A stretch of 53,873 nt of DNA. Source: Clostridia bacterium. Lineage in GTDB: Bacteria; Bacillota; Clostridia; Oscillospirales; Acutalibacteraceae. Where the stretch lies: assembly GCA_017396895.1 (NCBI GenBank), contig JAFQKN010000186.1, forward strand, positions 1 through 53,873. Direction: 5' to 3'. Position 1 is the first letter of the stretch, and each line of letters opens with the position of its first letter. The position numbers and the translations under genes were made by a program. This document shows, one piece after another, positions 1 through 53,873 of this stretch. The notes beneath the pieces are model-generated. The model was not told the origin of the DNA. It saw only the letters and a list, made by a program, of their open reading frames with translations, and ran no database searches.

Positions 1-942
1 CTGATGAACAGGAGAGGGTATAATACCTTTGTTGTATGCAGTTCTTGCAAACAGGTTATGACTTGCCCTTCATGCAGCATTTCTTTGACGTATCATGCCG
101 CAAATAACCGTCTTATGTGTCATTATTGCGGCTATTCGACAAGTTTCACAGAGTCTTGTCCTTCTTGCGGAGAACCGAATATCCGTTATGCAGGTGTCGG
201 TACGCAACGTCTTGAAGAAGAGTTGCAACACCGTTTCAAAGAGGCGAAGATCTTACGTATGGATGCGGACACGGTCGGCGTACGTCATGCACACGAAAAG
301 GCACTTGCGGCATTTGAAAAAGGGGAGTATGATATCCTGCTCGGTACACAAATGATAGCAAAAGGCTTGGATTTTCCGAATGTAACACTTGTCGGCGTTG
401 TAAACATAGACCAACAGGTGTATAATGATGATTACCGATCGGCGGAAAATTCATTTGACCTGTTGACACAGGTTATCGGAAGATCCGGTCGTTCCGTGAC
501 TCCCGGACGTGCTGTTATACAGACGTTGGTTCCTGATAACGGCGTTTTGCAACTGGCTTGCAAACAGGATTATAAACGGTTTTATGCCGATGAGATCGCA
601 ATTCGTAAGGCAATGATCTATCCTCCGTACTGTGACATTTGTGTGATCGGTTTTTCCGGTGTAGATCAACAAAAGGTGAATGATGCCGCAAAAGCATTTT
701 TGAATACGTTGGTTGCTGCGAACGATGCAAGTGAACAAAAACAAAAGTTGATTGTACTCGGTCCGCAACCGCCCAGAATTGCTAAAATCAGTAATAAATA
801 CAGACAAAGATTGCTTATAAAGTGCAAAAATACGCTTGCTTTCAGAGCATTTCTGTCTGATCTTCTTAAACAGTTTGATAACAATAAAGAATATAAAAAT
901 ATTTCAATCTTTGCGGACATGAATCCGCAAACCACCGTATAA
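1..942 (+). CDS. priA: Primosomal protein N' (PriA helicase), C-terminal part, cut by window edge
   Basis: PriA is a 3'-5' superfamily 2 helicase that restarts stalled replication forks by loading the primosome. The reading frame is open at base 1, so only about the last 313 residues are present and the DNA-binding and Walker A parts lie outside the window. What is visible is the PriA-specific insertion with eight cysteines in four CxxC pairs (residues about 12-55 from the first ATG), which binds two zinc ions. After it come helicase motif V (GTQMIAKGLDFPNVTLV) and motif VI (QVIGRSGR). A gap of 39 bases separates it from def. The order priA-def-fmt is the usual Firmicutes arrangement. The ATG at base 4 is internal, not the true start. 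Confidence 0.96.
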   Translation: MMNRRGYNTFVVCSSCKQVMTCPSCSISLTYHAANNRLMCHYCGYSTSFTESCPSCGEPNIRYAGVGTQRLEEELQHRFKEAKILRMDADTVGVRHAHEKALAAFEKGEYDILLGTQMIAKGLDFPNVTLVGVVNIDQQVYNDDYRSAENSFDLLTQVIGRSGRSVTPGRAVIQTLVPDNGVLQLACKQDYKRFYADEIAIRKAMIYPPYCDICVIGFSGVDQQKVNDAAKAFLNTLVAANDASEQKQKLIVLGPQPPRIAKISNKYRQRLLIKCKNTLAFRAFLSDLLKQFDNNKEYKNISIFADMNPQTTV

Positions 943-981
943 AATCAGAAAGGAAAGTGCCACGGCACGAGGTGATTATTT

Positions 982-1449
982 ATGGCGTTACGTACGATCA
1001 GAACGGATGATGATCCGATTCTTCGCAAAAAAAGCAGACCGGTTGAAAATTTTGACGAACGACTTTTTGAACTGCTTGATGACAGGAAAGATACGCTGAT
1101 CAAAGCGGAAGGACTCGGGCTTGCCGCCGTGCAGGTCGGCGTGTTGCGCAGAGTCGTTATTGTCAATGTAGACGGAAAATTTGTTGAACTGATCAACCCC
1201 GAAATTGTTAAGCAATCCGGTGAACAGTGCGAAGCAGAGGGGTGTCTGTCGTTGCCGCGAAGAGCAGGCGTTACTAAAAGACCTGCAAGCGTTCGCATTC
1301 ATGCGCAGGACCGATTCGGAAAAGTGCACGCTTATAACGGTACGGATTTAATGGCACGCTGTTTCTGTCATGAAATCGATCATTTGGACGGCATTCTCTA
1401 TTCCGACCGTTTGGCACCTGGTGAATCTCTGTATCCGACGGAGGGATAA
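982..1449 (+). CDS. def: Peptide deformylase
   Basis: This metalloenzyme removes the formyl group from the N-terminal Met of new proteins in the cytoplasm. All three family motifs are present in the 155-residue product: GLGLAAVQ at 44-51, EGCLSL at 86-91 (with the metal-ligand Cys), and HEIDH at 130-134 (two His ligands and the catalytic Glu). Length is normal for a compact type 1 deformylase. The start ATG at 982 follows an acceptable site (cgaggtga). Its TAA stop overlaps the ATG of fmt by one base, so translation is probably coupled. Fmt adds the formyl group that Def later removes, which explains the pairing. Confidence 0.97.
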   Translation: MALRTIRTDDDPILRKKSRPVENFDERLFELLDDRKDTLIKAEGLGLAAVQVGVLRRVVIVNVDGKFVELINPEIVKQSGEQCEAEGCLSLPRRAGVTKRPASVRIHAQDRFGKVHAYNGTDLMARCFCHEIDHLDGILYSDRLAPGESLYPTEG

Positions 1450-2384
1450 TGATGCGAGTTGTTTTTATGGGTACGCCCGATTTTGCTGTTCCTTCCTTGC
1501 AAGCCTTGTGTGAAAACGGGTATGACGTCACGCTTGTTGTCACACAGCCCGATAAGCCGCAGGGCAGAAAGCAGATTCTGACACCGTCTCCTGTCAAAGA
1601 GTATGCAATTGCACAAAATATACCTGTTTTTCAGCCGGTATCTATGAAAACACAGGAATCGTTCGACATGATTGCATCGCAGACGCCTGATTTTATTGTG
1701 GTGACTGCTTTCGGTAAAATCTTGCCGAAAAATATTCTTGATTTGCCGAAATATGCCTGTATCAACGTCCACGGTTCGTTGTTGCCGCAATACAGAGGGG
1801 CTGCACCGATCCAGTGGTCTGTACTCAACGGAGATAAAAAGACCGGACTTACGACGATGCTGATGGACGTCGGATTGGACACGGGTGACATTTTGATGCA
1901 GGAAGAAACGGAAATTCCCGAAGATGAAACGGCGGGGGAACTGTTTGACCGTTTGGCTGTAATGACAGGCCCGATTCTGTTAAAGACGCTTGATGCTTTT
2001 GTAAAAGGTGAAATTACTCCGCAAAAACAGCAGGACGAAAATGCATCTTATGTATCCGTACTCAAAAAAGAAATGGCTGTTGTTGATTGGAATCAACCTG
2101 CAAATGTTATTCATAACCTTGTAAGAGGCATGCATCCGTGGCCTGTTGCTTTTACAAGATTAAACGGTAAAACTTTGAAAATCCATGTTTCGCGTGTTTC
2201 TGAAAAAATTTACGGAAATGCTATCGGTGAAGTTGTTTGTTTTGACGGAAATATTTTCGTTCGTTGCGGAAATGACACTTGTCTGCAATTGTTGAGCATT
2301 CAATTGGAAGGTTCAAAGAGGATGGATGCAGATGTATTTCTGCGCGGTCGTGCGATAGAACCAAAAACCGTTCTCGGTGATTAA
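1449..2384 (+). CDS. fmt: Methionyl-tRNA formyltransferase
   Basis: The enzyme transfers a formyl group from 10-formyl-tetrahydrofolate to Met-tRNA(fMet), making the bacterial initiator tRNA. The 311-residue protein starts with the typical RVVFMGTPDFAVPSL strand-loop. It carries the catalytic signature HGSLLPQYRGAAPIQW at 108-123, with Asn-His-Asp catalytic residues expected around N107, H108 and the DVGLDTGD segment. The C-terminal third is the OB-fold tRNA-binding domain. Two ATG codons stand in tandem at 1449 and 1452. The first overlaps the def stop. Length matches the family (about 310-315). Confidence 0.97.
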   Translation: MMRVVFMGTPDFAVPSLQALCENGYDVTLVVTQPDKPQGRKQILTPSPVKEYAIAQNIPVFQPVSMKTQESFDMIASQTPDFIVVTAFGKILPKNILDLPKYACINVHGSLLPQYRGAAPIQWSVLNGDKKTGLTTMLMDVGLDTGDILMQEETEIPEDETAGELFDRLAVMTGPILLKTLDAFVKGEITPQKQQDENASYVSVLKKEMAVVDWNQPANVIHNLVRGMHPWPVAFTRLNGKTLKIHVSRVSEKIYGNAIGEVVCFDGNIFVRCGNDTCLQLLSIQLEGSKRMDADVFLRGRAIEPKTVLGD

Positions 2385-2399
2385 AAAGGGGTTTTGACT

Positions 2400-3089
2400 A
2401 TGTATTTTGATCCTTATTACCTGTTTCTTGTTGTACCTGCATTTCTTCTTTCCGTGATTGCGCAGATTATGGTAAAGAGTACGTACAACAGAATGTCTAA
2501 AGTTATGAATTCCCGCGGAATAACGGGTGCTGCAGCCGCGGCGGCAGTGCTTCGCCATTACGGAATTTACGATGTGAAGATTGAACAGACGCACGGAAAA
2601 CTGACGGATCATTATGATCCGCGCAGCAATGTTATCCGTCTTTCGGACGGTGTTTACAACAGCACTTCCGTAGCGGCCGTCGGTATCGCTGCACACGAGG
2701 CGGGACATGCGGCGCAACATGCACAGAATTACGCACCTATCCGTGTGCGCAATTCGATCCTTCCTGTTTGCAGGATCGGTTCTTTCATCGGCATTCCGCT
2801 TGCTTTGTTTGGCTATTATCTTGCATTTGAACCCCTGATTCTGATCGGACTGGCACTCTATTCTGCCATTGCGATTTTTCAGTTGGTAACATTACCCGTC
2901 GAATTGAATGCAAGCAACCGTGCGATTGCCGTGATCAATGAAACGGGATTGCTGGGAGAGGATGAATCAAAGAGTGCAACCAAAGTCCTTCGTGCTGCGG
3001 CTATGACGTATGTGGCTTCTTTGGCGGTAACGCTTGCCAATCTGTTGCGTTTTGTTATGATATTCCTCGGCGGAAGACGCCGCAATTAA
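2400..3089 (+). CDS. Membrane zinc metallopeptidase, YugP family
   Basis: This is a membrane protein of the YugP/Zn_peptidase_2 family, of unknown substrate. The zinc site HEAGHAAQH sits at residues 99-107, with hydrophobic segments at 3-23 and after residue 120, where two more helices and a final one near the C-terminus are visible. I chose ATG 2400 over the upstream in-frame TTG at 2394, because the AAAGGGG site lies only 2 bases from the TTG but about 8 from the ATG. The gene lies 15 bases after fmt and 13 before rsmB, so it is part of the same transcription unit. Family assignment is secure; the biological role is not known. Confidence 0.88.
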   Translation: MYFDPYYLFLVVPAFLLSVIAQIMVKSTYNRMSKVMNSRGITGAAAAAAVLRHYGIYDVKIEQTHGKLTDHYDPRSNVIRLSDGVYNSTSVAAVGIAAHEAGHAAQHAQNYAPIRVRNSILPVCRIGSFIGIPLALFGYYLAFEPLILIGLALYSAIAIFQLVTLPVELNASNRAIAVINETGLLGEDESKSATKVLRAAAMTYVASLAVTLANLLRFVMIFLGGRRRN

Positions 3090-3102
3090 AGGAGAAAACG
3101 AT

Positions 3103-4407
3103 ATGTCTGCGGCTCGTGACTGTGCATTTGATATATTGCAAAAAATGGAACGCGAGCAAGCGTATTCGACGGTTGCCCTGCATTCATATTTTTCAAAAAA
3201 AGAGTTGTCGCATCAGGATATTCAGTTAGCGACAGCTCTTGTATTCGGTGTGACGGAACGAAAGATCACTTTGGATTTCTTTCTGTCAAAACACCTTTCT
3301 CAACCGATCAAAAAATTGAAACCGCAAGTGCTGACGGTGTTACGAATCGGTGCTTATCAGTTGTTGTACATGGATAAGATTCCGCACAGTGCCGCCGTGA
3401 ATGAAGCGGTAAAGAGCGTCAAAAAGAACGGTTGTGCTTTTGCGGCAGGACTTGTGAATGCTGTTTTACGCAAAGTTGCACAATACGGTGTTCAATATCC
3501 GCAAACGGAGAATTCTGTGTACGATCTGAGTATTCGCTATTCATGTCCTGAATGGCTTGTCGAACACTATATTACATCTTACGGATTGCAGAATGCAGAG
3601 CAGATTTTGGCTTCTGCACAGGGGGAGAATCATTTGTATGTTCGTGTGAACACTGTTAAAACGAACACCTATGTGTTGCAGAAATTGTTACTTGCTGACG
3701 GTATTGAATGCGAACCCGTCAGCGGAATCCAAGATGCACTGATCCTCAAAAATACGGGAGATCTCTCAAAATGCCGTCACTTTTCGGACGGCTTGTTTCA
3801 TGTGCAGGATTATTCTTCGCAATTGTGTTGCGAAATTCTCGACTGTCAGCCCGATGATTTTTTTGTGGATTGCTGTGCCGCACCGGGCGGAAAAAGTTTT
3901 ACCAGTGCCTATAAGATGGGTAATCGCGGACGCATTGTTGCGTGTGATGTTCATCCGTTCAAAACGGATATGATTTCAGAAAACGCAAAGCGACTTGGTA
4001 TAGATTGTCTTGAAACTGTTTGTTCGGACGCCGTGTATTTGAGAAACACAATTCGTAATGCAGACCGTGTTTTGTGCGATGTTCCGTGTTCAGGTCTCGG
4101 AGTGATCGGCAGAAAACCTGAGATTCGTTATAAAAACAGAGATGAGATCGATCGTTTACCTGCTTTGCAATATGATATTCTTTCAAATTGTTCGCAAATG
4201 GTGAAAAACGGCGGTGTTTTGGTATACTCGACCTGCACGTTGAATCCTGCTGAAAATGAAGATATCTGCCGCCGTTTTTTGTCTGAACATAGTGATTTTA
4301 CTGCTGAAAAACTGTCGGATACCGATTTTTTGACAGTGCTTCCCGATGGTGATAAAGACGGATTTTTCATAGCAAAAATGAAAAGATGTGCGGAGGTGTC
4401 GCCTTGA
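3103..4407 (+). CDS. rsmB: 16S rRNA (cytosine-967-C5)-methyltransferase
   Basis: RsmB methylates C967 of 16S rRNA using S-adenosylmethionine. The N-terminal 140 residues form a NusB-like RNA-binding domain (VFGVTERKITLDFFL region). The C-terminal part is the Rossmann methyltransferase, with SAM motif CAAPGGKS, motif IV DVPCSGLGV and motif VI STCTLNP. The Cys of motif VI is the nucleophile and the motif IV Cys resolves the adduct. The 434-residue length is normal. An AAAGGAG site 9 bases upstream supports ATG 3103. The last four bases overlap the proposed TTG start of rlmN, which suggests translational coupling of two rRNA modification enzymes. Confidence 0.96.
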   Translation: MSAARDCAFDILQKMEREQAYSTVALHSYFSKKELSHQDIQLATALVFGVTERKITLDFFLSKHLSQPIKKLKPQVLTVLRIGAYQLLYMDKIPHSAAVNEAVKSVKKNGCAFAAGLVNAVLRKVAQYGVQYPQTENSVYDLSIRYSCPEWLVEHYITSYGLQNAEQILASAQGENHLYVRVNTVKTNTYVLQKLLLADGIECEPVSGIQDALILKNTGDLSKCRHFSDGLFHVQDYSSQLCCEILDCQPDDFFVDCCAAPGGKSFTSAYKMGNRGRIVACDVHPFKTDMISENAKRLGIDCLETVCSDAVYLRNTIRNADRVLCDVPCSGLGVIGRKPEIRYKNRDEIDRLPALQYDILSNCSQMVKNGGVLVYSTCTLNPAENEDICRRFLSEHSDFTAEKLSDTDFLTVLPDGDKDGFFIAKMKRCAEVSP

Positions 4408-5438
4408 AAACGGATATACGTTCGATGCTTCCCGATGAATTGACCTGCTTTTGCAAGGAAATGAATCTACCTTCCTTTCGTGCGAAGCAAATCTTTCGTT
4501 GGTTACATATAGACGGCGTGGAATCATTTGATGAAATGTCAAATATTCCGAAACAACTTCGTGATAAATTAAATGAGATAGCCGAAATATTTCATTGTAC
4601 TATTGAAAATAAGCAGATTTCGTTGTATGATAGTACTGTTAAGTATCTTTTTCGGTTAAATGACGGCGAATTTGTTGAGTCGGTGCTGATGAAATATAAG
4701 TACGGCTATTCACTTTGCGTGTCATCACAAGTCGGTTGCAGAATGGGTTGCACGTTCTGTGCTTCAACGCTCGGCGGTGTGGTTCGCAGTTTGACGGCCT
4801 CCGAAATTCTTGCACAGATCTTTGCCGCACAAAAGGATGCTTGCATACGCGTGTCTCACGTCGTTATGATGGGGATGGGAGAGCCGCTTGATAATTATGA
4901 TAACACCGTTCGTTTTTTGAAACTTGCAACACATGAAGACGGATTGAATTTGAGTATGCGCAATATTTCTCTGTCCACGTGCGGTATCGTACCTAAGATT
5001 TACGACTTGGCGAAAGAGAATATGCAATTTACGCTGTCTGTTTCTCTGCATGCACCGAATGATGAATTGCGCAGCTCCATGATGCCGGTCAATCGCAAAT
5101 GGCCTGTGGACGAATTGCTGAAAGCTTGCCGGGATTATGTGAAAACTACATCCAGACGAATCTCGTTTGAGTATTCGATGGTACGCGGTAAAAACGATAC
5201 GGATGAATGCGCAATTGAGCTTGCAAAAAGGCTCAAAGGTATGCTTTGTCACGTCAACTTGATACCGGTAAATGCGGTTGATGAGACCGGCTGTATCGGA
5301 AGCACACCGCAGAGAGTGCAACAGTTTGCCGCAATTTTGCAAGCGCGCGGAATCAATACGACTGTACGCAGAACTTTGGGTGCAGATATTGATGCCGCCT
5401 GCGGACAGTTGAGAAAGAAGAAAATGAAAGGAGAGTGA
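4404..5438 (+). CDS. rlmN: Dual-specificity 23S rRNA/tRNA adenine-C2 methyltransferase RlmN
   Basis: RlmN is a radical-SAM enzyme that methylates C2 of A2503 in 23S rRNA and A37 in certain tRNAs. The radical SAM motif CRMGCTFC binds the 4Fe-4S cluster, and the MMGMGEPLDNYD block is typical of the family. The Cys near the C-terminus (AACGQL) is the conserved methyl-carrying cysteine. An ATG at 4386 is in frame, but GGAGGT at 4392-4397 sits 6 bases before TTG 4404, so I take TTG as the start (344 residues). This gives a 4-base TTGA overlap with rsmB. Confidence 0.96.
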   Translation: MKTDIRSMLPDELTCFCKEMNLPSFRAKQIFRWLHIDGVESFDEMSNIPKQLRDKLNEIAEIFHCTIENKQISLYDSTVKYLFRLNDGEFVESVLMKYKYGYSLCVSSQVGCRMGCTFCASTLGGVVRSLTASEILAQIFAAQKDACIRVSHVVMMGMGEPLDNYDNTVRFLKLATHEDGLNLSMRNISLSTCGIVPKIYDLAKENMQFTLSVSLHAPNDELRSSMMPVNRKWPVDELLKACRDYVKTTSRRISFEYSMVRGKNDTDECAIELAKRLKGMLCHVNLIPVNAVDETGCIGSTPQRVQQFAAILQARGINTTVRRTLGADIDAACGQLRKKKMKGE

Positions 5439-5444
5439 CAGTAC

Positions 5445-6173
5445 TTGCAATTTGCTTTTATGACAGATAAGGGTATTGTTCGTTCTTCCAATGAAGACTC
5501 CTGCGAGGCAGGAGCATTTAACAACGATTATGCCTGGGGGATCGTTTGCGACGGTATGGGCGGTGCATTGGCCGGCGAAGTCGCATCAAAAATGGCCCTT
5601 GAGTTTATCAGTGAACGCATTCAGAACGGTTATCACCGTGATATGACTCCGCTTTCTGCACAGTATTTGTTGCGTTCTGCCGTAATCGCGGCAGGTATTA
5701 TTGTACATGATGACAGTTGCAAAGAACGTGAGCATTACGGAATGGGAACAACCGTTGTTGCCGCAATCGTATTAAAAGATTGCATCGTCTGCGCTTATGT
5801 CGGCGACAGCAGGGCATATATTGCGGATAAAAACGGAATCATTCGAATTACTCACGACCATTCGTTGGTGCAAGAACGCATAGATGCCGGTCTGATTACG
5901 GAAGAAGAAGCCCGATATGCACCTGACCGCAATATCATTACCCGTGTTTTGGGTGTGGAAGAAAGTGTGGACGTTGATATTGTGACGGTTCCCTTTACAA
6001 GGAAAGATAAACTGTTGATTTGTTCCGACGGATTGACGAATATGATCAGTGAGCAAAGGATTTGGCAAATGCTGAAAGACAGCAATGTGGATGACTTGCC
6101 TTCGGAATTGATTCAGAGTGCCAATCAGGCAGGCGGCAGAGATAATATTTCTGTTGTTGTGATTGAAAAATAA
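5445..6173 (+). CDS. prpC: PP2C-type Ser/Thr protein phosphatase (PrpC/Stp)
   Basis: This is a cytoplasmic metal-dependent phosphatase that reverses phosphorylation by the PASTA kinase encoded next to it. It shows the PP2C motifs in order: DKGIVRSSNEDS, VCDGMGG (metal-binding Asp), YVGDSRAY, SDGLTNM and the final GGRDNISVVVI. The length, 242 residues, is normal. TTG at 5445 is the likely start, because the AAAGGAG site is 11 bases upstream and homologues begin just before the TDKGxVR segment; ATG 5460 is an alternative that would remove the first strand. The gene is 6 bases after rlmN and 18 before the kinase. Confidence 0.94.
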   Translation: MQFAFMTDKGIVRSSNEDSCEAGAFNNDYAWGIVCDGMGGALAGEVASKMALEFISERIQNGYHRDMTPLSAQYLLRSAVIAAGIIVHDDSCKEREHYGMGTTVVAAIVLKDCIVCAYVGDSRAYIADKNGIIRITHDHSLVQERIDAGLITEEEARYAPDRNIITRVLGVEESVDVDIVTVPFTRKDKLLICSDGLTNMISEQRIWQMLKDSNVDDLPSELIQSANQAGGRDNISVVVIEK

Positions 6174-6191
6174 AGGAGTGACATCATTTTG

Positions 6192-8687
6192 ATGAACTAT
6201 TTGAATAAAGTGATCGGCGGACGCTATGAAATGCAGGAAATCATCGGCGTCGGCGGCATGGCGGTCGTATACAAAGCGTTGGATCGCATTGAAAACAGAA
6301 CGGTTGCCGTAAAGATTTTGAAAGACCAGTACCTTACAAACGAAGAATTCAGACAGCGTTTTAAGAATGAATCCAAGGCAATTGCTGTTATGTCGCATCC
6401 AAACATTGTCAAAGTGTATGATGTAAACTTCGGTGAGGATCTTCTTTATATCGTAATGGAACATATTGAAGGGATCAACCTGAAAGAATACATTGTACGA
6501 AAAGGCAATCTGGCATGGAAAGATGCTTTGCTTATTGTTGCGCAGATCCTTCGCGCTTTGCAACACGCACATGACAAGGGAATCATACACAGAGATATCA
6601 AACCCCAAAATATTCTTTTGTTGCAAAACGGTACCATCAAAGTGACCGATTTCGGTATTGCACGATTTAACAGAGGTGACGTAAAGGACAAGGAAGATAC
6701 GTCTGCCATTGGCTCTGTTCATTATGTATCTCCTGAACAGATCAGAGGCGAGTACACGGATGCAAAAAGCGACGTATATTCCGTAGGTATCGTTCTTTAT
6801 GAAATGTTGACAGGCGGTGTTCCTTTTGATGCAAAAGATGCAAATGATATTGCTGTTATGCACTTGCAAAAGGATGCTATTCGCCCGACCGTGCTGAACG
6901 GAGATATTCCCGTAGGGCTCGAACAGATCACCATGCGTGCCATGCAGAAAAATCCGAAAGACCGCTACCAAAGTGCGGCAGAGATGTTGTTGGATCTGGA
7001 CGTGTTAAAACGCGATCCTTTGATCAAATTTGATTATACGTATTTTGTTGATAAGGATCCCACAAAGTACCTTTCTGTCAGTGCACAGCCGTTGCCGGTT
7101 GCGCAGGTCAGTGATTTTGCGGCTCCGTCACAGCCTGTGATCGACGACCAAGCACAACAGACAGTTGAGGACGAGCCTGCGGAGGATGAAATGATTACAG
7201 ATGACGATGATGACGAATATGAATTCAGAGGTAGGAATCTGACCGTACCGCTTTTGTCGGTTTTGTCCGCTTTGCTTGTTGCTGTTGTCGGATTTGTTAT
7301 GCTTATGGTGTTTTATGATCCGCTTGCCGGCTACTTCAGCGATAATGAAGACAGTAAGATCGGTAAAGTTTTTTCCTATCTTTCTGAAAAATTCGGAGCA
7401 GAAGAAATTGAAGTCCCGAACTTTATGAATATGACCTTTGATGAGGTGAAGGCAAAATATCCGAATATTAAATTTGAAAATCCTGTTTATGTTCTCAACA
7501 GCGAATTTGAAGCAGGAAGAATCTGTGCGCAAACTCCCGAAGCCGCCGCAACCATGACAAAGGACACGGTCGTTAAATTGACCATAGCCCGTTCGGCTAC
7601 GTCTCAGATCGCAATACCCGATGTTGTCGGCAAAAATTATATGACAGCAAAAAGCGAATTGAGCGCATACGGCTTTACCGTTGTGTTGATGCCTGTGTTT
7701 GCCGAAAACGAAACGATCGGCAATGTTATCCGTACCGATCCGGTTGCAGGAACGATGCTTGAAACGCTGAAAAAAGTAACGGTGTATTATGCTTCATCGA
7801 TCAACACGTCTGTTGTCAGCGTACCCAATGTTGTCGGTTCGTTGAAGTCAGTTGCAGAACAAAAGATCCGCGCACAAGGTCTTGTTGCAAGTGTTTCGTA
7901 CGAAGCAAGTTCCGCATCTTTGAAAGGTTACGTAATTTCCCAGTCTCCCGTGGCTGATTCCGATTACAAAGTTGCTCTCGGTTCGGCTGTTAATATTGTT
8001 GTCGGTACGGGTGTTGATTCTGCAAATTCCGTCTCTTTCAGCATTACCTTGCCCAATACCGGTAAGACGGGAATCGTTTATCTGTACGTTAATGACGAAT
8101 ATTATGATTCCTATGACGGACAGAAATTTGACGGCAGTAAATTTGTTATGGGTGTTTCGGGTTCCGGAACTGAAAATATGTTCAAGATCTATGCCGATGA
8201 TACGCTGATTTATGCAGGTGATATTGACTTTACGGTTGAACCCGCAAAGATATCTATCAGCTATCGTTCTGAAATGACGGAGAAGAAAATTTCCGTGCCC
8301 AATGTTGTCGGTAAAACAAAAACTGCAGCCGTGGATGCTATGACAGCGGCCGGATTCAAGAATGTAACCGTGAAAGAAATTGAAAGCCCCGATGCTGCAG
8401 GTATGGTCGTAAGTCAGAGTCCCGTTGCAAGTGATTATGCGCAGTATGATAAATCAACAGCGATCACCATTTACGTAAGTCTCGGTACGCAACTTGAGGA
8501 TCCGTCCGTTCAGGTGGTTGAACCTTCGAGCGCAGCACCCATTATTCCGACTCCCACTGAACCCGAAAGTACCACGCAACAGGCAACCGAACCGCAATCG
8601 ACCACGCAGACAACCGAACCTCCGACAGATGCTCCTCCCGTGTTTGAACCGGAGGATACCACACAGGGAGATGTTATTATCTTCTAA
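6192..8687 (+). CDS. prkC: Membrane Ser/Thr protein kinase with PASTA domains (PrkC/Stk)
   Basis: This sensor kinase responds to peptidoglycan fragments or lipid II and controls growth, germination and wall synthesis. The kinase domain spans about 10-270 (GVGGMAVVYKA glycine loop, VAVKIL lysine, HRDIKPQN catalytic loop, DFGIAR, SPEQIRGE). An acidic linker is followed by one membrane helix at about 353-378. The outside part has four PASTA repeats, opening with VPNFMN, IPDVVGK, VPNVVGS and VPNVVGK. About 80 residues resembling an Ig-like fold lie between the third and fourth. A Thr/Pro/Glu-rich tail ends the protein. ATG 6192 is used; TTG 6189 directly before it has slightly better spacing to the AAGGAG site. 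Confidence 0.95.
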   Translation: MNYLNKVIGGRYEMQEIIGVGGMAVVYKALDRIENRTVAVKILKDQYLTNEEFRQRFKNESKAIAVMSHPNIVKVYDVNFGEDLLYIVMEHIEGINLKEYIVRKGNLAWKDALLIVAQILRALQHAHDKGIIHRDIKPQNILLLQNGTIKVTDFGIARFNRGDVKDKEDTSAIGSVHYVSPEQIRGEYTDAKSDVYSVGIVLYEMLTGGVPFDAKDANDIAVMHLQKDAIRPTVLNGDIPVGLEQITMRAMQKNPKDRYQSAAEMLLDLDVLKRDPLIKFDYTYFVDKDPTKYLSVSAQPLPVAQVSDFAAPSQPVIDDQAQQTVEDEPAEDEMITDDDDDEYEFRGRNLTVPLLSVLSALLVAVVGFVMLMVFYDPLAGYFSDNEDSKIGKVFSYLSEKFGAEEIEVPNFMNMTFDEVKAKYPNIKFENPVYVLNSEFEAGRICAQTPEAAATMTKDTVVKLTIARSATSQIAIPDVVGKNYMTAKSELSAYGFTVVLMPVFAENETIGNVIRTDPVAGTMLETLKKVTVYYASSINTSVVSVPNVVGSLKSVAEQKIRAQGLVASVSYEASSASLKGYVISQSPVADSDYKVALGSAVNIVVGTGVDSANSVSFSITLPNTGKTGIVYLYVNDEYYDSYDGQKFDGSKFVMGVSGSGTENMFKIYADDTLIYAGDIDFTVEPAKISISYRSEMTEKKISVPNVVGKTKTAAVDAMTAAGFKNVTVKEIESPDAAGMVVSQSPVASDYAQYDKSTAITIYVSLGTQLEDPSVQVVEPSSAAPIIPTPTEPESTTQQATEPQSTTQTTEPPTDAPPVFEPEDTTQGDVIIF

Positions 8688-8700
8688 AGGTCAGTAGTCT

Positions 8701-9588
8701 ATGAAAGTTATCAAAGGACGAATTTTAAGATCTATCAGCGGCTTCTATGATGTGGAAGCCGCTGACGGTGTTTACACCTGTAAGTGCAAAGGCAGTTTCC
8801 GAAACCGCAGTTTATCTCCTTTGGTCGGCGACTTTGTTACGGCCGAAACGGACGGTGAAAACGTCGGTGCGATCACTGTAATCGAGGAGCGTCGCAATGT
8901 GTTTCTGCGACCGCCCGTCGCCAATGTCGATAGACTTATTATTGTTGCATCTGCCGCAGATCCGAAACCGAACTTGTATGTGATTGATAAAATGTCAGCC
9001 ATTGCGGTTCATCGTTCGGCGGAGCCGATCGTAGTGTTTACCAAGAGCGATCTTTTTGATTGCGACGAATGGTGTGCTTTGTATGAAAAAGCCGGTATCA
9101 AGACATATCAGTGTTCTTCCGTTACCGGTGAAGGCATTGATGCGTTGCATGACTTGTTTTCGGCGGGATTGAGCGTTTTGACCGGAAATACCGGCGTCGG
9201 AAAATCTTCGCTGTTGAATGCCTTGTGTCCCGAACTTTGCTTGCAAACCAATGAAATCAGCAAGAAACTCGGTCGCGGGAAACATACAACACGTTGTGTT
9301 TCCGTTTACCGTTTCGGGGATGGACTTGTTGCAGATACACCCGGATTTTCTTCTATGGAAAAAGATGAACGCTATGATTTTATCAGAAAAGAAGAACTGG
9401 AAGATTGTTTTCCTGAATTTTCCGAGTATATCGGCACTTGCCGTTTTACGGGATGCGCACATCTGAAAGACAAGGGATGTGCAATTCTTGCCGCAGTGGA
9501 ACGCGGTGATATTGCGAGATCAAGGCATGAAAGTTATGAATCTATGTATATGGAAGTGAAAGATTTCAAAGAATGGGATAAAAAATAA
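8701..9588 (+). CDS. rsgA: Ribosome small-subunit-dependent GTPase A
   Basis: RsgA is a late 30S assembly factor. It is a circularly permuted GTPase, and the order of motifs shows this: G4 (FTKSDLF) comes before G1 (GNTGVGKSSLLN) and G3 (DTPGFSS). The N-terminal OB fold covers about residues 1-70. The C-terminal zinc finger has its cysteines and histidine in the CRFTGCAHLKDKGC segment. Length (295) is normal. In Bacillus the orthologue cpgA follows prkC, as here, although the rpe and thiN genes that come next in Bacillus are absent. Confidence 0.96.
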   Translation: MKVIKGRILRSISGFYDVEAADGVYTCKCKGSFRNRSLSPLVGDFVTAETDGENVGAITVIEERRNVFLRPPVANVDRLIIVASAADPKPNLYVIDKMSAIAVHRSAEPIVVFTKSDLFDCDEWCALYEKAGIKTYQCSSVTGEGIDALHDLFSAGLSVLTGNTGVGKSSLLNALCPELCLQTNEISKKLGRGKHTTRCVSVYRFGDGLVADTPGFSSMEKDERYDFIRKEELEDCFPEFSEYIGTCRFTGCAHLKDKGCAILAAVERGDIARSRHESYESMYMEVKDFKEWDKK

Positions 9589-9630
9589 CAAACATCCAAA
9601 AAACGCAGAAACATCGCAGTATTTTTTGCG

Positions 9631-9636
9631 TATAAT
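9631..9636 (+). promoter_or_regulatory. Possible -10 box before the 47-residue ORF and spoVM
   Basis: A TATAAT lies 43 bases before the small ORF, in the 90-base gap after rsgA. No good -35 for sigma-A is seen 16-18 bases upstream. The wider CGTATAAT also matches 6 of 8 positions of the sigma-E -10 consensus, which would suit sporulation genes, but the -35 side is again weak. The assignment to a sigma factor is inference. Confidence 0.3.
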
Positions 9637-9678
9637 GTAGCAGGTACCAATTCGGTTTCGACGAGGTGGAGGCTTGCT

Positions 9679-9822
9679 ATGTATAAATTTCGTTCTTGCG
9701 GATTGATTGTATGCGCTTTTGGTATCGGCTTGTTGGCCGGGTGTTGTTTTCCCGAAAAACTGATCTTGGTCGTCATTTCGCTGTTACTCGTCGGCACCGG
9801 ATTTTGTATTTCCAGATGCTGA
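9679..9822 (+). CDS. Small Cys-rich membrane protein, 47 residues
   Basis: This short ORF encodes a protein with two predicted membrane helices (about residues 8-23 and 28-43) joined by a tight FPEK turn. Six of its 47 residues are cysteine, at 7, 12, 22, 23, 43 and 47. It has a very good ribosome binding site (GGTGGAGG, about 7 bases before ATG 9679). It ends 14 bases before the GTG of spoVM, so the two are probably co-transcribed and it may have a role in sporulation, although no family is recognised. It occupies the place that rpe and thiN hold in Bacillus. Coding reality is supported by the ribosome binding site, spacing and clean hydrophobic pattern. Confidence 0.75.
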   Translation: MYKFRSCGLIVCAFGIGLLAGCCFPEKLILVVISLLLVGTGFCISRC

Positions 9823-9836
9823 GGGGAGGGTATTCG

Positions 9837-9908
9837 GTGAAGATTGTTGTTCTGAACAGCCCAAAATGTATGAAAGGAATCTTAAAAGCGGTTTTTTCTT
9901 TAAAATAA
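9837..9908 (+). CDS. spoVM: Stage V sporulation protein M (SpoVM), 23 residues
   Basis: SpoVM is a tiny amphipathic helix that recognises the convex forespore membrane and anchors SpoIVA there. The ORF starts at GTG 9837, 6 bases after a GGGGAGGG site. Compared with Bacillus SpoVM (26 residues, recalled), positions M1, K2, P9, K10, G14, I15 and A18 are identical, and 16 and 17 are conservative (L for V, K for R). Pro9 is the residue known to matter for membrane curvature sensing. In Bacillus spoVM also lies downstream of prkC and rsgA, and here SipL and SpoIVA, its functional partners, follow directly. It is three residues shorter than the Bacillus protein. A strong terminator follows 5 bases after the stop. 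Confidence 0.88.
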   Translation: MKIVVLNSPKCMKGILKAVFSLK

Positions 9909-9912
9909 TTTT

Positions 9913-9952
9913 AACAGATGTTACGGTTTATTCCGTAGCATCTGTTTTTTTT
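9913..9952 (+). terminator. Intrinsic terminator after spoVM
   Basis: A 14-base stem (AACAGATGTTACGG paired with CCGTAGCATCTGTT, one G-U pair) with a TTTATT loop is followed by a run of T. It separates the rsgA-spoVM unit from sipL. Confidence 0.88.
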
Positions 9953-10024
9953 GGACAAAGCGGGAATAGAGAAATGCAAGTACGAATATGTATTAGTGAA
10001 ACAATGATTACAAGGAGCGTTCGT

Positions 10025-11518
10025 ATGGAACAATTAAACGATGTTTTGCGGTACAAAAAGTGTGTTTGTCGGGAGGTAAAAGAACATTTGATGGAAACGC
10101 AGTTGCATTTACCTGATTATTATCCCGACATTTGCAGGATCCTGTTTTGCCAGGTTAAACCTTATGCAGAGCATTGCAGTGTAGAGAACGACAGGGTTGT
10201 TATGGATGCTGTTGCCGAAATACGTCTGCTGTACTGTGATGCAGATAACAGGATGCAATTGTTTACCTCTGAAGTTCGCTATTCAAAAAATGCAGTATTG
10301 CAAAAAACGGTCAACAATGCAGTGGTACAGTGTTCTCAAAATGTTGTTTCGTCAACATACCGAGCCATTGGACCCAGGCGAGTGGATGTGAAAGCATCGA
10401 TTGCGGTTACAACAGAAGTGTCGGAACCGGTGACGCTTCAATTAAAACCCGATATAGCGGCAGATGTTGAGGTTTTGCGTGCAGATAAGGAGTTTTTTGA
10501 TCTTCATGTGCATTACAGCGGCTCATTCGTGATCAGCGAATCATTTTCCGTGCAGGATGAACGGCTGAAAGAAAGCAGAGTTTTGATGGAGTCCTGTCGT
10601 GTGAGTACAACGGAAGTGAAACTTGTCAATGATAAGATCCTTATCAAGGGGTATCTTGATATGCAACTTTCCTGTTTGCATGAAAAAGAGAATACGATAT
10701 TCAAATATAATGAGAATATAGCCTTTTCACAGGTTATTGATCTTTACGGCGTACTTGAAACGGATATCTGTAATGTAGTTTTTGATCCGCAGAAACTTAA
10801 CTTGAGTTTTCGCGAAAACGGTGAATGTGACGTTTCATTGAGTGTAAATACGGTTATCATTGCGGGCGCACAGGTGATTATCCCTGTTGTGAAAGACCTG
10901 TTTGCCGTTAGAAAGCACGCGAATGTCCATTATGATGATGGCTTGACGGGAGTTTGTTGCAGACCGATCTCGGAGAATTTTCTTTGTTCGGTTCATGTTG
11001 AGAAAAACGAATACACCGATTTGCAGATTCTTGCCGCTTACCAGAATGCAACGGATTATACGTTGCATCTTGAATCGGGAAAAATAACAGCCAAAGGTAC
11101 GATTGAAGTCTGTGCGGTTATTCAAGTTGATTCGGAGTGCCAATACATCGTACGTAAGATTGCATTTGAACAGGTAAAAGATCTCGCATCGTGTGATCTC
11201 GGCTGTGTTTTCGGCAGTATCGTGTGTAAGGGTGTCAGTTGTGCAAAGACGGCAGACGGGTTGACGCTGAAAGCAGAATTGGATCTGGTCGGTTGTGTGA
11301 TCGGTGAAGAGACGATTCGCTATGTTGATTCGTATTCACTCGAGGAAAAAGAGCCTGAAGATGTCTGTTTGATCTCCCTGTATTTTGCGCAACCCGGCGA
11401 AGGAGTTTGGGCAATTGCAAAAGAAAATCGCGTGCCCGTTCAATCTCTGCGTGTGCTGAACGATCTGCATGAGGATATTATCAAAGAAGATCAAACGCTG
11501 CTGTTATTGAATCACTGA
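10025..11518 (+). CDS. sipL: SpoIVA-interacting protein SipL (SPOCS/DUF3794 and LysM)
   Basis: SipL is a clostridial coat morphogenetic protein that binds SpoIVA and is needed to hold the coat on the forespore. The 497-residue product has three repeated SPOCS (DUF3794) segments, roughly 30-120, 170-265 and 310-410. A LysM domain at the end (about 452-495, with LYFAQPGEGVWAIAKENRV and a closing IIKEDQTLLLL) is the part known to contact SpoIVA. Length is close to the C. difficile protein (about 520). The open frame runs upstream to 9866, but ATG 10025 follows AAGGAG by 8 bases and matches where the homology begins. The neighbours spoVM and spoIVA support the call. Confidence 0.92.
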   Translation: MEQLNDVLRYKKCVCREVKEHLMETQLHLPDYYPDICRILFCQVKPYAEHCSVENDRVVMDAVAEIRLLYCDADNRMQLFTSEVRYSKNAVLQKTVNNAVVQCSQNVVSSTYRAIGPRRVDVKASIAVTTEVSEPVTLQLKPDIAADVEVLRADKEFFDLHVHYSGSFVISESFSVQDERLKESRVLMESCRVSTTEVKLVNDKILIKGYLDMQLSCLHEKENTIFKYNENIAFSQVIDLYGVLETDICNVVFDPQKLNLSFRENGECDVSLSVNTVIIAGAQVIIPVVKDLFAVRKHANVHYDDGLTGVCCRPISENFLCSVHVEKNEYTDLQILAAYQNATDYTLHLESGKITAKGTIEVCAVIQVDSECQYIVRKIAFEQVKDLASCDLGCVFGSIVCKGVSCAKTADGLTLKAELDLVGCVIGEETIRYVDSYSLEEKEPEDVCLISLYFAQPGEGVWAIAKENRVPVQSLRVLNDLHEDIIKEDQTLLLLNH

Positions 11519-11566
11519 ACGTATTGCATATCATGCTGTGTGTAATTTTTTAACGGAGGAATAAGT

Positions 11567-13045
11567 ATGACCGGAACAGCGATATACCAGAACATTGCAA
11601 CAAGAACAGGCGGTGATATATACATTGGTGTGGTAGGGCCTGTAAGAACCGGAAAATCAACTTTTATCAAACGCTTTTTTGAAAAACTGATCATTCCTGA
11701 TATGGATGACGGCTTTGTCCGTGAACGAATGATCGACGAATTACCGCAATCGTCTGCAGGGCGAACGATCATGACTACAGAACCTAAGTTTGTCCCCGAA
11801 AAGGCGGCATCGATTGCGGTGGACGGTAATCTGAATATACGTGTGCGTATGGTGGATTGTGTGGGCTACATCGTTCCGTCTTCGCTTGGGTATTTTGAAG
11901 ATGAAGCTCCGAGAATGGTGAAAACACCGTGGTTTGATGAGGAGATTCCATTTAACATGGCCGCAGAGATCGGAACGAGAAAAGTTATTACCGATCACTC
12001 GACAATCGGGCTTGTTGTGACAAGTGACGGAAGCATCAGCGATATCCCGCGAGATGAATACGCAGAGGCCGAAGAACGTGTGATACAGGAATTGAAACAG
12101 ATCGACAAACCGTTTGTTGTTTTGCTGAACTGTATGTATCCCCATAGTGCGTCTGCAACGGAAATGGCGGTTGAATTGACCGAACGCTATGAAGTTCCCG
12201 TGATTCCCGTCAATTGTCTTGAACTTGAAGAAGATGAAATCAAAGAAATACTTATGAAGATCCTATATGAGTTTCCGGTTCGCAGAGTGGATATTCGTTG
12301 TCCTGCTTGGTTTTCCGATGTTTCATCCTCTGAAGGATTCAAGGCTGAATTTCTGAATAAATTGCGTCAATTGACAGTACCGCTTCATTGTTTGCGAAAT
12401 GTGGAAACATTTACAGCATCCTTGGCTGAAATCACAAACATTGTCAGTGTCAACGACAGCGAATTGAATCCGGCCAATGGAACGGCCAGCATTCAAGTCG
12501 GTTTTGATAACTCGTTATTCTATCAGCAGATTTCAGAAGTTTCAGGGGTTCAGATCACGTCCGATGCGATGCTCATTGCGACGTTGAAAGAAATGGCTTA
12601 TGCCAAAAAGAAATATGAAAAACTGGAAGCGGCATTGCAGGAAGTAGAAGCAACGGGTTACGGAATCGTGATGCCATCCATTGACGAACTGACACTTGAA
12701 GAGCCTGAAATTATGAAGCAAGGCGGTCGTTACGGTGTACGGCTGAAAGCATCTGCACCGTCCATTCATATGATGAAAGCAGATATAACAACAGAGGTCG
12801 CACCTATCGTCGGCAGTGAAAAACAGAGCGAAGATCTTGTTATGTATTTGTTGAAAGAATTTGAAGAGAATCCCGCAAAGATATGGGAATCAAATATATT
12901 CGGCACTTCATTGAATGAACTTGTAAACGAAGGTTTGCGCAACAAGTTGATGCACATGCCAAATGAGGCAAGAATGAAACTGCAACAGACATTGGAACGC
13001 ATTATCAATGAGGGATGCAGCGGATTGATCTGTATTATCATATAA
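11567..13045 (+). CDS. spoIVA: Stage IV sporulation protein A, coat-basement ATPase
   Basis: SpoIVA polymerises on the outer forespore membrane with ATP hydrolysis and forms the base on which the spore coat is built. Walker A is GPVRTGKS at about 24-31 and the Walker B-like aspartate is in MVDCVGY near residue 97. The C-terminus NEGCSGLICIII is nearly the same as in Bacillus SpoIVA and is the region that contacts SpoVM. The length of 492 residues equals the Bacillus protein. ATG 11567 has an excellent ribosome binding site (CGGAGGAA). The gene is 48 bases after sipL and is probably its co-transcribed partner in the mother cell. Confidence 0.97.
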   Translation: MTGTAIYQNIATRTGGDIYIGVVGPVRTGKSTFIKRFFEKLIIPDMDDGFVRERMIDELPQSSAGRTIMTTEPKFVPEKAASIAVDGNLNIRVRMVDCVGYIVPSSLGYFEDEAPRMVKTPWFDEEIPFNMAAEIGTRKVITDHSTIGLVVTSDGSISDIPRDEYAEAEERVIQELKQIDKPFVVLLNCMYPHSASATEMAVELTERYEVPVIPVNCLELEEDEIKEILMKILYEFPVRRVDIRCPAWFSDVSSSEGFKAEFLNKLRQLTVPLHCLRNVETFTASLAEITNIVSVNDSELNPANGTASIQVGFDNSLFYQQISEVSGVQITSDAMLIATLKEMAYAKKKYEKLEAALQEVEATGYGIVMPSIDELTLEEPEIMKQGGRYGVRLKASAPSIHMMKADITTEVAPIVGSEKQSEDLVMYLLKEFEENPAKIWESNIFGTSLNELVNEGLRNKLMHMPNEARMKLQQTLERIINEGCSGLICIII

Positions 13046-13077
13046 AAAAGAACGAGTCATCCGTCAGGATGGCTCTG
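13043..13077 (-). terminator. Terminator hairpin at the end of rnhA
   Basis: Read on the minus strand, GAGCCATCC and GGATGACTC (one G-U pair) form a stem with a TGAC loop, followed by a TTCTTTTTT tract. The stem overlaps the last codons of rnhA. It lies between the convergent spoIVA and rnhA genes and may also stop spoIVA transcripts less efficiently. Confidence 0.6.
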
Positions 13078-13516
13078 TTCGGTATTGCATATACTGTTCA
13101 ACTGCGATCTTGTCGCAACGTTCATTATACGGATGTCCGTCATGACCTTTGATCCATTCAAAGCGGACGCTGTGAATCTGCATCAATTGCAGGAGTTCTT
13201 TCCAAAGTCCCGGATTCAGAACGGGATCCTTGTTGCTTTTTTTCCAATTATTTTTTTGCCATGAATCAATCCAGTGTTGATTGATTGCATCGCAAACATA
13301 TTTGGAATCGGAAACGACCGTTACGTTACAAGCACGGTTAAGGGCTTTCAGTCCTTCGATTACGGCGCGAAGTTCCATACGGTTGTTTGTTGTGTGCGGT
13401 TCTCCGCCGCTGACAACTTTTTCATATTTTCCGTAAGTCAAAATTGCACAGTATCCGCCGGGACCGGGGTTCTTTGAGCAAGCACCGTCTGTATATATTA
13501 TCACTTTATTATCCAA
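13064..13516 (-). CDS. rnhA: Ribonuclease HI
   Basis: RNase HI cuts the RNA strand of RNA-DNA hybrids. The active site is complete: Asp in IYTDGACSKNPGPGGY, Glu in NRMELRAVIEGL, Asp in VVSDSKYV, and the final His/Asp in the HPYNERCDKIA segment. The open frame extends to 13612, but on the minus strand GGAGG at 13530-13526 lies 9 bases before TTG 13516. Starting there gives 150 residues beginning next to the first strand, the usual size for this enzyme. The longer frame would add 32 unrelated residues. It is a single gene, convergent with spoIVA. Confidence 0.93.
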   Translation of the reverse strand: MDNKVIIYTDGACSKNPGPGGYCAILTYGKYEKVVSGGEPHTTNNRMELRAVIEGLKALNRACNVTVVSDSKYVCDAINQHWIDSWQKNNWKKSNKDPVLNPGLWKELLQLMQIHSVRFEWIKGHDGHPYNERCDKIAVEQYMQYRTEPS

Positions 13517-13668
13517 TGGCAACGACCTCCATGGGGAACAGGATACCATATTCCCCTTAAAAAAGCAATCATCAATTCTTCTTTCACGGTCTAAAACGGC
13601 AAGACAAGTCAATACTTGTTATGAAAAATCATATAAATAAATGTGTGCTGAATGAAAGGGGAATTTGC

Positions 13669-15981
13669 ATGAAAGCAGTTGTTATGTGCGGTGGCGTCGG
13701 AAGCAGAATGCGACCGATCACAGAGGTGATCCCAAAGCCGATGTTGAGCATTTGCGGACGACCGATCATCGACATTCTCATTGAAAAACTGATTGATGCA
13801 CAAGCTGATGAAATTTATCTTACACTCGGTTACAAAGCCGAGCAGATCATTGCGTACGTGCAATCCAACAATTATACGGTTCCCATACACTTTGTTGTTG
13901 AAGAACATCCGCTCGGGACGGCCGGCAGCGTCAAAAACGCCGTTCACAACACGGGAGATGATGTGCTTGTTATCAGCGGTGACAATATTTTCAGTTACGA
14001 TCTCCGAAAAGCGTATGAAGAACATCAAAGAACCGATGCTACCGTCAGCATCATTTGTGACCGACGTGATGATCCGCGCGAATACGGAACCGTATGCGTG
14101 AATGAAGAACATGAGATTGTTCGCTTTGTTGAAAAGCCGTCCTGGGCGCAGGCGGAATCCGATATGATCAATACAGGCATCTATTTTCTGAAAGGCTCTG
14201 TTTTGAATATGATTCCGACTGACCGAATGTATGATTTTGCACATGACCTGTTTGTACAGTTGCTGAAGAAAAACAGTGTGTTTAAATGCATAACAGCGAA
14301 TGGTAATTGGGGCGATCTGGGGGATGCCAAAGCGTATATGGAATCCAATTACAAGGCGTTGAACGGCGAATACGGAAAAATTCGGAAAGACGGTTCTCTT
14401 ATCACGGAAAATACAATGTTGCCGAACGGATCGATGGTTTTTGCACCATGTGTTATTGCCGGTGACGTGCAAATCGGTGATAACTGTACGATCGGTCCTT
14501 GCTCTGTACTTTCGGCCGGATGTAAAATCGAATCTGCTTGCAAAATAAGTTATACTGTTATGGATGAAGATTGCAGTGTTGCGTCGAATGTCGAGTTGAA
14601 CGGTTGTTATATCGGCAGATCGTGTGTTATAGGTGCCTATTCCCGTGTGCTTTCGGATGCAGTGATCGCGGGCTATTCGCACTTGCATAATTTTGTTAAA
14701 ATAGCATCGGGAGTCAAGTTGTCCGCCGGCAGTACGGTTGAAGATTCAAAAGTGATCACTTCATCCAATGCGGAAGATATCCCACGACAGTTTACGGTAA
14801 CTGCAAGCGGAACCTACGGAAAAGCGTTTGAAACGATTATGCCGCAGCAGGCAATGCTTTTAGGTATGGCAGTGGCTTCAGATCGTAATAACAGCAGAAT
14901 CGGCGTAGCGTGTGACGGTTCGCACCTTTCGCAACTATATAAAAATGCAATTCGAACGGGGATACAGTCCTGCGGAAAAACGGTTTATGACTTCGGAACG
15001 GTTTTCAGGGCACAGCGTGCTTTGTTTACACAGTATTGTGATTTGGACTTTTTTATCTGTGTAACATCTGACGAGGCTGATTTACAGGTCGCATTTTCCG
15101 CTAAAAATTGTATTCCGCTGACGGGAAAAGCGGAACGATCAATCGATTCGGCGTACCGCTTTCGTAATTTTTCCTATGCGGAAATATCGACATTGTCGGA
15201 TGTCTTTTATATGGAGCCGCTGAGTGCGATCTACAAATCAATTCTTTCACATATGTTGCCGATCTCGGAAATGCAAATTCCGATAGCCGTTGAATGCGAC
15301 AATAAAATCATCTATGAGCTGATGACATCTGTGTTAAAGAGCAATCGGTATATAAACGGCTATGGCGGTCTTTTGTTTATTATTGACCGACACGGCGAAA
15401 AATTCTATGCTGTCGAAAACGAACACGCATATTCGTATGACAGGATTCTTTGCATTTGTGCGTATGATGCTTTTAAGAAAAGTAAAGATGTTGTTATAAA
15501 TGAGGAAGCACCGAGCCTGATTGATGATCTTGCAGTTAAAATGAATTGTAGATCCTATCGTCTTTATGAAGGGCAAAAAGACTTCGATGATGCAGTATAC
15601 GGGCTTGCTGAGTCAAATCTTTGGTCTTTTGACGGCGTGTTTTGTATCGTAAAGTTGCTTGATATTATCAAAAGAACAAAAATGACGCTTGCTCAATTAT
15701 CTGATGAACTTCCGGAACAGTATGTCAGGCATTTTTATTTTGATTATACGGTCAGCCCCATGAAATTCAGGCGCAACCTTATTCATGACGGTGCGCAACG
15801 GTCTGAAACGAGAAGCGGCTATTTTGAATGGGAGGATGAGCGCGGGGTGATCAGAGTGAAACCCGACTCCGACGGAAAGCGTGTTCGCGTGTTGATAGAG
15901 GCGGACTCCATGGAGATTTCAAGAGAATTATCTGCTGATGCGGAATTGAAAATACGAAACTGCTCTATTGACAATTTATAA
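13669..15981 (+). CDS. Sugar-nucleotidyltransferase fused to a degenerate phosphomannomutase-like half
   Basis: The first 230 residues are a nucleotidyltransferase (GGVGSRMRPITEVIPKPML glycine-rich NTP loop and lysine), like mannose-1-phosphate guanylyltransferase or GlmU/RfbA enzymes. Hexapeptide (left-handed beta helix) repeats follow at about 245-350. The last 400 residues follow the phosphohexomutase fold, but the key loops are altered. The TASHNP phosphoserine loop reads VTSDEA, so the serine is kept but not the rest (about residue 463). The metal loop DGDGDR reads IIDRHGEK (about 570). Mutase activity is therefore unlikely. The start ATG 13669 has a GAAAGGGG site; the frame opens earlier at 13621 without one. 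Substrate is unknown. Confidence 0.85.
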   Translation: MKAVVMCGGVGSRMRPITEVIPKPMLSICGRPIIDILIEKLIDAQADEIYLTLGYKAEQIIAYVQSNNYTVPIHFVVEEHPLGTAGSVKNAVHNTGDDVLVISGDNIFSYDLRKAYEEHQRTDATVSIICDRRDDPREYGTVCVNEEHEIVRFVEKPSWAQAESDMINTGIYFLKGSVLNMIPTDRMYDFAHDLFVQLLKKNSVFKCITANGNWGDLGDAKAYMESNYKALNGEYGKIRKDGSLITENTMLPNGSMVFAPCVIAGDVQIGDNCTIGPCSVLSAGCKIESACKISYTVMDEDCSVASNVELNGCYIGRSCVIGAYSRVLSDAVIAGYSHLHNFVKIASGVKLSAGSTVEDSKVITSSNAEDIPRQFTVTASGTYGKAFETIMPQQAMLLGMAVASDRNNSRIGVACDGSHLSQLYKNAIRTGIQSCGKTVYDFGTVFRAQRALFTQYCDLDFFICVTSDEADLQVAFSAKNCIPLTGKAERSIDSAYRFRNFSYAEISTLSDVFYMEPLSAIYKSILSHMLPISEMQIPIAVECDNKIIYELMTSVLKSNRYINGYGGLLFIIDRHGEKFYAVENEHAYSYDRILCICAYDAFKKSKDVVINEEAPSLIDDLAVKMNCRSYRLYEGQKDFDDAVYGLAESNLWSFDGVFCIVKLLDIIKRTKMTLAQLSDELPEQYVRHFYFDYTVSPMKFRRNLIHDGAQRSETRSGYFEWEDERGVIRVKPDSDGKRVRVLIEADSMEISRELSADAELKIRNCSIDNL

Positions 15982-15999
15982 CAATCATAGTAAAATATA

Positions 16000-16037
16000 A
16001 CATTACGAAAGACATATTCGTAATGTTTACATATAAT
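16000..16037 (+). promoter_or_regulatory. Promoter with an overlapping inverted repeat before rnj
   Basis: AAGACA (16009-16014), a 17-base spacer and TATAAT (16032-16037) make a plausible sigma-A promoter. A perfect 10-base inverted repeat, ACATTACGAA at 16000-16009 and TTCGTAATGT at 16017-16026, overlaps it. The repeat could be an operator, or a terminator stem of the preceding gene with a weak T tract. Confidence 0.5.
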
Positions 16038-16062
16038 AGTAATTTAATAGTAAGGAGATATA

Positions 16063-17955
16063 ATGCCTAAAACAAAGAAAAACGAAGAAAATAAAAATAG
16101 ATCTTCCGCGAACACGCAAGCGAAACAAAAAACCGCAAAGCAAAAAAAGAAGCCTGCCGTTACGGAGGTTTCTGCCGATGTGAAAAAAGAGAATAAGAAA
16201 CCAAAACAGAACAATAAGGGCAGAACATCAAAAAGCAAGGCAAAAACAAAAGAAACTGCGAGTTTACAAGCTGTTGTACCTGCAGCGGTTAAAAATAAGG
16301 AAAAACTTCAGATCGCATTTCTCGGCGGTTTGAATGAGATCGGCAAGAATCTGACCATGTTCAGATACGGCAATGATTGCATTCTTGTGGACTGCGGTAT
16401 TGCTTTCCCGGATGCTGAAATGTTCGGTGTTGATCTCGTGATTCCCGATTTTTCCTATGTCGAACGCAATGCTGATAATATTCTCGGTATTTTTATTACA
16501 CACGGACATGAAGATCATATCGGCGGCTTGCCGTATTTGTTGCGCAATGTCAATATTCCTATATATGCAACGTGTCTGACATGCGGATTGATCGAAGGAA
16601 AACTTTCCGAACATCATCTGCTGAATGCGATCAGTATGCACGTAATAAGTCCCGGAGATATAATCACTTTAGGTGATTTTTCCGTAGAAGCAATTCATGT
16701 AAATCATTCGATTCCCGATGCGCTCGGTTTTGCGATCAAAACGCCTGCGGGCACGGTCGTTCACACGGGTGACTTTAAGATTGACACAACACCGATCGAC
16801 GGTGGCATGATCGACCTTGCAAGATTGGCTCAGTTGGGAAATGAAGGTGTGCTTTGCCTGATGTCCGATTCCACCAATGCTGAGCGTCCGGGGTATACCG
16901 CAAGTGAACGTACGGTCGGTGAGTCGTTGGAAATGCTGTTCCGAAAAGCAGGCAAAAAGAGAATTATTGTTGCATCTTTTGCTTCCAATATTCACCGCGT
17001 ACAGCAAATTATGGATTGTGCGGTGAAGTTGAACAGAAAGGTTGCACTATCCGGACGAAGTCTCGAAAATGTTGTGCGTATCAGTAAAGATCTCGGATAC
17101 TTAAATATACCCGATACGTTGATCGTTCCGATCGAACGGCTTAAAAACTATACGGACGATCAGATCGTGATTATCACAACGGGTAGTCAGGGAGAACCCA
17201 TGTCTGCATTGTCGCGCATGGCTATGTCCGATCACAGGCGCGTTACGGTCGGTTCTAACGATTGTATCGTAATTTCCGCTACGCCCATACCCGGCAATGA
17301 AAAAACGGTAGGCAATATCGTCAATGAATTGATGAAACTCGGTGCCGATGTGCATTATGAACGCAATCTTGAAATTCATGTTTCCGGCCATGCAAGTCAG
17401 GATGAACTGAAAATGATGATGTCTTTATTGCGTCCGAAATATTTTATTCCCGTTCACGGAGAGCAAAAGCACATGCGTAAGCACGCCATGCTTGCCGAAT
17501 CAATCGGGATTGCGCATGAGAATATTGTAGTTGCCGATATCGGTTCACTTGTGGAAGTTTCCGAAGAAAGAATTGCCGTTACGGGAAGCGTTCCCGCGGG
17601 ACGTTTGTTTGTTGACGGTTCTGGAATCGGTGATGTCGGAAATACGGTTCTTCGTGACCGTAAACGCTTGTCACAGGACGGTATTGTTGTTGTTACTGCC
17701 GTACTTGACAGTTATTCCGGGGAATTGATTGCTCCCGTAGATGTGCAGACGAAAGGATTTGTATATGTAAAAGAAGCAGGCGAGATCGTGGATTGCATAG
17801 CCGATATTGCCACCGCTGCCGCAGATTCTTTTGCAGATGCATATTCAATGGATATAAACGCCCTCAAAGCCAAAATGAGAGATTTTGTCTCAAAAACCAT
17901 ATACGAAAAAACCAAAAGAAGTCCTGTCATAATACCGGTCGTTCTTACGGTATGA
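16063..17955 (+). CDS. rnj: Ribonuclease J
   Basis: RNase J is a metallo-beta-lactamase/beta-CASP nuclease with endo- and 5'-3' exonuclease activity, central to RNA decay in Firmicutes. The zinc motif THGHEDHIGG is at 146-155. The beta-CASP domain carries SDSTNAERPG and GSQGEPMSAL, and the HVSGHASQDE and PVHGEQKH motifs complete the site. The first 80 residues are unusually rich in Lys, Asn and Thr with no hydrophobic core, a disordered basic extension in front of the catalytic domain (which starts at KLQIAFLGGLNEIG). Total length is 630 against about 555 in Bacillus RNase J1. AAGGAG lies 8 bases before ATG 16063. Confidence 0.95.
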   Translation: MPKTKKNEENKNRSSANTQAKQKTAKQKKKPAVTEVSADVKKENKKPKQNNKGRTSKSKAKTKETASLQAVVPAAVKNKEKLQIAFLGGLNEIGKNLTMFRYGNDCILVDCGIAFPDAEMFGVDLVIPDFSYVERNADNILGIFITHGHEDHIGGLPYLLRNVNIPIYATCLTCGLIEGKLSEHHLLNAISMHVISPGDIITLGDFSVEAIHVNHSIPDALGFAIKTPAGTVVHTGDFKIDTTPIDGGMIDLARLAQLGNEGVLCLMSDSTNAERPGYTASERTVGESLEMLFRKAGKKRIIVASFASNIHRVQQIMDCAVKLNRKVALSGRSLENVVRISKDLGYLNIPDTLIVPIERLKNYTDDQIVIITTGSQGEPMSALSRMAMSDHRRVTVGSNDCIVISATPIPGNEKTVGNIVNELMKLGADVHYERNLEIHVSGHASQDELKMMMSLLRPKYFIPVHGEQKHMRKHAMLAESIGIAHENIVVADIGSLVEVSEERIAVTGSVPAGRLFVDGSGIGDVGNTVLRDRKRLSQDGIVVVTAVLDSYSGELIAPVDVQTKGFVYVKEAGEIVDCIADIATAAADSFADAYSMDINALKAKMRDFVSKTIYEKTKRSPVIIPVVLTV

Positions 17956-17966
17956 GGTGAATGCAT

Positions 17967-19931
17967 TTGCTGAAAGGTGTATTGAAATCTTACTCCGCGA
18001 CCATAGTTGCCATATTTATTGCCGCTGTTTCCGCTGGTATTACACTGCACTACAATACTGTATTGGGTGCGGTAGAGTTGGTTGTTGTGTTTGTGTTGTT
18101 GGTGTACGGTTATCTGAGAATTTTCCGCAATTTCAGACGTCTTTCACAGCAGGTCTCCGCACTGAATGCATCCATGCGATTGGATGAGAATGAACGTAAG
18201 CAGTTTGAATCGTACCCGTTTGCGGTCGTTTTGTGTGACAGGTCGGGAAACGTGGTTTGGTATAATCACAAATACAATGAACTTGTTATTGAGAAATGCG
18301 ATTTCGATCAACCCGACATAATGGATTGTCTGGATGTCTCCAATCTCTTTGAAACGGAAAACTTACCATACAGCGTGGATGCCGACATAAAGGGGACTTA
18401 TTTTACTGTTATGCCCGTACGGCATGACGAGGAACTGATGGCACTTTATTTTGTGGAAGATACCCAATTGAAGTGTTTCAGAATGGCATATATGAAGACG
18501 CGACCGGTTGCTTTGATGATCAATATAGACTCATTGGAGCACACGGAAGACACGTATTCCCATATTGACTTTTCGACTATATACGCTGAAATCAACAAGA
18601 TCATTTCATCATGGCTGGATGCCAACCACTGTGTATTCAGACGTTATTCCGATGAGCGTTATTTTGCATTGACCGAATATGATAATTTCAGCAAAATGAC
18701 TGCCAAGCGATTTGATCTGCTTGATTTGGTGCGTAACTACCGATATGACGGTCAGGATTCGGGTATCACGCTGTCTGTCGGTATCGGTATGGAGCCGACG
18801 GTAAGAGAATGTGAAAACAGTGCCCGACAGGCTCTTGATATGGCTCGCGGACGCGGCGGCGATCAAGTTGCCATCAAGAAGGATGATAATTTTGAGTTCT
18901 TCGGCGGCATCGGTGTGAAAAAGGACAAACGCGGAAAAATTAAATCGCGTACGGTGGCGGCGGCTCTTTGTGAGATTATTGAAAAATCCGATCACGTTCT
19001 GTTGATGGGACATTCATTTTCAGATTTTGATGCGATCGGTTCGTGTATCGGTCTTGCCGCAATTTGTGAATCGGTCGGTGTTAAGGCGAATATTGTAGTT
19101 AATTTTGAAACAACGCTTGCCATGCCGTTGATTGAACTGTGTGAGCAAAACGGCATGAAAGGTCTTTTTGTAAATACGGAAGCCGGAATGTCTTTGATTA
19201 CGGACAATACACTGTTGATTGTGTCGGATATTATGCGACCGAACAATGTTGAAAGCAGAGAATTGCTCGATGTTGTAAAGAGCGTTGTTGTTATCGATCA
19301 TCACCGCATGGCAGTAGATAAGATTACAGATCCGGTGCTGTTATTCCATGAACCCTATGCTTCTTCGTCTTCGGAAATGGTTGTTGAACTGATTCAATAT
19401 GCACCGAGTAAGCCTAAATTGCTCCCCATTCAAGCGGAGTCATTGATGGCAGGAATCATTCTTGATACCAAAAACTTTTCGTTCCGAGTCGGTGTTCGTA
19501 CTTTTGAAGCGGCCGCATTCCTGCGGGAAAAGAAAACCGATACCGTTCGTGTCAAAAAATTGTTTGCTTTGACCGAGGAAGAAAAGTCTATCGTAAATAA
19601 GATTCTTCTGTCTGCAAAAATATGTGATAACTACGCCGTGGCCTTCGCAGAGTATAAAGATTCGGATATTCGCAAACTTTCATCTTGCGCGGCAGACGAA
19701 ATGCTGGATATTAAAGGTGTTGAAGCATCTTTTGTTGTGTATCCGCAGGGCTCCGTAATGGCAGTTTCCGCACGCTCCTTGGGAACGATCAACGTACAGT
19801 TGATCATGGAAAAACTCGGCGGCGGCGGTCATCAGAGTATGGCCGGAGCGCAACTGAAAGATACGACTGCACAACAGGCTATGGAACAGTTATCGCAAGC
19901 GATTCAATATTATTTTAATTCTGAAGTATAA
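17967..19931 (+). CDS. gdpP: Cyclic-di-AMP phosphodiesterase GdpP
   Basis: GdpP hydrolyses the essential messenger c-di-AMP to pApA. Two N-terminal membrane helices (residues about 9-50) are followed by a PAS-like region, a degenerate GGDEF domain (about 170-310) and the DHH/DHHA1 phosphodiesterase, with SFSDFDAIGS and VVIDHHR metal motifs and a C-terminal GGGGHQSMAGAQ. An ATG at 17961 is in frame, but GAGGTGA at 17954-17960 touches it. TTG 17967, 6 bases after the site, is a better start (654 residues). The gene directly precedes rplI and dnaB, as in Bacillus (yybT-rplI-dnaC). Confidence 0.94.
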   Translation: MLKGVLKSYSATIVAIFIAAVSAGITLHYNTVLGAVELVVVFVLLVYGYLRIFRNFRRLSQQVSALNASMRLDENERKQFESYPFAVVLCDRSGNVVWYNHKYNELVIEKCDFDQPDIMDCLDVSNLFETENLPYSVDADIKGTYFTVMPVRHDEELMALYFVEDTQLKCFRMAYMKTRPVALMINIDSLEHTEDTYSHIDFSTIYAEINKIISSWLDANHCVFRRYSDERYFALTEYDNFSKMTAKRFDLLDLVRNYRYDGQDSGITLSVGIGMEPTVRECENSARQALDMARGRGGDQVAIKKDDNFEFFGGIGVKKDKRGKIKSRTVAAALCEIIEKSDHVLLMGHSFSDFDAIGSCIGLAAICESVGVKANIVVNFETTLAMPLIELCEQNGMKGLFVNTEAGMSLITDNTLLIVSDIMRPNNVESRELLDVVKSVVVIDHHRMAVDKITDPVLLFHEPYASSSSEMVVELIQYAPSKPKLLPIQAESLMAGIILDTKNFSFRVGVRTFEAAAFLREKKTDTVRVKKLFALTEEEKSIVNKILLSAKICDNYAVAFAEYKDSDIRKLSSCAADEMLDIKGVEASFVVYPQGSVMAVSARSLGTINVQLIMEKLGGGGHQSMAGAQLKDTTAQQAMEQLSQAIQYYFNSEV

Positions 19932-19949
19932 TTAAAGGAGGACTTTAAG

Positions 19950-20390
19950 ATGAAAGTCGTACTTACACAGGATGTTAAAGATTTGGGTAAAAAAGGCGAA
20001 CTCGTCAATGTTGCCGATGGGTACGGAAAAAACTTCCTCATACCCAGAAAACTGGCTGTTATTGCAGACAATGCAGCTATGAGTGAGTTGAAAAACCGCG
20101 AAACTGCGAAGCAGTATCACATTGCAATGGATAAGAAAAAGGCTACGGAAGAAGCTGCTGTTCTTGAAGGTAAAACGCTTCGCATTTCTGCAAGTGCCGG
20201 ACAGAACGGAAAACTTTTCGGTTCAGTAACCACCAAGGAGATCGCAGAAAAGATCATGCAGCAGTTTTCTGTTGAAGTGGATAAAAAGAAGATCACCTGT
20301 GACGATATCCGTTCTTACGGTCAGTATACCTGTACCGTGAAACTGTATCAGGGAATCACGGCAACGCTCTACGTTGTTGTCGGTGAATGA
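19950..20390 (+). CDS. rplI: 50S ribosomal protein bL9
   Basis: bL9 binds domain V of 23S rRNA near the L1 stalk. The 146-residue protein has the N-terminal signature KVVLTQDVKDLGKKGELVNVADGYGKNFLIP, the long connecting helix (about 41-75) and the C-terminal domain. AAAGGAGG sits 6-8 bases before ATG 19950. It lies between gdpP and dnaB in the typical order. Confidence 0.98.
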   Translation: MKVVLTQDVKDLGKKGELVNVADGYGKNFLIPRKLAVIADNAAMSELKNRETAKQYHIAMDKKKATEEAAVLEGKTLRISASAGQNGKLFGSVTTKEIAEKIMQQFSVEVDKKKITCDDIRSYGQYTCTVKLYQGITATLYVVVGE

Positions 20391-20404
20391 TCGGGTGATT
20401 TACG

Positions 20405-21775
20405 TTGAACGGGAAAGATATTTTTTCATCGGCAGAGAATAAGACTTTGCCGTATAGTTTGGAGGCTGAGCAGGCGGTTCTCGGATGCATTCTGATCGAT
20501 CCGTCTATTCTCGGTCGAGTTTCGTTACTTATCAAACCCGATTATTTCTATTTGCCGCAACATAAGGCTATTTTTATGGCAATGCTTGAATTGGACGCGG
20601 CAGGCAGCGGCAAACTGGATGCTTTGTTGGTTCTTGAATTGTTAAAAAATCAAAAAGTATTTACGGATGAGGACGGTAAAGAATATCTTGTTCGTCTGGC
20701 TGAATTTGTGCCGAGCATAGATAATCTTGAACTGTACTGCAAAATTATCAAGGACAAGTTCTATATTCGCACACTGATCACTGTGTCGGGTGATATTATC
20801 GACATGGCGTATGACAATCAGGATGAAGCAGAAAAGGTTCTGGATAACGCCGAACAGCGAATTTATGATATCCGACAGGGAAAAGCGGTGGCCGGACCTT
20901 CGTCGATCGGTGATGTTATCAGTGATGTGTATGATCATCTTTATAAACTGAATTCTGCCGATAAGGAGCAGTTTCAAGGCATTCCGACAGGTTTTCCCGA
21001 TTTCGACAAAATGGTAACGGGGCTTAACCGTTCCGACCTTGTTCTCATCGGTGCACGTCCTGCCATGGGTAAAACCAGTTTTGCTCTGAATCTTGCAAGA
21101 AACGTGGCAGTGAAAGCAAAGAAAAAAGTTCTTTTCTTTTCCTTGGAAATGTCGAAAGAGCAGTTGGCACAGCGTGTCATTTCTACGGAAGCACGTATTC
21201 CCAGTCAGAAGATGCGTACGGGTGATCTTACTCCACAAGAGTGGGAGCAACTGTCCGGTGCCTGTCTGTTCTTGGCAGATGCACAGTTGTATTTTGATGA
21301 CACGGCCAATATTACGGTTCCCGAAATGAAAGCACGCGTCAGGCAGCTGAAGAATGTAGACGCTGTGTTTATTGACTATCTGCAGTTGATGCAAGGCTCT
21401 AAAAAGACCGAAAACCGTGTGCAGGAAGTTTCCGAGATCACAAGAAGTCTGAAACTGATGGCAAAAGATCTCAATATTCCTGTAGTTGTGTGCGCACAGT
21501 TGTCGCGCGGTACGGAGGGCAGAGGCTCTTCTCATAAACCGCAATTGGCAGACTTGCGCGAATCCGGTTCTATCGAGCAGGATGCTGACATTGTTGTCAT
21601 GCTTTACCGTGAAGATTATTATAAGACCGAAAAAGATGAAGAACAGTCGAACGTGAATACAGCGGAACTGCTTGTGCAGAAGAACCGTCACGGTCCGACC
21701 GGCTCCGTTCCCATGGCATGGAATCCCATGTTTACTTTGTATACCTGTGTGGAGCGTCAGCGTAATGAAGAATAA
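20405..21775 (+). CDS. dnaB: Replicative DNA helicase
   Basis: DnaB (DnaC in Bacillus naming) is the hexameric helicase that unwinds DNA at the fork. The N-terminal helical domain (about 15-120, LPYSLEAEQAVLGCIL) is followed by the RecA-like motor with Walker A GARPAMGKTSF and Walker B VFIDYLQLM. The segment DLRESGSIEQDADIV is typical of the family. Length 456 is normal. TTG 20405 is the only start that fits, with GGGTGA about 6 bases before it. The end overlaps the tilS start by 11 bases. Confidence 0.97.
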   Translation: MNGKDIFSSAENKTLPYSLEAEQAVLGCILIDPSILGRVSLLIKPDYFYLPQHKAIFMAMLELDAAGSGKLDALLVLELLKNQKVFTDEDGKEYLVRLAEFVPSIDNLELYCKIIKDKFYIRTLITVSGDIIDMAYDNQDEAEKVLDNAEQRIYDIRQGKAVAGPSSIGDVISDVYDHLYKLNSADKEQFQGIPTGFPDFDKMVTGLNRSDLVLIGARPAMGKTSFALNLARNVAVKAKKKVLFFSLEMSKEQLAQRVISTEARIPSQKMRTGDLTPQEWEQLSGACLFLADAQLYFDDTANITVPEMKARVRQLKNVDAVFIDYLQLMQGSKKTENRVQEVSEITRSLKLMAKDLNIPVVVCAQLSRGTEGRGSSHKPQLADLRESGSIEQDADIVVMLYREDYYKTEKDEEQSNVNTAELLVQKNRHGPTGSVPMAWNPMFTLYTCVERQRNEE

Positions 21776-23093
21776 GTGTGAACGCGCAATTCTGCAGTAT
21801 AATATGTTGATACCTGGTGATACCGTTGTGGTCGGTGTTTCAGGCGGTGCCGATTCAATGGCACTTTTGCATTACCTACATACCTGCCGCACCCGATACG
21901 GCATTCACGTCATTGCCGCACATTTTAATCATGGCATCCGTGGGGAAGAAGCTGATGCTGATGAGAGGTACGTTTGTGCGTTTTGCAGAGAAAACGGGAT
22001 TGAATACGTCGTTGAGAAAGCCGATATTCCCTTGCTCGCACAACAACGAAAAGAAAGCATTGAAGAATGCGCAAGGTTTTTTCGCTACGAGTTTTTGAAA
22101 AGCATCGACAGCAAGGCAAAGATCGCCACGGCACACACCAATAGTGATTCATGTGAGAGTTTTCTTTTTCATTTCACACGGGGAACCGGATTAAGCGGAT
22201 TATGCGGGATTCCTCCGGTGAGGGAGAATGTTATCAGACCTGTTATCTTCTGTTCTGCCGATGATACGCGCAGATATTGCAGGGAAAACGGCATTGATTG
22301 GCGTGAGGACAGCACCAACTCCGATGTGAAATATACTCGCAACCGAATTCGCTTGACCACTGTACCGTCATTGAAATGTGTCAATGCTTCATTTGAAGAA
22401 AACGCTTTGCGATGTATGCAGATTTTGCAAACAGAAAATGATTTTTTGCGTTTGCAAACGGAGAAATCGTTAAAAGAATGCCGTATGGACGCTCATTCTT
22501 TGAATATGGATGCAGTGCTCGAATTGCATCCTGCAATCATGCGCCGTGTCTTACTTTCATTTGTTCGCTCTGTCGGATGCCGTGACGTATCAATGCAACA
22601 GGTTGAACGCTTATTTAATGCAGGAGAAGGGGAAGTGTTGACGCTGAACAACTCTGTGCGTTTTCAAAGGATGAAGGGAATCTTGTCCTGTTTGCCGACA
22701 AACGCACCTACGGAAAATATCAGTTTTCCCGTTACCCTGCAAAAGGAGTGTTCGTATGCATTTTTTGATTGGTATGTACGGTTATCGCCCGTAAATACAA
22801 TTGAAAATACTAATTCCTGCTGTGCATTTTTTGATGGGGATAAGGTCATGCTGCCTGTTTTGCGCAACAGAAGACCTGCTGATTGCCTACGTAATAAAAA
22901 AAGAAAATGTACAAAAAGCATTAAACAACTGTTTTCGGAGGCGAGGATCACCAGAGAGCAACGGAGCCGTTGGCCGATTCTGGCTGATGAAACGGGTGTT
23001 ATATGGATCGCAGATTTCGGTGTCGATGAAAGTCGTTTACCGGATGAAAATACTAAAAATATAATAAAAATTGAATGGGGTAAATCATTATGA
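21765..23093 (+). CDS. tilS: tRNA(Ile)-lysidine synthase
   Basis: TilS converts C34 of tRNA-Ile(CAU) to lysidine so that it reads AUA and is charged with Ile. The PP-loop ATP site is GVSGGADSMALLH near residue 24. The middle carries RNRIRLTTVPSL, as in other TilS proteins, and the C-terminal domain is shorter and less conserved. The open frame begins at 21672 within dnaB, but ATG 21765 matches the start of homology. The TGA stop overlaps the hpt ATG (ATGA), so the two are translationally coupled, as tilS-hpt-ftsH is in many Firmicutes. Confidence 0.95.
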   Translation: MKNKCERAILQYNMLIPGDTVVVGVSGGADSMALLHYLHTCRTRYGIHVIAAHFNHGIRGEEADADERYVCAFCRENGIEYVVEKADIPLLAQQRKESIEECARFFRYEFLKSIDSKAKIATAHTNSDSCESFLFHFTRGTGLSGLCGIPPVRENVIRPVIFCSADDTRRYCRENGIDWREDSTNSDVKYTRNRIRLTTVPSLKCVNASFEENALRCMQILQTENDFLRLQTEKSLKECRMDAHSLNMDAVLELHPAIMRRVLLSFVRSVGCRDVSMQQVERLFNAGEGEVLTLNNSVRFQRMKGILSCLPTNAPTENISFPVTLQKECSYAFFDWYVRLSPVNTIENTNSCCAFFDGDKVMLPVLRNRRPADCLRNKKRKCTKSIKQLFSEARITREQRSRWPILADETGVIWIADFGVDESRLPDENTKNIIKIEWGKSL

Positions 23094-23626
23094 TGCAAGA
23101 TATTAAGGCAGTGTTTTATTCTCAAGAGCAGATTCAGCAAAAAGTACAGGAGATCGGCAGACAGATCAGTGAAGATTACAAAGATAAGAAATTGATGCTG
23201 GTAAGTGTGCTGAAAGGATCGGTATTGTTTATGGCTGATCTTATGCGCGCGGTAACCATTCCTTGTGAGATCGACTTTATGTCAGTATCCAGCTACGGAA
23301 ACGACACAAATTCAAGCGGTCGCGTACGTATTCTCAAAGACCTTGACAGGGATATTGAAGGATATGATCTGATCATAGTTGAAGACATTCTTGACAGCGG
23401 AAAAACACTGAGTTATCTGAAAAATATTTTGCAGACAAGAAATCCTGCATCCATCCGTATATGTACACTCCTTGAAAAACCGGAGAGAAAAAATGCAGAA
23501 ATATTTGCCGATTACAGCGGTTTTGATGTCCCCAATGAGTTTGTCGTCGGTTACGGTCTTGATTATGCACAGAAGTATAGAAATCTGCCCTTTATCGGCG
23601 TGTTAAAAGAAGAAGTTTATCAATAA
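23090..23626 (+). CDS. hpt: Hypoxanthine phosphoribosyltransferase
   Basis: This purine salvage enzyme makes IMP or GMP from hypoxanthine or guanine and PRPP. The PRPP-binding motif [16 protein letters not shown] is at about residues 97-112. The SSYGND loop and the [20 protein letters not shown] segment are typical. Length 178 is normal. Two ATG codons in tandem (23090, 23093) overlap the tilS stop, with a GGGG-rich site before them. Confidence 0.96.
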
Positions 23627-23652
23627 ATTATTTGATTCGGAGTGTAAAAGAC

Positions 23653-25587
23653 TTGAAAAAGAATAAACTTATACAGTTTTTTCCATTGCTTTTGGTCGGT
23701 GTCGTTTTGTTGACGAGCGTGTTTTTCTTCAGCACAGATACAAAAGACAGAAAGAAAACAACCTACTATGATATCGTAGAAATGTTCAGAAATGACGAGA
23801 TCGCCTCTTATATACTCAATTACAGCAACGGAAAACTCGAGTATACAAAAAAGGACGATCCCGAAACGAAACATTCATATTCCGTGCCGAGTGTGACGCT
23901 TTTTGTGAATGATGTGCATTCTTATGTCATTGAGTATAACAAAGACAATGATTCGGACGCTGATATTATTTATGATTACGAGGCCGGCAGTTCGGGCGAG
24001 TGGTTGACTTCATTGCTGCCTCTGTTGATCAGTGTTGTCATGGTTGTGATTCTTATGTTTGTCATGACAAAGAAGATGAATCAGAGCATTACCAATGAAA
24101 CAAACCGTACCCTGAGTTTCGGCAAGGCTCGCATTAAAAAAATCGGTGATGACAAAAAGAAGACCACGTTTGCTGACGTTGCCGGTGTTGATGAGGAAAA
24201 GGAAGAACTTGCAGAAATTGTTGACTTTTTGAAAGATCCGACAAAGTACAGCGATCTGGGTGCAAGAATACCCAAGGGGGTTCTTCTTGTCGGCCCTCCC
24301 GGTACGGGTAAAACATTATTGGCGCGTGCAGTTGCAGGTGAAGCCAATGTTCCGTTTTTGTCTATTTCGGGCTCTGATTTCCTTGAGATGTACGTCGGCG
24401 TCGGTGCTTCACGTGTGCGTGATCTGTTCGATCAGGCAAAAAAGAATGCGCCGTCCATCATATTCATTGATGAAATCGATGCTGTCGGCCGACACAGAGG
24501 TGCCGGTATGGGCGGCGGTCACGATGAGCGCGAACAGACTTTGAACCAGATGCTCGTTGAAATGGACGGCTTTGTTACCAATTCGGGGGTTATTGTTATT
24601 GCCGCAACAAACCGTCCCGATATTCTGGATCCTGCTCTGCTTCGTCCCGGTCGCTTCGACAGGCAAGTTATGGTTGGATATCCTGATCTCAAGGGTAGAT
24701 TGGCAATTCTCAAGGTGCACGCAAGAAACAAATCCATTGCACCCGATGTGGATCTGAATGATATTGCAAGATCGACCGTCGGTTTTACGGGTGCCGATCT
24801 TGAAAACCTACTCAATGAAGCGGCTTTGTTGGCTGCTCGCCGTTCTTTGAAAGCCATCACAATGGCCGAAATTGATGAAGCAACATTGAAAGTGATCGTC
24901 GGTACGGAAAAGAAATCTCATAAGATCTCCGATGATGAGCGTAAATTGACTGCTTTCCATGAAGCAGGCCATGCACTTTCGCAATTTTTCCTCGGAGGAC
25001 AGGATCCCGTTCATCAAGTATCTATCGTACCTCGCGGTATGGCAGGCGGATTTACGATCTCAAGACCGGTTGAAGATAAATCTTACAACTCCAAGAAAAA
25101 GATGGAACAGCAGATCGTCATTCTGCTCGGCGGTCGTGTTGCTGAAGCGATTGTTTTGAATGATATTTCCACTGGTGCATCCAATGATATCGAACGTGCA
25201 AGTGAAATTGCCCGTAAGATGGTCACTAAATACGGTATGAGTGAAAAACTCGGTCCGATCGCATTCGGTACAGGGCATGATGAAGTGTTCCTCGGAAAAG
25301 ATTACGGAACCGTGCGAAATTACTCTGAAAATGTTGCGGCTGTTATTGATGAAGAAGTCAATGCCATTATCAGCGGTGCTTACAAGACATGCGAAGCGAT
25401 TTTGATTGAGAATCGTGCAAAATTGGATGAATTGGCATCGTACCTGATGCAGTACGAAAAGATTGACGGTGCAGAATTCGAAAAGATGATGCGCGGTGAG
25501 GAATATGCAATTCCGCTTCTCACTGAAAGCGTAACAAATGATGAAGTTTCCGAAAAAACTGAAAATAATACTACTACGGAGGAATAA
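23653..25587 (+). CDS. ftsH: ATP-dependent membrane zinc protease FtsH
   Basis: FtsH is a hexameric AAA protease in the membrane that degrades misassembled membrane proteins and regulators. A first helix (about 5-22) and a second (about 118-140) enclose an outside domain. The AAA module has Walker A GPPGTGKT, Walker [10 protein letters not shown] and the SRH region. The protease has the HEAGH zinc site. TTG 23653 with GGAG 10 bases upstream gives 644 residues starting [10 protein letters not shown]. The frame can begin at TTG 23632, but there is no site there. Neighbours hpt and tilS are the usual ones. Confidence 0.96.
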
Positions 25588-25590
25588 AAA

Positions 25591-26274
25591 ATGAAGAAAA
25601 AAGCCATCATTGCCGCAGTGCTCGGCGCCGCAATTTGTCTGCTGTCTGCTTGCGGAGCAAATGAAGAACCTACGTCTGCTGACAGCAACAATACTGATAT
25701 TGCAGCTATTGTTGCAAAATATGAAGAAAACGGACATCCCATTGCCGTTATTGAAATGCAAGACGGTGGTGTGATCGTTTTGGAACTGTATGAAGATATT
25801 GCACCGAATACAGTAAATAATTTCATTTCACTTGCGAACGAAGGCTTCTATGACGGCACCATTTTCCATCGCGTGATTCAAGGCTTTATGATTCAAGGCG
25901 GTGATCCGAAAGGCAACGGAACCGGTGGGCCCGGTTATTGTATTCCCGGTGAGTTCAGTAACAATGATTTCAAAAATACGATCTCGCATACCCGCGGAAC
26001 CATTTCAATGGGCAGACGCGGAAGTCAGTATGCTGATTATATGTACTATGACACAGCCGGTTGCCAGTTTTTCATTTGCGACGCGGATTCCACGTTCCTT
26101 GACGGCAATTACGCTTCTTTCGGCCGCGTTGTGGAAGGTATGGATATTGTTGACCGTATTGCGGCTGTGCAGAAAAACAGTTCTGATAAACCGCTTAAAG
26201 ATCAGGTTATGAGCAAGGTTTATGTCGAAACCTTCGGAAAAACATATGCTGAACCGGTAACATTGGCAGAATGA
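25591..26274 (+). CDS. Cyclophilin-type peptidyl-prolyl isomerase, lipoprotein
   Basis: The protein speeds cis-trans isomerisation of prolines in exported proteins. A lipoprotein signal peptide is clear (MKKKAI, hydrophobic core, LLSAC lipobox with Cys21), so it should be anchored on the outer face of the membrane. The cyclophilin domain covers about 50-215, with FHRVIQGFMIQGGDP (catalytic Arg and Gln) and FGRVVEGMDIVDRI. The AGCQFFICD segment is the family site. Its GGAGG overlaps the end of ftsH, and the two genes are 3 bases apart, so they are likely co-transcribed. Confidence 0.94.
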   Translation: MKKKAIIAAVLGAAICLLSACGANEEPTSADSNNTDIAAIVAKYEENGHPIAVIEMQDGGVIVLELYEDIAPNTVNNFISLANEGFYDGTIFHRVIQGFMIQGGDPKGNGTGGPGYCIPGEFSNNDFKNTISHTRGTISMGRRGSQYADYMYYDTAGCQFFICDADSTFLDGNYASFGRVVEGMDIVDRIAAVQKNSSDKPLKDQVMSKVYVETFGKTYAEPVTLAE

Positions 26275-26284
26275 TAAATAATAC

Positions 26285-26313
26285 TTGCATTCTTCTTAAA
26301 GATATTGTATAAT
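26285..26313 (+). promoter_or_regulatory. Sigma-A promoter for the 52-residue ORF
   Basis: TTGCAT at 26285-26290, a 17-base spacer and TATAAT at 26308-26313. Transcription would start near 26320, with the ribosome binding site GGAGG at 26336-26340. Confidence 0.8.
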
Positions 26314-26348
26314 ATCACTGTAAAATATTTATACTGGAGGTAAATTTT

Positions 26349-26507
26349 ATGGGCGCACTTCTTTGGATCGGTAAAATGTTTGCAAAACTTGCTGTTTTGT
26401 TTGCAAAATTTGATTCTATGGGTCTTTTTGATGCACTCGCTATGCTTTTCGGTGCAATGCCCGAGGAAGAAGCAACAACCGGAACGGACGTTACTGTTAC
26501 AGAATGA
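26349..26507 (+). CDS. Small hydrophobic protein of unknown function, 52 residues
   Basis: This short gene is not recognised. It has its own sigma-A promoter (26285-26313), a GGAGG site 8 bases before ATG 26349, and a terminator after it (26548-26596), so it looks like a single-gene unit. Residues 1-37 are hydrophobic and can form one or two amphipathic helices with Lys at 9, 13 and 20 on one side. Residues 38-52 are acidic and Thr-rich (three Glu at 39-41). No cysteine and no cleavage site are seen. It may be a membrane-associated peptide. A toxin-like or signal role is possible but nothing in the sequence proves it. Confidence 0.7.
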   Translation: MGALLWIGKMFAKLAVLFAKFDSMGLFDALAMLFGAMPEEEATTGTDVTVTE

Positions 26508-26547
26508 TTTTCTGTTCTCGTGACGGATTGTAATTTTGTTCAAGTGC

Positions 26548-26596
26548 TGGGCCGCTTTGTTTTTCAATAACTTTGCGGCTCATTTTTGTTTTTTTT
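26548..26596 (+). terminator. Intrinsic terminator after the 52-residue ORF
   Basis: TGGGCCGC pairs with GCGGCTCA (one G-U pair) across a 19-base loop, followed by TTTTTG and a run of eight T. Its end touches the GGAG site of the next gene, so transcription of that gene may depend on read-through or another promoter. Confidence 0.75.
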
Positions 26597-26608
26597 GGAG
26601 TTTGTTTT

Positions 26609-27088
26609 ATGCAATTACAGGAATGGTATATTGCTCGTGCCTATAATATTTTGAGTGATGCAAAACCGATTGATTTTGATTGCGGACTTTTGTGCCATGC
26701 AAAATGTTGTAAGGGAAATTCTCAAGACGGCATGCTCTTGTTTCCCGGTGAAGAAAAAAGGTTTGAGAATAAGATCGGTTTTGTTATAAATGATACACCT
26801 CTCGGGAAAACTTTGATTTGCAGCGGAACTTGTGAGCGCAATCAAAGACCGCTTGCGTGTCGTATATTTCCTTTGTTTCCCTATGTTTCAAAAGGTGCGG
26901 GACGATATAAAATATCGGTACTTAGGGATGTTCGTGCGGTTGATTACTGCCCGCTGTGTGATTTGGAGCTGTTGCCCGAATTTGAAAGAAAGATTCGTCT
27001 TGCAACGCGCAGTCTTTTGCGAGATCCCGAATGTGCCGCATTTTTACTGCAATTGACTTCTGAATTTACGGATGTCGGTAATTTTTGA
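26609..27088 (+). CDS. Conserved cysteine-rich CxxxCC protein
   Basis: The function is unknown. The 159-residue protein has a dense cysteine set: DCGLLCHAKCCKG (about 27-39), a pair CSGTCERNQRPLACR (about 79-93) and a later CPLCDLE. The CxxxCC start is like that of the YkgJ group of putative metal-chelating (zinc/iron or Fe-S) proteins. LLFPGEE is a typical motif of clostridial members. GGAG lies 8 bases before ATG 26609. It ends 27 bases before the proposed start of the FAD oxidoreductase, so it may be in the same operon. A redox or metal-site role is inference. Confidence 0.7.
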   Translation: MQLQEWYIARAYNILSDAKPIDFDCGLLCHAKCCKGNSQDGMLLFPGEEKRFENKIGFVINDTPLGKTLICSGTCERNQRPLACRIFPLFPYVSKGAGRYKISVLRDVRAVDYCPLCDLELLPEFERKIRLATRSLLRDPECAAFLLQLTSEFTDVGNF

Positions 27089-27115
27089 TCTGTAAGTATG
27101 AGTGAGGATTTGAAT

Positions 27116-28546
27116 ATGGTATTTGATGTCGTTATTATCGGTGCAGGTGTCAGCGGTTGCATGATTGCACGTGAACTGTCAAAATATCAGTTGAATATTG
27201 CCTTATTGGAGCGTGCAAGTGACGTTGCTATGGGGGCAAGTAAAGCGAATTCCGGCATTGTACATGCCGGATTTGACGCAAAACCCAACACGTTGAAAGC
27301 AAAAATGAATTTGCGCGGCAATGCGCTGATGGAACAGGTCTGTAAAGACTTGAGCGTTCCGTACAAAAGGAACGGATCTTTGGTGCTTGCTTTCTCGGAT
27401 GAAGAAATGCAGACTTTGCAGGAGCTGTATGAGCGCGGGATCGCAAATGAAGTAGACGGTATGTCTATCTTAAACCGTGAGCAACTTCTTTCTATCGAAC
27501 CGAACATCGGTGACGAAGCCGTCGGTGCTTTGCGTGCGGAGACGGCAGGTATTGTCTGCCCTTATTCTTTGACTATTGCGGCAGCGGAAGTTGCCGTGAT
27601 GAACGGTGTTGAACTCAAAAGGAATTGCGAAGTCACCGCCATCGATTTTTCGGACGGTATCTTTACATTGCATACCACGCTCGGTGATGTGAGATCTTCG
27701 TTCGTTATAAATGCCGCCGGTTGTTTTGCCGATGACGTGAGTCGTATGATCGGTGATGATAGTTTGCATATCGTTGCAAGACGCGGTGAATATTATATTC
27801 TTGATAAATCAGTCGGCAATCTTGTTACGCATACCATTTTCCAGTGCCCGTCAAAAATGGGTAAGGGAATTTTGGTTGCTCCTACAACACACGGTAATTT
27901 ATTGATCGGCCCGAGTGCCATTGACATTGATGATAAGGACGATGTTTCTACCACGTCGGAAGGCTTAAAAGAGGTCAGTTCACTGGCATTAAAGAGTGTA
28001 CCCGGTGCCACTACACGATTTGCGATCACATCTTTTTCCGGTAACCGAGCGCATGATATCAAAAATGACTTTACCATTGAACCGTCAAAAGTGAATGATC
28101 ATTTTATTCATGTTGCAGGTATTGAATCCCCCGGATTGACCGGATCACCGGCTGTTGCGGAATTGGTTGCCGAGATCCTCGGTTCAATGATTGAACTCAA
28201 GGAAAAACAGGAATACGTAAAAACCAGAGAAAAACCGTTCCGTTATCATCAGGCTACAGATGAAGAACGAGTTGCCGCGATTGCAAAAAATCCTTCTTAC
28301 GGCAGAATCGTTTGTCGTTGTGAAAGCATAACGGAAGGGGAGATCTTGGATGCTATTCATGCTCCCGCCGGTGCTTTGGATGTAGACGGCGTCAAACGCA
28401 GAACCAGAGCCGGAATGGGCAGATGTCAAGGCGGTTTCTGCGGATCAAAAGTTGTTGAATTGCTCGCACGAGAATTGCATACGGATGTTCGCAACATAAA
28501 AAAATGCGGCGGAAACTCCGATATTCTCTTTGATAAATCCAAATAA
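27116..28546 (+). CDS. FAD-dependent oxidoreductase with BFD-like [2Fe-2S] domain (GlpA-like)
   Basis: The protein has an N-terminal FAD-binding fold (VVIIGAGVSGCMIAREL, then GASKANSGIVHAGFDA) of the DAO family, as in glycerol-3-phosphate dehydrogenase and L-2-hydroxyglutarate oxidase. The C-terminal 80 residues are a BFD-like iron-sulfur domain, with cysteines in IVCRCESIT and MGRCQGGFC. This arrangement is the GlpA-type subunit of anaerobic glycerol-3-phosphate dehydrogenases. ATG 27116 is favoured by GTGAGG 8 bases before it; ATG 27098 has no site. It is the first of three tightly spaced genes with the second oxidoreductase and a DUF1667 protein. The actual substrate cannot be read from the sequence. 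Confidence 0.86.
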   Translation: MVFDVVIIGAGVSGCMIARELSKYQLNIALLERASDVAMGASKANSGIVHAGFDAKPNTLKAKMNLRGNALMEQVCKDLSVPYKRNGSLVLAFSDEEMQTLQELYERGIANEVDGMSILNREQLLSIEPNIGDEAVGALRAETAGIVCPYSLTIAAAEVAVMNGVELKRNCEVTAIDFSDGIFTLHTTLGDVRSSFVINAAGCFADDVSRMIGDDSLHIVARRGEYYILDKSVGNLVTHTIFQCPSKMGKGILVAPTTHGNLLIGPSAIDIDDKDDVSTTSEGLKEVSSLALKSVPGATTRFAITSFSGNRAHDIKNDFTIEPSKVNDHFIHVAGIESPGLTGSPAVAELVAEILGSMIELKEKQEYVKTREKPFRYHQATDEERVAAIAKNPSYGRIVCRCESITEGEILDAIHAPAGALDVDGVKRRTRAGMGRCQGGFCGSKVVELLARELHTDVRNIKKCGGNSDILFDKSK

Positions 28547-28559
28547 GGAGGGGTTGTTT

Positions 28560-29816
28560 ATGCTTCAATATGATCTTGTTGTTGTCGGCGGCGGCCCCGC
28601 AGGTATGGCTGCTGCATTGCGTGCAAGAGATTTCGGCATTCAGAATATCATCATTCTTGAACGTGCGGAAACTTTGGGTGGCATTCTTGAACAGTGTATT
28701 CATACGGGGTTCGGCTTGCATTATTTCGGCGAAGAACTTTCCGGCCCGGAATATGCTGCACGTTTTATTGAACTTGTCGAAGATCAGAAAATTGAATATA
28801 AAACCGATACGATGGTTATGGATGTAACCGAAGATAAAGTTGTTACTGCCATCAACAAAGAAGACGGATTGCTTAAAATACAGGCAAAAGCTGTGATTCT
28901 TGCAATGGGATGCCGTGAGCGTCCGCGCGGCGCTTTGTCTATTGCAGGGACACGTGCCAGCGGTATTATGACAGCAGGTACGGCACAGAAATACGTTAAT
29001 ATTGACGGCTATATGCCCGGCAGAAAGATCGTCATTCTCGGCAGTGGTGACATTGGTCTTATCATGGCAAGAAGAATGACGCTTGAAGGCGCAGAAGTAA
29101 AAATGGTCTGTGAACTCATGCCGTATTCAGGCGGTCTTACAAGAAACATTGTACAATGTCTTGATGATTTCGGTATTCCGCTTTATTTGAGCACCACGGT
29201 TATTGCTACGCACGGCAAAGACCGTTTGGAAGGTGTTACCGTTGCGCAGGTGGATGATAAATTGCAACCCATCCCGGGTACCGAAAAATATGTTGAATGC
29301 GATACGTTGATGCTTTCGGTCGGTTTGATACCCGAAAACGAATTGACAAGGAATATCGGTATATCCATGGATCGAATTACGAACGGTGCAGTTGTCAATG
29401 AAATGCGTGAAACCGATTGTGAGGGCATTTTTGCCTGCGGTAACGTATTGCATGTACACGATCTGGTTGACTATGTTACCATCGAAGCACAGATCGCAGG
29501 TGAGGGTGCCGCAAAGTACATTCTCAATCAACAGGAACAGAATGTACAGTATGTACACATTACGGCAGGGAATGGTGTGAGGTACACCGTTCCGCAGAAA
29601 GTAAACATAAGATCAAAAGATGACATCAAAGTTTATTTCCGTGTCGGGCAGATCTATAAGAATGCAAAAGTGGTGTTGACCTGTGGAGGCAAGGTCGTGT
29701 CTTCCAAGAAGAAGATCAAACTTGCACCCGGTGAAATGGAAAACGTCATCATTCCGGATGAAGTTCTCAATTCGCTTTCCGACACAGATCAGATCGTTGT
29801 TGAAGTGGAGGCGTGA
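28560..29816 (+). CDS. NAD(P)/FAD-dependent oxidoreductase (pyridine nucleotide-disulfide family)
   Basis: The protein has two Rossmann folds: an FAD site DLVVVGGGPAGMAAALRAR at the start and a nicotinamide site KIVILGSGDIGLIMARRM at about 155-175. The EGIFACGNVLHVHDLVDYV segment near 300 is the second FAD-binding motif. The end is a small immunoglobulin-like or beta domain. A strong AAGGAGGGG site precedes ATG 28560. The start is 13 bases after the preceding stop. This triad (DAO-BFD protein, this protein, DUF1667) is known in Clostridia as a likely three-part glycerol-3-phosphate-type dehydrogenase; the present protein would pass electrons to NAD or another carrier. Confidence 0.85.
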   Translation: MLQYDLVVVGGGPAGMAAALRARDFGIQNIIILERAETLGGILEQCIHTGFGLHYFGEELSGPEYAARFIELVEDQKIEYKTDTMVMDVTEDKVVTAINKEDGLLKIQAKAVILAMGCRERPRGALSIAGTRASGIMTAGTAQKYVNIDGYMPGRKIVILGSGDIGLIMARRMTLEGAEVKMVCELMPYSGGLTRNIVQCLDDFGIPLYLSTTVIATHGKDRLEGVTVAQVDDKLQPIPGTEKYVECDTLMLSVGLIPENELTRNIGISMDRITNGAVVNEMRETDCEGIFACGNVLHVHDLVDYVTIEAQIAGEGAAKYILNQQEQNVQYVHITAGNGVRYTVPQKVNIRSKDDIKVYFRVGQIYKNAKVVLTCGGKVVSSKKKIKLAPGEMENVIIPDEVLNSLSDTDQIVVEVEA

Positions 29817-29818
29817 AA

Positions 29819-30172
29819 ATGGAAAAGTATATGACTTGTGTTGCTTGTCCTCTCGGCTGTCAACTGACGGTCACGCTGGACGGAGATGAAGTGATATCCG
29901 TAACGGGGAACACCTGCAAACGCGGCGATGCGTATGCAAGAACGGAAATATCCTGCCCTGTACGTTCTTTGACAACTACGGTTAAGTGTGAAGGCGGGAT
30001 TCATCCTGTGGTCCCCGTTAAATCTTCCGTTCCCATCCCGAAAGATAAAATGATGGAATGCATGAAAATCATCAATTCCGTAACCGTACAAGCACCCGTT
30101 TCAGTCGGTCAGGTTGTCATTCATAACATTCTCGGAACGGATGCTCATATTGTTATCACGAACATCAACTGA
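29819..30172 (+). CDS. DUF1667 family protein, third part of the oxidoreductase operon
   Basis: The 117-residue protein has a cysteine motif, CVACPLGCQLTV near the start, then TCKRGDAYA and ISCPVRSL, typical of DUF1667. That family is almost always encoded next to the two FAD proteins found here and is thought to carry or support an iron-sulfur cluster in their complex. I use ATG 29819, 9 bases after GGAGG. GTG 29813 would be only 3 bases from it. The preceding stop is at 29816, so the genes touch. Confidence 0.85.
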   Translation: MEKYMTCVACPLGCQLTVTLDGDEVISVTGNTCKRGDAYARTEISCPVRSLTTTVKCEGGIHPVVPVKSSVPIPKDKMMECMKIINSVTVQAPVSVGQVVIHNILGTDAHIVITNIN

Positions 30173-30192
30173 AAGATTGGATAATTTGTTAT

Positions 30193-31593
30193 ATGAAACC
30201 TTATGAACTTGCCGCACAGGTAAAGCCTACACAAAGACAGTTGGAATGGCAGAAAACAGAGTTTTATGCTTTGATCAGTTACGGTATGCCTCCTTTTACC
30301 GGCAAGCAGTACGGAGACGGTTTTACACCTGCAACCGTATTCTGGCCGGAAGATCTGGATGTCAATGAGTGGGCTATGGCTGTCAAAAGTGCAGGCATGA
30401 AAGCCATTGTGCTTACCTGTAAGCATTATGACGGATTTTGCCTTTGGCCGACTAAATACACTGATTACAGTCTGAAATATTCCAATTGGAAAGACGGGAA
30501 CGGCGATATCGTCCGCGAAGTGTCCGATGCCTGCCGTAAACACGGGTTAAAATTCGGTGTTTATATCGCTCCGTGGGACAGACATGAACCTACATACGGA
30601 ACAGGCAAGGCTTACGATGAATTCTTTATGAATCTTCTGCGTGAACTTCTGACAGATTACGGCGATATTTTCTGCGTGTGGCTCGATGCCGTTTGCGGTA
30701 GTGATGAAAAGAATGTGCAGGATTATGATTGGAAGTCGTATTATGCGCTGATTCGAGAGTTACAGCCGGACGCCGCCATTTGTTTTCGCGGTCCCGATGT
30801 TCGTTGGATCGGCAATGAACGCGGTGTGACGCGTGAAGCCGAATGGAGTGTAGTTCCTGCGCATCTCGGTGTGTATGAGGACGGATCCGGTGCGTCGGCA
30901 AAATCCAAAAAAGCAAAAGGCGTTATGGATCTTGACATCGGCAGTCGTAAAGCAATCAAACATGAGGATGAATTTATCTGGTATCCGGCCGAGTGTTCTG
31001 TGCCTATTCGCGATCATTGGTTCCATGTTGCTGATGATAAGTACGGCATTAAGACAAAGGATAAACTGCTGAAACTTTATTATAATACGGTCGGTGGTAA
31101 TGCAAATTTGATGCTCGGTCTGGCACCGGACAAAAGGGGACATCTCGATGAAACCGATCTGCAGGTTCTTGCAGCTTTGGGGCACGATCTGAAACTGTAT
31201 TTCGGCTACAATCTCGCGCAACGTGACGGAACTGTTTCTGCTTCGAGCGAATTTTCTGCAAAATTCAAAGCGGAAAACTGCGTTTCCGATGATGAAAACG
31301 TATATTGGAAGCCCGCACAGGGCGATAAAAAGCCGTATATTGAGATCGAACTCAAAGAAGCGGATCTGTTCGACAAAGTTGTGATCATGGAAAATATCCG
31401 CAACGGTCAGCACATTGAAGCGTTTGAAGTTTCTTATCTCAATGAAAAAGGTAAATGGAAGACCGTAGTTAAGGGCGGTGTTGTCGGATACAAAAAGATT
31501 TGTTGCCTTAAACCTACAAAAACCAAGAAAGTTCGCATCACGTTCACTGAATACAGAGCTGATGTGGAGATCTTAAGCATTGCATTGAATTAA
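30193..31593 (+). CDS. Alpha-L-fucosidase, GH29
   Basis: The enzyme releases L-fucose from glycans. The GH29 TIM barrel is recognised from KHYDGFCLWP at 77-86 and the nucleophile segment VWLDAVCG (Asp165). The glycone site continues with FRGPDVRWIGNE. The C-terminal 120 residues look like an F5/8-type (discoidin) or similar beta-sandwich. There is no signal peptide, so it should act in the cytoplasm on imported oligosaccharides. Length 466 fits GH29. The GPH symporter encoded at 35056-36591 is a conceivable uptake partner, but this link is only inference. A weak hairpin follows. Confidence 0.9.
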   Translation: MKPYELAAQVKPTQRQLEWQKTEFYALISYGMPPFTGKQYGDGFTPATVFWPEDLDVNEWAMAVKSAGMKAIVLTCKHYDGFCLWPTKYTDYSLKYSNWKDGNGDIVREVSDACRKHGLKFGVYIAPWDRHEPTYGTGKAYDEFFMNLLRELLTDYGDIFCVWLDAVCGSDEKNVQDYDWKSYYALIRELQPDAAICFRGPDVRWIGNERGVTREAEWSVVPAHLGVYEDGSGASAKSKKAKGVMDLDIGSRKAIKHEDEFIWYPAECSVPIRDHWFHVADDKYGIKTKDKLLKLYYNTVGGNANLMLGLAPDKRGHLDETDLQVLAALGHDLKLYFGYNLAQRDGTVSASSEFSAKFKAENCVSDDENVYWKPAQGDKKPYIEIELKEADLFDKVVIMENIRNGQHIEAFEVSYLNEKGKWKTVVKGGVVGYKKICCLKPTKTKKVRITFTEYRADVEILSIALN

Positions 31594-31618
31594 GAATCAC
31601 TTGATATTCTTATTTTAT
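31591..31618 (+). terminator. Weak terminator after GH29
   Basis: TAAGAAT and ATTCTTA pair across an 8-base loop, followed by a TTTTATT stretch. The stem begins at the stop codon and is only 7 bases, so efficiency is doubtful. Confidence 0.4.
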
Positions 31619-31650
31619 TGCAAAAATTTTGTCTTTTTTTAATTTAGGTG

Positions 31651-31678
31651 TTGACTTTTTCAAAAAGGATGCTATAAT
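31651..31678 (+). promoter_or_regulatory. Sigma-A promoter for tRNA-Ala
   Basis: TTGACT at 31651-31656, a 16-base spacer and TATAAT at 31673-31678. The tRNA begins 14 bases after the -10 box. Confidence 0.85.
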
Positions 31679-31691
31679 AATATACGTCCTT

Positions 31692-31767
31692 GGGGGTGTA
31701 GCTCACTTGGGAGAGCGCTTGACTGGCAGTCAAGAGGTAAGGGGTTCGATCCCCCTCATCTCCACCA
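31692..31767 (+). tRNA. tRNA-Ala (GGC anticodon)
   Basis: A full cloverleaf can be drawn. The acceptor GGGGGTG pairs with CATCTCC (two G-U pairs). The anticodon stem CTTGA/TCAAG encloses loop CTGGCAG, giving anticodon GGC (Ala). The T arm has the TTCGATC loop in a GGGG/CCCC stem, and the CCA end is encoded at 31765-31767. Anticodon GGC reads GCC and GCU. Confidence 0.95.
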
Positions 31768-31768
31768 A

Positions 31769-31802
31769 AATAAAGCATCGCAATTGCGGTGCTTTATTTT
31801 TT
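31769..31802 (+). terminator. Terminator after tRNA-Ala
   Basis: A 13-base stem AATAAAGCATCGC/GCGGTGCTTTATT (one G-U pair) with an AATT loop, then TTTTT. It directly follows the tRNA CCA. Confidence 0.88.
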
Positions 31803-31857
31803 CTGTATAAAGTTGAGAATTGAGGTATTTGTTTCTACTGCATATCAGCCGCATTTG

Positions 31858-31886
31858 TTGGAATGTAGGCATAATTATGATACAAT
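31858..31886 (+). promoter_or_regulatory. Promoter-like sequence in the gap after tRNA-Ala
   Basis: TTGGAA at 31858-31863, a 17-base spacer and TACAAT at 31881-31886 resemble a sigma-A promoter. No ORF with a ribosome binding site follows on this strand before the hairpin at 32020. Confidence 0.45.
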
Positions 31887-31892
31887 GTCTGT

Positions 31893-32055
31893 AATTAAAC
31901 CGAGTGTAAGTAGTGAGAAATGCAATAACAGATAAAAGGACTTGGATAGGCAGTATGATTTTGCCCCCAACGGTAACAGAGATTGTTATAACAAGTGTGG
32001 CATGATCTGTATATATAGGAACCGCAGAAGAGCAAACGATCTTCTGCGGTTTTAA
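31893..32055 (+). ncRNA. Possible unannotated small RNA of about 160 bases
   Basis: The stretch runs from the expected start after the promoter-like site (31858-31886) to a strong 12-base stem (AACCGCAGAAGA and TCTTCTGCGGTT, 32020-32051) followed by TTTT. It contains another small stem, TAACA/TGTTA. No coding frame with a ribosome binding site is present. The hairpin could instead belong to the 3' end of the opposite LRR gene, although it has no T tract on that strand. No known RNA class is recognised. Confidence 0.35.
32020..32055. terminator. Strong hairpin between convergent units
   Basis: A perfect 12-base stem (AACCGCAGAAGA with TCTTCTGCGGTT) and an 8-base loop. A TTTT run follows on the + strand only. 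It lies 11-46 bases past the stop of the - strand LRR gene and may close transcripts from both sides. Confidence 0.6.
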
Positions 32056-32065
32056 GGTATTATTC

Positions 32066-35029
32066 TCAGAATCCCATCAACTCAAGAATTGTCATGAAAA
32101 ATTCCGTGATCGCTTCGATCAGTCTGGTGAGGAAAGCAAAAAGATCTTTATAACCACCTTGCGGTTTATTGTTGTCCGTAGTATCATCACCCGTTGACGG
32201 ATCTTCTTCAATGCTGATTTTTTGAACGATTGCATAGATGCTGAAATGGTCGGTTTCAAAAACCATGTGGCTACCTTGTCGGAATGCATCCATATCGGTT
32301 AAAGTTCCATCAGTATTTATTCTGTAAACTTTGTAATTGCCGTCTTTTTCCCAATCCAACGGCAGTTTTACTTTTACGCATCCGTCAGGCTGAACATGAA
32401 CGCCGTCCTTGTTTTTGAGGGTTATATCAAAGACTTTGAGAACCTCATAGTTTTTTCCGAGATTTTTAAGTACAACATTCTGTACAAGAATGAATGTGTC
32501 GCTATTTTGGTCAATATTATCAACATCAAAATCAAGTTCTGGATTTTCGGGTGCAATGATGTCAACACTGTCATCACCCTGGTCTGTAAGTGGAATCGTT
32601 TCATTGTAATCACAATTCTTACATTCTCTTGCGGCAATACCTGCATCGTAATCGTTTGCCCAAGCAGACATCGTATGCCCGGTTGCAGGTATGATTTCCT
32701 GCGCAGTATATACTTCACCGCAGAATTCACAAGCAGAACCTTCGGTAAGACCGTTTTCGGTGCATGTCGGAACTACCGCAGCAAGGACTGTTGCCTTGTG
32801 TTTGCACAGATAAAATGTGGGTATATCTCTTTCGGTTGCATAGATATCAGCAGTCGAGCCTTTGTAACAGTGAATAGCACTATAGTAAAATTCTGTTTCA
32901 GTACTAGAGTTGAGCAATGCTTCAACCTGAGTGTTATATTTTTCATATTCTTCATACTCACAGTTAAAAAAAGCAGCCATGAGTTTTCCGTAAATCTCAT
33001 AAAACGCGTCATATATTTCTTTTTCGATGGGCATCTCGATCGGCTCTCCATACATAAATATTTTTTCGCCAATCGCTGCATTTTCAGAAAGAATTGTAAT
33101 CTGCTGCAAGAAAATAATGTTATCGAAAGCATATTCTCTTATAGAGATAACACTTTCCGGAATTACAACTTCTTTTAAAGAACAACAGCCCAAAAATGCA
33201 CCTTTCCCGATTTCTTTAAGTCCGTCATTCAGTTCGATATCGCGCAACAAAGTGCAGAAATAAAAAGCACAGGCATTGATTGTTTTTACGGTTTCCGGAA
33301 CGATATAAGAGGTGAGACTCAACGGCGCAATCAGAAGTGATGACATGTCCTTATTGAATAAAACACCGTTATCATCTGAAGCGTAGTTCGGGTTGTTTGC
33401 ATCAACAATATACCCGTTTGTGCGGTATGCACCTATTTCATCATAAATTACAATTTCTTCAACTGTTGCAGGAATGTAAATATTGCTAAGTTTTGTAGTT
33501 GCAAAAGACAAATGGTCGATCTTTCTGACTGTTTCGGGAATTGTGACATCGGTCATTTCGTAGCATTCACAAAATGCATAAGCGACAATTTCGGTTACGG
33601 GACAACCACCGAGTGTAGAGGGTATCGTTACATTTCCAGAAAGAACATGGTCGGCTTCCAGAATGACTGCTTCATTGTTTATGATTTTGTAGATGTAGTA
33701 ACCATCAATATATGCACCGATGCTGTTGTCGGTTGAAATGAAATCAACATTTCTTGTTTCGGTGTAATTGCAGATTTTGCATGTTCTTTCTGCGGTTTCG
33801 CGGTCAATTATAATGAAAGGTGTCATGCTGTGACCGTTTGCGGGAATAATTTCCTGTGCAGTAAAGATAAGACCGCAATTTTTGCAGACAGAACCTTCGG
33901 AGTAGCCGTCCTGTGTGCAGGTGGGGTCGACAGCAGGAATGGTTTCAGACGAGTGTTCACATACAATAGTGTTGTAATTAATATTGTTTTCAATTGCATA
34001 GCGTTCGGCTACGGAGCCTTCGTAACAATTGATAACAGTAAATTGGTTTACTGTTTCTTCGCACTTTTCAATGCTTTCAATGAGGGAATTGATATACTCC
34101 GTCTCATTTTCATCTTCAATTTTATTTGTATAAATAAGTCTTGTCATTTCCTCCCAGAAAAGAATGATTCTTTCAATATTTTCATCCGAGGGAACATGAA
34201 ATGTGAAGCCAAGAAAAGTATCATTCAAATCTGTGTAATAGTTCTTTACCGTAATGCTCTTCAGGAATACATCCTCCGCAAATGCACAGAAGCCAATGTT
34301 TTTGACCGTTACTGGGAATGTAATTTCCGAAATAGACGGTGTGACACCAAAGGCATATTCTCCTATAGTTTGCAGGGAATCGGACATGTCAATACTTTCT
34401 AACTTTCCGGCATAGGCAAATGCACGATCTCCGATATGAAGCAGGGAATCGGGCATAATGAGGGATTTAAGTTTGTAAGCAAAACCGAATGCTTCATTGC
34501 CGATTTTTGTTACTCCGTCCGGAATCGTATATTCTTCCATGGGTGCCGCCATTGGATAATTCAGAAGCGTTTTCATATCGGCACTGTAAAGTACGCCGAA
34601 CGCATCTGTAGTACAATAGGGATTGTTCGCATCCACTTCAAAATGTGTGAGGTAATAGGAACGAACAACACTGGTGTCAACTTTTGTTTGTGCGGGAATA
34701 TACAGAGTGCGCAAACTCGTCATTTCAAATGCATTAAGGCCGATGTATGTCAGCGTATCAGGAAAAGAAATGCCGGTGAGCCCGAAGCATTCATCAAAAG
34801 CAAATTCACCGATTTCTGTTACGGGATATCCGCCCAGAGTATTCGGAATGACAATATCACCATTGATGCTTTCATCAACAGTAGTAATGATCGCATTTCC
34901 GTCTGTAACAGTATAAGTGTAATAGCCTTCAGTATTTGTTGTTTCGGCAGCAACTACAAGCGAAAGCAAGCACAGCATGACAAGCACTGTAAGAGTTAAC
35001 AATATGTTCTTTATAATTCTCTTTTTCAT
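32066..35029 (-). CDS. Secreted leucine-rich-repeat surface protein (BspA-type)
   Basis: This 987-residue exported protein has a signal peptide (KKR start, hydrophobic core to about residue 27). Two LRR_5/BspA blocks are present (about 40-320 and 450-700), with repeated units such as VTEIGEFAF, LTYIGLNAF and IGNEAFGFAYKLKSLIMPDSLLHIGDRAF. Each block is followed by a cysteine module with DPTCTQDGYSEGSVCKNCG or VPTCTENGLTEGSACEFCG and an EIIPANGH/ATGH end. A beta domain (about 830-935) and an amphipathic C-terminal helix follow. No LPXTG anchor is seen. ATG 35029 follows GAGGAGGT by 6 bases. It lies 26 bases after the symporter gene. Adhesion or surface interaction is likely by family but not shown. 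Confidence 0.88.
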   Translation of the reverse strand: MKKRIIKNILLTLTVLVMLCLLSLVVAAETTNTEGYYTYTVTDGNAIITTVDESINGDIVIPNTLGGYPVTEIGEFAFDECFGLTGISFPDTLTYIGLNAFEMTSLRTLYIPAQTKVDTSVVRSYYLTHFEVDANNPYCTTDAFGVLYSADMKTLLNYPMAAPMEEYTIPDGVTKIGNEAFGFAYKLKSLIMPDSLLHIGDRAFAYAGKLESIDMSDSLQTIGEYAFGVTPSISEITFPVTVKNIGFCAFAEDVFLKSITVKNYYTDLNDTFLGFTFHVPSDENIERIILFWEEMTRLIYTNKIEDENETEYINSLIESIEKCEETVNQFTVINCYEGSVAERYAIENNINYNTIVCEHSSETIPAVDPTCTQDGYSEGSVCKNCGLIFTAQEIIPANGHSMTPFIIIDRETAERTCKICNYTETRNVDFISTDNSIGAYIDGYYIYKIINNEAVILEADHVLSGNVTIPSTLGGCPVTEIVAYAFCECYEMTDVTIPETVRKIDHLSFATTKLSNIYIPATVEEIVIYDEIGAYRTNGYIVDANNPNYASDDNGVLFNKDMSSLLIAPLSLTSYIVPETVKTINACAFYFCTLLRDIELNDGLKEIGKGAFLGCCSLKEVVIPESVISIREYAFDNIIFLQQITILSENAAIGEKIFMYGEPIEMPIEKEIYDAFYEIYGKLMAAFFNCEYEEYEKYNTQVEALLNSSTETEFYYSAIHCYKGSTADIYATERDIPTFYLCKHKATVLAAVVPTCTENGLTEGSACEFCGEVYTAQEIIPATGHTMSAWANDYDAGIAARECKNCDYNETIPLTDQGDDSVDIIAPENPELDFDVDNIDQNSDTFILVQNVVLKNLGKNYEVLKVFDITLKNKDGVHVQPDGCVKVKLPLDWEKDGNYKVYRINTDGTLTDMDAFRQGSHMVFETDHFSIYAIVQKISIEEDPSTGDDTTDNNKPQGGYKDLFAFLTRLIEAITEFFMTILELMGF

Positions 35030-35055
35030 GATAAACCTCCTCAATTCAAATACAA

Positions 35056-36591
35056 TTACTTATTGTGATTGGCTCTGATTTCTTCAAGTTCTTCAAGAAT
35101 GATAGCGTGCTGTTTTTCATCGAGATCATATTTATGGATGGGCAGTGCCTGCAGGACGCAACCGACAGCAGGAATGATTGTGATGAGAACGAGCATTGCG
35201 GATGTGATTTCCGGATAAGCTGAAGCAAAATCCAGCACATAGTCTTTTCCTGCGGCAGAAGCGGCGGCAATATTTTCGGTGAGTGTGTTGATGGTATCCG
35301 TATAATTGACGGCTGAGAAAACAAGATTGGTTACGATCGCAGTGATTGCGGCTGTGAGCTTTGCGGTGAAATTAAGTCCGGAGAAGAATACACCGTCATT
35401 GCGCTTGCCGACTTTATGCTCCATATAGTCAACACTGTCTGCGATCATGGTTGTGTTGTAAACGGTGGTAAGTCCTGTCAGGAAGCCGGCAATAAACAGC
35501 ATGATTGCCATGAAAAGAATATTGTGATAGCCCGTAAAGAAAATAAGAATGTAAGGAATTGCATTCAGATATGAAGAAAGCAGATAAACCTTTTTCTTGC
35601 CGAATCTCTTGGCAAATGCTGTGCTTCTGTTCATTGCGATAATCATACCGACAAGGAATGGTCCGCCGAGTTTGACAAGCCAAAGCGTTTCGTTGCCGCC
35701 GTTGCCAAGCACCCATTTACAGAAATAAATGCCGGCAGACATCAGAATCGTTTTTGTGCATCCGAGAATATTGGAAGCAAGGGCACGCAGGAAGAGTTTG
35801 TTTTGCCACATCAGTTTGAGGTTTTCTTTCAGCCCTGTGTCCTTTTCTTTCGGAGCCTGAACAATTCTTTCGCGGATAAATGCAAAGGGAAGTCTGAACA
35901 GAATACCGCCGACCAGTGCGATTGCAATCACAGCAAGCAAATAGCCTTGCGGTTCTGAAAAATAAGCAAGATCCGAATTGGCTTTGCCTGTATTTTCAAA
36001 AAGACCGAGGTCAATGGCACCCAAAGCATCCTTGATCGGATAAAACCCGACTACGATGATACTTCCGAAACTGGAGATGATTCTTGCGGCAGAAATGAGT
36101 TTTGATCTCTTTTCTTCATCAGGTGTCATCAGTGAAGTAACACCCCACAGCGGAATGTCGCCGAGGGTATAGAGAGTTTCCCATAAAAGGAAAGTAAATA
36201 TAACGAAAGCAATTTTAGCACCAACAGGGAAATTCATGATCGGCAGGAACATGAGAATGGTTGTGATCGCAATCGGAATCGGAACAAATTTGAGATACGG
36301 TCTGCATTTTCCCCAGCGGGTATGTGTTTTGTCAACAACTGTTCCCATGATGATATCGTTGATGCCGTCCCAGACTCTTGAAATACCCATAATAGCACTT
36401 ACGGCAATGGTGGGAATGAGCAGAATGTCAGTGTAGAATACCTGCAGAACAGAACCGATGATCGCGTAAATAATGTTCTGCCCGAACATACCGGCAAGAT
36501 ATACATTGCGCTCTTTGTTGGAATAATCTCCTATGTCTTTTGTTGCATCCGGCCATGATTTGCAAAAGAGTTCTTTAACAGCGTTTTTCAT
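35056..36591 (-). CDS. GPH-family (MelB-type) sugar:cation symporter
   Basis: The 511-residue protein has about 12 membrane helices and the GPH family marks: VDKTHTRWGKCRPYL in the first cytoplasmic loop, GDIPLWGVTSLMTPDEEKR in the middle, and a helix with GFLTGLTTVYNTTMIADSVDYMEHKVGKRNDG. These proteins import glycosides, pentosides or hexuronides with Na+ or H+. The substrate is not known. AAGGGAGGG precedes ATG 36591. It is followed after 26 bases by the LRR protein, so the two may share a transcript. Confidence 0.88.
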   Translation of the reverse strand: MKNAVKELFCKSWPDATKDIGDYSNKERNVYLAGMFGQNIIYAIIGSVLQVFYTDILLIPTIAVSAIMGISRVWDGINDIIMGTVVDKTHTRWGKCRPYLKFVPIPIAITTILMFLPIMNFPVGAKIAFVIFTFLLWETLYTLGDIPLWGVTSLMTPDEEKRSKLISAARIISSFGSIIVVGFYPIKDALGAIDLGLFENTGKANSDLAYFSEPQGYLLAVIAIALVGGILFRLPFAFIRERIVQAPKEKDTGLKENLKLMWQNKLFLRALASNILGCTKTILMSAGIYFCKWVLGNGGNETLWLVKLGGPFLVGMIIAMNRSTAFAKRFGKKKVYLLSSYLNAIPYILIFFTGYHNILFMAIMLFIAGFLTGLTTVYNTTMIADSVDYMEHKVGKRNDGVFFSGLNFTAKLTAAITAIVTNLVFSAVNYTDTINTLTENIAAASAAGKDYVLDFASAYPEITSAMLVLITIIPAVGCVLQALPIHKYDLDEKQHAIILEELEEIRANHNK

Positions 36592-36614
36592 TGTTTTCCC
36601 TCCCTTAAATCTTA

Positions 36615-36642
36615 ATTATAATAATATCATACATTTTAACAA
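36615..36642 (-). promoter_or_regulatory. Promoter for the symporter-LRR unit
   Basis: On the minus strand TTGTTA (36642-36637), a 16-base spacer and TATAAT (36620-36615) lie 24 bases before the symporter start. Confidence 0.55.
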
Positions 36643-36728
36643 TTTACAATATTGAATATTCTTTGGTATGATTATTGTGGAATTTGATGTTTTGTCGCCG
36701 GATTCTGATATTTATATTGCAAGAAAAA

Positions 36729-36757
36729 TTGACTTTGAATCGATAACTTGTTATAAT
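36729..36757 (+). promoter_or_regulatory. Sigma-A promoter for the Nudix hydrolase
   Basis: TTGACT at 36729-36734, a 17-base spacer and TATAAT at 36752-36757. The leader to ATG 36895 would be about 130 bases, rather long, and may hold control elements. Confidence 0.75.
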
Positions 36758-36894
36758 GTCAAAGATACGCATCAGGCGCCGATTTTTTTTGATCAGAATC
36801 TGTTGATTGAAGCAGTGTGATGAATACAACATGAACGGATCGAAATTCGATATCGTGAGAAACTGATTATGATGTATTGTTGTGGTGATGAAGT

Positions 36895-37353
36895 ATGGCA
36901 GAAGCCGAAAAAACAATTCTGACAAATATGTGCATGGTTTACGACGGCAATCGTATTCTTGTGCAGGACAGGGTTGATAAAAATTGGGGTGGCCTTACTT
37001 TTCCCGGTGGTCACGTAGAGAAAGCGGAATCATTTACAGATGCAGTGATTCGAGAGGTTTATGAAGAAACCGGACTTAGAATTCAATCACCGCAGCTGTG
37101 CGGTATCAAACAGTGGCAAACCAAGGATGATGCACGTTATGTGGTTTTGTTTTACAAGACTGATAAATTTGAAGGTGACATTCATTCTTCTTCTGAAGGA
37201 GAAGTGTTCTGGATGGAAGTTGAAGATTTTAGAAATGCCGAATTGGCAAGAGATATGAGCGATATGCTTTCGGTGTTTATGCAGGATGAATTGTCGGAAT
37301 TCTATTATTACAAGGATCCGTCAGATGACAGATGGAAATATGATTTGAAATAA
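36895..37353 (+). CDS. Nudix hydrolase (MutT-like)
   Basis: The 152-residue enzyme carries a complete Nudix box, GGHVEKAESFTDAVIREVYEETGL (37 to about 61 region), which binds the metal and cleaves nucleoside diphosphates linked to another group. The N-terminal TNMCMVYDGNRILVQDRVDK fits the MutT/8-oxo-dGTPase type, but the substrate cannot be assigned. The ribosome binding site is weak (GGTGATGAAG). It stands alone with its own promoter. Confidence 0.9.
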   Translation: MAEAEKTILTNMCMVYDGNRILVQDRVDKNWGGLTFPGGHVEKAESFTDAVIREVYEETGLRIQSPQLCGIKQWQTKDDARYVVLFYKTDKFEGDIHSSSEGEVFWMEVEDFRNAELARDMSDMLSVFMQDELSEFYYYKDPSDDRWKYDLK

Positions 37354-37426
37354 TTATTCTTTGTTTACCGTTGCTGTGCAACAATAAATGTTTTTGTGTT
37401 GCTTAATATCGGTTTGTTTTTAATTG

Positions 37427-37441
37427 TTAACATCATGTTAA
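37427..37441. promoter_or_regulatory. 15-base perfect palindrome before the acyl-CoA synthetase-like gene
   Basis: TTAACAT-C-ATGTTAA lies about 100 bases before the proposed start at 37540. A symmetric 7-base half-site suggests an operator for a dimeric regulator. No clean -35/-10 pair could be placed next to it. Confidence 0.4.
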
Positions 37442-37539
37442 TAAATATTTACCAAGATATTAATAAGTGTTTAGTAGTATAGTTTTACAATTTCTGCGAA
37501 AAGCACTTTTTGAAGTTTTTGAAAGGATCCTGTTTCTTT

Positions 37540-39066
37540 ATGAGAAAACCCGCCACAATTGCTGAACTCCTGTTGTATGCAGTTGAAAAATATGAGAATA
37601 AAGACTTTTGCCGATACATCCGCGACGATGAACTGTGCAAAAAAACATATCGAGAGTTTTACAACGATTGCATTTCATTATGCAATTACATTTGTAGTAT
37701 CAGCAATGAAAAGAAACATATCGGTTTTATCGGAAAGACAAATTACGAATATATAGTCGCCTTAACCGGGATGATCTTGAGTGGTCATGTTGTAATTCCT
37801 TTTGCACCGGATATAACGACGGAAGAAGCGGTGTTGCTTTTTGACGATGCCGATGTGACAGTTTTATTTTGTGAACAGGAATTTCTGTCGAAAGCGAAGG
37901 ATATTCAGAACAATTATCCCGCTTTGAAAAATGTGATTTCGTTGGGTGATGCGCAATGGTTTCAGAATATTTTTGAGGCATACGGTTCTTCTGCACAGAT
38001 TGCTAACAGTGATCCCGATGCGTGTGCATTGATTATTTATACATCCGGCACAACAGGAAACAGAAAAGGAGTTATGCTTTCTAACCGGAATCTTGCTCAC
38101 AATTCTACGTACGATACGTATTGTATGGAAGACGATGATGTCAGTTTTTCGATTTTACCCATGCATCATGTGTTTTGTTATGCTTGCGATGTGCTGAAAA
38201 CGATCTACGACGGCGGTGTTTTATGCCTGAATGAGTCGTTGGCGGATCTTTATAAGAATTTTTTGTTGTTTGAACCGACGATCATGCGTATCGTACCTGC
38301 TGTTTGTCGCTCGGTTCTGACGCGCATAAAGATTGCCGAACGGAGAAATCCGAACTTGTCGAAACGAGAAGCTGCTGAAACGGTAGTTGGTAAGAATTTC
38401 AAGCGAATGATCGCAGGCAGTGCATATTTGAGTGTGTATATGATCGATGAGTTTGAAAAATACGGCATTATTGCAAGACAAGGCTACGGGATGAGTGAAT
38501 GCAGTCCTCGAATTACAACCTCCGACTTCTCTGAAGTGTGTAAGTATTCCAACGGCATTTTGCTCGGTACGGACACCGTTCGTTGTGTGGATGGTGAAAT
38601 ACAGGTCAAAGGACCGTCCGTTATGCTCGGCTACTATAAAAAGCCGGAAGATACTGCTGCTGCTTTTACCGAAGACGGATTTCTTCATACGGGAGATTTG
38701 GGATATATTGAAAACGGTCACGTGTATTTGATCGAAAGACAGAAGAATCTTATTATTCTTTCAAATGGTGAGAATATTTCTCCCGAAGAAATTGAAAACC
38801 GTTTTGCGGATGATGAAGTGATAAAAGAAATTGTTGTGTTTGCCGAATCTGACAGAATCGTTGCGGAAATATATCCCGATGCGCACTTTTTGAAATCGGA
38901 TGATCTGCAAAATGAAATCGGCGCAATTGTTGACAGGGTAAATATGACAATGCCGAGTGACAGGCAGATCGATGAATTCCGTCTGCGCAATATTCCCTTT
39001 GAGAGAACGTCATCGGGAAAGATAAAAAGAACACAGTTTATCTATAGAAAAGATGAGATGAAATAA
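37540..39066 (+). CDS. AMP-dependent synthetase/ligase (long-chain acyl-CoA synthetase-like)
   Basis: The ANL enzyme activates a carboxylic acid, probably a fatty acid, as an acyl-adenylate. It shows the P-loop IIYTSGTTGNRKGVMLSNRN (about 165-185), the GYGMSECSP motif (about 313), the LHTGDLGYI hinge Asp and a C-terminal GKIKRTQF with the catalytic Lys. The 508-residue length is short for FadD and it lacks a carrier protein domain, so the acceptor (CoA, ACP or peptide) is not certain. The start ATG 37540 is taken because AAAGG precedes it; TTG 37510 has no site. Confidence 0.85.
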   Translation: MRKPATIAELLLYAVEKYENKDFCRYIRDDELCKKTYREFYNDCISLCNYICSISNEKKHIGFIGKTNYEYIVALTGMILSGHVVIPFAPDITTEEAVLLFDDADVTVLFCEQEFLSKAKDIQNNYPALKNVISLGDAQWFQNIFEAYGSSAQIANSDPDACALIIYTSGTTGNRKGVMLSNRNLAHNSTYDTYCMEDDDVSFSILPMHHVFCYACDVLKTIYDGGVLCLNESLADLYKNFLLFEPTIMRIVPAVCRSVLTRIKIAERRNPNLSKREAAETVVGKNFKRMIAGSAYLSVYMIDEFEKYGIIARQGYGMSECSPRITTSDFSEVCKYSNGILLGTDTVRCVDGEIQVKGPSVMLGYYKKPEDTAAAFTEDGFLHTGDLGYIENGHVYLIERQKNLIILSNGENISPEEIENRFADDEVIKEIVVFAESDRIVAEIYPDAHFLKSDDLQNEIGAIVDRVNMTMPSDRQIDEFRLRNIPFERTSSGKIKRTQFIYRKDEMK

Positions 39067-39109
39067 AAAAAACGGTGTATCGAAGTTGCTTTTCGATGCA
39101 CCGTTTTTA
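39067..39109. terminator. Bidirectional terminator between convergent genes
   Basis: AAAAACGGTGTATCGAA pairs with TTCGATGCACCGTTTTT (one G-U pair). A and T runs on both sides allow termination on either strand, and the stem reaches the stop of the HD gene. Confidence 0.88.
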
Positions 39110-39673
39110 TGTGGATTCATCTTGTATTTTGCGCATACTGTCATTGCATATCAAGCGCTTCAATTCTGCTGTCCATGGTGACCATGCGCAGTTTTCATCC
39201 CCGTAGGTCAGATTTGCGGTAAACTCAATCGGTAACCAAGTATTCAGCGGTGCTTCGTTGTGTGAGATCAGTGCCTCCATGTTGTCAAGCGCTTTCCACA
39301 ATTTTGCTTCCATCGTTTGCATTTGATCCATTTCGGTGAATAATGTCCGAAATTCCTGTTGCTCAGCCTGCGGCAATACTGATAGTATCATTTCTATTGC
39401 TTTTGATTCTTTGCTTTCATCAGCGTTGCTTTTGAGAAAAGCCGGGATATCACCTGTGATTGCTTCGCCGAGATCGTGAATCAGACTCATTGTGATAACT
39501 TTCTGAATGTCAATTTCTGGATACTCATTCTTGCAAAGCAATGCCATCAGTGCAAGCCGCCATGAATGCTCTGCTACCGATTCCTGACGACCGGATGATG
39601 TCCAAGAATGTCTTGTGTTGCATTTTAATTTTTCTGCTGTATGCAGAAAATCTAAAAAAGTTCCATGTTCCAT
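39107..39673 (-). CDS. HD-domain phosphohydrolase (YfbR/HDDC2-like 5'-nucleotidase)
   Basis: The 188-residue protein has the HD-type metal site: His in VAEHSWRLALMALL, the HD pair in MSLIHDLGEAITGD (about 69-80) and a later Asp in LWKALDNMEAL. Such proteins remove phosphate from 5'-deoxynucleotides or related substrates. ATG 39673 has a weak AGGT site 7 bases upstream; a GTG at 39688 is in frame without a site. It begins just after the stop of the small membrane protein (39693) and is likely co-transcribed with it. Confidence 0.82.
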   Translation of the reverse strand: MEHGTFLDFLHTAEKLKCNTRHSWTSSGRQESVAEHSWRLALMALLCKNEYPEIDIQKVITMSLIHDLGEAITGDIPAFLKSNADESKESKAIEMILSVLPQAEQQEFRTLFTEMDQMQTMEAKLWKALDNMEALISHNEAPLNTWLPIEFTANLTYGDENCAWSPWTAELKRLICNDSMRKIQDEST

Positions 39674-39692
39674 ACGTAATACCTGCACGGAG

Positions 39693-39938
39693 TTAAATGA
39701 TCGGTCTTATGTAGCCTTGCAGTTGTCCGAGTGCGTCAGAAACAAAGTCTTCAGCCGCTTGTTTGCCGCCTTCGATCATCCCGTCTGCAACACCGGACAC
39801 AATCGTTTCGGCTGTTTTTTCAGCAACGGCAGGGATGATTTCTTTAAATGCACTCGACAGAACAAAAACCAAAAATACAATGAATGCGACAACCATTGCA
39901 AGAATTACCGCTATCGTAATCAATACTTTCTTTTTCAT
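39693..39938 (-). CDS. Small single-pass membrane protein, 81 residues
   Basis: The protein is not recognised. It has a KKK start, a hydrophobic helix at about 4-32 and then a polar, helical C-terminal part rich in Ala, Glu and Gly (AEKTAETIVSGVADGMIEGGKQAAEDFVSDALGQLQG). A sigma-A promoter lies before it on the minus strand, with GGGTGA 4-5 bases before ATG 39938. It lies directly before the HD gene. The C-terminal part faces outside if the positive-inside rule holds. Confidence 0.65.
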   Translation of the reverse strand: MKKKVLITIAVILAMVVAFIVFLVFVLSSAFKEIIPAVAEKTAETIVSGVADGMIEGGKQAAEDFVSDALGQLQGYIRPII

Positions 39939-39954
39939 AATGTCACCCATATCT

Positions 39955-39983
39955 ATTATACAATACACTTTGACTTCGGTCAA
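39955..39983 (-). promoter_or_regulatory. Sigma-A promoter for the small membrane protein-HD unit
   Basis: On the minus strand TTGACC (39983-39978), a 17-base spacer and TATAAT (39960-39955). The -35 box is part of the palindrome TTGAC-TTCG-GTCAA at 39970-39983. Confidence 0.85.
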
Positions 39984-40001
39984 TATCACATTTTTTTTAT
40001 C

Positions 40002-40036
40002 ATACTATTGATTATATTTATTAAAAGTAGTATAGT
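40002..40036 (+). promoter_or_regulatory. Promoter of the iol operon with flanking inverted repeat
   Basis: TTGATT at 40008-40013, a 17-base spacer and TATAGT at 40031-40036. The 6-base repeat ATACTA (40002-40007) and TAGTAT (40028-40033) overlaps the two boxes in opposite orientation. It may be a repressor site; no IolR-like gene is in the window. Confidence 0.65.
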
Positions 40037-40056
40037 AAATTAGAAAGGGTGATTAT

Positions 40057-40893
40057 ATGGCTCTTGTCAGTATGAATCAATTGTTATATCGCGCCGAGTC
40101 TTTGAATTGCGCGGTCGGGGCCTTCAGCGTCGGCAATATGGAAATGATTATGGGTGCACTGTCGGCGGCAGAAGAAATGAACACACCTATTATTTTGCAG
40201 ATTGCAGAAAAAAGGTTACAGCAATCTCCGCTTTCCTTAATGGCTCCCATGATGGTATCCGCAGCAAAGGAAAGTCGTGTTGATATTGCTGTTCACCTGG
40301 ATCACGGTCTGACTCTTGAATGTGTGAAAGCGGCTCTTGATTACGGTTTTTCGTCTGTCATGTTGGACGCTTCCTTGTTGCCCTACGACGAAAATATCGC
40401 AACCACAGAACAGGTCGTTGCCATGGCAGGAGAATACGGTGCAACCGTCGAAGCTGAACTTGGTGTCGTAGGCGGCAACGAAGGGGATACTGCAGAACAT
40501 AAAATCGTATGCACCGATCCGGATACAGCACTTGATTTTTGCAATCGCACACGCGTGGATGCATTGGCTGTTGCCATTGGGAATGCACACGGTAATTATC
40601 CTGTTTTACCTGCGCTTCGGTTTGATATTCTTGAGCAGATACATAAAAAGACAGATGTTCCGTTGGTCTTGCACGGCGGCACGGGAATAACGGATGAAAT
40701 GTTCCGCAGAGCTATTTCACTCGGTATTCGTAAAATTAACATTGCAACCGCAAGTTTTCAGGCTCTTGCCGATCATGCAAAAGAATACTGTCTTTGCGTT
40801 GAAAGGGCTGATTATTTTGCTTTGTCCGAACGTATGGTAAACGGTGTTTATGAGAATGTAAAACGGCATATCGCTGTTTTTAATAATAATTAA
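40057..40893 (+). CDS. iolJ: Class II aldolase, likely 6-phospho-5-dehydro-2-deoxy-D-gluconate aldolase
   Basis: The enzyme splits the product of IolC (DKGP) into dihydroxyacetone phosphate and malonate semialdehyde. The 278-residue protein is a zinc class II aldolase, with HLDHG at about 80-84, VEAELGVVGG (about 130) and VLHGGTGI. This family also includes fructose-bisphosphate and tagatose-bisphosphate aldolases, so the iolJ assignment rests on its place as the first gene of a complete iol operon. GAAAGGGTGA lies before ATG 40057. IolC starts 20 bases later. Confidence 0.88.
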   Translation: MALVSMNQLLYRAESLNCAVGAFSVGNMEMIMGALSAAEEMNTPIILQIAEKRLQQSPLSLMAPMMVSAAKESRVDIAVHLDHGLTLECVKAALDYGFSSVMLDASLLPYDENIATTEQVVAMAGEYGATVEAELGVVGGNEGDTAEHKIVCTDPDTALDFCNRTRVDALAVAIGNAHGNYPVLPALRFDILEQIHKKTDVPLVLHGGTGITDEMFRRAISLGIRKINIATASFQALADHAKEYCLCVERADYFALSERMVNGVYENVKRHIAVFNNN

Positions 40894-40913
40894 AGCAGGA
40901 AAGGATGTATAGC

Positions 40914-41930
40914 ATGAACTACATTGAGTTTCCCAAAAATAAAAAATATGATCTGATCCTTCTCGGACGTGTTGCAGTTGACTTCAATCCTGTTGACTAT
41001 AACTGTCCTCTGAATGAAAGCACCACCTTTAAGCGTTACCTCGGCGGTTCACCTGCAAATATTGCAGTCGGTCTTGCTCGTTACGGTAAGAAATGCGGAT
41101 TTTTTGCAAGAGTATCCGACGATCAATTCGGTACTTTCGTAACCGATTTTTTCAACAATGAAGGTATTGATACATCCCGCATTGTGCGTTGTAAAAACGG
41201 TGAAAAGATCGGTCTTACCTTTACCGAAATCAAATCTCCGACCGAAAGCAGCATTGTCATGTACCGCAATGAGGCGGCTGATTTGAAACTTGAATGTGCG
41301 GACATTGATGAAGATTATATCAAAGAGGGGGCCGCTTTGCTCATCTCCGGCACGGCACTTGCCGAAAGTCCGTCCAGAGAAGCCGCTTTGAAAGCACTGG
41401 CACTTGCAAAAAAGAACAGCATTCCTGTTATTTTTGTTATAGATTACCGCGCGTACAACTGGAAATGCGAAGATGAGATTTCCGTTTACTATTCTCTTGT
41501 AGCCGCACAGTCGGATATCATTGTCGGTTCAAGACCGGAATATGATCTCACCGAACGCCTGATCGGTCTTGACGGATCGGATAAAGCATCTGCCGCTTAC
41601 TGGCAGAACTGCGGTGCAAAGATCGTTATTATTACGCACGGTAAGGACGGATCGACCGCATACACCAATGACGGCAACAGTTATTCCATTAAACCGTTCC
41701 CCGTAAAACTTCTCAAATCTTTCGGTGGCGGCGACGGTTATACCTCTGCATTCCTTTACAGTCTGTTTGAAGGCAAAGAGATCATTGACTGTCTTGAATT
41801 CGGCAGTGCCGCCGCTGCAATGCTTGTTGCAAGTCATGCCTGCTCGCAGGATATGCCGAATGTTGCACAGGTTGAAAAATTCATTGCTGATGAAAAAGCC
41901 GAATACGGTGACATGGTTGCAAGAGTGTAA
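40914..41930 (+). CDS. iolC: 5-dehydro-2-deoxygluconokinase
   Basis: IolC is a PfkB/ribokinase-type kinase that phosphorylates 2-deoxy-5-keto-D-gluconate. Motifs: GRVAVDFNP at the start, GGSPANIAVGLARYGKK (about 45) and the C-terminal anion-hole with catalytic Asp in SFGGGDGYTSAFLY. The usual GAGD reads GGGD here, a mild change that keeps the Asp. The ATG at 40905 is directly next to the AGGAAAGG site, so ATG 40914 (9 bases) is a better start, giving 338 residues. Confidence 0.93.
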   Translation: MNYIEFPKNKKYDLILLGRVAVDFNPVDYNCPLNESTTFKRYLGGSPANIAVGLARYGKKCGFFARVSDDQFGTFVTDFFNNEGIDTSRIVRCKNGEKIGLTFTEIKSPTESSIVMYRNEAADLKLECADIDEDYIKEGAALLISGTALAESPSREAALKALALAKKNSIPVIFVIDYRAYNWKCEDEISVYYSLVAAQSDIIVGSRPEYDLTERLIGLDGSDKASAAYWQNCGAKIVIITHGKDGSTAYTNDGNSYSIKPFPVKLLKSFGGGDGYTSAFLYSLFEGKEIIDCLEFGSAAAAMLVASHACSQDMPNVAQVEKFIADEKAEYGDMVARV

Positions 41931-41939
41931 GGTGGCAAT

Positions 41940-42722
41940 ATGTTAGAAAAACTGCAATTCAATGATAAGAATATTAAGGTGCTTTGTGATCGCAACGGCA
42001 AAAATGCAGACATGGGAATGACCATTCGTGTCGTTCGCTTGCTTGCAGGCGAAACGTTTGCTTTGTCGGATGCGGAATGTGAGTCTGCGGTATTGTTAAT
42101 TTCCGGTCAGGTTACTTTTAAGTGGGAAAACAGAACGGAAGCAGCAAGCAGAAAAAATGCTTTTGAGAAAAAACCGTACTGTTTGCATATCTGCAAAAAT
42201 ATTTCCGCGGAAATAACGGCTGAAACCGATTCTGAATTTATTGTTCAGCAAGCGGAAAATGACAGATCTTTTGATGTTGTTTTTTACACGCCTGAAGATA
42301 CTTTGTATCAGGAATTCGGTGTAGGGCAGTGGAACGGTGCCGGTCACAGAGTGGTTTCCACAATTTTTGACTATGACAATGCACCGTATTCCAATATGGT
42401 GCTCGGGGAAGTCTTTAATAAGCCGGGCTGCTGGTCCAGTTATCCGCCGCACCATCATCCGCAACCCGAGGTTTATTATTATCAATTCAATCCCGTGCAG
42501 GGCTTCGGTGCTTGTTTTAACGGGGAAACTGCTTATAAATCGGAGCACGGGGATGCCTGTTTTATCCATGATGGGGAAGATCATCAACAGGTTACCGCTC
42601 CGGGATATGAAATGTATTATGTGTGGATGATCCGTCATATTGACGGTGATCCTTGGTATAAAACAACCCGTTTTACCGCAGCCGAACATGAATGGTTGCT
42701 GAAAGACGATTATTCTAAATAA
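41940..42722 (+). CDS. iolB: 5-deoxy-glucuronate isomerase
   Basis: IolB converts 5-deoxy-D-glucuronate to 2-deoxy-5-keto-gluconate. The 260-residue protein is a two-cupin enzyme with the metal-binding [17 protein letters not shown] and a late [21 protein letters not shown] lies before ATG 41940, and the start is 9 bases after the iolC stop. The order of iol genes supports the function. Confidence 0.95.
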
Positions 42723-42739
42723 AGAAAGGATTGGTTCCT

Positions 42740-44662
42740 ATGGCAATTATGACAATGGGGCAGGCACTTGTCCGCTTCCTTGATAATCAGTACGTCCGTT
42801 TTGACGGTGTGGAAACCAAGTTTGTTGAGGGAATCTTTACCGTGTTCGGTCACGGCATCGTTTGTGGTCTCGGTCAGGCACTGGATGAAAACCCCGGTCA
42901 GCTGAAAGTGTTTCAGGGGAAAAACGAGCAGGGAATGGCACACGTTGCCGCTTCTTTTGCAAAGCAGAATAACAGACGGAAAATCATTGCCTGTGCATCT
43001 TCCATCGGCCCCGGTGCCTGCAATATGATTACTGCGGCGGCGACTGCTACCGTGAACAACATTCCGCTGTTGCTGTTCCCTGCAGATACTTTTGCGATCC
43101 GTCAGCCGGATCCCGTTTTACAGCAGTTTGAACAGCCCTATTCGCTTGCTGTGACAACAAACGACGCATATAAACCTGTTTGCCGCTATTGGGATCGCAT
43201 CACGCGTCCCGAACAGTTGATGAGTGCGATGATCAATGCCATGCGTGTTCTTACGGATCCCTCCAACTGCGGTGCGGTTTGTGTAGCACTGTGTCAGGAT
43301 GTTGAAGCGGAAAGTTATGATTATCCCGACAGTTTCTTTGCTAAACGCGTACATACGATTGTCAGAAATTCTGCCGCTGATGAAGAAATTGAAGATATTG
43401 CATCTGTTATTCTCTCTGCAAAGAAGCCTTTGATCATCGCAGGCGGCGGTGTACGTTATTCGGAAGCAGGCAGTGCTGTTGAGGCATTTGCTGAAAAGTA
43501 TAACATTCCGTTTGCTGAAACGCAGTCAGGCAAAAGTGCTGTTCTTTCTTCTCATCCGTTGAATCTCGGCGGCGTCGGCGTTACGGGTAATGCGGCGGCG
43601 AATATGATCGCAAAAGAAGCAGATGTTGTGATCGGTATCGGCACACGTTTTTCCGATTTTACAACGGCTTCCAAATCCCTGTATGCAAATCCCGATGTTC
43701 GATTTGTGACGATCAACACGGACAGATTTGATGCTTACAAACTCGATGCAGTAAAGGCTGTCGGTGATGCAAAAGCAACACTTGCAAAACTGGATGCGGT
43801 TCTTGAAAAAGCAAATTATAAGTCTTCTTACAGCAATGAAATTGAAACAGCACAGAAAGTTTGGGCAGACGAAATGGCACGATTGTCAGCTTATTGTGTT
43901 GATGATAATTTTGAACCTCTTATTCAGGCGCGTGACGAAAGAACTATACCGGAAATGCAGGAAATTTTCGGTAAAGGTCTTACCCAGACGCAGGTGCTTG
44001 CATATATCAGACAGAACATTGCCCCCGATGCCATTGCAGTTGCGGCTGCCGGCAGTTTGCCCGGCTGTATGCAGAGAATGTGGACTTCCGATGTCAGAGA
44101 TACATACAACATGGAATACGGTTATTCCTGCATGGGTTATGAAATAGCAGGTGCGCTCGGCTCCAAGTTGGCTGAACCGGACAGGGAAGTATATGCTTTC
44201 TGCGGTGACGGCAGTTATTTGATGTTGCATTCGGAACTGGTCACAAGCATTCAGGAAAAGAAAAAGATCAATGTTCTTTTGTTTGATAATATCGGTTTCG
44301 GTTGCATTAACAATCTGCAGATGTCCAATGGGATCGGCAATCTTGCAACCGAGTTCAGATACCGCGATGAAAACGGACAGTTATTGGGCGATCTCATGCA
44401 GATCGACTATGCCATGTCTGCGGCAGGTTACGGAGTAAAAACATATTCTGTAAAGACGATGGAGGAACTTGCATTTGCATTGGAGGACAGCAAGAAACAA
44501 TCCGTTTCTACTTTGATTGACATCAAAGTTTTGCCCAAGACCATGACCGACGGTTACGGTGCATGGTGGAATGTCGGTATTGCTTCTGTTGCCAAAAAAG
44601 AAGGCGTACAGGAAGCGTATAAAAATAAAGTTGAAAATTTCAGAAAAGCGAGGAAATATTGA
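42740..44662 (+). CDS. iolD: 3D-(3,5/4)-trihydroxycyclohexane-1,2-dione hydrolase
   Basis: IolD is a thiamine-diphosphate enzyme that opens the ring of the diketone made by IolE. It has the acetolactate-synthase fold: N-terminal Pyr domain with the catalytic Glu in [17 protein letters not shown], central domain, and C-terminal TPP motif [15 protein letters not shown] followed by NIGFGCINN. Length 640 is normal. ATG 42740 has AAAGGA 9-10 bases upstream; the TTG at 42731 is too close. The final bases overlap iolE. Confidence 0.95.
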
Positions 44663-45555
44663 TGCTTGATAAGAACAAAGTAAAACTCGGTATTGCTCCT
44701 ATCGGTTGGACGAATGATGATATGCCCGATCTTGGTAGCGAGGTAACATTTGAACAGTGCGTATCCGAAATGGCTCTTGCCGGATTCACAGGTTGTGAAG
44801 TCGGCAATAAGTATCCCAAAGATCCGGCTGAACTGCACCGCTATCTCGATATCCGCGGAATGCAGGTCTGCAATGCATGGTTCTCAACATTCCTGACCAC
44901 GAAACCTTATGAAGAAACTGAAAAAGGTTTCATCGAACACATCACATTTCTCAAAGCGATGGGTGCAAAAGTCGTCGGCGTTTCCGAGCAGGGACATTCC
45001 ATTCAAGGAACCGATCTGTCCGTGTTTGACGACAAATACGTTATGAACGATGAAGAATGGGATAAACTTTGCACAGGCCTTAATAAACTCGGCAAAATAG
45101 CAAAGGATATGGGAATTGCTCTTACTTTCCATCATCATATGGGTACCGTCGTTCAGACGGAAGCCGAAATTGACCGTCTGATGGAAAATACCGATCCCGA
45201 ACTGTTCAGCCTTTTGTTTGACTCGGGACATCTTGCATATTGCGGTGAAGACTATATGTCCGTTCTTAAAAAATATGCAAAGCGCATCAAACACGTACAT
45301 CTGAAAGACATCCGTCCCGAAGTGATTGCAAAAGTAAAAGAAGAACACCTCAGTTTCCTGCAAGGCGTCAGAATGGGTACATTTACGGTGCCCGGTGACG
45401 GTGCAATCGATTTTGAGCCGATTTTTAATGTGCTTGCCGAAAATGACTATGAAGGATATGTACTGGTTGAAGCAGAACAGGATCCCGCAATTGCCAACCC
45501 GTTTGAATATGCCGTGAAGGCAAGAAAATATATTGCAGAAATAGCCGGTTTATAA
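44662..45555 (+). CDS. iolE: Inosose dehydratase
   Basis: IolE removes water from scyllo-inosose (2-keto-inositol). It is a TIM-barrel enzyme of the xylose-isomerase-like group, with [18 protein letters not shown] at the start, [17 protein letters not shown], the metal site around [27 protein letters not shown] and a C-terminal LVEAEQDP. Length 297 is normal. Its ATG shares one base with the iolD stop; GAGGAA is the ribosome binding site. Confidence 0.95.
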
Positions 45556-45571
45556 GAGAGGTAAAGAAATA

Positions 45572-47083
45572 ATGGCAGAAGTATTAAAAGTGTTTATTAA
45601 CGGTCAGTTTGTTGAATCTTCGACCGATAAATTCTTTGGTGTATATAACCCCAGTACAGGTGAAGTGATTGCAAAAGCTCCCTGTTGCACACCTGCGGAG
45701 GTGCAGAGTGCGATTGATGCCGCAAAAGCCGCATTTCCTGCATGGAAAAAGACACCCGTTGTCAAAAGAACGCAGATCCTGTTCAAAATTCGCGAATTGC
45801 TGATTGAACACATGGACGAACTGACTTACCTTGTTGCCGAGGAAAACGGCAAGGCATGGAAAGAAGCCGAAGGTGATGTTCTGAAAGCAAAAGAAGGAAC
45901 GGAAAATGCAATTCAAATACCCACACAAATGATGGGCGATTCCATCATGGGTACATCCGATGGTTATGACACGGTTCTGTATCGTGAGCCTCTCGGTGTT
46001 TTTGCAGGTATCATTCCGTTTAATTTTCCTGCTATGATCCCGATGGGTTGGATGGCTCCAAACTGTATAGCCGCCGGAAACTGCATGGTTCTCAAACTCA
46101 ACTCACAGACTCCTCGTACCGCTTTGCGAATTGCCGAACTTTATAAAGAAGCGGGCGTTCCCGACGGCGTTATCAATATGATTACCTGTTCAAGAAATGA
46201 AGTGGATGAAGTTATTCTCGACAATCCCGATATCGCCGGTATCTCGTTTGTTGGTTCTACAACGACCGGAAAACATATTTATGCTCGTGCAGCCGCTTCA
46301 GGTAAACGTGTGCAGTGTCTGTGTGAAGCCAAGAATCACGCTCTCGTTCTTGAAGATGCTCCCATTACAAGAACGGCTGCTGCCATTATCAACTCCGCAT
46401 TCGGTTGCGCAGGCGAGCGTTGCATGGCACTGCCGGTTGTTGTGGCACAAGAAAGCATTGCCGATCAGTTGGTTGCGGAAGTTGTTCGACTTGCAAAGAA
46501 TCTCAAGATCGGTGCCGCTTACGACAAAACAACAGGTCTCGGTCCCGTAATTTCTGCCTCTCATAAGCAAAGAGTGATCTCTTGGATCGAAAAAGGTATC
46601 GAAGAAGGGGCGCAAGTCGTATTGGACGGCAGAGAGTATACGGTTGCAGATGAATTGAAGAACGGTTTCTATCTCGGCCCGACGGTTCTGGATCATGTTC
46701 CTGCTGATTCTCAGGTCGGTAACTGTGAGATCTTCGGACCTGTTCTGTGCATCAAGCGCGTTAAAGATTTTGAAGAAGGTCTGGCTGTAATGAATGCCAA
46801 TCCGTTCGCAAACGGTTCTGTTATCTTTACACAGAACGGCTATTATGCAAGAGAATTTACCAACCGTACGGACGGAGGTATGGTCGGCGTCAATGTCGGC
46901 ATTCCCGTGCCGGTCGGATTCTTCCCGTTCTCCGGTCATAAACAGTCATTCTTTGGTGATCTCCATTGTCTGGGCAAAGATGCCGTCCGTTTTTACACGG
47001 AATCCAAGTGCGTAACCACTCGTTGGTTCGATGAAGAAGAAATGAAAAAAGAAACCGTTTCTACTTGGGACGGTACAATATAA
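45572..47083 (+). CDS. iolA: Malonate-/methylmalonate-semialdehyde dehydrogenase
   Basis: IolA (MmsA) oxidises malonate semialdehyde with CoA and NAD to acetyl-CoA and CO2. The aldehyde dehydrogenase fold shows IPFNFPAMIP, the NAD helix FVGSTTTGKHIY and the catalytic Cys in FGCAGERCMAL. The Glu of the ALDH family is replaced in the CoA-acylating type, and EAKNHALV is as expected. Length 503 is normal. GAGAGGTAAAG precedes ATG 45572. Confidence 0.94.
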   Translation: MAEVLKVFINGQFVESSTDKFFGVYNPSTGEVIAKAPCCTPAEVQSAIDAAKAAFPAWKKTPVVKRTQILFKIRELLIEHMDELTYLVAEENGKAWKEAEGDVLKAKEGTENAIQIPTQMMGDSIMGTSDGYDTVLYREPLGVFAGIIPFNFPAMIPMGWMAPNCIAAGNCMVLKLNSQTPRTALRIAELYKEAGVPDGVINMITCSRNEVDEVILDNPDIAGISFVGSTTTGKHIYARAAASGKRVQCLCEAKNHALVLEDAPITRTAAAIINSAFGCAGERCMALPVVVAQESIADQLVAEVVRLAKNLKIGAAYDKTTGLGPVISASHKQRVISWIEKGIEEGAQVVLDGREYTVADELKNGFYLGPTVLDHVPADSQVGNCEIFGPVLCIKRVKDFEEGLAVMNANPFANGSVIFTQNGYYAREFTNRTDGGMVGVNVGIPVPVGFFPFSGHKQSFFGDLHCLGKDAVRFYTESKCVTTRWFDEEEMKKETVSTWDGTI

Positions 47084-47102
47084 AATACAAAGGAGTTAAT
47101 CT

Positions 47103-48110
47103 ATGATCAACATCGGTATTATCGGTGCGGGCCGTATTGGTAAGGTACATCTTGAATCCATTACTTATCACGTCAAAAATGCTCGCGTCAAGTCTGTTGC
47201 AGAACCTTATCTTAACGATGAAACCAAAGCATTTATTGAAAGCATGGGTGTAACGGAGATCTACACGGATTACAAGCAGATCCTTGCAGATCCCGAAATT
47301 GACGCAGTTCTCATCTGTTCTTCAACTGACACCCACGCATCCATTTCCATGGAGGCAATCGAAGCAGGCAAGCATATCTTCTGTGAAAAACCCATTGACC
47401 AGTCAATTGAAAAGATTGAAGCAGTCAAAACTGCTCTTGAAGGAAAAAATCTCAAGTATCAGGTTGGTTTCAACCGTCGTTTTGACCACAACTTCGCAGC
47501 AGTCCGTGCGGCTGTCAATGCCGGCAGAATCGGCGATCCTCATATCATCAAGATCACATCCCGCGATCCTGCACCGCCCAATCCTGCTTATATCAAAGTA
47601 TCCGGTGGCATCTTTATGGATATGGCGATCCACGATTTTGATATGGCTTGTTTCCTTGCAGGCAGTGACGTTGAAGAAGTGTATGTTGCCGCAACGGTGC
47701 TGGTCGATCCTGCAATCGGTGAACAGGGTGACTTCGACACTGCTATTATCACACTGAAAATGGCGAACGGTGCACTTTGTGTGATCGATAACTCCCGTCG
47801 TGCCGCATACGGTTATGACCAAAGAGCAGAAGTGTTCGGCAATAAAGGCTCTGTTGCAAGTGCAAACGACACGCTTTCCAGTGCCGTTATTTCCGACGAG
47901 AACGGTGTGACCGGTGAAAAACCGCTGTATTTCTTCCTTGAAAGATATATGCAGTCTTACACTACGGAAATGCTCGATTTTGTGGATGCTATTGTGAACG
48001 ATAAGGATGTTCCTTGCGGTATCGATGCAGGTCTGCAGTCCGTAAAGATCGCTCTTGCAGCAAAGAAATCGGCTTTGGAAAACCGTCCCGTAAAACTTTG
48101 CGAAATCTGA
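47103..48110 (+). CDS. iolG: Inositol 2-dehydrogenase
   Basis: IolG oxidises myo-inositol to scyllo-inosose with NAD and is the first step of the pathway. The Gfo/Idh/MocA fold has GIIGAGRIGKVH at the start, the EKP motif (HIFCEKPID, about 95) and the catalytic Asp/His in FMDMAIHDFDMA (about 172-180). AAAGGAG lies 7-9 bases before ATG 47103. It is the last gene of the operon, 19 bases after iolA. Confidence 0.95.
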   Translation: MINIGIIGAGRIGKVHLESITYHVKNARVKSVAEPYLNDETKAFIESMGVTEIYTDYKQILADPEIDAVLICSSTDTHASISMEAIEAGKHIFCEKPIDQSIEKIEAVKTALEGKNLKYQVGFNRRFDHNFAAVRAAVNAGRIGDPHIIKITSRDPAPPNPAYIKVSGGIFMDMAIHDFDMACFLAGSDVEEVYVAATVLVDPAIGEQGDFDTAIITLKMANGALCVIDNSRRAAYGYDQRAEVFGNKGSVASANDTLSSAVISDENGVTGEKPLYFFLERYMQSYTTEMLDFVDAIVNDKDVPCGIDAGLQSVKIALAAKKSALENRPVKLCEI

Positions 48111-48129
48111 AATCTTAATACATAAGATA

Positions 48130-48164
48130 AACTCCCGTACGCAAGTCGAATGCGTACGGGAGTT
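48130..48164. terminator. Hairpin between iolG and the ABC permease
   Basis: A 14-base perfect stem, AACTCCCGTACGCA and TGCGTACGGGAGTT, with a 7-base loop. T runs are weak on both strands, so it is a possible bidirectional terminator between convergent units. Confidence 0.65.
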
Positions 48165-48176
48165 ATTGTATGTTGC

Positions 48177-51100
48177 TTATTCAACGGATTTCAAGGAAGT
48201 AACCATGTCGATCTTCTTGAGTTTTTTGTTGATGAGTGCGTTGACGATTGCGGCAAACACAAAGGTCAAAACTACGGAAAGAAGATAAGAATACCATTCT
48301 ATATCTCTGCCGAACATTACCGTATCGATTTCCGCGTAAGTAATAAGCAGATAATGCAACAGAATGCCCAACAGCATACCGAAAGCCGTGCCGAACATGG
48401 TCAGGATCAGGTTTTCCCTTAACACGTAACTGTTGACTTCGTTGTCGAGGAATCCCAATACCTTTAATGTTGCCAATTCTCTGGTTCTCTCGAGAATATT
48501 GATGTTTGTAAGATTGTAAAGCACTACGAATGCAAGAATCAAAGCAGATATAAAGAAAACTGCAACGACAGCGATCAAAGCGTCCGTGATTTCGGACAAT
48601 GATTCGTTGACATCCGAATTGAAACTGACAGCCTGTATGCCGCCGACAGCCATTAACTTTGTAGCCATTTGTCCTTTGAGTGATGCAAGCGTACTAGCAT
48701 CCGATGCACGGACAACGTCCGTTAAATTACCCAGACAGTAGTTGTATGCAGGCCATTCGCCGAATATTTCGGCATAGTAATCGGGAGAAATATAAATATA
48801 ATGGAAAGTATAATTCTCTACAATACCCGCAACAAAGATCTCGTATGTTTTGGAATCGGATGTCTGAATAAAAACAGTGTCGCCGACTTTTGTGTTTGTA
48901 TCTCGTGCAAACTTCTCAGTAATCAGTGCACCTGCAATGGATGGCGTATACATTTTACCGTTTTGTCTGTTTTGCAGAGTGATGTAGTCAGCCAACAGGG
49001 AAGGATCGGAGGGGGACATCAAGTAAACATCCATCTGAGCATCCGATCGCAAGGAGTAACCCGTCACCGATTTCATGGAAATCAGCAAAGTAGAACTGAC
49101 CGAGTTGGAGTTTGCGACAGTCTTATATTCTCCGGATGTTCCGTCCTGCGGATCTTCAAACATAATCTGAAAATCATAGTGTGAAATGGAGTTTTCACCG
49201 TATTGTCTTGAACGGATGGCTGAAACGGAGTTATACATTCCGAGGCTGGAAAGCATCAAGGCTGAACAACCGGCAATGCCGATGATCGTCATAAACAGTC
49301 GTTGTTTATTTCTAAACAAATTACGCGCAGTTACTTTACTGCTGAATCGAAGTTTTCTCCAAATGAAATTGATGTTTTCAAGCAGAATCCTCTTGCCTGC
49401 TTTTGGAGCCTTTGCTCGCATAAGCATAGCGGGGACCTCGGAAAGATCCTTGCGCAATGCAACCAATGTAGCAACCAATGTACAAGTAAGTGCGATCACG
49501 ATGCCGATTACTACACTGCCGACAGGTAGTACATATTGCAGATCGGGAATTGTGAACATGATGCTGTATGCCTTAAATATTGCAAACGGGAATACATACA
49601 TACCCATGGCTATGCCGATCGAACAACCGATCAAGCAGGCCGAAAGGGAATAAATGATGTATTTTGAGGCAATTACCCGATTATCATAACCGAGTGCTTT
49701 CAGCGTTCCGAGCGTGGTTCTGTCCTCATCGATCATTCTTGTCATGGTTGTCAGACAAACGAGTGCGGCAACAACAAAGAAGAAGATGGGGAAGATGTTT
49801 GCAAGTACTTCGAGGTTTTGTGTTGTGGAACTGAAACTTGAATAACCCGGAGTATCATATCGGTCATAGATGTTCCAGTAGACATTGTCGAGGCTTGCAA
49901 GCAGGTTTTTTGCGTTGTCGATTTGTTGTTGGTACGAACCCGTTGCCTCCTGCAAAATGCCGGAAATCTGGTTGTTGGCTGATTGCAGAGCGGCTTGCGC
50001 AGTGGTTAGATTCGTGTCAATTGTGTTTAACTGGTTTGTAAGTTCCGTAATCATCATCTGCGTTTGGATCTTTTGCAGTGATAATTGGAAGTCCGTGCTC
50101 GTAATATCTGCACCGGCTGAAGACAACTTGGTGGAATAATCCAAAAGGGTATTGTAACTCGCGTTCTTTTGAACGGTTGCATCGTCGAGCTGTCTGCGCG
50201 TGGTTTCAAGGGTTATTTTGGTTGATTCGATTTCAGGTTCCGCTTGCTTTAATTTTTGATCTAATTCGCTGATTTGTGCCTTTTGAACGATCAAATCCTG
50301 CTGGTACCCTTTTAATACAGGCTGGATATAAGTGACCATTTCTGAAGCCAGTCCGCCTGTTGTGCTACCAATTATGGATTCATAAAGATCCGGATTGGTC
50401 GCCTGCAGAAAATCACGGATACTTGCCATTTCATCGGAAGTAACTTGATCGTTCTGCCTGTTTTCAAGCATCTGCATGATGCCTTCTGCTTCTGCAATTA
50501 AGCGTTCGGTGGATGCAACTTTAGTTTTTGCATCGGCAAGTGTTTGTGCATTTTTCTGGTATTCTTGATATTTTGTCGTAAAAGCGGCATAGGCCTTTGT
50601 GTATTCCGCTTCCTGTTCTGCCAAGGCGGCACTGCTGGTTTGGTACTCAGCAAGAAGCTTGTTGTACTCTGTCATATTGTTGTCGTAGTCAATACGGTTC
50701 AGAGCCAATTCTTCTTCTGCATCAGCAAGTGTCACATTGTATGTTTCCTGCGCCTGCGCCAATTGTTTTGCAAGCAGTGTTTTACTTTCCTGCAATGATT
50801 TGATTGTGCTTTTGAGTTCTTCCACCTGTGAGCCTGCAGAAGCGGAAGCATCATTCAACAACGCTTCTGCATCTGCAATTTTAGAAGGCAATGTATTTTG
50901 CAGATATTCAACTCTTGCTTCCAATCTTGCAGGTGCAACAGCCTTAATCATGCCGATATACGGTGAGATGTAATTTCTGTATTCATTTGAAAAAGGATCA
51001 TAAGAATCAGATCCTGCGATCTTTACATACAGTTCTGTGTAGTAATCTTGTACAAATACAGTATCAGGCACAATGATGAATGTACCGACCTTACCACTGC

Positions 51101-51737
51101 CGATCAAGGTGTTGCCACGCTCAAATGATACATAATAAGGTGATTGAATAATGCCTACGATCGTAAACTCATTCTGTGTAAGCGAAGCTCGCAGATCTTC
51201 GTTGTCTCCCACCAGTGTGATGGTGTTGCCGATCTGATAACTGTCGGGTGTGGAGAGTGCACTTGCATCTACAAGACACTCGTTTTCATTGTCAGGGTAT
51301 TCGCCTGCGATCAAGCGGGGGCGATTCATATAGACAGCCTCGTCAACGCCGTAATTGAGATAGTTTGCCAATAAACCGGTGTTCAGACCATATACTCTGG
51401 TGCTGATCTGCGTGCCGTCAATGTCTTTTTCGATCTCGCCGTTGACCAACACCAAGGCATCTTTGAATTTTTGACCGAGAACTGCCTCAATAGCGTTGTC
51501 GATATTCATAATGGCTTGAATGTCATCGTCGGTAAGACCTACGGATGATTGCACGCGAATATCCATCAAATTGCAATCAATAAAGTAGTCCTGCGCGGTA
51601 TTTCTCATATCCGGGGCAGTCGCTTTGATTCCGACAAAAAAAGCAATACCGAGGGCAATGATTAAAACAATGGATACAAAACGGCTGAAACTGCTTTGAA
51701 CCGAGCGTAATATGCTTTTTAGATATGTTCTGGTCAA
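48177..51737 (-). CDS. ABC transporter permease, FtsX-type with long coiled coil
   Basis: The 1186-residue membrane protein belongs to the MacB/FtsX permeases. One helix is near the N-terminus (about 19-41), followed by an outside domain (about 50-290). A long coiled coil comes next (about 290-620, rich in Gln, Ala, Glu and Leu). Three helices carry the first FtsX domain (about 655-790), then a second outside part and a last set of three helices (about 1050-1165). The start is TTG 51737 after GGAGGTG (8 bases). It follows the ATPase gene by 38 bases and must pair with it. The substrate (lipoproteins, peptides or antibiotics) is unknown. Confidence 0.9.
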   Translation of the reverse strand: MTRTYLKSILRSVQSSFSRFVSIVLIIALGIAFFVGIKATAPDMRNTAQDYFIDCNLMDIRVQSSVGLTDDDIQAIMNIDNAIEAVLGQKFKDALVLVNGEIEKDIDGTQISTRVYGLNTGLLANYLNYGVDEAVYMNRPRLIAGEYPDNENECLVDASALSTPDSYQIGNTITLVGDNEDLRASLTQNEFTIVGIIQSPYYVSFERGNTLIGSGKVGTFIIVPDTVFVQDYYTELYVKIAGSDSYDPFSNEYRNYISPYIGMIKAVAPARLEARVEYLQNTLPSKIADAEALLNDASASAGSQVEELKSTIKSLQESKTLLAKQLAQAQETYNVTLADAEEELALNRIDYDNNMTEYNKLLAEYQTSSAALAEQEAEYTKAYAAFTTKYQEYQKNAQTLADAKTKVASTERLIAEAEGIMQMLENRQNDQVTSDEMASIRDFLQATNPDLYESIIGSTTGGLASEMVTYIQPVLKGYQQDLIVQKAQISELDQKLKQAEPEIESTKITLETTRRQLDDATVQKNASYNTLLDYSTKLSSAGADITSTDFQLSLQKIQTQMMITELTNQLNTIDTNLTTAQAALQSANNQISGILQEATGSYQQQIDNAKNLLASLDNVYWNIYDRYDTPGYSSFSSTTQNLEVLANIFPIFFFVVAALVCLTTMTRMIDEDRTTLGTLKALGYDNRVIASKYIIYSLSACLIGCSIGIAMGMYVFPFAIFKAYSIMFTIPDLQYVLPVGSVVIGIVIALTCTLVATLVALRKDLSEVPAMLMRAKAPKAGKRILLENINFIWRKLRFSSKVTARNLFRNKQRLFMTIIGIAGCSALMLSSLGMYNSVSAIRSRQYGENSISHYDFQIMFEDPQDGTSGEYKTVANSNSVSSTLLISMKSVTGYSLRSDAQMDVYLMSPSDPSLLADYITLQNRQNGKMYTPSIAGALITEKFARDTNTKVGDTVFIQTSDSKTYEIFVAGIVENYTFHYIYISPDYYAEIFGEWPAYNYCLGNLTDVVRASDASTLASLKGQMATKLMAVGGIQAVSFNSDVNESLSEITDALIAVVAVFFISALILAFVVLYNLTNINILERTRELATLKVLGFLDNEVNSYVLRENLILTMFGTAFGMLLGILLHYLLITYAEIDTVMFGRDIEWYSYLLSVVLTFVFAAIVNALINKKLKKIDMVTSLKSVE

Positions 51738-51775
51738 GTGCAGTTCACCTCCAAATCAGAATTCTTTTCATTTCT

Positions 51776-52477
51776 TTACCATTCGATCTGCTCAACAGGC
51801 AGAGGATTGTCATTGACAGTAATTCTTTGTACTCGACCGTTGCGCATGGAAATAACGCGGTTTGCCATCGGAGTCAGTGCTTGGTTATGGGTGATGATGA
51901 CGACGGTCATTCCTGTTTCTTTACTTGTTTCTTGTAATAAAGTAAGTATTTGCTTGCCGGTTGCATAGTCAAGAGCACCGGTCGGTTCGTCGCACAGCAA
52001 AAGCTTCGGGTTTTTAGCAAGTGCTCTTGCGATGGAGACACGCTGTTGTTCACCGCCGGAAAGCTGTGCGGGGAAATTGTGCAGGCGATCTCCCAGTCCG
52101 ACGCGTTCAAGAACACGCGTCGGATTCAATGCTTTGTTGCTGATCTGTGATGCAAGTTCAACATTTTCAAGAGCAGTGAGATTTGGCACAAGATTGTAGA
52201 ACTGAAAAACGAAACCCACGTCATGGCGTCTGTACATAGCAAGATTCTTGCTGTTGTAGTTATTGATGAGTTCGCCGCCGACACGCACTTTTCCGTCATC
52301 GCAATCATCGATACCTCCGAGAATGTTCAAAACGGTTGTTTTACCTGCACCGCTGGGGCCGACAACGATGCAGAGTTCTCCCTGTTCAACAGAGAATGTT
52401 ACGCCATCGAGAGCAGTAATAACCACCTCGCCGGTTTGATATTTTTTATAAACGGAATTCAGTTCTATAAAACTCAT
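51776..52477 (-). CDS. ABC transporter ATP-binding protein (MacB/LolD-like)
   Basis: This is the ATPase for the permease next to it. Walker [14 protein letters not shown] is at about 36-48, the signature LSGGEQQRV about 138, Walker [13 protein letters not shown] about 158, and the H-loop IITHNQAL near the end. ATG 52477 follows TAGGAG, giving 233 residues; the frame extends a further 13 codons without a site. Confidence 0.95.
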
Positions 52478-52507
52478 AATTTTTCTCCTAAATTTATAAG
52501 TTATATT

Positions 52508-52536
52508 ATTATACAATAATCATTTCATTTCGTCAA
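52508..52536 (-). promoter_or_regulatory. Sigma-A promoter for the ABC operon
   Basis: On the minus strand TTGACG (52536-52531), a 17-base spacer and TATAAT (52513-52508), 30 bases before the ATPase start. Confidence 0.88.
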
Positions 52537-52576
52537 TACGGTAAATGCCGTTAAGTGCGCATTGTTGATTGATATC

Positions 52577-52605
52577 TTGACATTTGGATTTGTTATAATT
52601 ATAAT
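52577..52605 (+). promoter_or_regulatory. Sigma-A promoter for galM
   Basis: A consensus TTGACA (52577-52582), a 17-base spacer and TATAAT (52600-52605), 41 bases before ATG 52646. Confidence 0.9.
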
Positions 52606-52645
52606 AAAATCAACTTTTGCTATGCTTAAAGAAAGGAACAAGATT

Positions 52646-53698
52646 ATGACTGTGTCCAAAAATTTATTCGGTGTAATGCCGGACGGCAAAGAAGTTTATG
52701 AATTTACTCTTGAGAATAATAACGGCATGAAAGTATCCGTGCTGACGCTCGGTGCTACGTTGCGCAGTATTATTGTTCCGGATAAAAACGGAAACGAAAA
52801 AGATATTTTGCTCGGTTTTGACGATGTGACGGGTTATCTTGAAAGATCTTCTTACCAAGGTGCTGTTGTCGGTCCTTTTGCCAACAGAATCGGCAACGGA
52901 AAGTTTGAGATGGATGGCGTTACGTATGAAGTGATTAAGAATGAAAAGGATGTCACTTGTCTGCATGCGGGCGGAGAGTTCAGTTTCGCGGTTTGGAACA
53001 GTATCATTGCTGATTCGGACGCGGTTGAATTCACTTATGTCAGCCCTGACGGAAATAACGGTTTTCCCGGCAATGTGACTGTCAGTGTTGTTTACAGACT
53101 GGGACAGAATAATGATCTTCATATCACTTATAAGGCTGTCAGCGACAAGAAAACGCCGATCAGCCTTACAAATCACGCGTATTTTAATTTGAACGGATAT
53201 GAAAGCGATACCGTTCTGAATCATGTTTTGAAATTAGAGTGTTCCGCTTTTACGCCTGTTGATGCCTTCAGCATTCCGACGGGCGCGATTCGTTCTGTTG
53301 AGGGAACTGCTTTTGATTTCCGTGCCGAAAAAACGATCGGTGTCGATATTGATAAGGATGAAGAACAGTTGCAGTTAACCGGAGGTTTCGATCACAATTT
53401 TGTGATTGACGATGCAGACGGCACGCTTCGCAAGTGCGCGTATGCTTTTTCTGCAGAAAGCGGCATTGCACTGTATGCTTATACTACTTTACCGGGTGTG
53501 CAGTTCTATGCAGGCAATTTCTTGGAAGGTGAAATCGGAAAAGGCGGTCTGCCGATGCAAAAACGCAGCGGTTTTTGTCTGGAAACGCAGTATTATCCGG
53601 ATAGTCCCAACAAAACGCAGTTTCCCGCTTGTTTTGCAGAAGCGGGTGAAGAAGTAAAATCGGAGACTGTATTTACATTTGAAACTGTTAAAGACTGA
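52646..53698 (+). CDS. galM: Aldose 1-epimerase (galactose mutarotase)
   Basis: GalM interconverts alpha and beta anomers of galactose and other sugars. The 350-residue protein has GATLRSIIVPDKNG, VVGPFANRIGNGKF, the His in LTNHAYFNLNG (catalytic acid, about 180), GGFDHNFVI and a late YTTLPGVQFYAGNFL, where a conserved Glu or Asp acts as base in relatives. The frame opens at 52562, but AAAGGAAC lies before ATG 52646, which is where homology starts. It is a single gene with a strong promoter and terminator. Confidence 0.95.
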   Translation: MTVSKNLFGVMPDGKEVYEFTLENNNGMKVSVLTLGATLRSIIVPDKNGNEKDILLGFDDVTGYLERSSYQGAVVGPFANRIGNGKFEMDGVTYEVIKNEKDVTCLHAGGEFSFAVWNSIIADSDAVEFTYVSPDGNNGFPGNVTVSVVYRLGQNNDLHITYKAVSDKKTPISLTNHAYFNLNGYESDTVLNHVLKLECSAFTPVDAFSIPTGAIRSVEGTAFDFRAEKTIGVDIDKDEEQLQLTGGFDHNFVIDDADGTLRKCAYAFSAESGIALYAYTTLPGVQFYAGNFLEGEIGKGGLPMQKRSGFCLETQYYPDSPNKTQFPACFAEAGEEVKSETVFTFETVKD

Positions 53699-53706
53699 AT
53701 TCAGCG

Positions 53707-53737
53707 GCACTTGTTACTCTAAACAAGTGCTTTTTTC
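53707..53737 (+). terminator. Terminator after galM
   Basis: GCACTTGTT pairs with AACAAGTGC around a 6-base loop, followed by TTTTTT. Confidence 0.9.
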
Positions 53738-53775
53738 ATTTTTATGTGCACCGATGTACGTTTGTCAATGATGTG

Positions 53776-53804
53776 AGACCAAAAAAAGAGAAAGAGTTTG
53801 GTCT
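53776..53804. repeat. 8-base inverted repeat in the window tail
   Basis: AGACCAAA (53776-53783) and TTTGGTCT (53797-53804) are a perfect inverted repeat with a 13-base purine-only loop between. No coding frame is seen here. Confidence 0.6.
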
Positions 53805-53812
53805 TATGGATT

Positions 53813-53861
53813 GGTTTTTCTGACGGAAGGAGGGCGTAGCCCGACTGAGGTCAGAAAAACC
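53813..53861. repeat. Nested inverted repeat at the window end
   Basis: A perfect 12-base inverted repeat, GGTTTTTCTGAC (53813-53824) and GTCAGAAAAACC (53850-53861), encloses a second small stem GGGC-GTA-GCCC (53832-53842). The last 12 bases are GC-rich, unlike the AT-rich gap before. It may be an intergenic repeat or the edge of a mobile element that continues beyond the window; the class is not recognised. Confidence 0.55.
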
Positions 53862-53873
53862 GGGCGGCCTCCA

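Follow-up and report, generated by a model that had tools for sequence, protein, structure and literature searches.

The genes spoVM, sipL and spoIVA lie apart from one another in B. subtilis and C. difficile, and in the latter organism both sipL and spoIVA are located away from spoVM. SpoVM of B. subtilis is a short amphipathic peptide of 26 amino acids, encoded downstream of prkC and rsgA, with rpe and thiN placed between rsgA and spoVM. A close described counterpart of the locus presented here is that of C. difficile, in which, according to PMC5607322, a 50-aa protein, CD25622, is co-transcribed with spoVM, and spoVM depends on sigma-E. In the same account, a polar insertion in CD25622, which is in effect a double mutant, resembles the loss of spoVM and causes only a mild defect (3- to 5-fold in heat resistance); neither gene is essential, and the authors concluded that CD25622 has little impact and called it apparently unique to Peptostreptococcaceae.

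In this work, we analysed a DNA stretch of 53.9 kb (the window), in which SpoVM, SipL and SpoIVA are encoded together, as the original prediction had claimed (Table 1). We found that spoVM is directly preceded by an additional small gene, stm, and that these two, rather than the whole set, form the most constant pair among relatives.

Table 1. Features of the spoVM region; positions are those of the window
Feature	Coordinates	Strand	Description
rsgA	8701..9588	+	upstream neighbour; thiN, following rsgA in many relatives, is missing here
Promoter-like element	9611..9636	+	ACAT-N14-CGTATAAT, upstream of stm
stm	9679..9822	+	predicted 47-aa two-helix membrane microprotein (STM, label coined here), directly upstream of spoVM
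spoVM	9837..9908	+	GTG start, 23 codons, 23 aa; amphipathic coat anchor by family
Intrinsic terminator after spoVM	9913..9946	+	14 pairs, -21.4 kcal/mol, z -5.3, U-tail
Conserved element upstream of sipL	9964..10000	+	GAATATGTATTAGTGAA at its end; candidate second promoter
sipL	10025..11518	+	SPOCS and LysM protein, SpoIVA-binding partner by family
spoIVA	11567..13045	+	polymerising coat ATPase; TIGR02836, 686.5 bits

The 23-codon frame is spoVM. With a profile of 58 SpoVM sequences, all from outside the genus, its product gave a full-length match of 30.6 bits, which was reached by none of 5000 shuffles of the peptide (4538 scored at all, top 11.9), and the raw stop-to-stop segment containing it (22.5 bits) ranked first among 2150 segments of the window (runner-up 8.5); a chance ORF is ruled out by these scores. 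NCBIfam model NF033436 aligned with residues 1-23 of 26 at 15.7 bits (E 0.012), below its cut-off of 31, and a PDB sequence search with the window peptide as a query gave no match. The peptide shares M1, K2, P9, K10, G14, I15 and A18 with the B. subtilis sequence, from which it differs by its length, Leu6 instead of Ile and the lack of a charged tail. A ribosome binding site (GGGGAGGG) is present, prpC, prkC and rsgA are located upstream by profile matches, and the peptide is found in the same position in 14 family loci. All of this agrees with the original prediction as to the frame, the residues, the ribosome binding site and the prkC and rsgA neighbours; its claim that rpe and thiN are gone holds for the interval between rsgA and spoVM, the part examined, in which neither was found. 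Among relatives, thiN follows rsgA by Pfam in L074, L085 and L265 (in the last one after rpe), and the distance from rsgA to spoVM amounts to 825-1071 bp at 13 of 14 family loci and to 92 bp at L086. The genome encodes Spo0A (284 bits), and an Rfam search of the window returned a tRNA as the sole match.

SipL contains two SPOCS stretches (PF12673, 62.1 bits), its C-terminal LysM being marginal (20.4 bits, slightly below the cut-off of 20.9), and SpoIVA is covered from 1 to 492 by PF09547, PF20438 and PF20439 (ATPase, middle and C-terminal domains), with the Walker A motif GPVRTGKS and Gly486. Judged from the genes alone, these are the same SPOCS/LysM protein and polymerising coat-basement ATPase as in the SipL-SpoIVA coat complex of C. 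difficile (PMC6436350), with the difference that in the window the two genes adjoin each other and spoVM.

The stm ORF is preceded by GGTGGAGG. The interval of the original prediction begins exactly at its start, at 9679, while the 47-aa ORF was not discussed there. By hydropathy and charge, STM is probably a two-helix membrane protein, with a basic N-terminus and a conserved Pro flanked by two hydrophobic stretches. No significant family was found by Pfam and NCBIfam searches (best NCBIfam E for STM members 0.0051), and weak Pfam matches to DUF6249 (in 12 of the 46 members, E down to 4e-4) and DUF3784 (in 5 of the 46, E down to 0.0044) were not taken as homology. Net positive charge of the N-terminus was noted in 43 of 46 members, and the Gly and Pro positions as well as the charge pattern are conserved across many families. 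The gene is under purifying selection at the protein level: L122 and L125 encode an identical STM segment despite pS of 0.32, the L121/L124 pair gave dN 0.02 and dS 2.1 (saturated), and omega for the window and L067 equals 0.15.

Adjacency of stm and spoVM was followed from the genus up to the class, using profiles of which the window STM is itself a seed. Among 19 spoVM loci from the family and the genus, STM was seen by eye ahead of spoVM at 18 (not at L086); it also precedes spoVM in 19 of the 26 genomes of the genus, in only 4 of which sipL-spoIVA are alongside. At the order level, where 70 of the 78 listed STM matches were inspected, an STM-only profile was used: of 60 loci that do not belong to the family, 52 have SpoVM no more than 200 bp behind STM, with a chance expectation of about 0.5 over all 70 loci by our own arithmetic. 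A SpoVM score was lacking at L150, L152, L158, L170, L171, L175, L182 and L200, although three of these (L158, L171 and L175) show, by eye, a frame resembling SpoVM. At the class level (69 of 88 matches inspected, the window not repeated), a wider STM profile placed SpoVM directly downstream at 54 of 63 loci outside the order, against about 1.1 expected by chance over all 69, the SpoVM profile used here being built in part from order-level finds. Within 143 fetched loci (1.22 Mb of non-random sequence), 84 of 93 STM matches of at least 20 bits have SpoVM just downstream. Class-level scores were lacking at L225, L229, L237, L243, L262 and L274-L277, of which L229 has a SpoVM-like frame by eye and the remaining eight belong to one group, f46. 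Starting from SpoVM, an upstream hairpin was seen by eye at 20 of the 30 best class-level loci and at 7 of 20 further ones (counting L334, where the gap is 125 bp), the latter selected from genomes in which the STM profile had given no match. Two weak extra SpoVM matches in the genus, in G012 and G001, come without STM and are taken as noise, although the one in G001 reaches 14.9 bits. Among class genomes, 10 of 83 STM-positive ones had no SpoIVA match and 101 of 174 SpoIVA-positive ones had no STM match, assuming that both searches drew the same 245 genomes, in which the handles agree.

The C. difficile locus resembles the window in that a hairpin protein is encoded directly upstream of spoVM. 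At two C. difficile loci (L298, L299) a 50-aa hairpin ORF lies 35 bp before SpoVM; by its length and position we take it as the published CD25622, the genomes being those of other strains. STM profile A3 scores it at 23.7 bits, a value attained by none of 5000 shuffles, whereas the narrower A1 does not recognise it (7.5 bits, equalled or exceeded by 87 of 5000). Unlike in the window, spoVM adjoins rpmB there, in the sequence as well as in PMC5607322. Related hairpins occur in many families of the class, in contrast to the restriction to Peptostreptococcaceae proposed for CD25622.

The order spoVM-sipL-spoIVA, conservation of which the original prediction offered as a check, recurs at 14 of 43 other family loci; these were picked mainly from best-scoring SpoIVA matches on long contigs, so that rates over them (14/43, 31/43) are biased, and they include L081, with sipL found by tblastn only, and L098, with spoVM 2.0 kb from sipL. 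STM, sipL and spoIVA stand together at 12 of 40 loci from other families of the order. Given this recurrence, we reject a recently assembled cluster. The order rsgA-thiN-(STM)-spoVM-sipL-spoIVA is widespread in the family, and six further families have related ones, so inheritance is the most likely origin of the cluster, thiN being absent from the place where it normally lies; the claim that sipL and spoIVA had moved next to spoVM is not supported. The set also appears divisible. At 14 of 18 examined genus loci sipL no longer adjoins spoIVA (22 genus genomes have SpoIVA; contig-end G016, G018, G022 and G023 were left out), and at L074 stm-spoVM sits apart from sipL-spoIVA as a single unit. 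The terminator between spoVM and sipL, which the original prediction had noticed, exists also in the three other cluster-bearing members of the genus, as a hairpin with a T-run at the matching place (L056, z -3.6; L067, z -4.7; L069, z -5.8). Behind it, the core of the element preceding sipL is identical in the window, L067 and L069, with a variant in L056, and may be a second promoter; with both signals present, spoVM, sipL and spoIVA probably do not constitute one operon. Upstream of stm, ACATN14CGTATAWT is found in the same four loci, from which the pattern was derived, and only once in the window on both strands. We infer that it is a mother-cell promoter of sigma-E type; a loose sigma-E scan showed nothing clear upstream of stm and picked a different site of the window.

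We thus propose an inherited cluster of two separate units, in which STM would be a mother-cell membrane partner supporting SpoVM, and give this reading as a whole a probability of about 0.45. The first unit would comprise the promoter-like element, stm, the gap, spoVM and the terminator, the second sipL-spoIVA. In the sporulating mother cell STM and SpoVM would be made from one message, their co-transcription and sigma-E control being taken by analogy from C. difficile (PMC5607322). STM would sit in the mother-cell membrane and the outer forespore membrane, its N- and C-terminus both facing the mother-cell cytosol, and might help SpoVM to enter the membrane, to be retained there or to escape degradation there; SpoVM would recruit SpoIVA, which SipL would bind. 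The likeness of the polar CD25622 insertion to spoVM loss (PMC5607322) is as expected if both proteins act in one step. The mild defect of that insertion and its authors' verdict speak against the model, as do the failure of profile A1 on the C. difficile protein, the incomplete overlap of STM with SpoIVA among class genomes, and the existence of both SpoVM without STM and, in f46, STM without SpoVM. The idea that STM explains the dispensability of SpoVM in C. difficile is contradicted by the same insertion data.

It is possible, if rather unlikely, that STM acts in the same coat or cortex stage without depending on SpoVM, such as by serving as a separate outer forespore membrane anchor, in which case co-transcription would fix the timing only. 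This would suit group f46, which at 8 of 8 loci has a tandem pair of hairpins in the thiN-rpmB position and in every genome of which SpoVM was undetected, as well as L170, L182 and L200, with STM and no SpoVM nearby. Outside such groups, however, STM is nearly always found directly upstream of SpoVM, and the polar insertion adds nothing visible beyond spoVM loss (PMC5607322). We also consider it unlikely that STM is an unrecognised coat-basement component through much of the class, working with SpoVM, whose place as the anchor the f46 tandem hairpins would take: the insertion removing both proteins leaves C. difficile spores nearly normal (PMC5607322), so at least there the STM-SpoVM pair would not be the sole anchor.

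Improbable is a leader function of stm, whereby its translation would control that of spoVM and the product would do little. The short gap, 14 bp in the window and mostly 10-40 bp elsewhere, would favour such coupling, but it exceeds 100 bp in L156, L163, L169, L179 and L195, the spoVM gene carries a ribosome binding site of its own, and the strong protein-level constraint, with Gly/Pro positions and charge pattern kept over many families, argues for a working product. We hold as decidedly improbable the originally predicted spoVM-sipL-spoIVA module, newly formed, self-contained and specific to this lineage: the adjacency of three genes that are separated from one another in B. subtilis as well as in C. 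difficile speaks for it, while the family and order recurrence and the terminator splitting the genes in 4 of 4 genus members speak against it, sipL-spoIVA looking like a second, separable unit. Finally, an unrelated hydrophobic frame without a role, near spoVM by chance, is very unlikely because of profile specificity, adjacency and purifying selection, despite the weak matches of STM to many unrelated membrane families.

Obtained results correct the idea of a recently assembled coat cluster in the window and bring forward an overlooked 47-aa gene beside spoVM, which stays with it in many distant relatives. The stm gene can serve as a marker for locating SpoVM genes missed by annotation, and STM is a direct, testable candidate for a part in attaching the coat to the forespore where SpoVID is lacking.

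The draft genome (2.69 Mb) of which the window is one contig also encodes Spo0A, and the gene order around spoVM is listed in the table. With a profile built on 58 SpoVM proteins from outside the genus, the 23-residue ORF scored 30.6 bits, the highest of 5000 shuffles reaching 11.9, and the segment carrying it ranked first among 2150 segments of the window (22.5 bits; next 8.5); its NCBIfam SpoVM score, 15.7 bits, is under the cut-off. On these profile scores the ORF is assigned as SpoVM. The gene calls of the original prediction, SpoVM with sipL and spoIVA downstream, were borne out, and the terminator it placed after spoVM is present and strong. A long ORF behind rnhA (13621-15981) resembles, by eye, a nucleotidyltransferase whose C-terminal part is phosphomannomutase-like; relatives of this ORF come after spoIVA-rnhA in genus members and at locus L086.

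Features of the window around spoVM
Feature	Coordinates	Strand	Position
prpC, prkC, rsgA		+	first three genes in order, then the 47-aa ORF
stm, 47-aa ORF	9679-9822	+	between rsgA and spoVM
spoVM, 23-aa ORF (profile match)	9837-9908	+
terminator (strong)	9913-9946		3' of spoVM
sipL	10025-11518	+	after spoVM
spoIVA	11567-13045	+	after sipL

The product of stm, which we call STM, has a basic N-terminus and a conserved proline flanked by two hydrophobic stretches. An ORF of this type stands upstream of spoVM at 18 of 19 family and genus loci, L086 lacking one. SpoVM was matched at E 0.1 or better in 21 of 26 genus genomes, 19 of which carry STM directly upstream; the two matches without it (G012, 6.7 bits; G001, 14.9 bits) are probably spurious. 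For 15 of the 19 draft genomes with both, the SpoVM contig gave no sipL or spoIVA match, one or both genes not being found at all in 5 of the 15. In the order, an STM-only profile matched 76 of 147 genomes, with SpoVM no more than 200 bp downstream at 62 of 70 inspected matches (52 of 60 outside the family). In the class, the wider profile A3 matched 83 of 245 genomes, with SpoVM downstream at 60 of 69 (54 of 63 outside the order); chance, calculated from the density of SpoVM matches there, would give about 0.5 and 1.1, respectively. Over the 143 fetched loci (1.22 Mb), SpoVM followed 84 of 93 STM matches of at least 20 bits. Counted by eye from the SpoVM side, an STM-like two-helix microprotein (hairpin) stood in front at 20 of the 30 top-scoring class-level SpoVM loci, and at 7 of 20 loci picked from genomes missed by the STM profile; a hairpin in front of SpoVM is common, not universal. 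STM also co-occurs with SpoIVA across the 245 class genomes (both 73, STM only 10, SpoIVA only 101, neither 61; Fisher p 2e-5, relatedness ignored).

STM is a protein under selection: omega is 0.15 between the window and L067 of the same genus, dN is 0.02 and dS 2.1 (larger dS values being near saturation) between L121 and L124, and the STM segments of L122 and L125 are identical as protein at pS 0.32. Of 46 members, 43 have an N-terminus with net positive charge. The mean charge is +2.4 there, against -0.1 at the turn and +0.8 for the C-terminus; under the positive-inside rule this pattern would place both ends in the cytosol.

The original prediction also had sipL and spoIVA moving next to spoVM, a reading that the relatives make unlikely. 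Other genera of the family contributed 43 loci, sampled with a bias towards strong SpoIVA scores. At 31 of them sipL directly precedes spoIVA, and 14 of the 31 have spoVM between rsgA and sipL. The rsgA-to-spoVM distance at 13 of those 14 loci (825-1071 bp) leaves room for thiN, a gene that Pfam confirmed at L085 and at L074, where spoVM lies elsewhere. At L086 only 92 bp without thiN separate rsgA and spoVM, as in the window's group. In other families of the order, microprotein, sipL and spoIVA are together in 12 of 40 loci representing six families, spoIVA being on the opposite strand in L182 and sipL 3 kb off in L203. Within the genus sipL adjoins spoIVA in 4 of 18 loci (window, L056, L067, L069); elsewhere, where both were found, they are on separate contigs or, in G008, about 30 kb apart. 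The window's cluster was thus most likely inherited, and the simplest reading of these gene orders is that an old cluster lost thiN from this place and was broken in most sister lineages. At L074 STM-spoVM forms one unit (minus strand, about 9.7-10.0 kb) on the same contig but the opposite strand, apart from thiN and sipL-spoIVA, and at three class-level loci (L259, L261, L268) a divergent spoIVA beside stm-spoVM represents a second way of linking these genes.

All four cluster-bearing genus members share ACAT-N14-CGTATAWT ahead of stm, a hairpin and T-run 3' of spoVM (z -3.6 to -5.8) and a conserved element upstream of sipL, its core identical in three and variant in L056. By this succession stm-spoVM and sipL-spoIVA are probably two separate units, both of which may be read from mother-cell promoters.

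The hairpin can occur in the absence of SpoVM, as loci of the class-level group f46 indicate. Ten f46 genomes were listed with some match, match-free ones not all being included; SpoIVA was found in 9 of them, STM in 8 and, by profile search, SpoVM in none. Two tandem hairpins stand at all eight STM loci (L225, L237, L243, L262, L274-L277), with a convergent rpmB downstream at six. This pattern fits either an independent role of STM or STM as a SpoVM substitute. The first hairpin of the f46 tandem (MxYxY(R/K)...) forms a subtype of its own. At L170 and L182 a hairpin gene is retained between rsgA and sipL, and no SpoVM frame was found nearby. Clostridia without any findable SpoVM were already mentioned in PMC3533761.

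In two genomes labelled C. difficile (strains HC132 and CD160; L298, L299) a 50-aa hairpin with its own GGAGG lies 35 bp upstream of SpoVM. A3 aligns to its residues 8-50 with 23.7 bits, a score reached by none of 5000 shuffles; the narrower profile A1 fails (7.5 bits, 87 of 5000 shuffles as high). By length and position we take it as CD25622. PMC5607322 describes CD25622 as 50 aa long, with no assigned function and with conservation primarily in Peptostreptococcaceae, and as co-transcribed with spoVM, which sigma-E controls in that species. According to the same paper, CD25622 insertion resembles spoVM loss (3- to 5-fold effect on heat resistance, coat detached in about 1/5 of cells), and the authors inferred little impact of CD25622. 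The insertion is probably polar, giving in effect a double mutant. Its phenotype means that neither gene is essential in C. difficile and that STM is no stand-in for SpoVM there; it is compatible with STM acting through SpoVM or apart from it. Among the literature matches listed, CD25622 was covered by PMC5607322 alone, and a microprotein linked with spoVM was reported nowhere else.

Taken together, the likeliest single reading, held at slightly less than even odds, is that STM is a membrane partner of SpoVM. What remains of most interest is the previously overlooked gene in front of spoVM and its microprotein.
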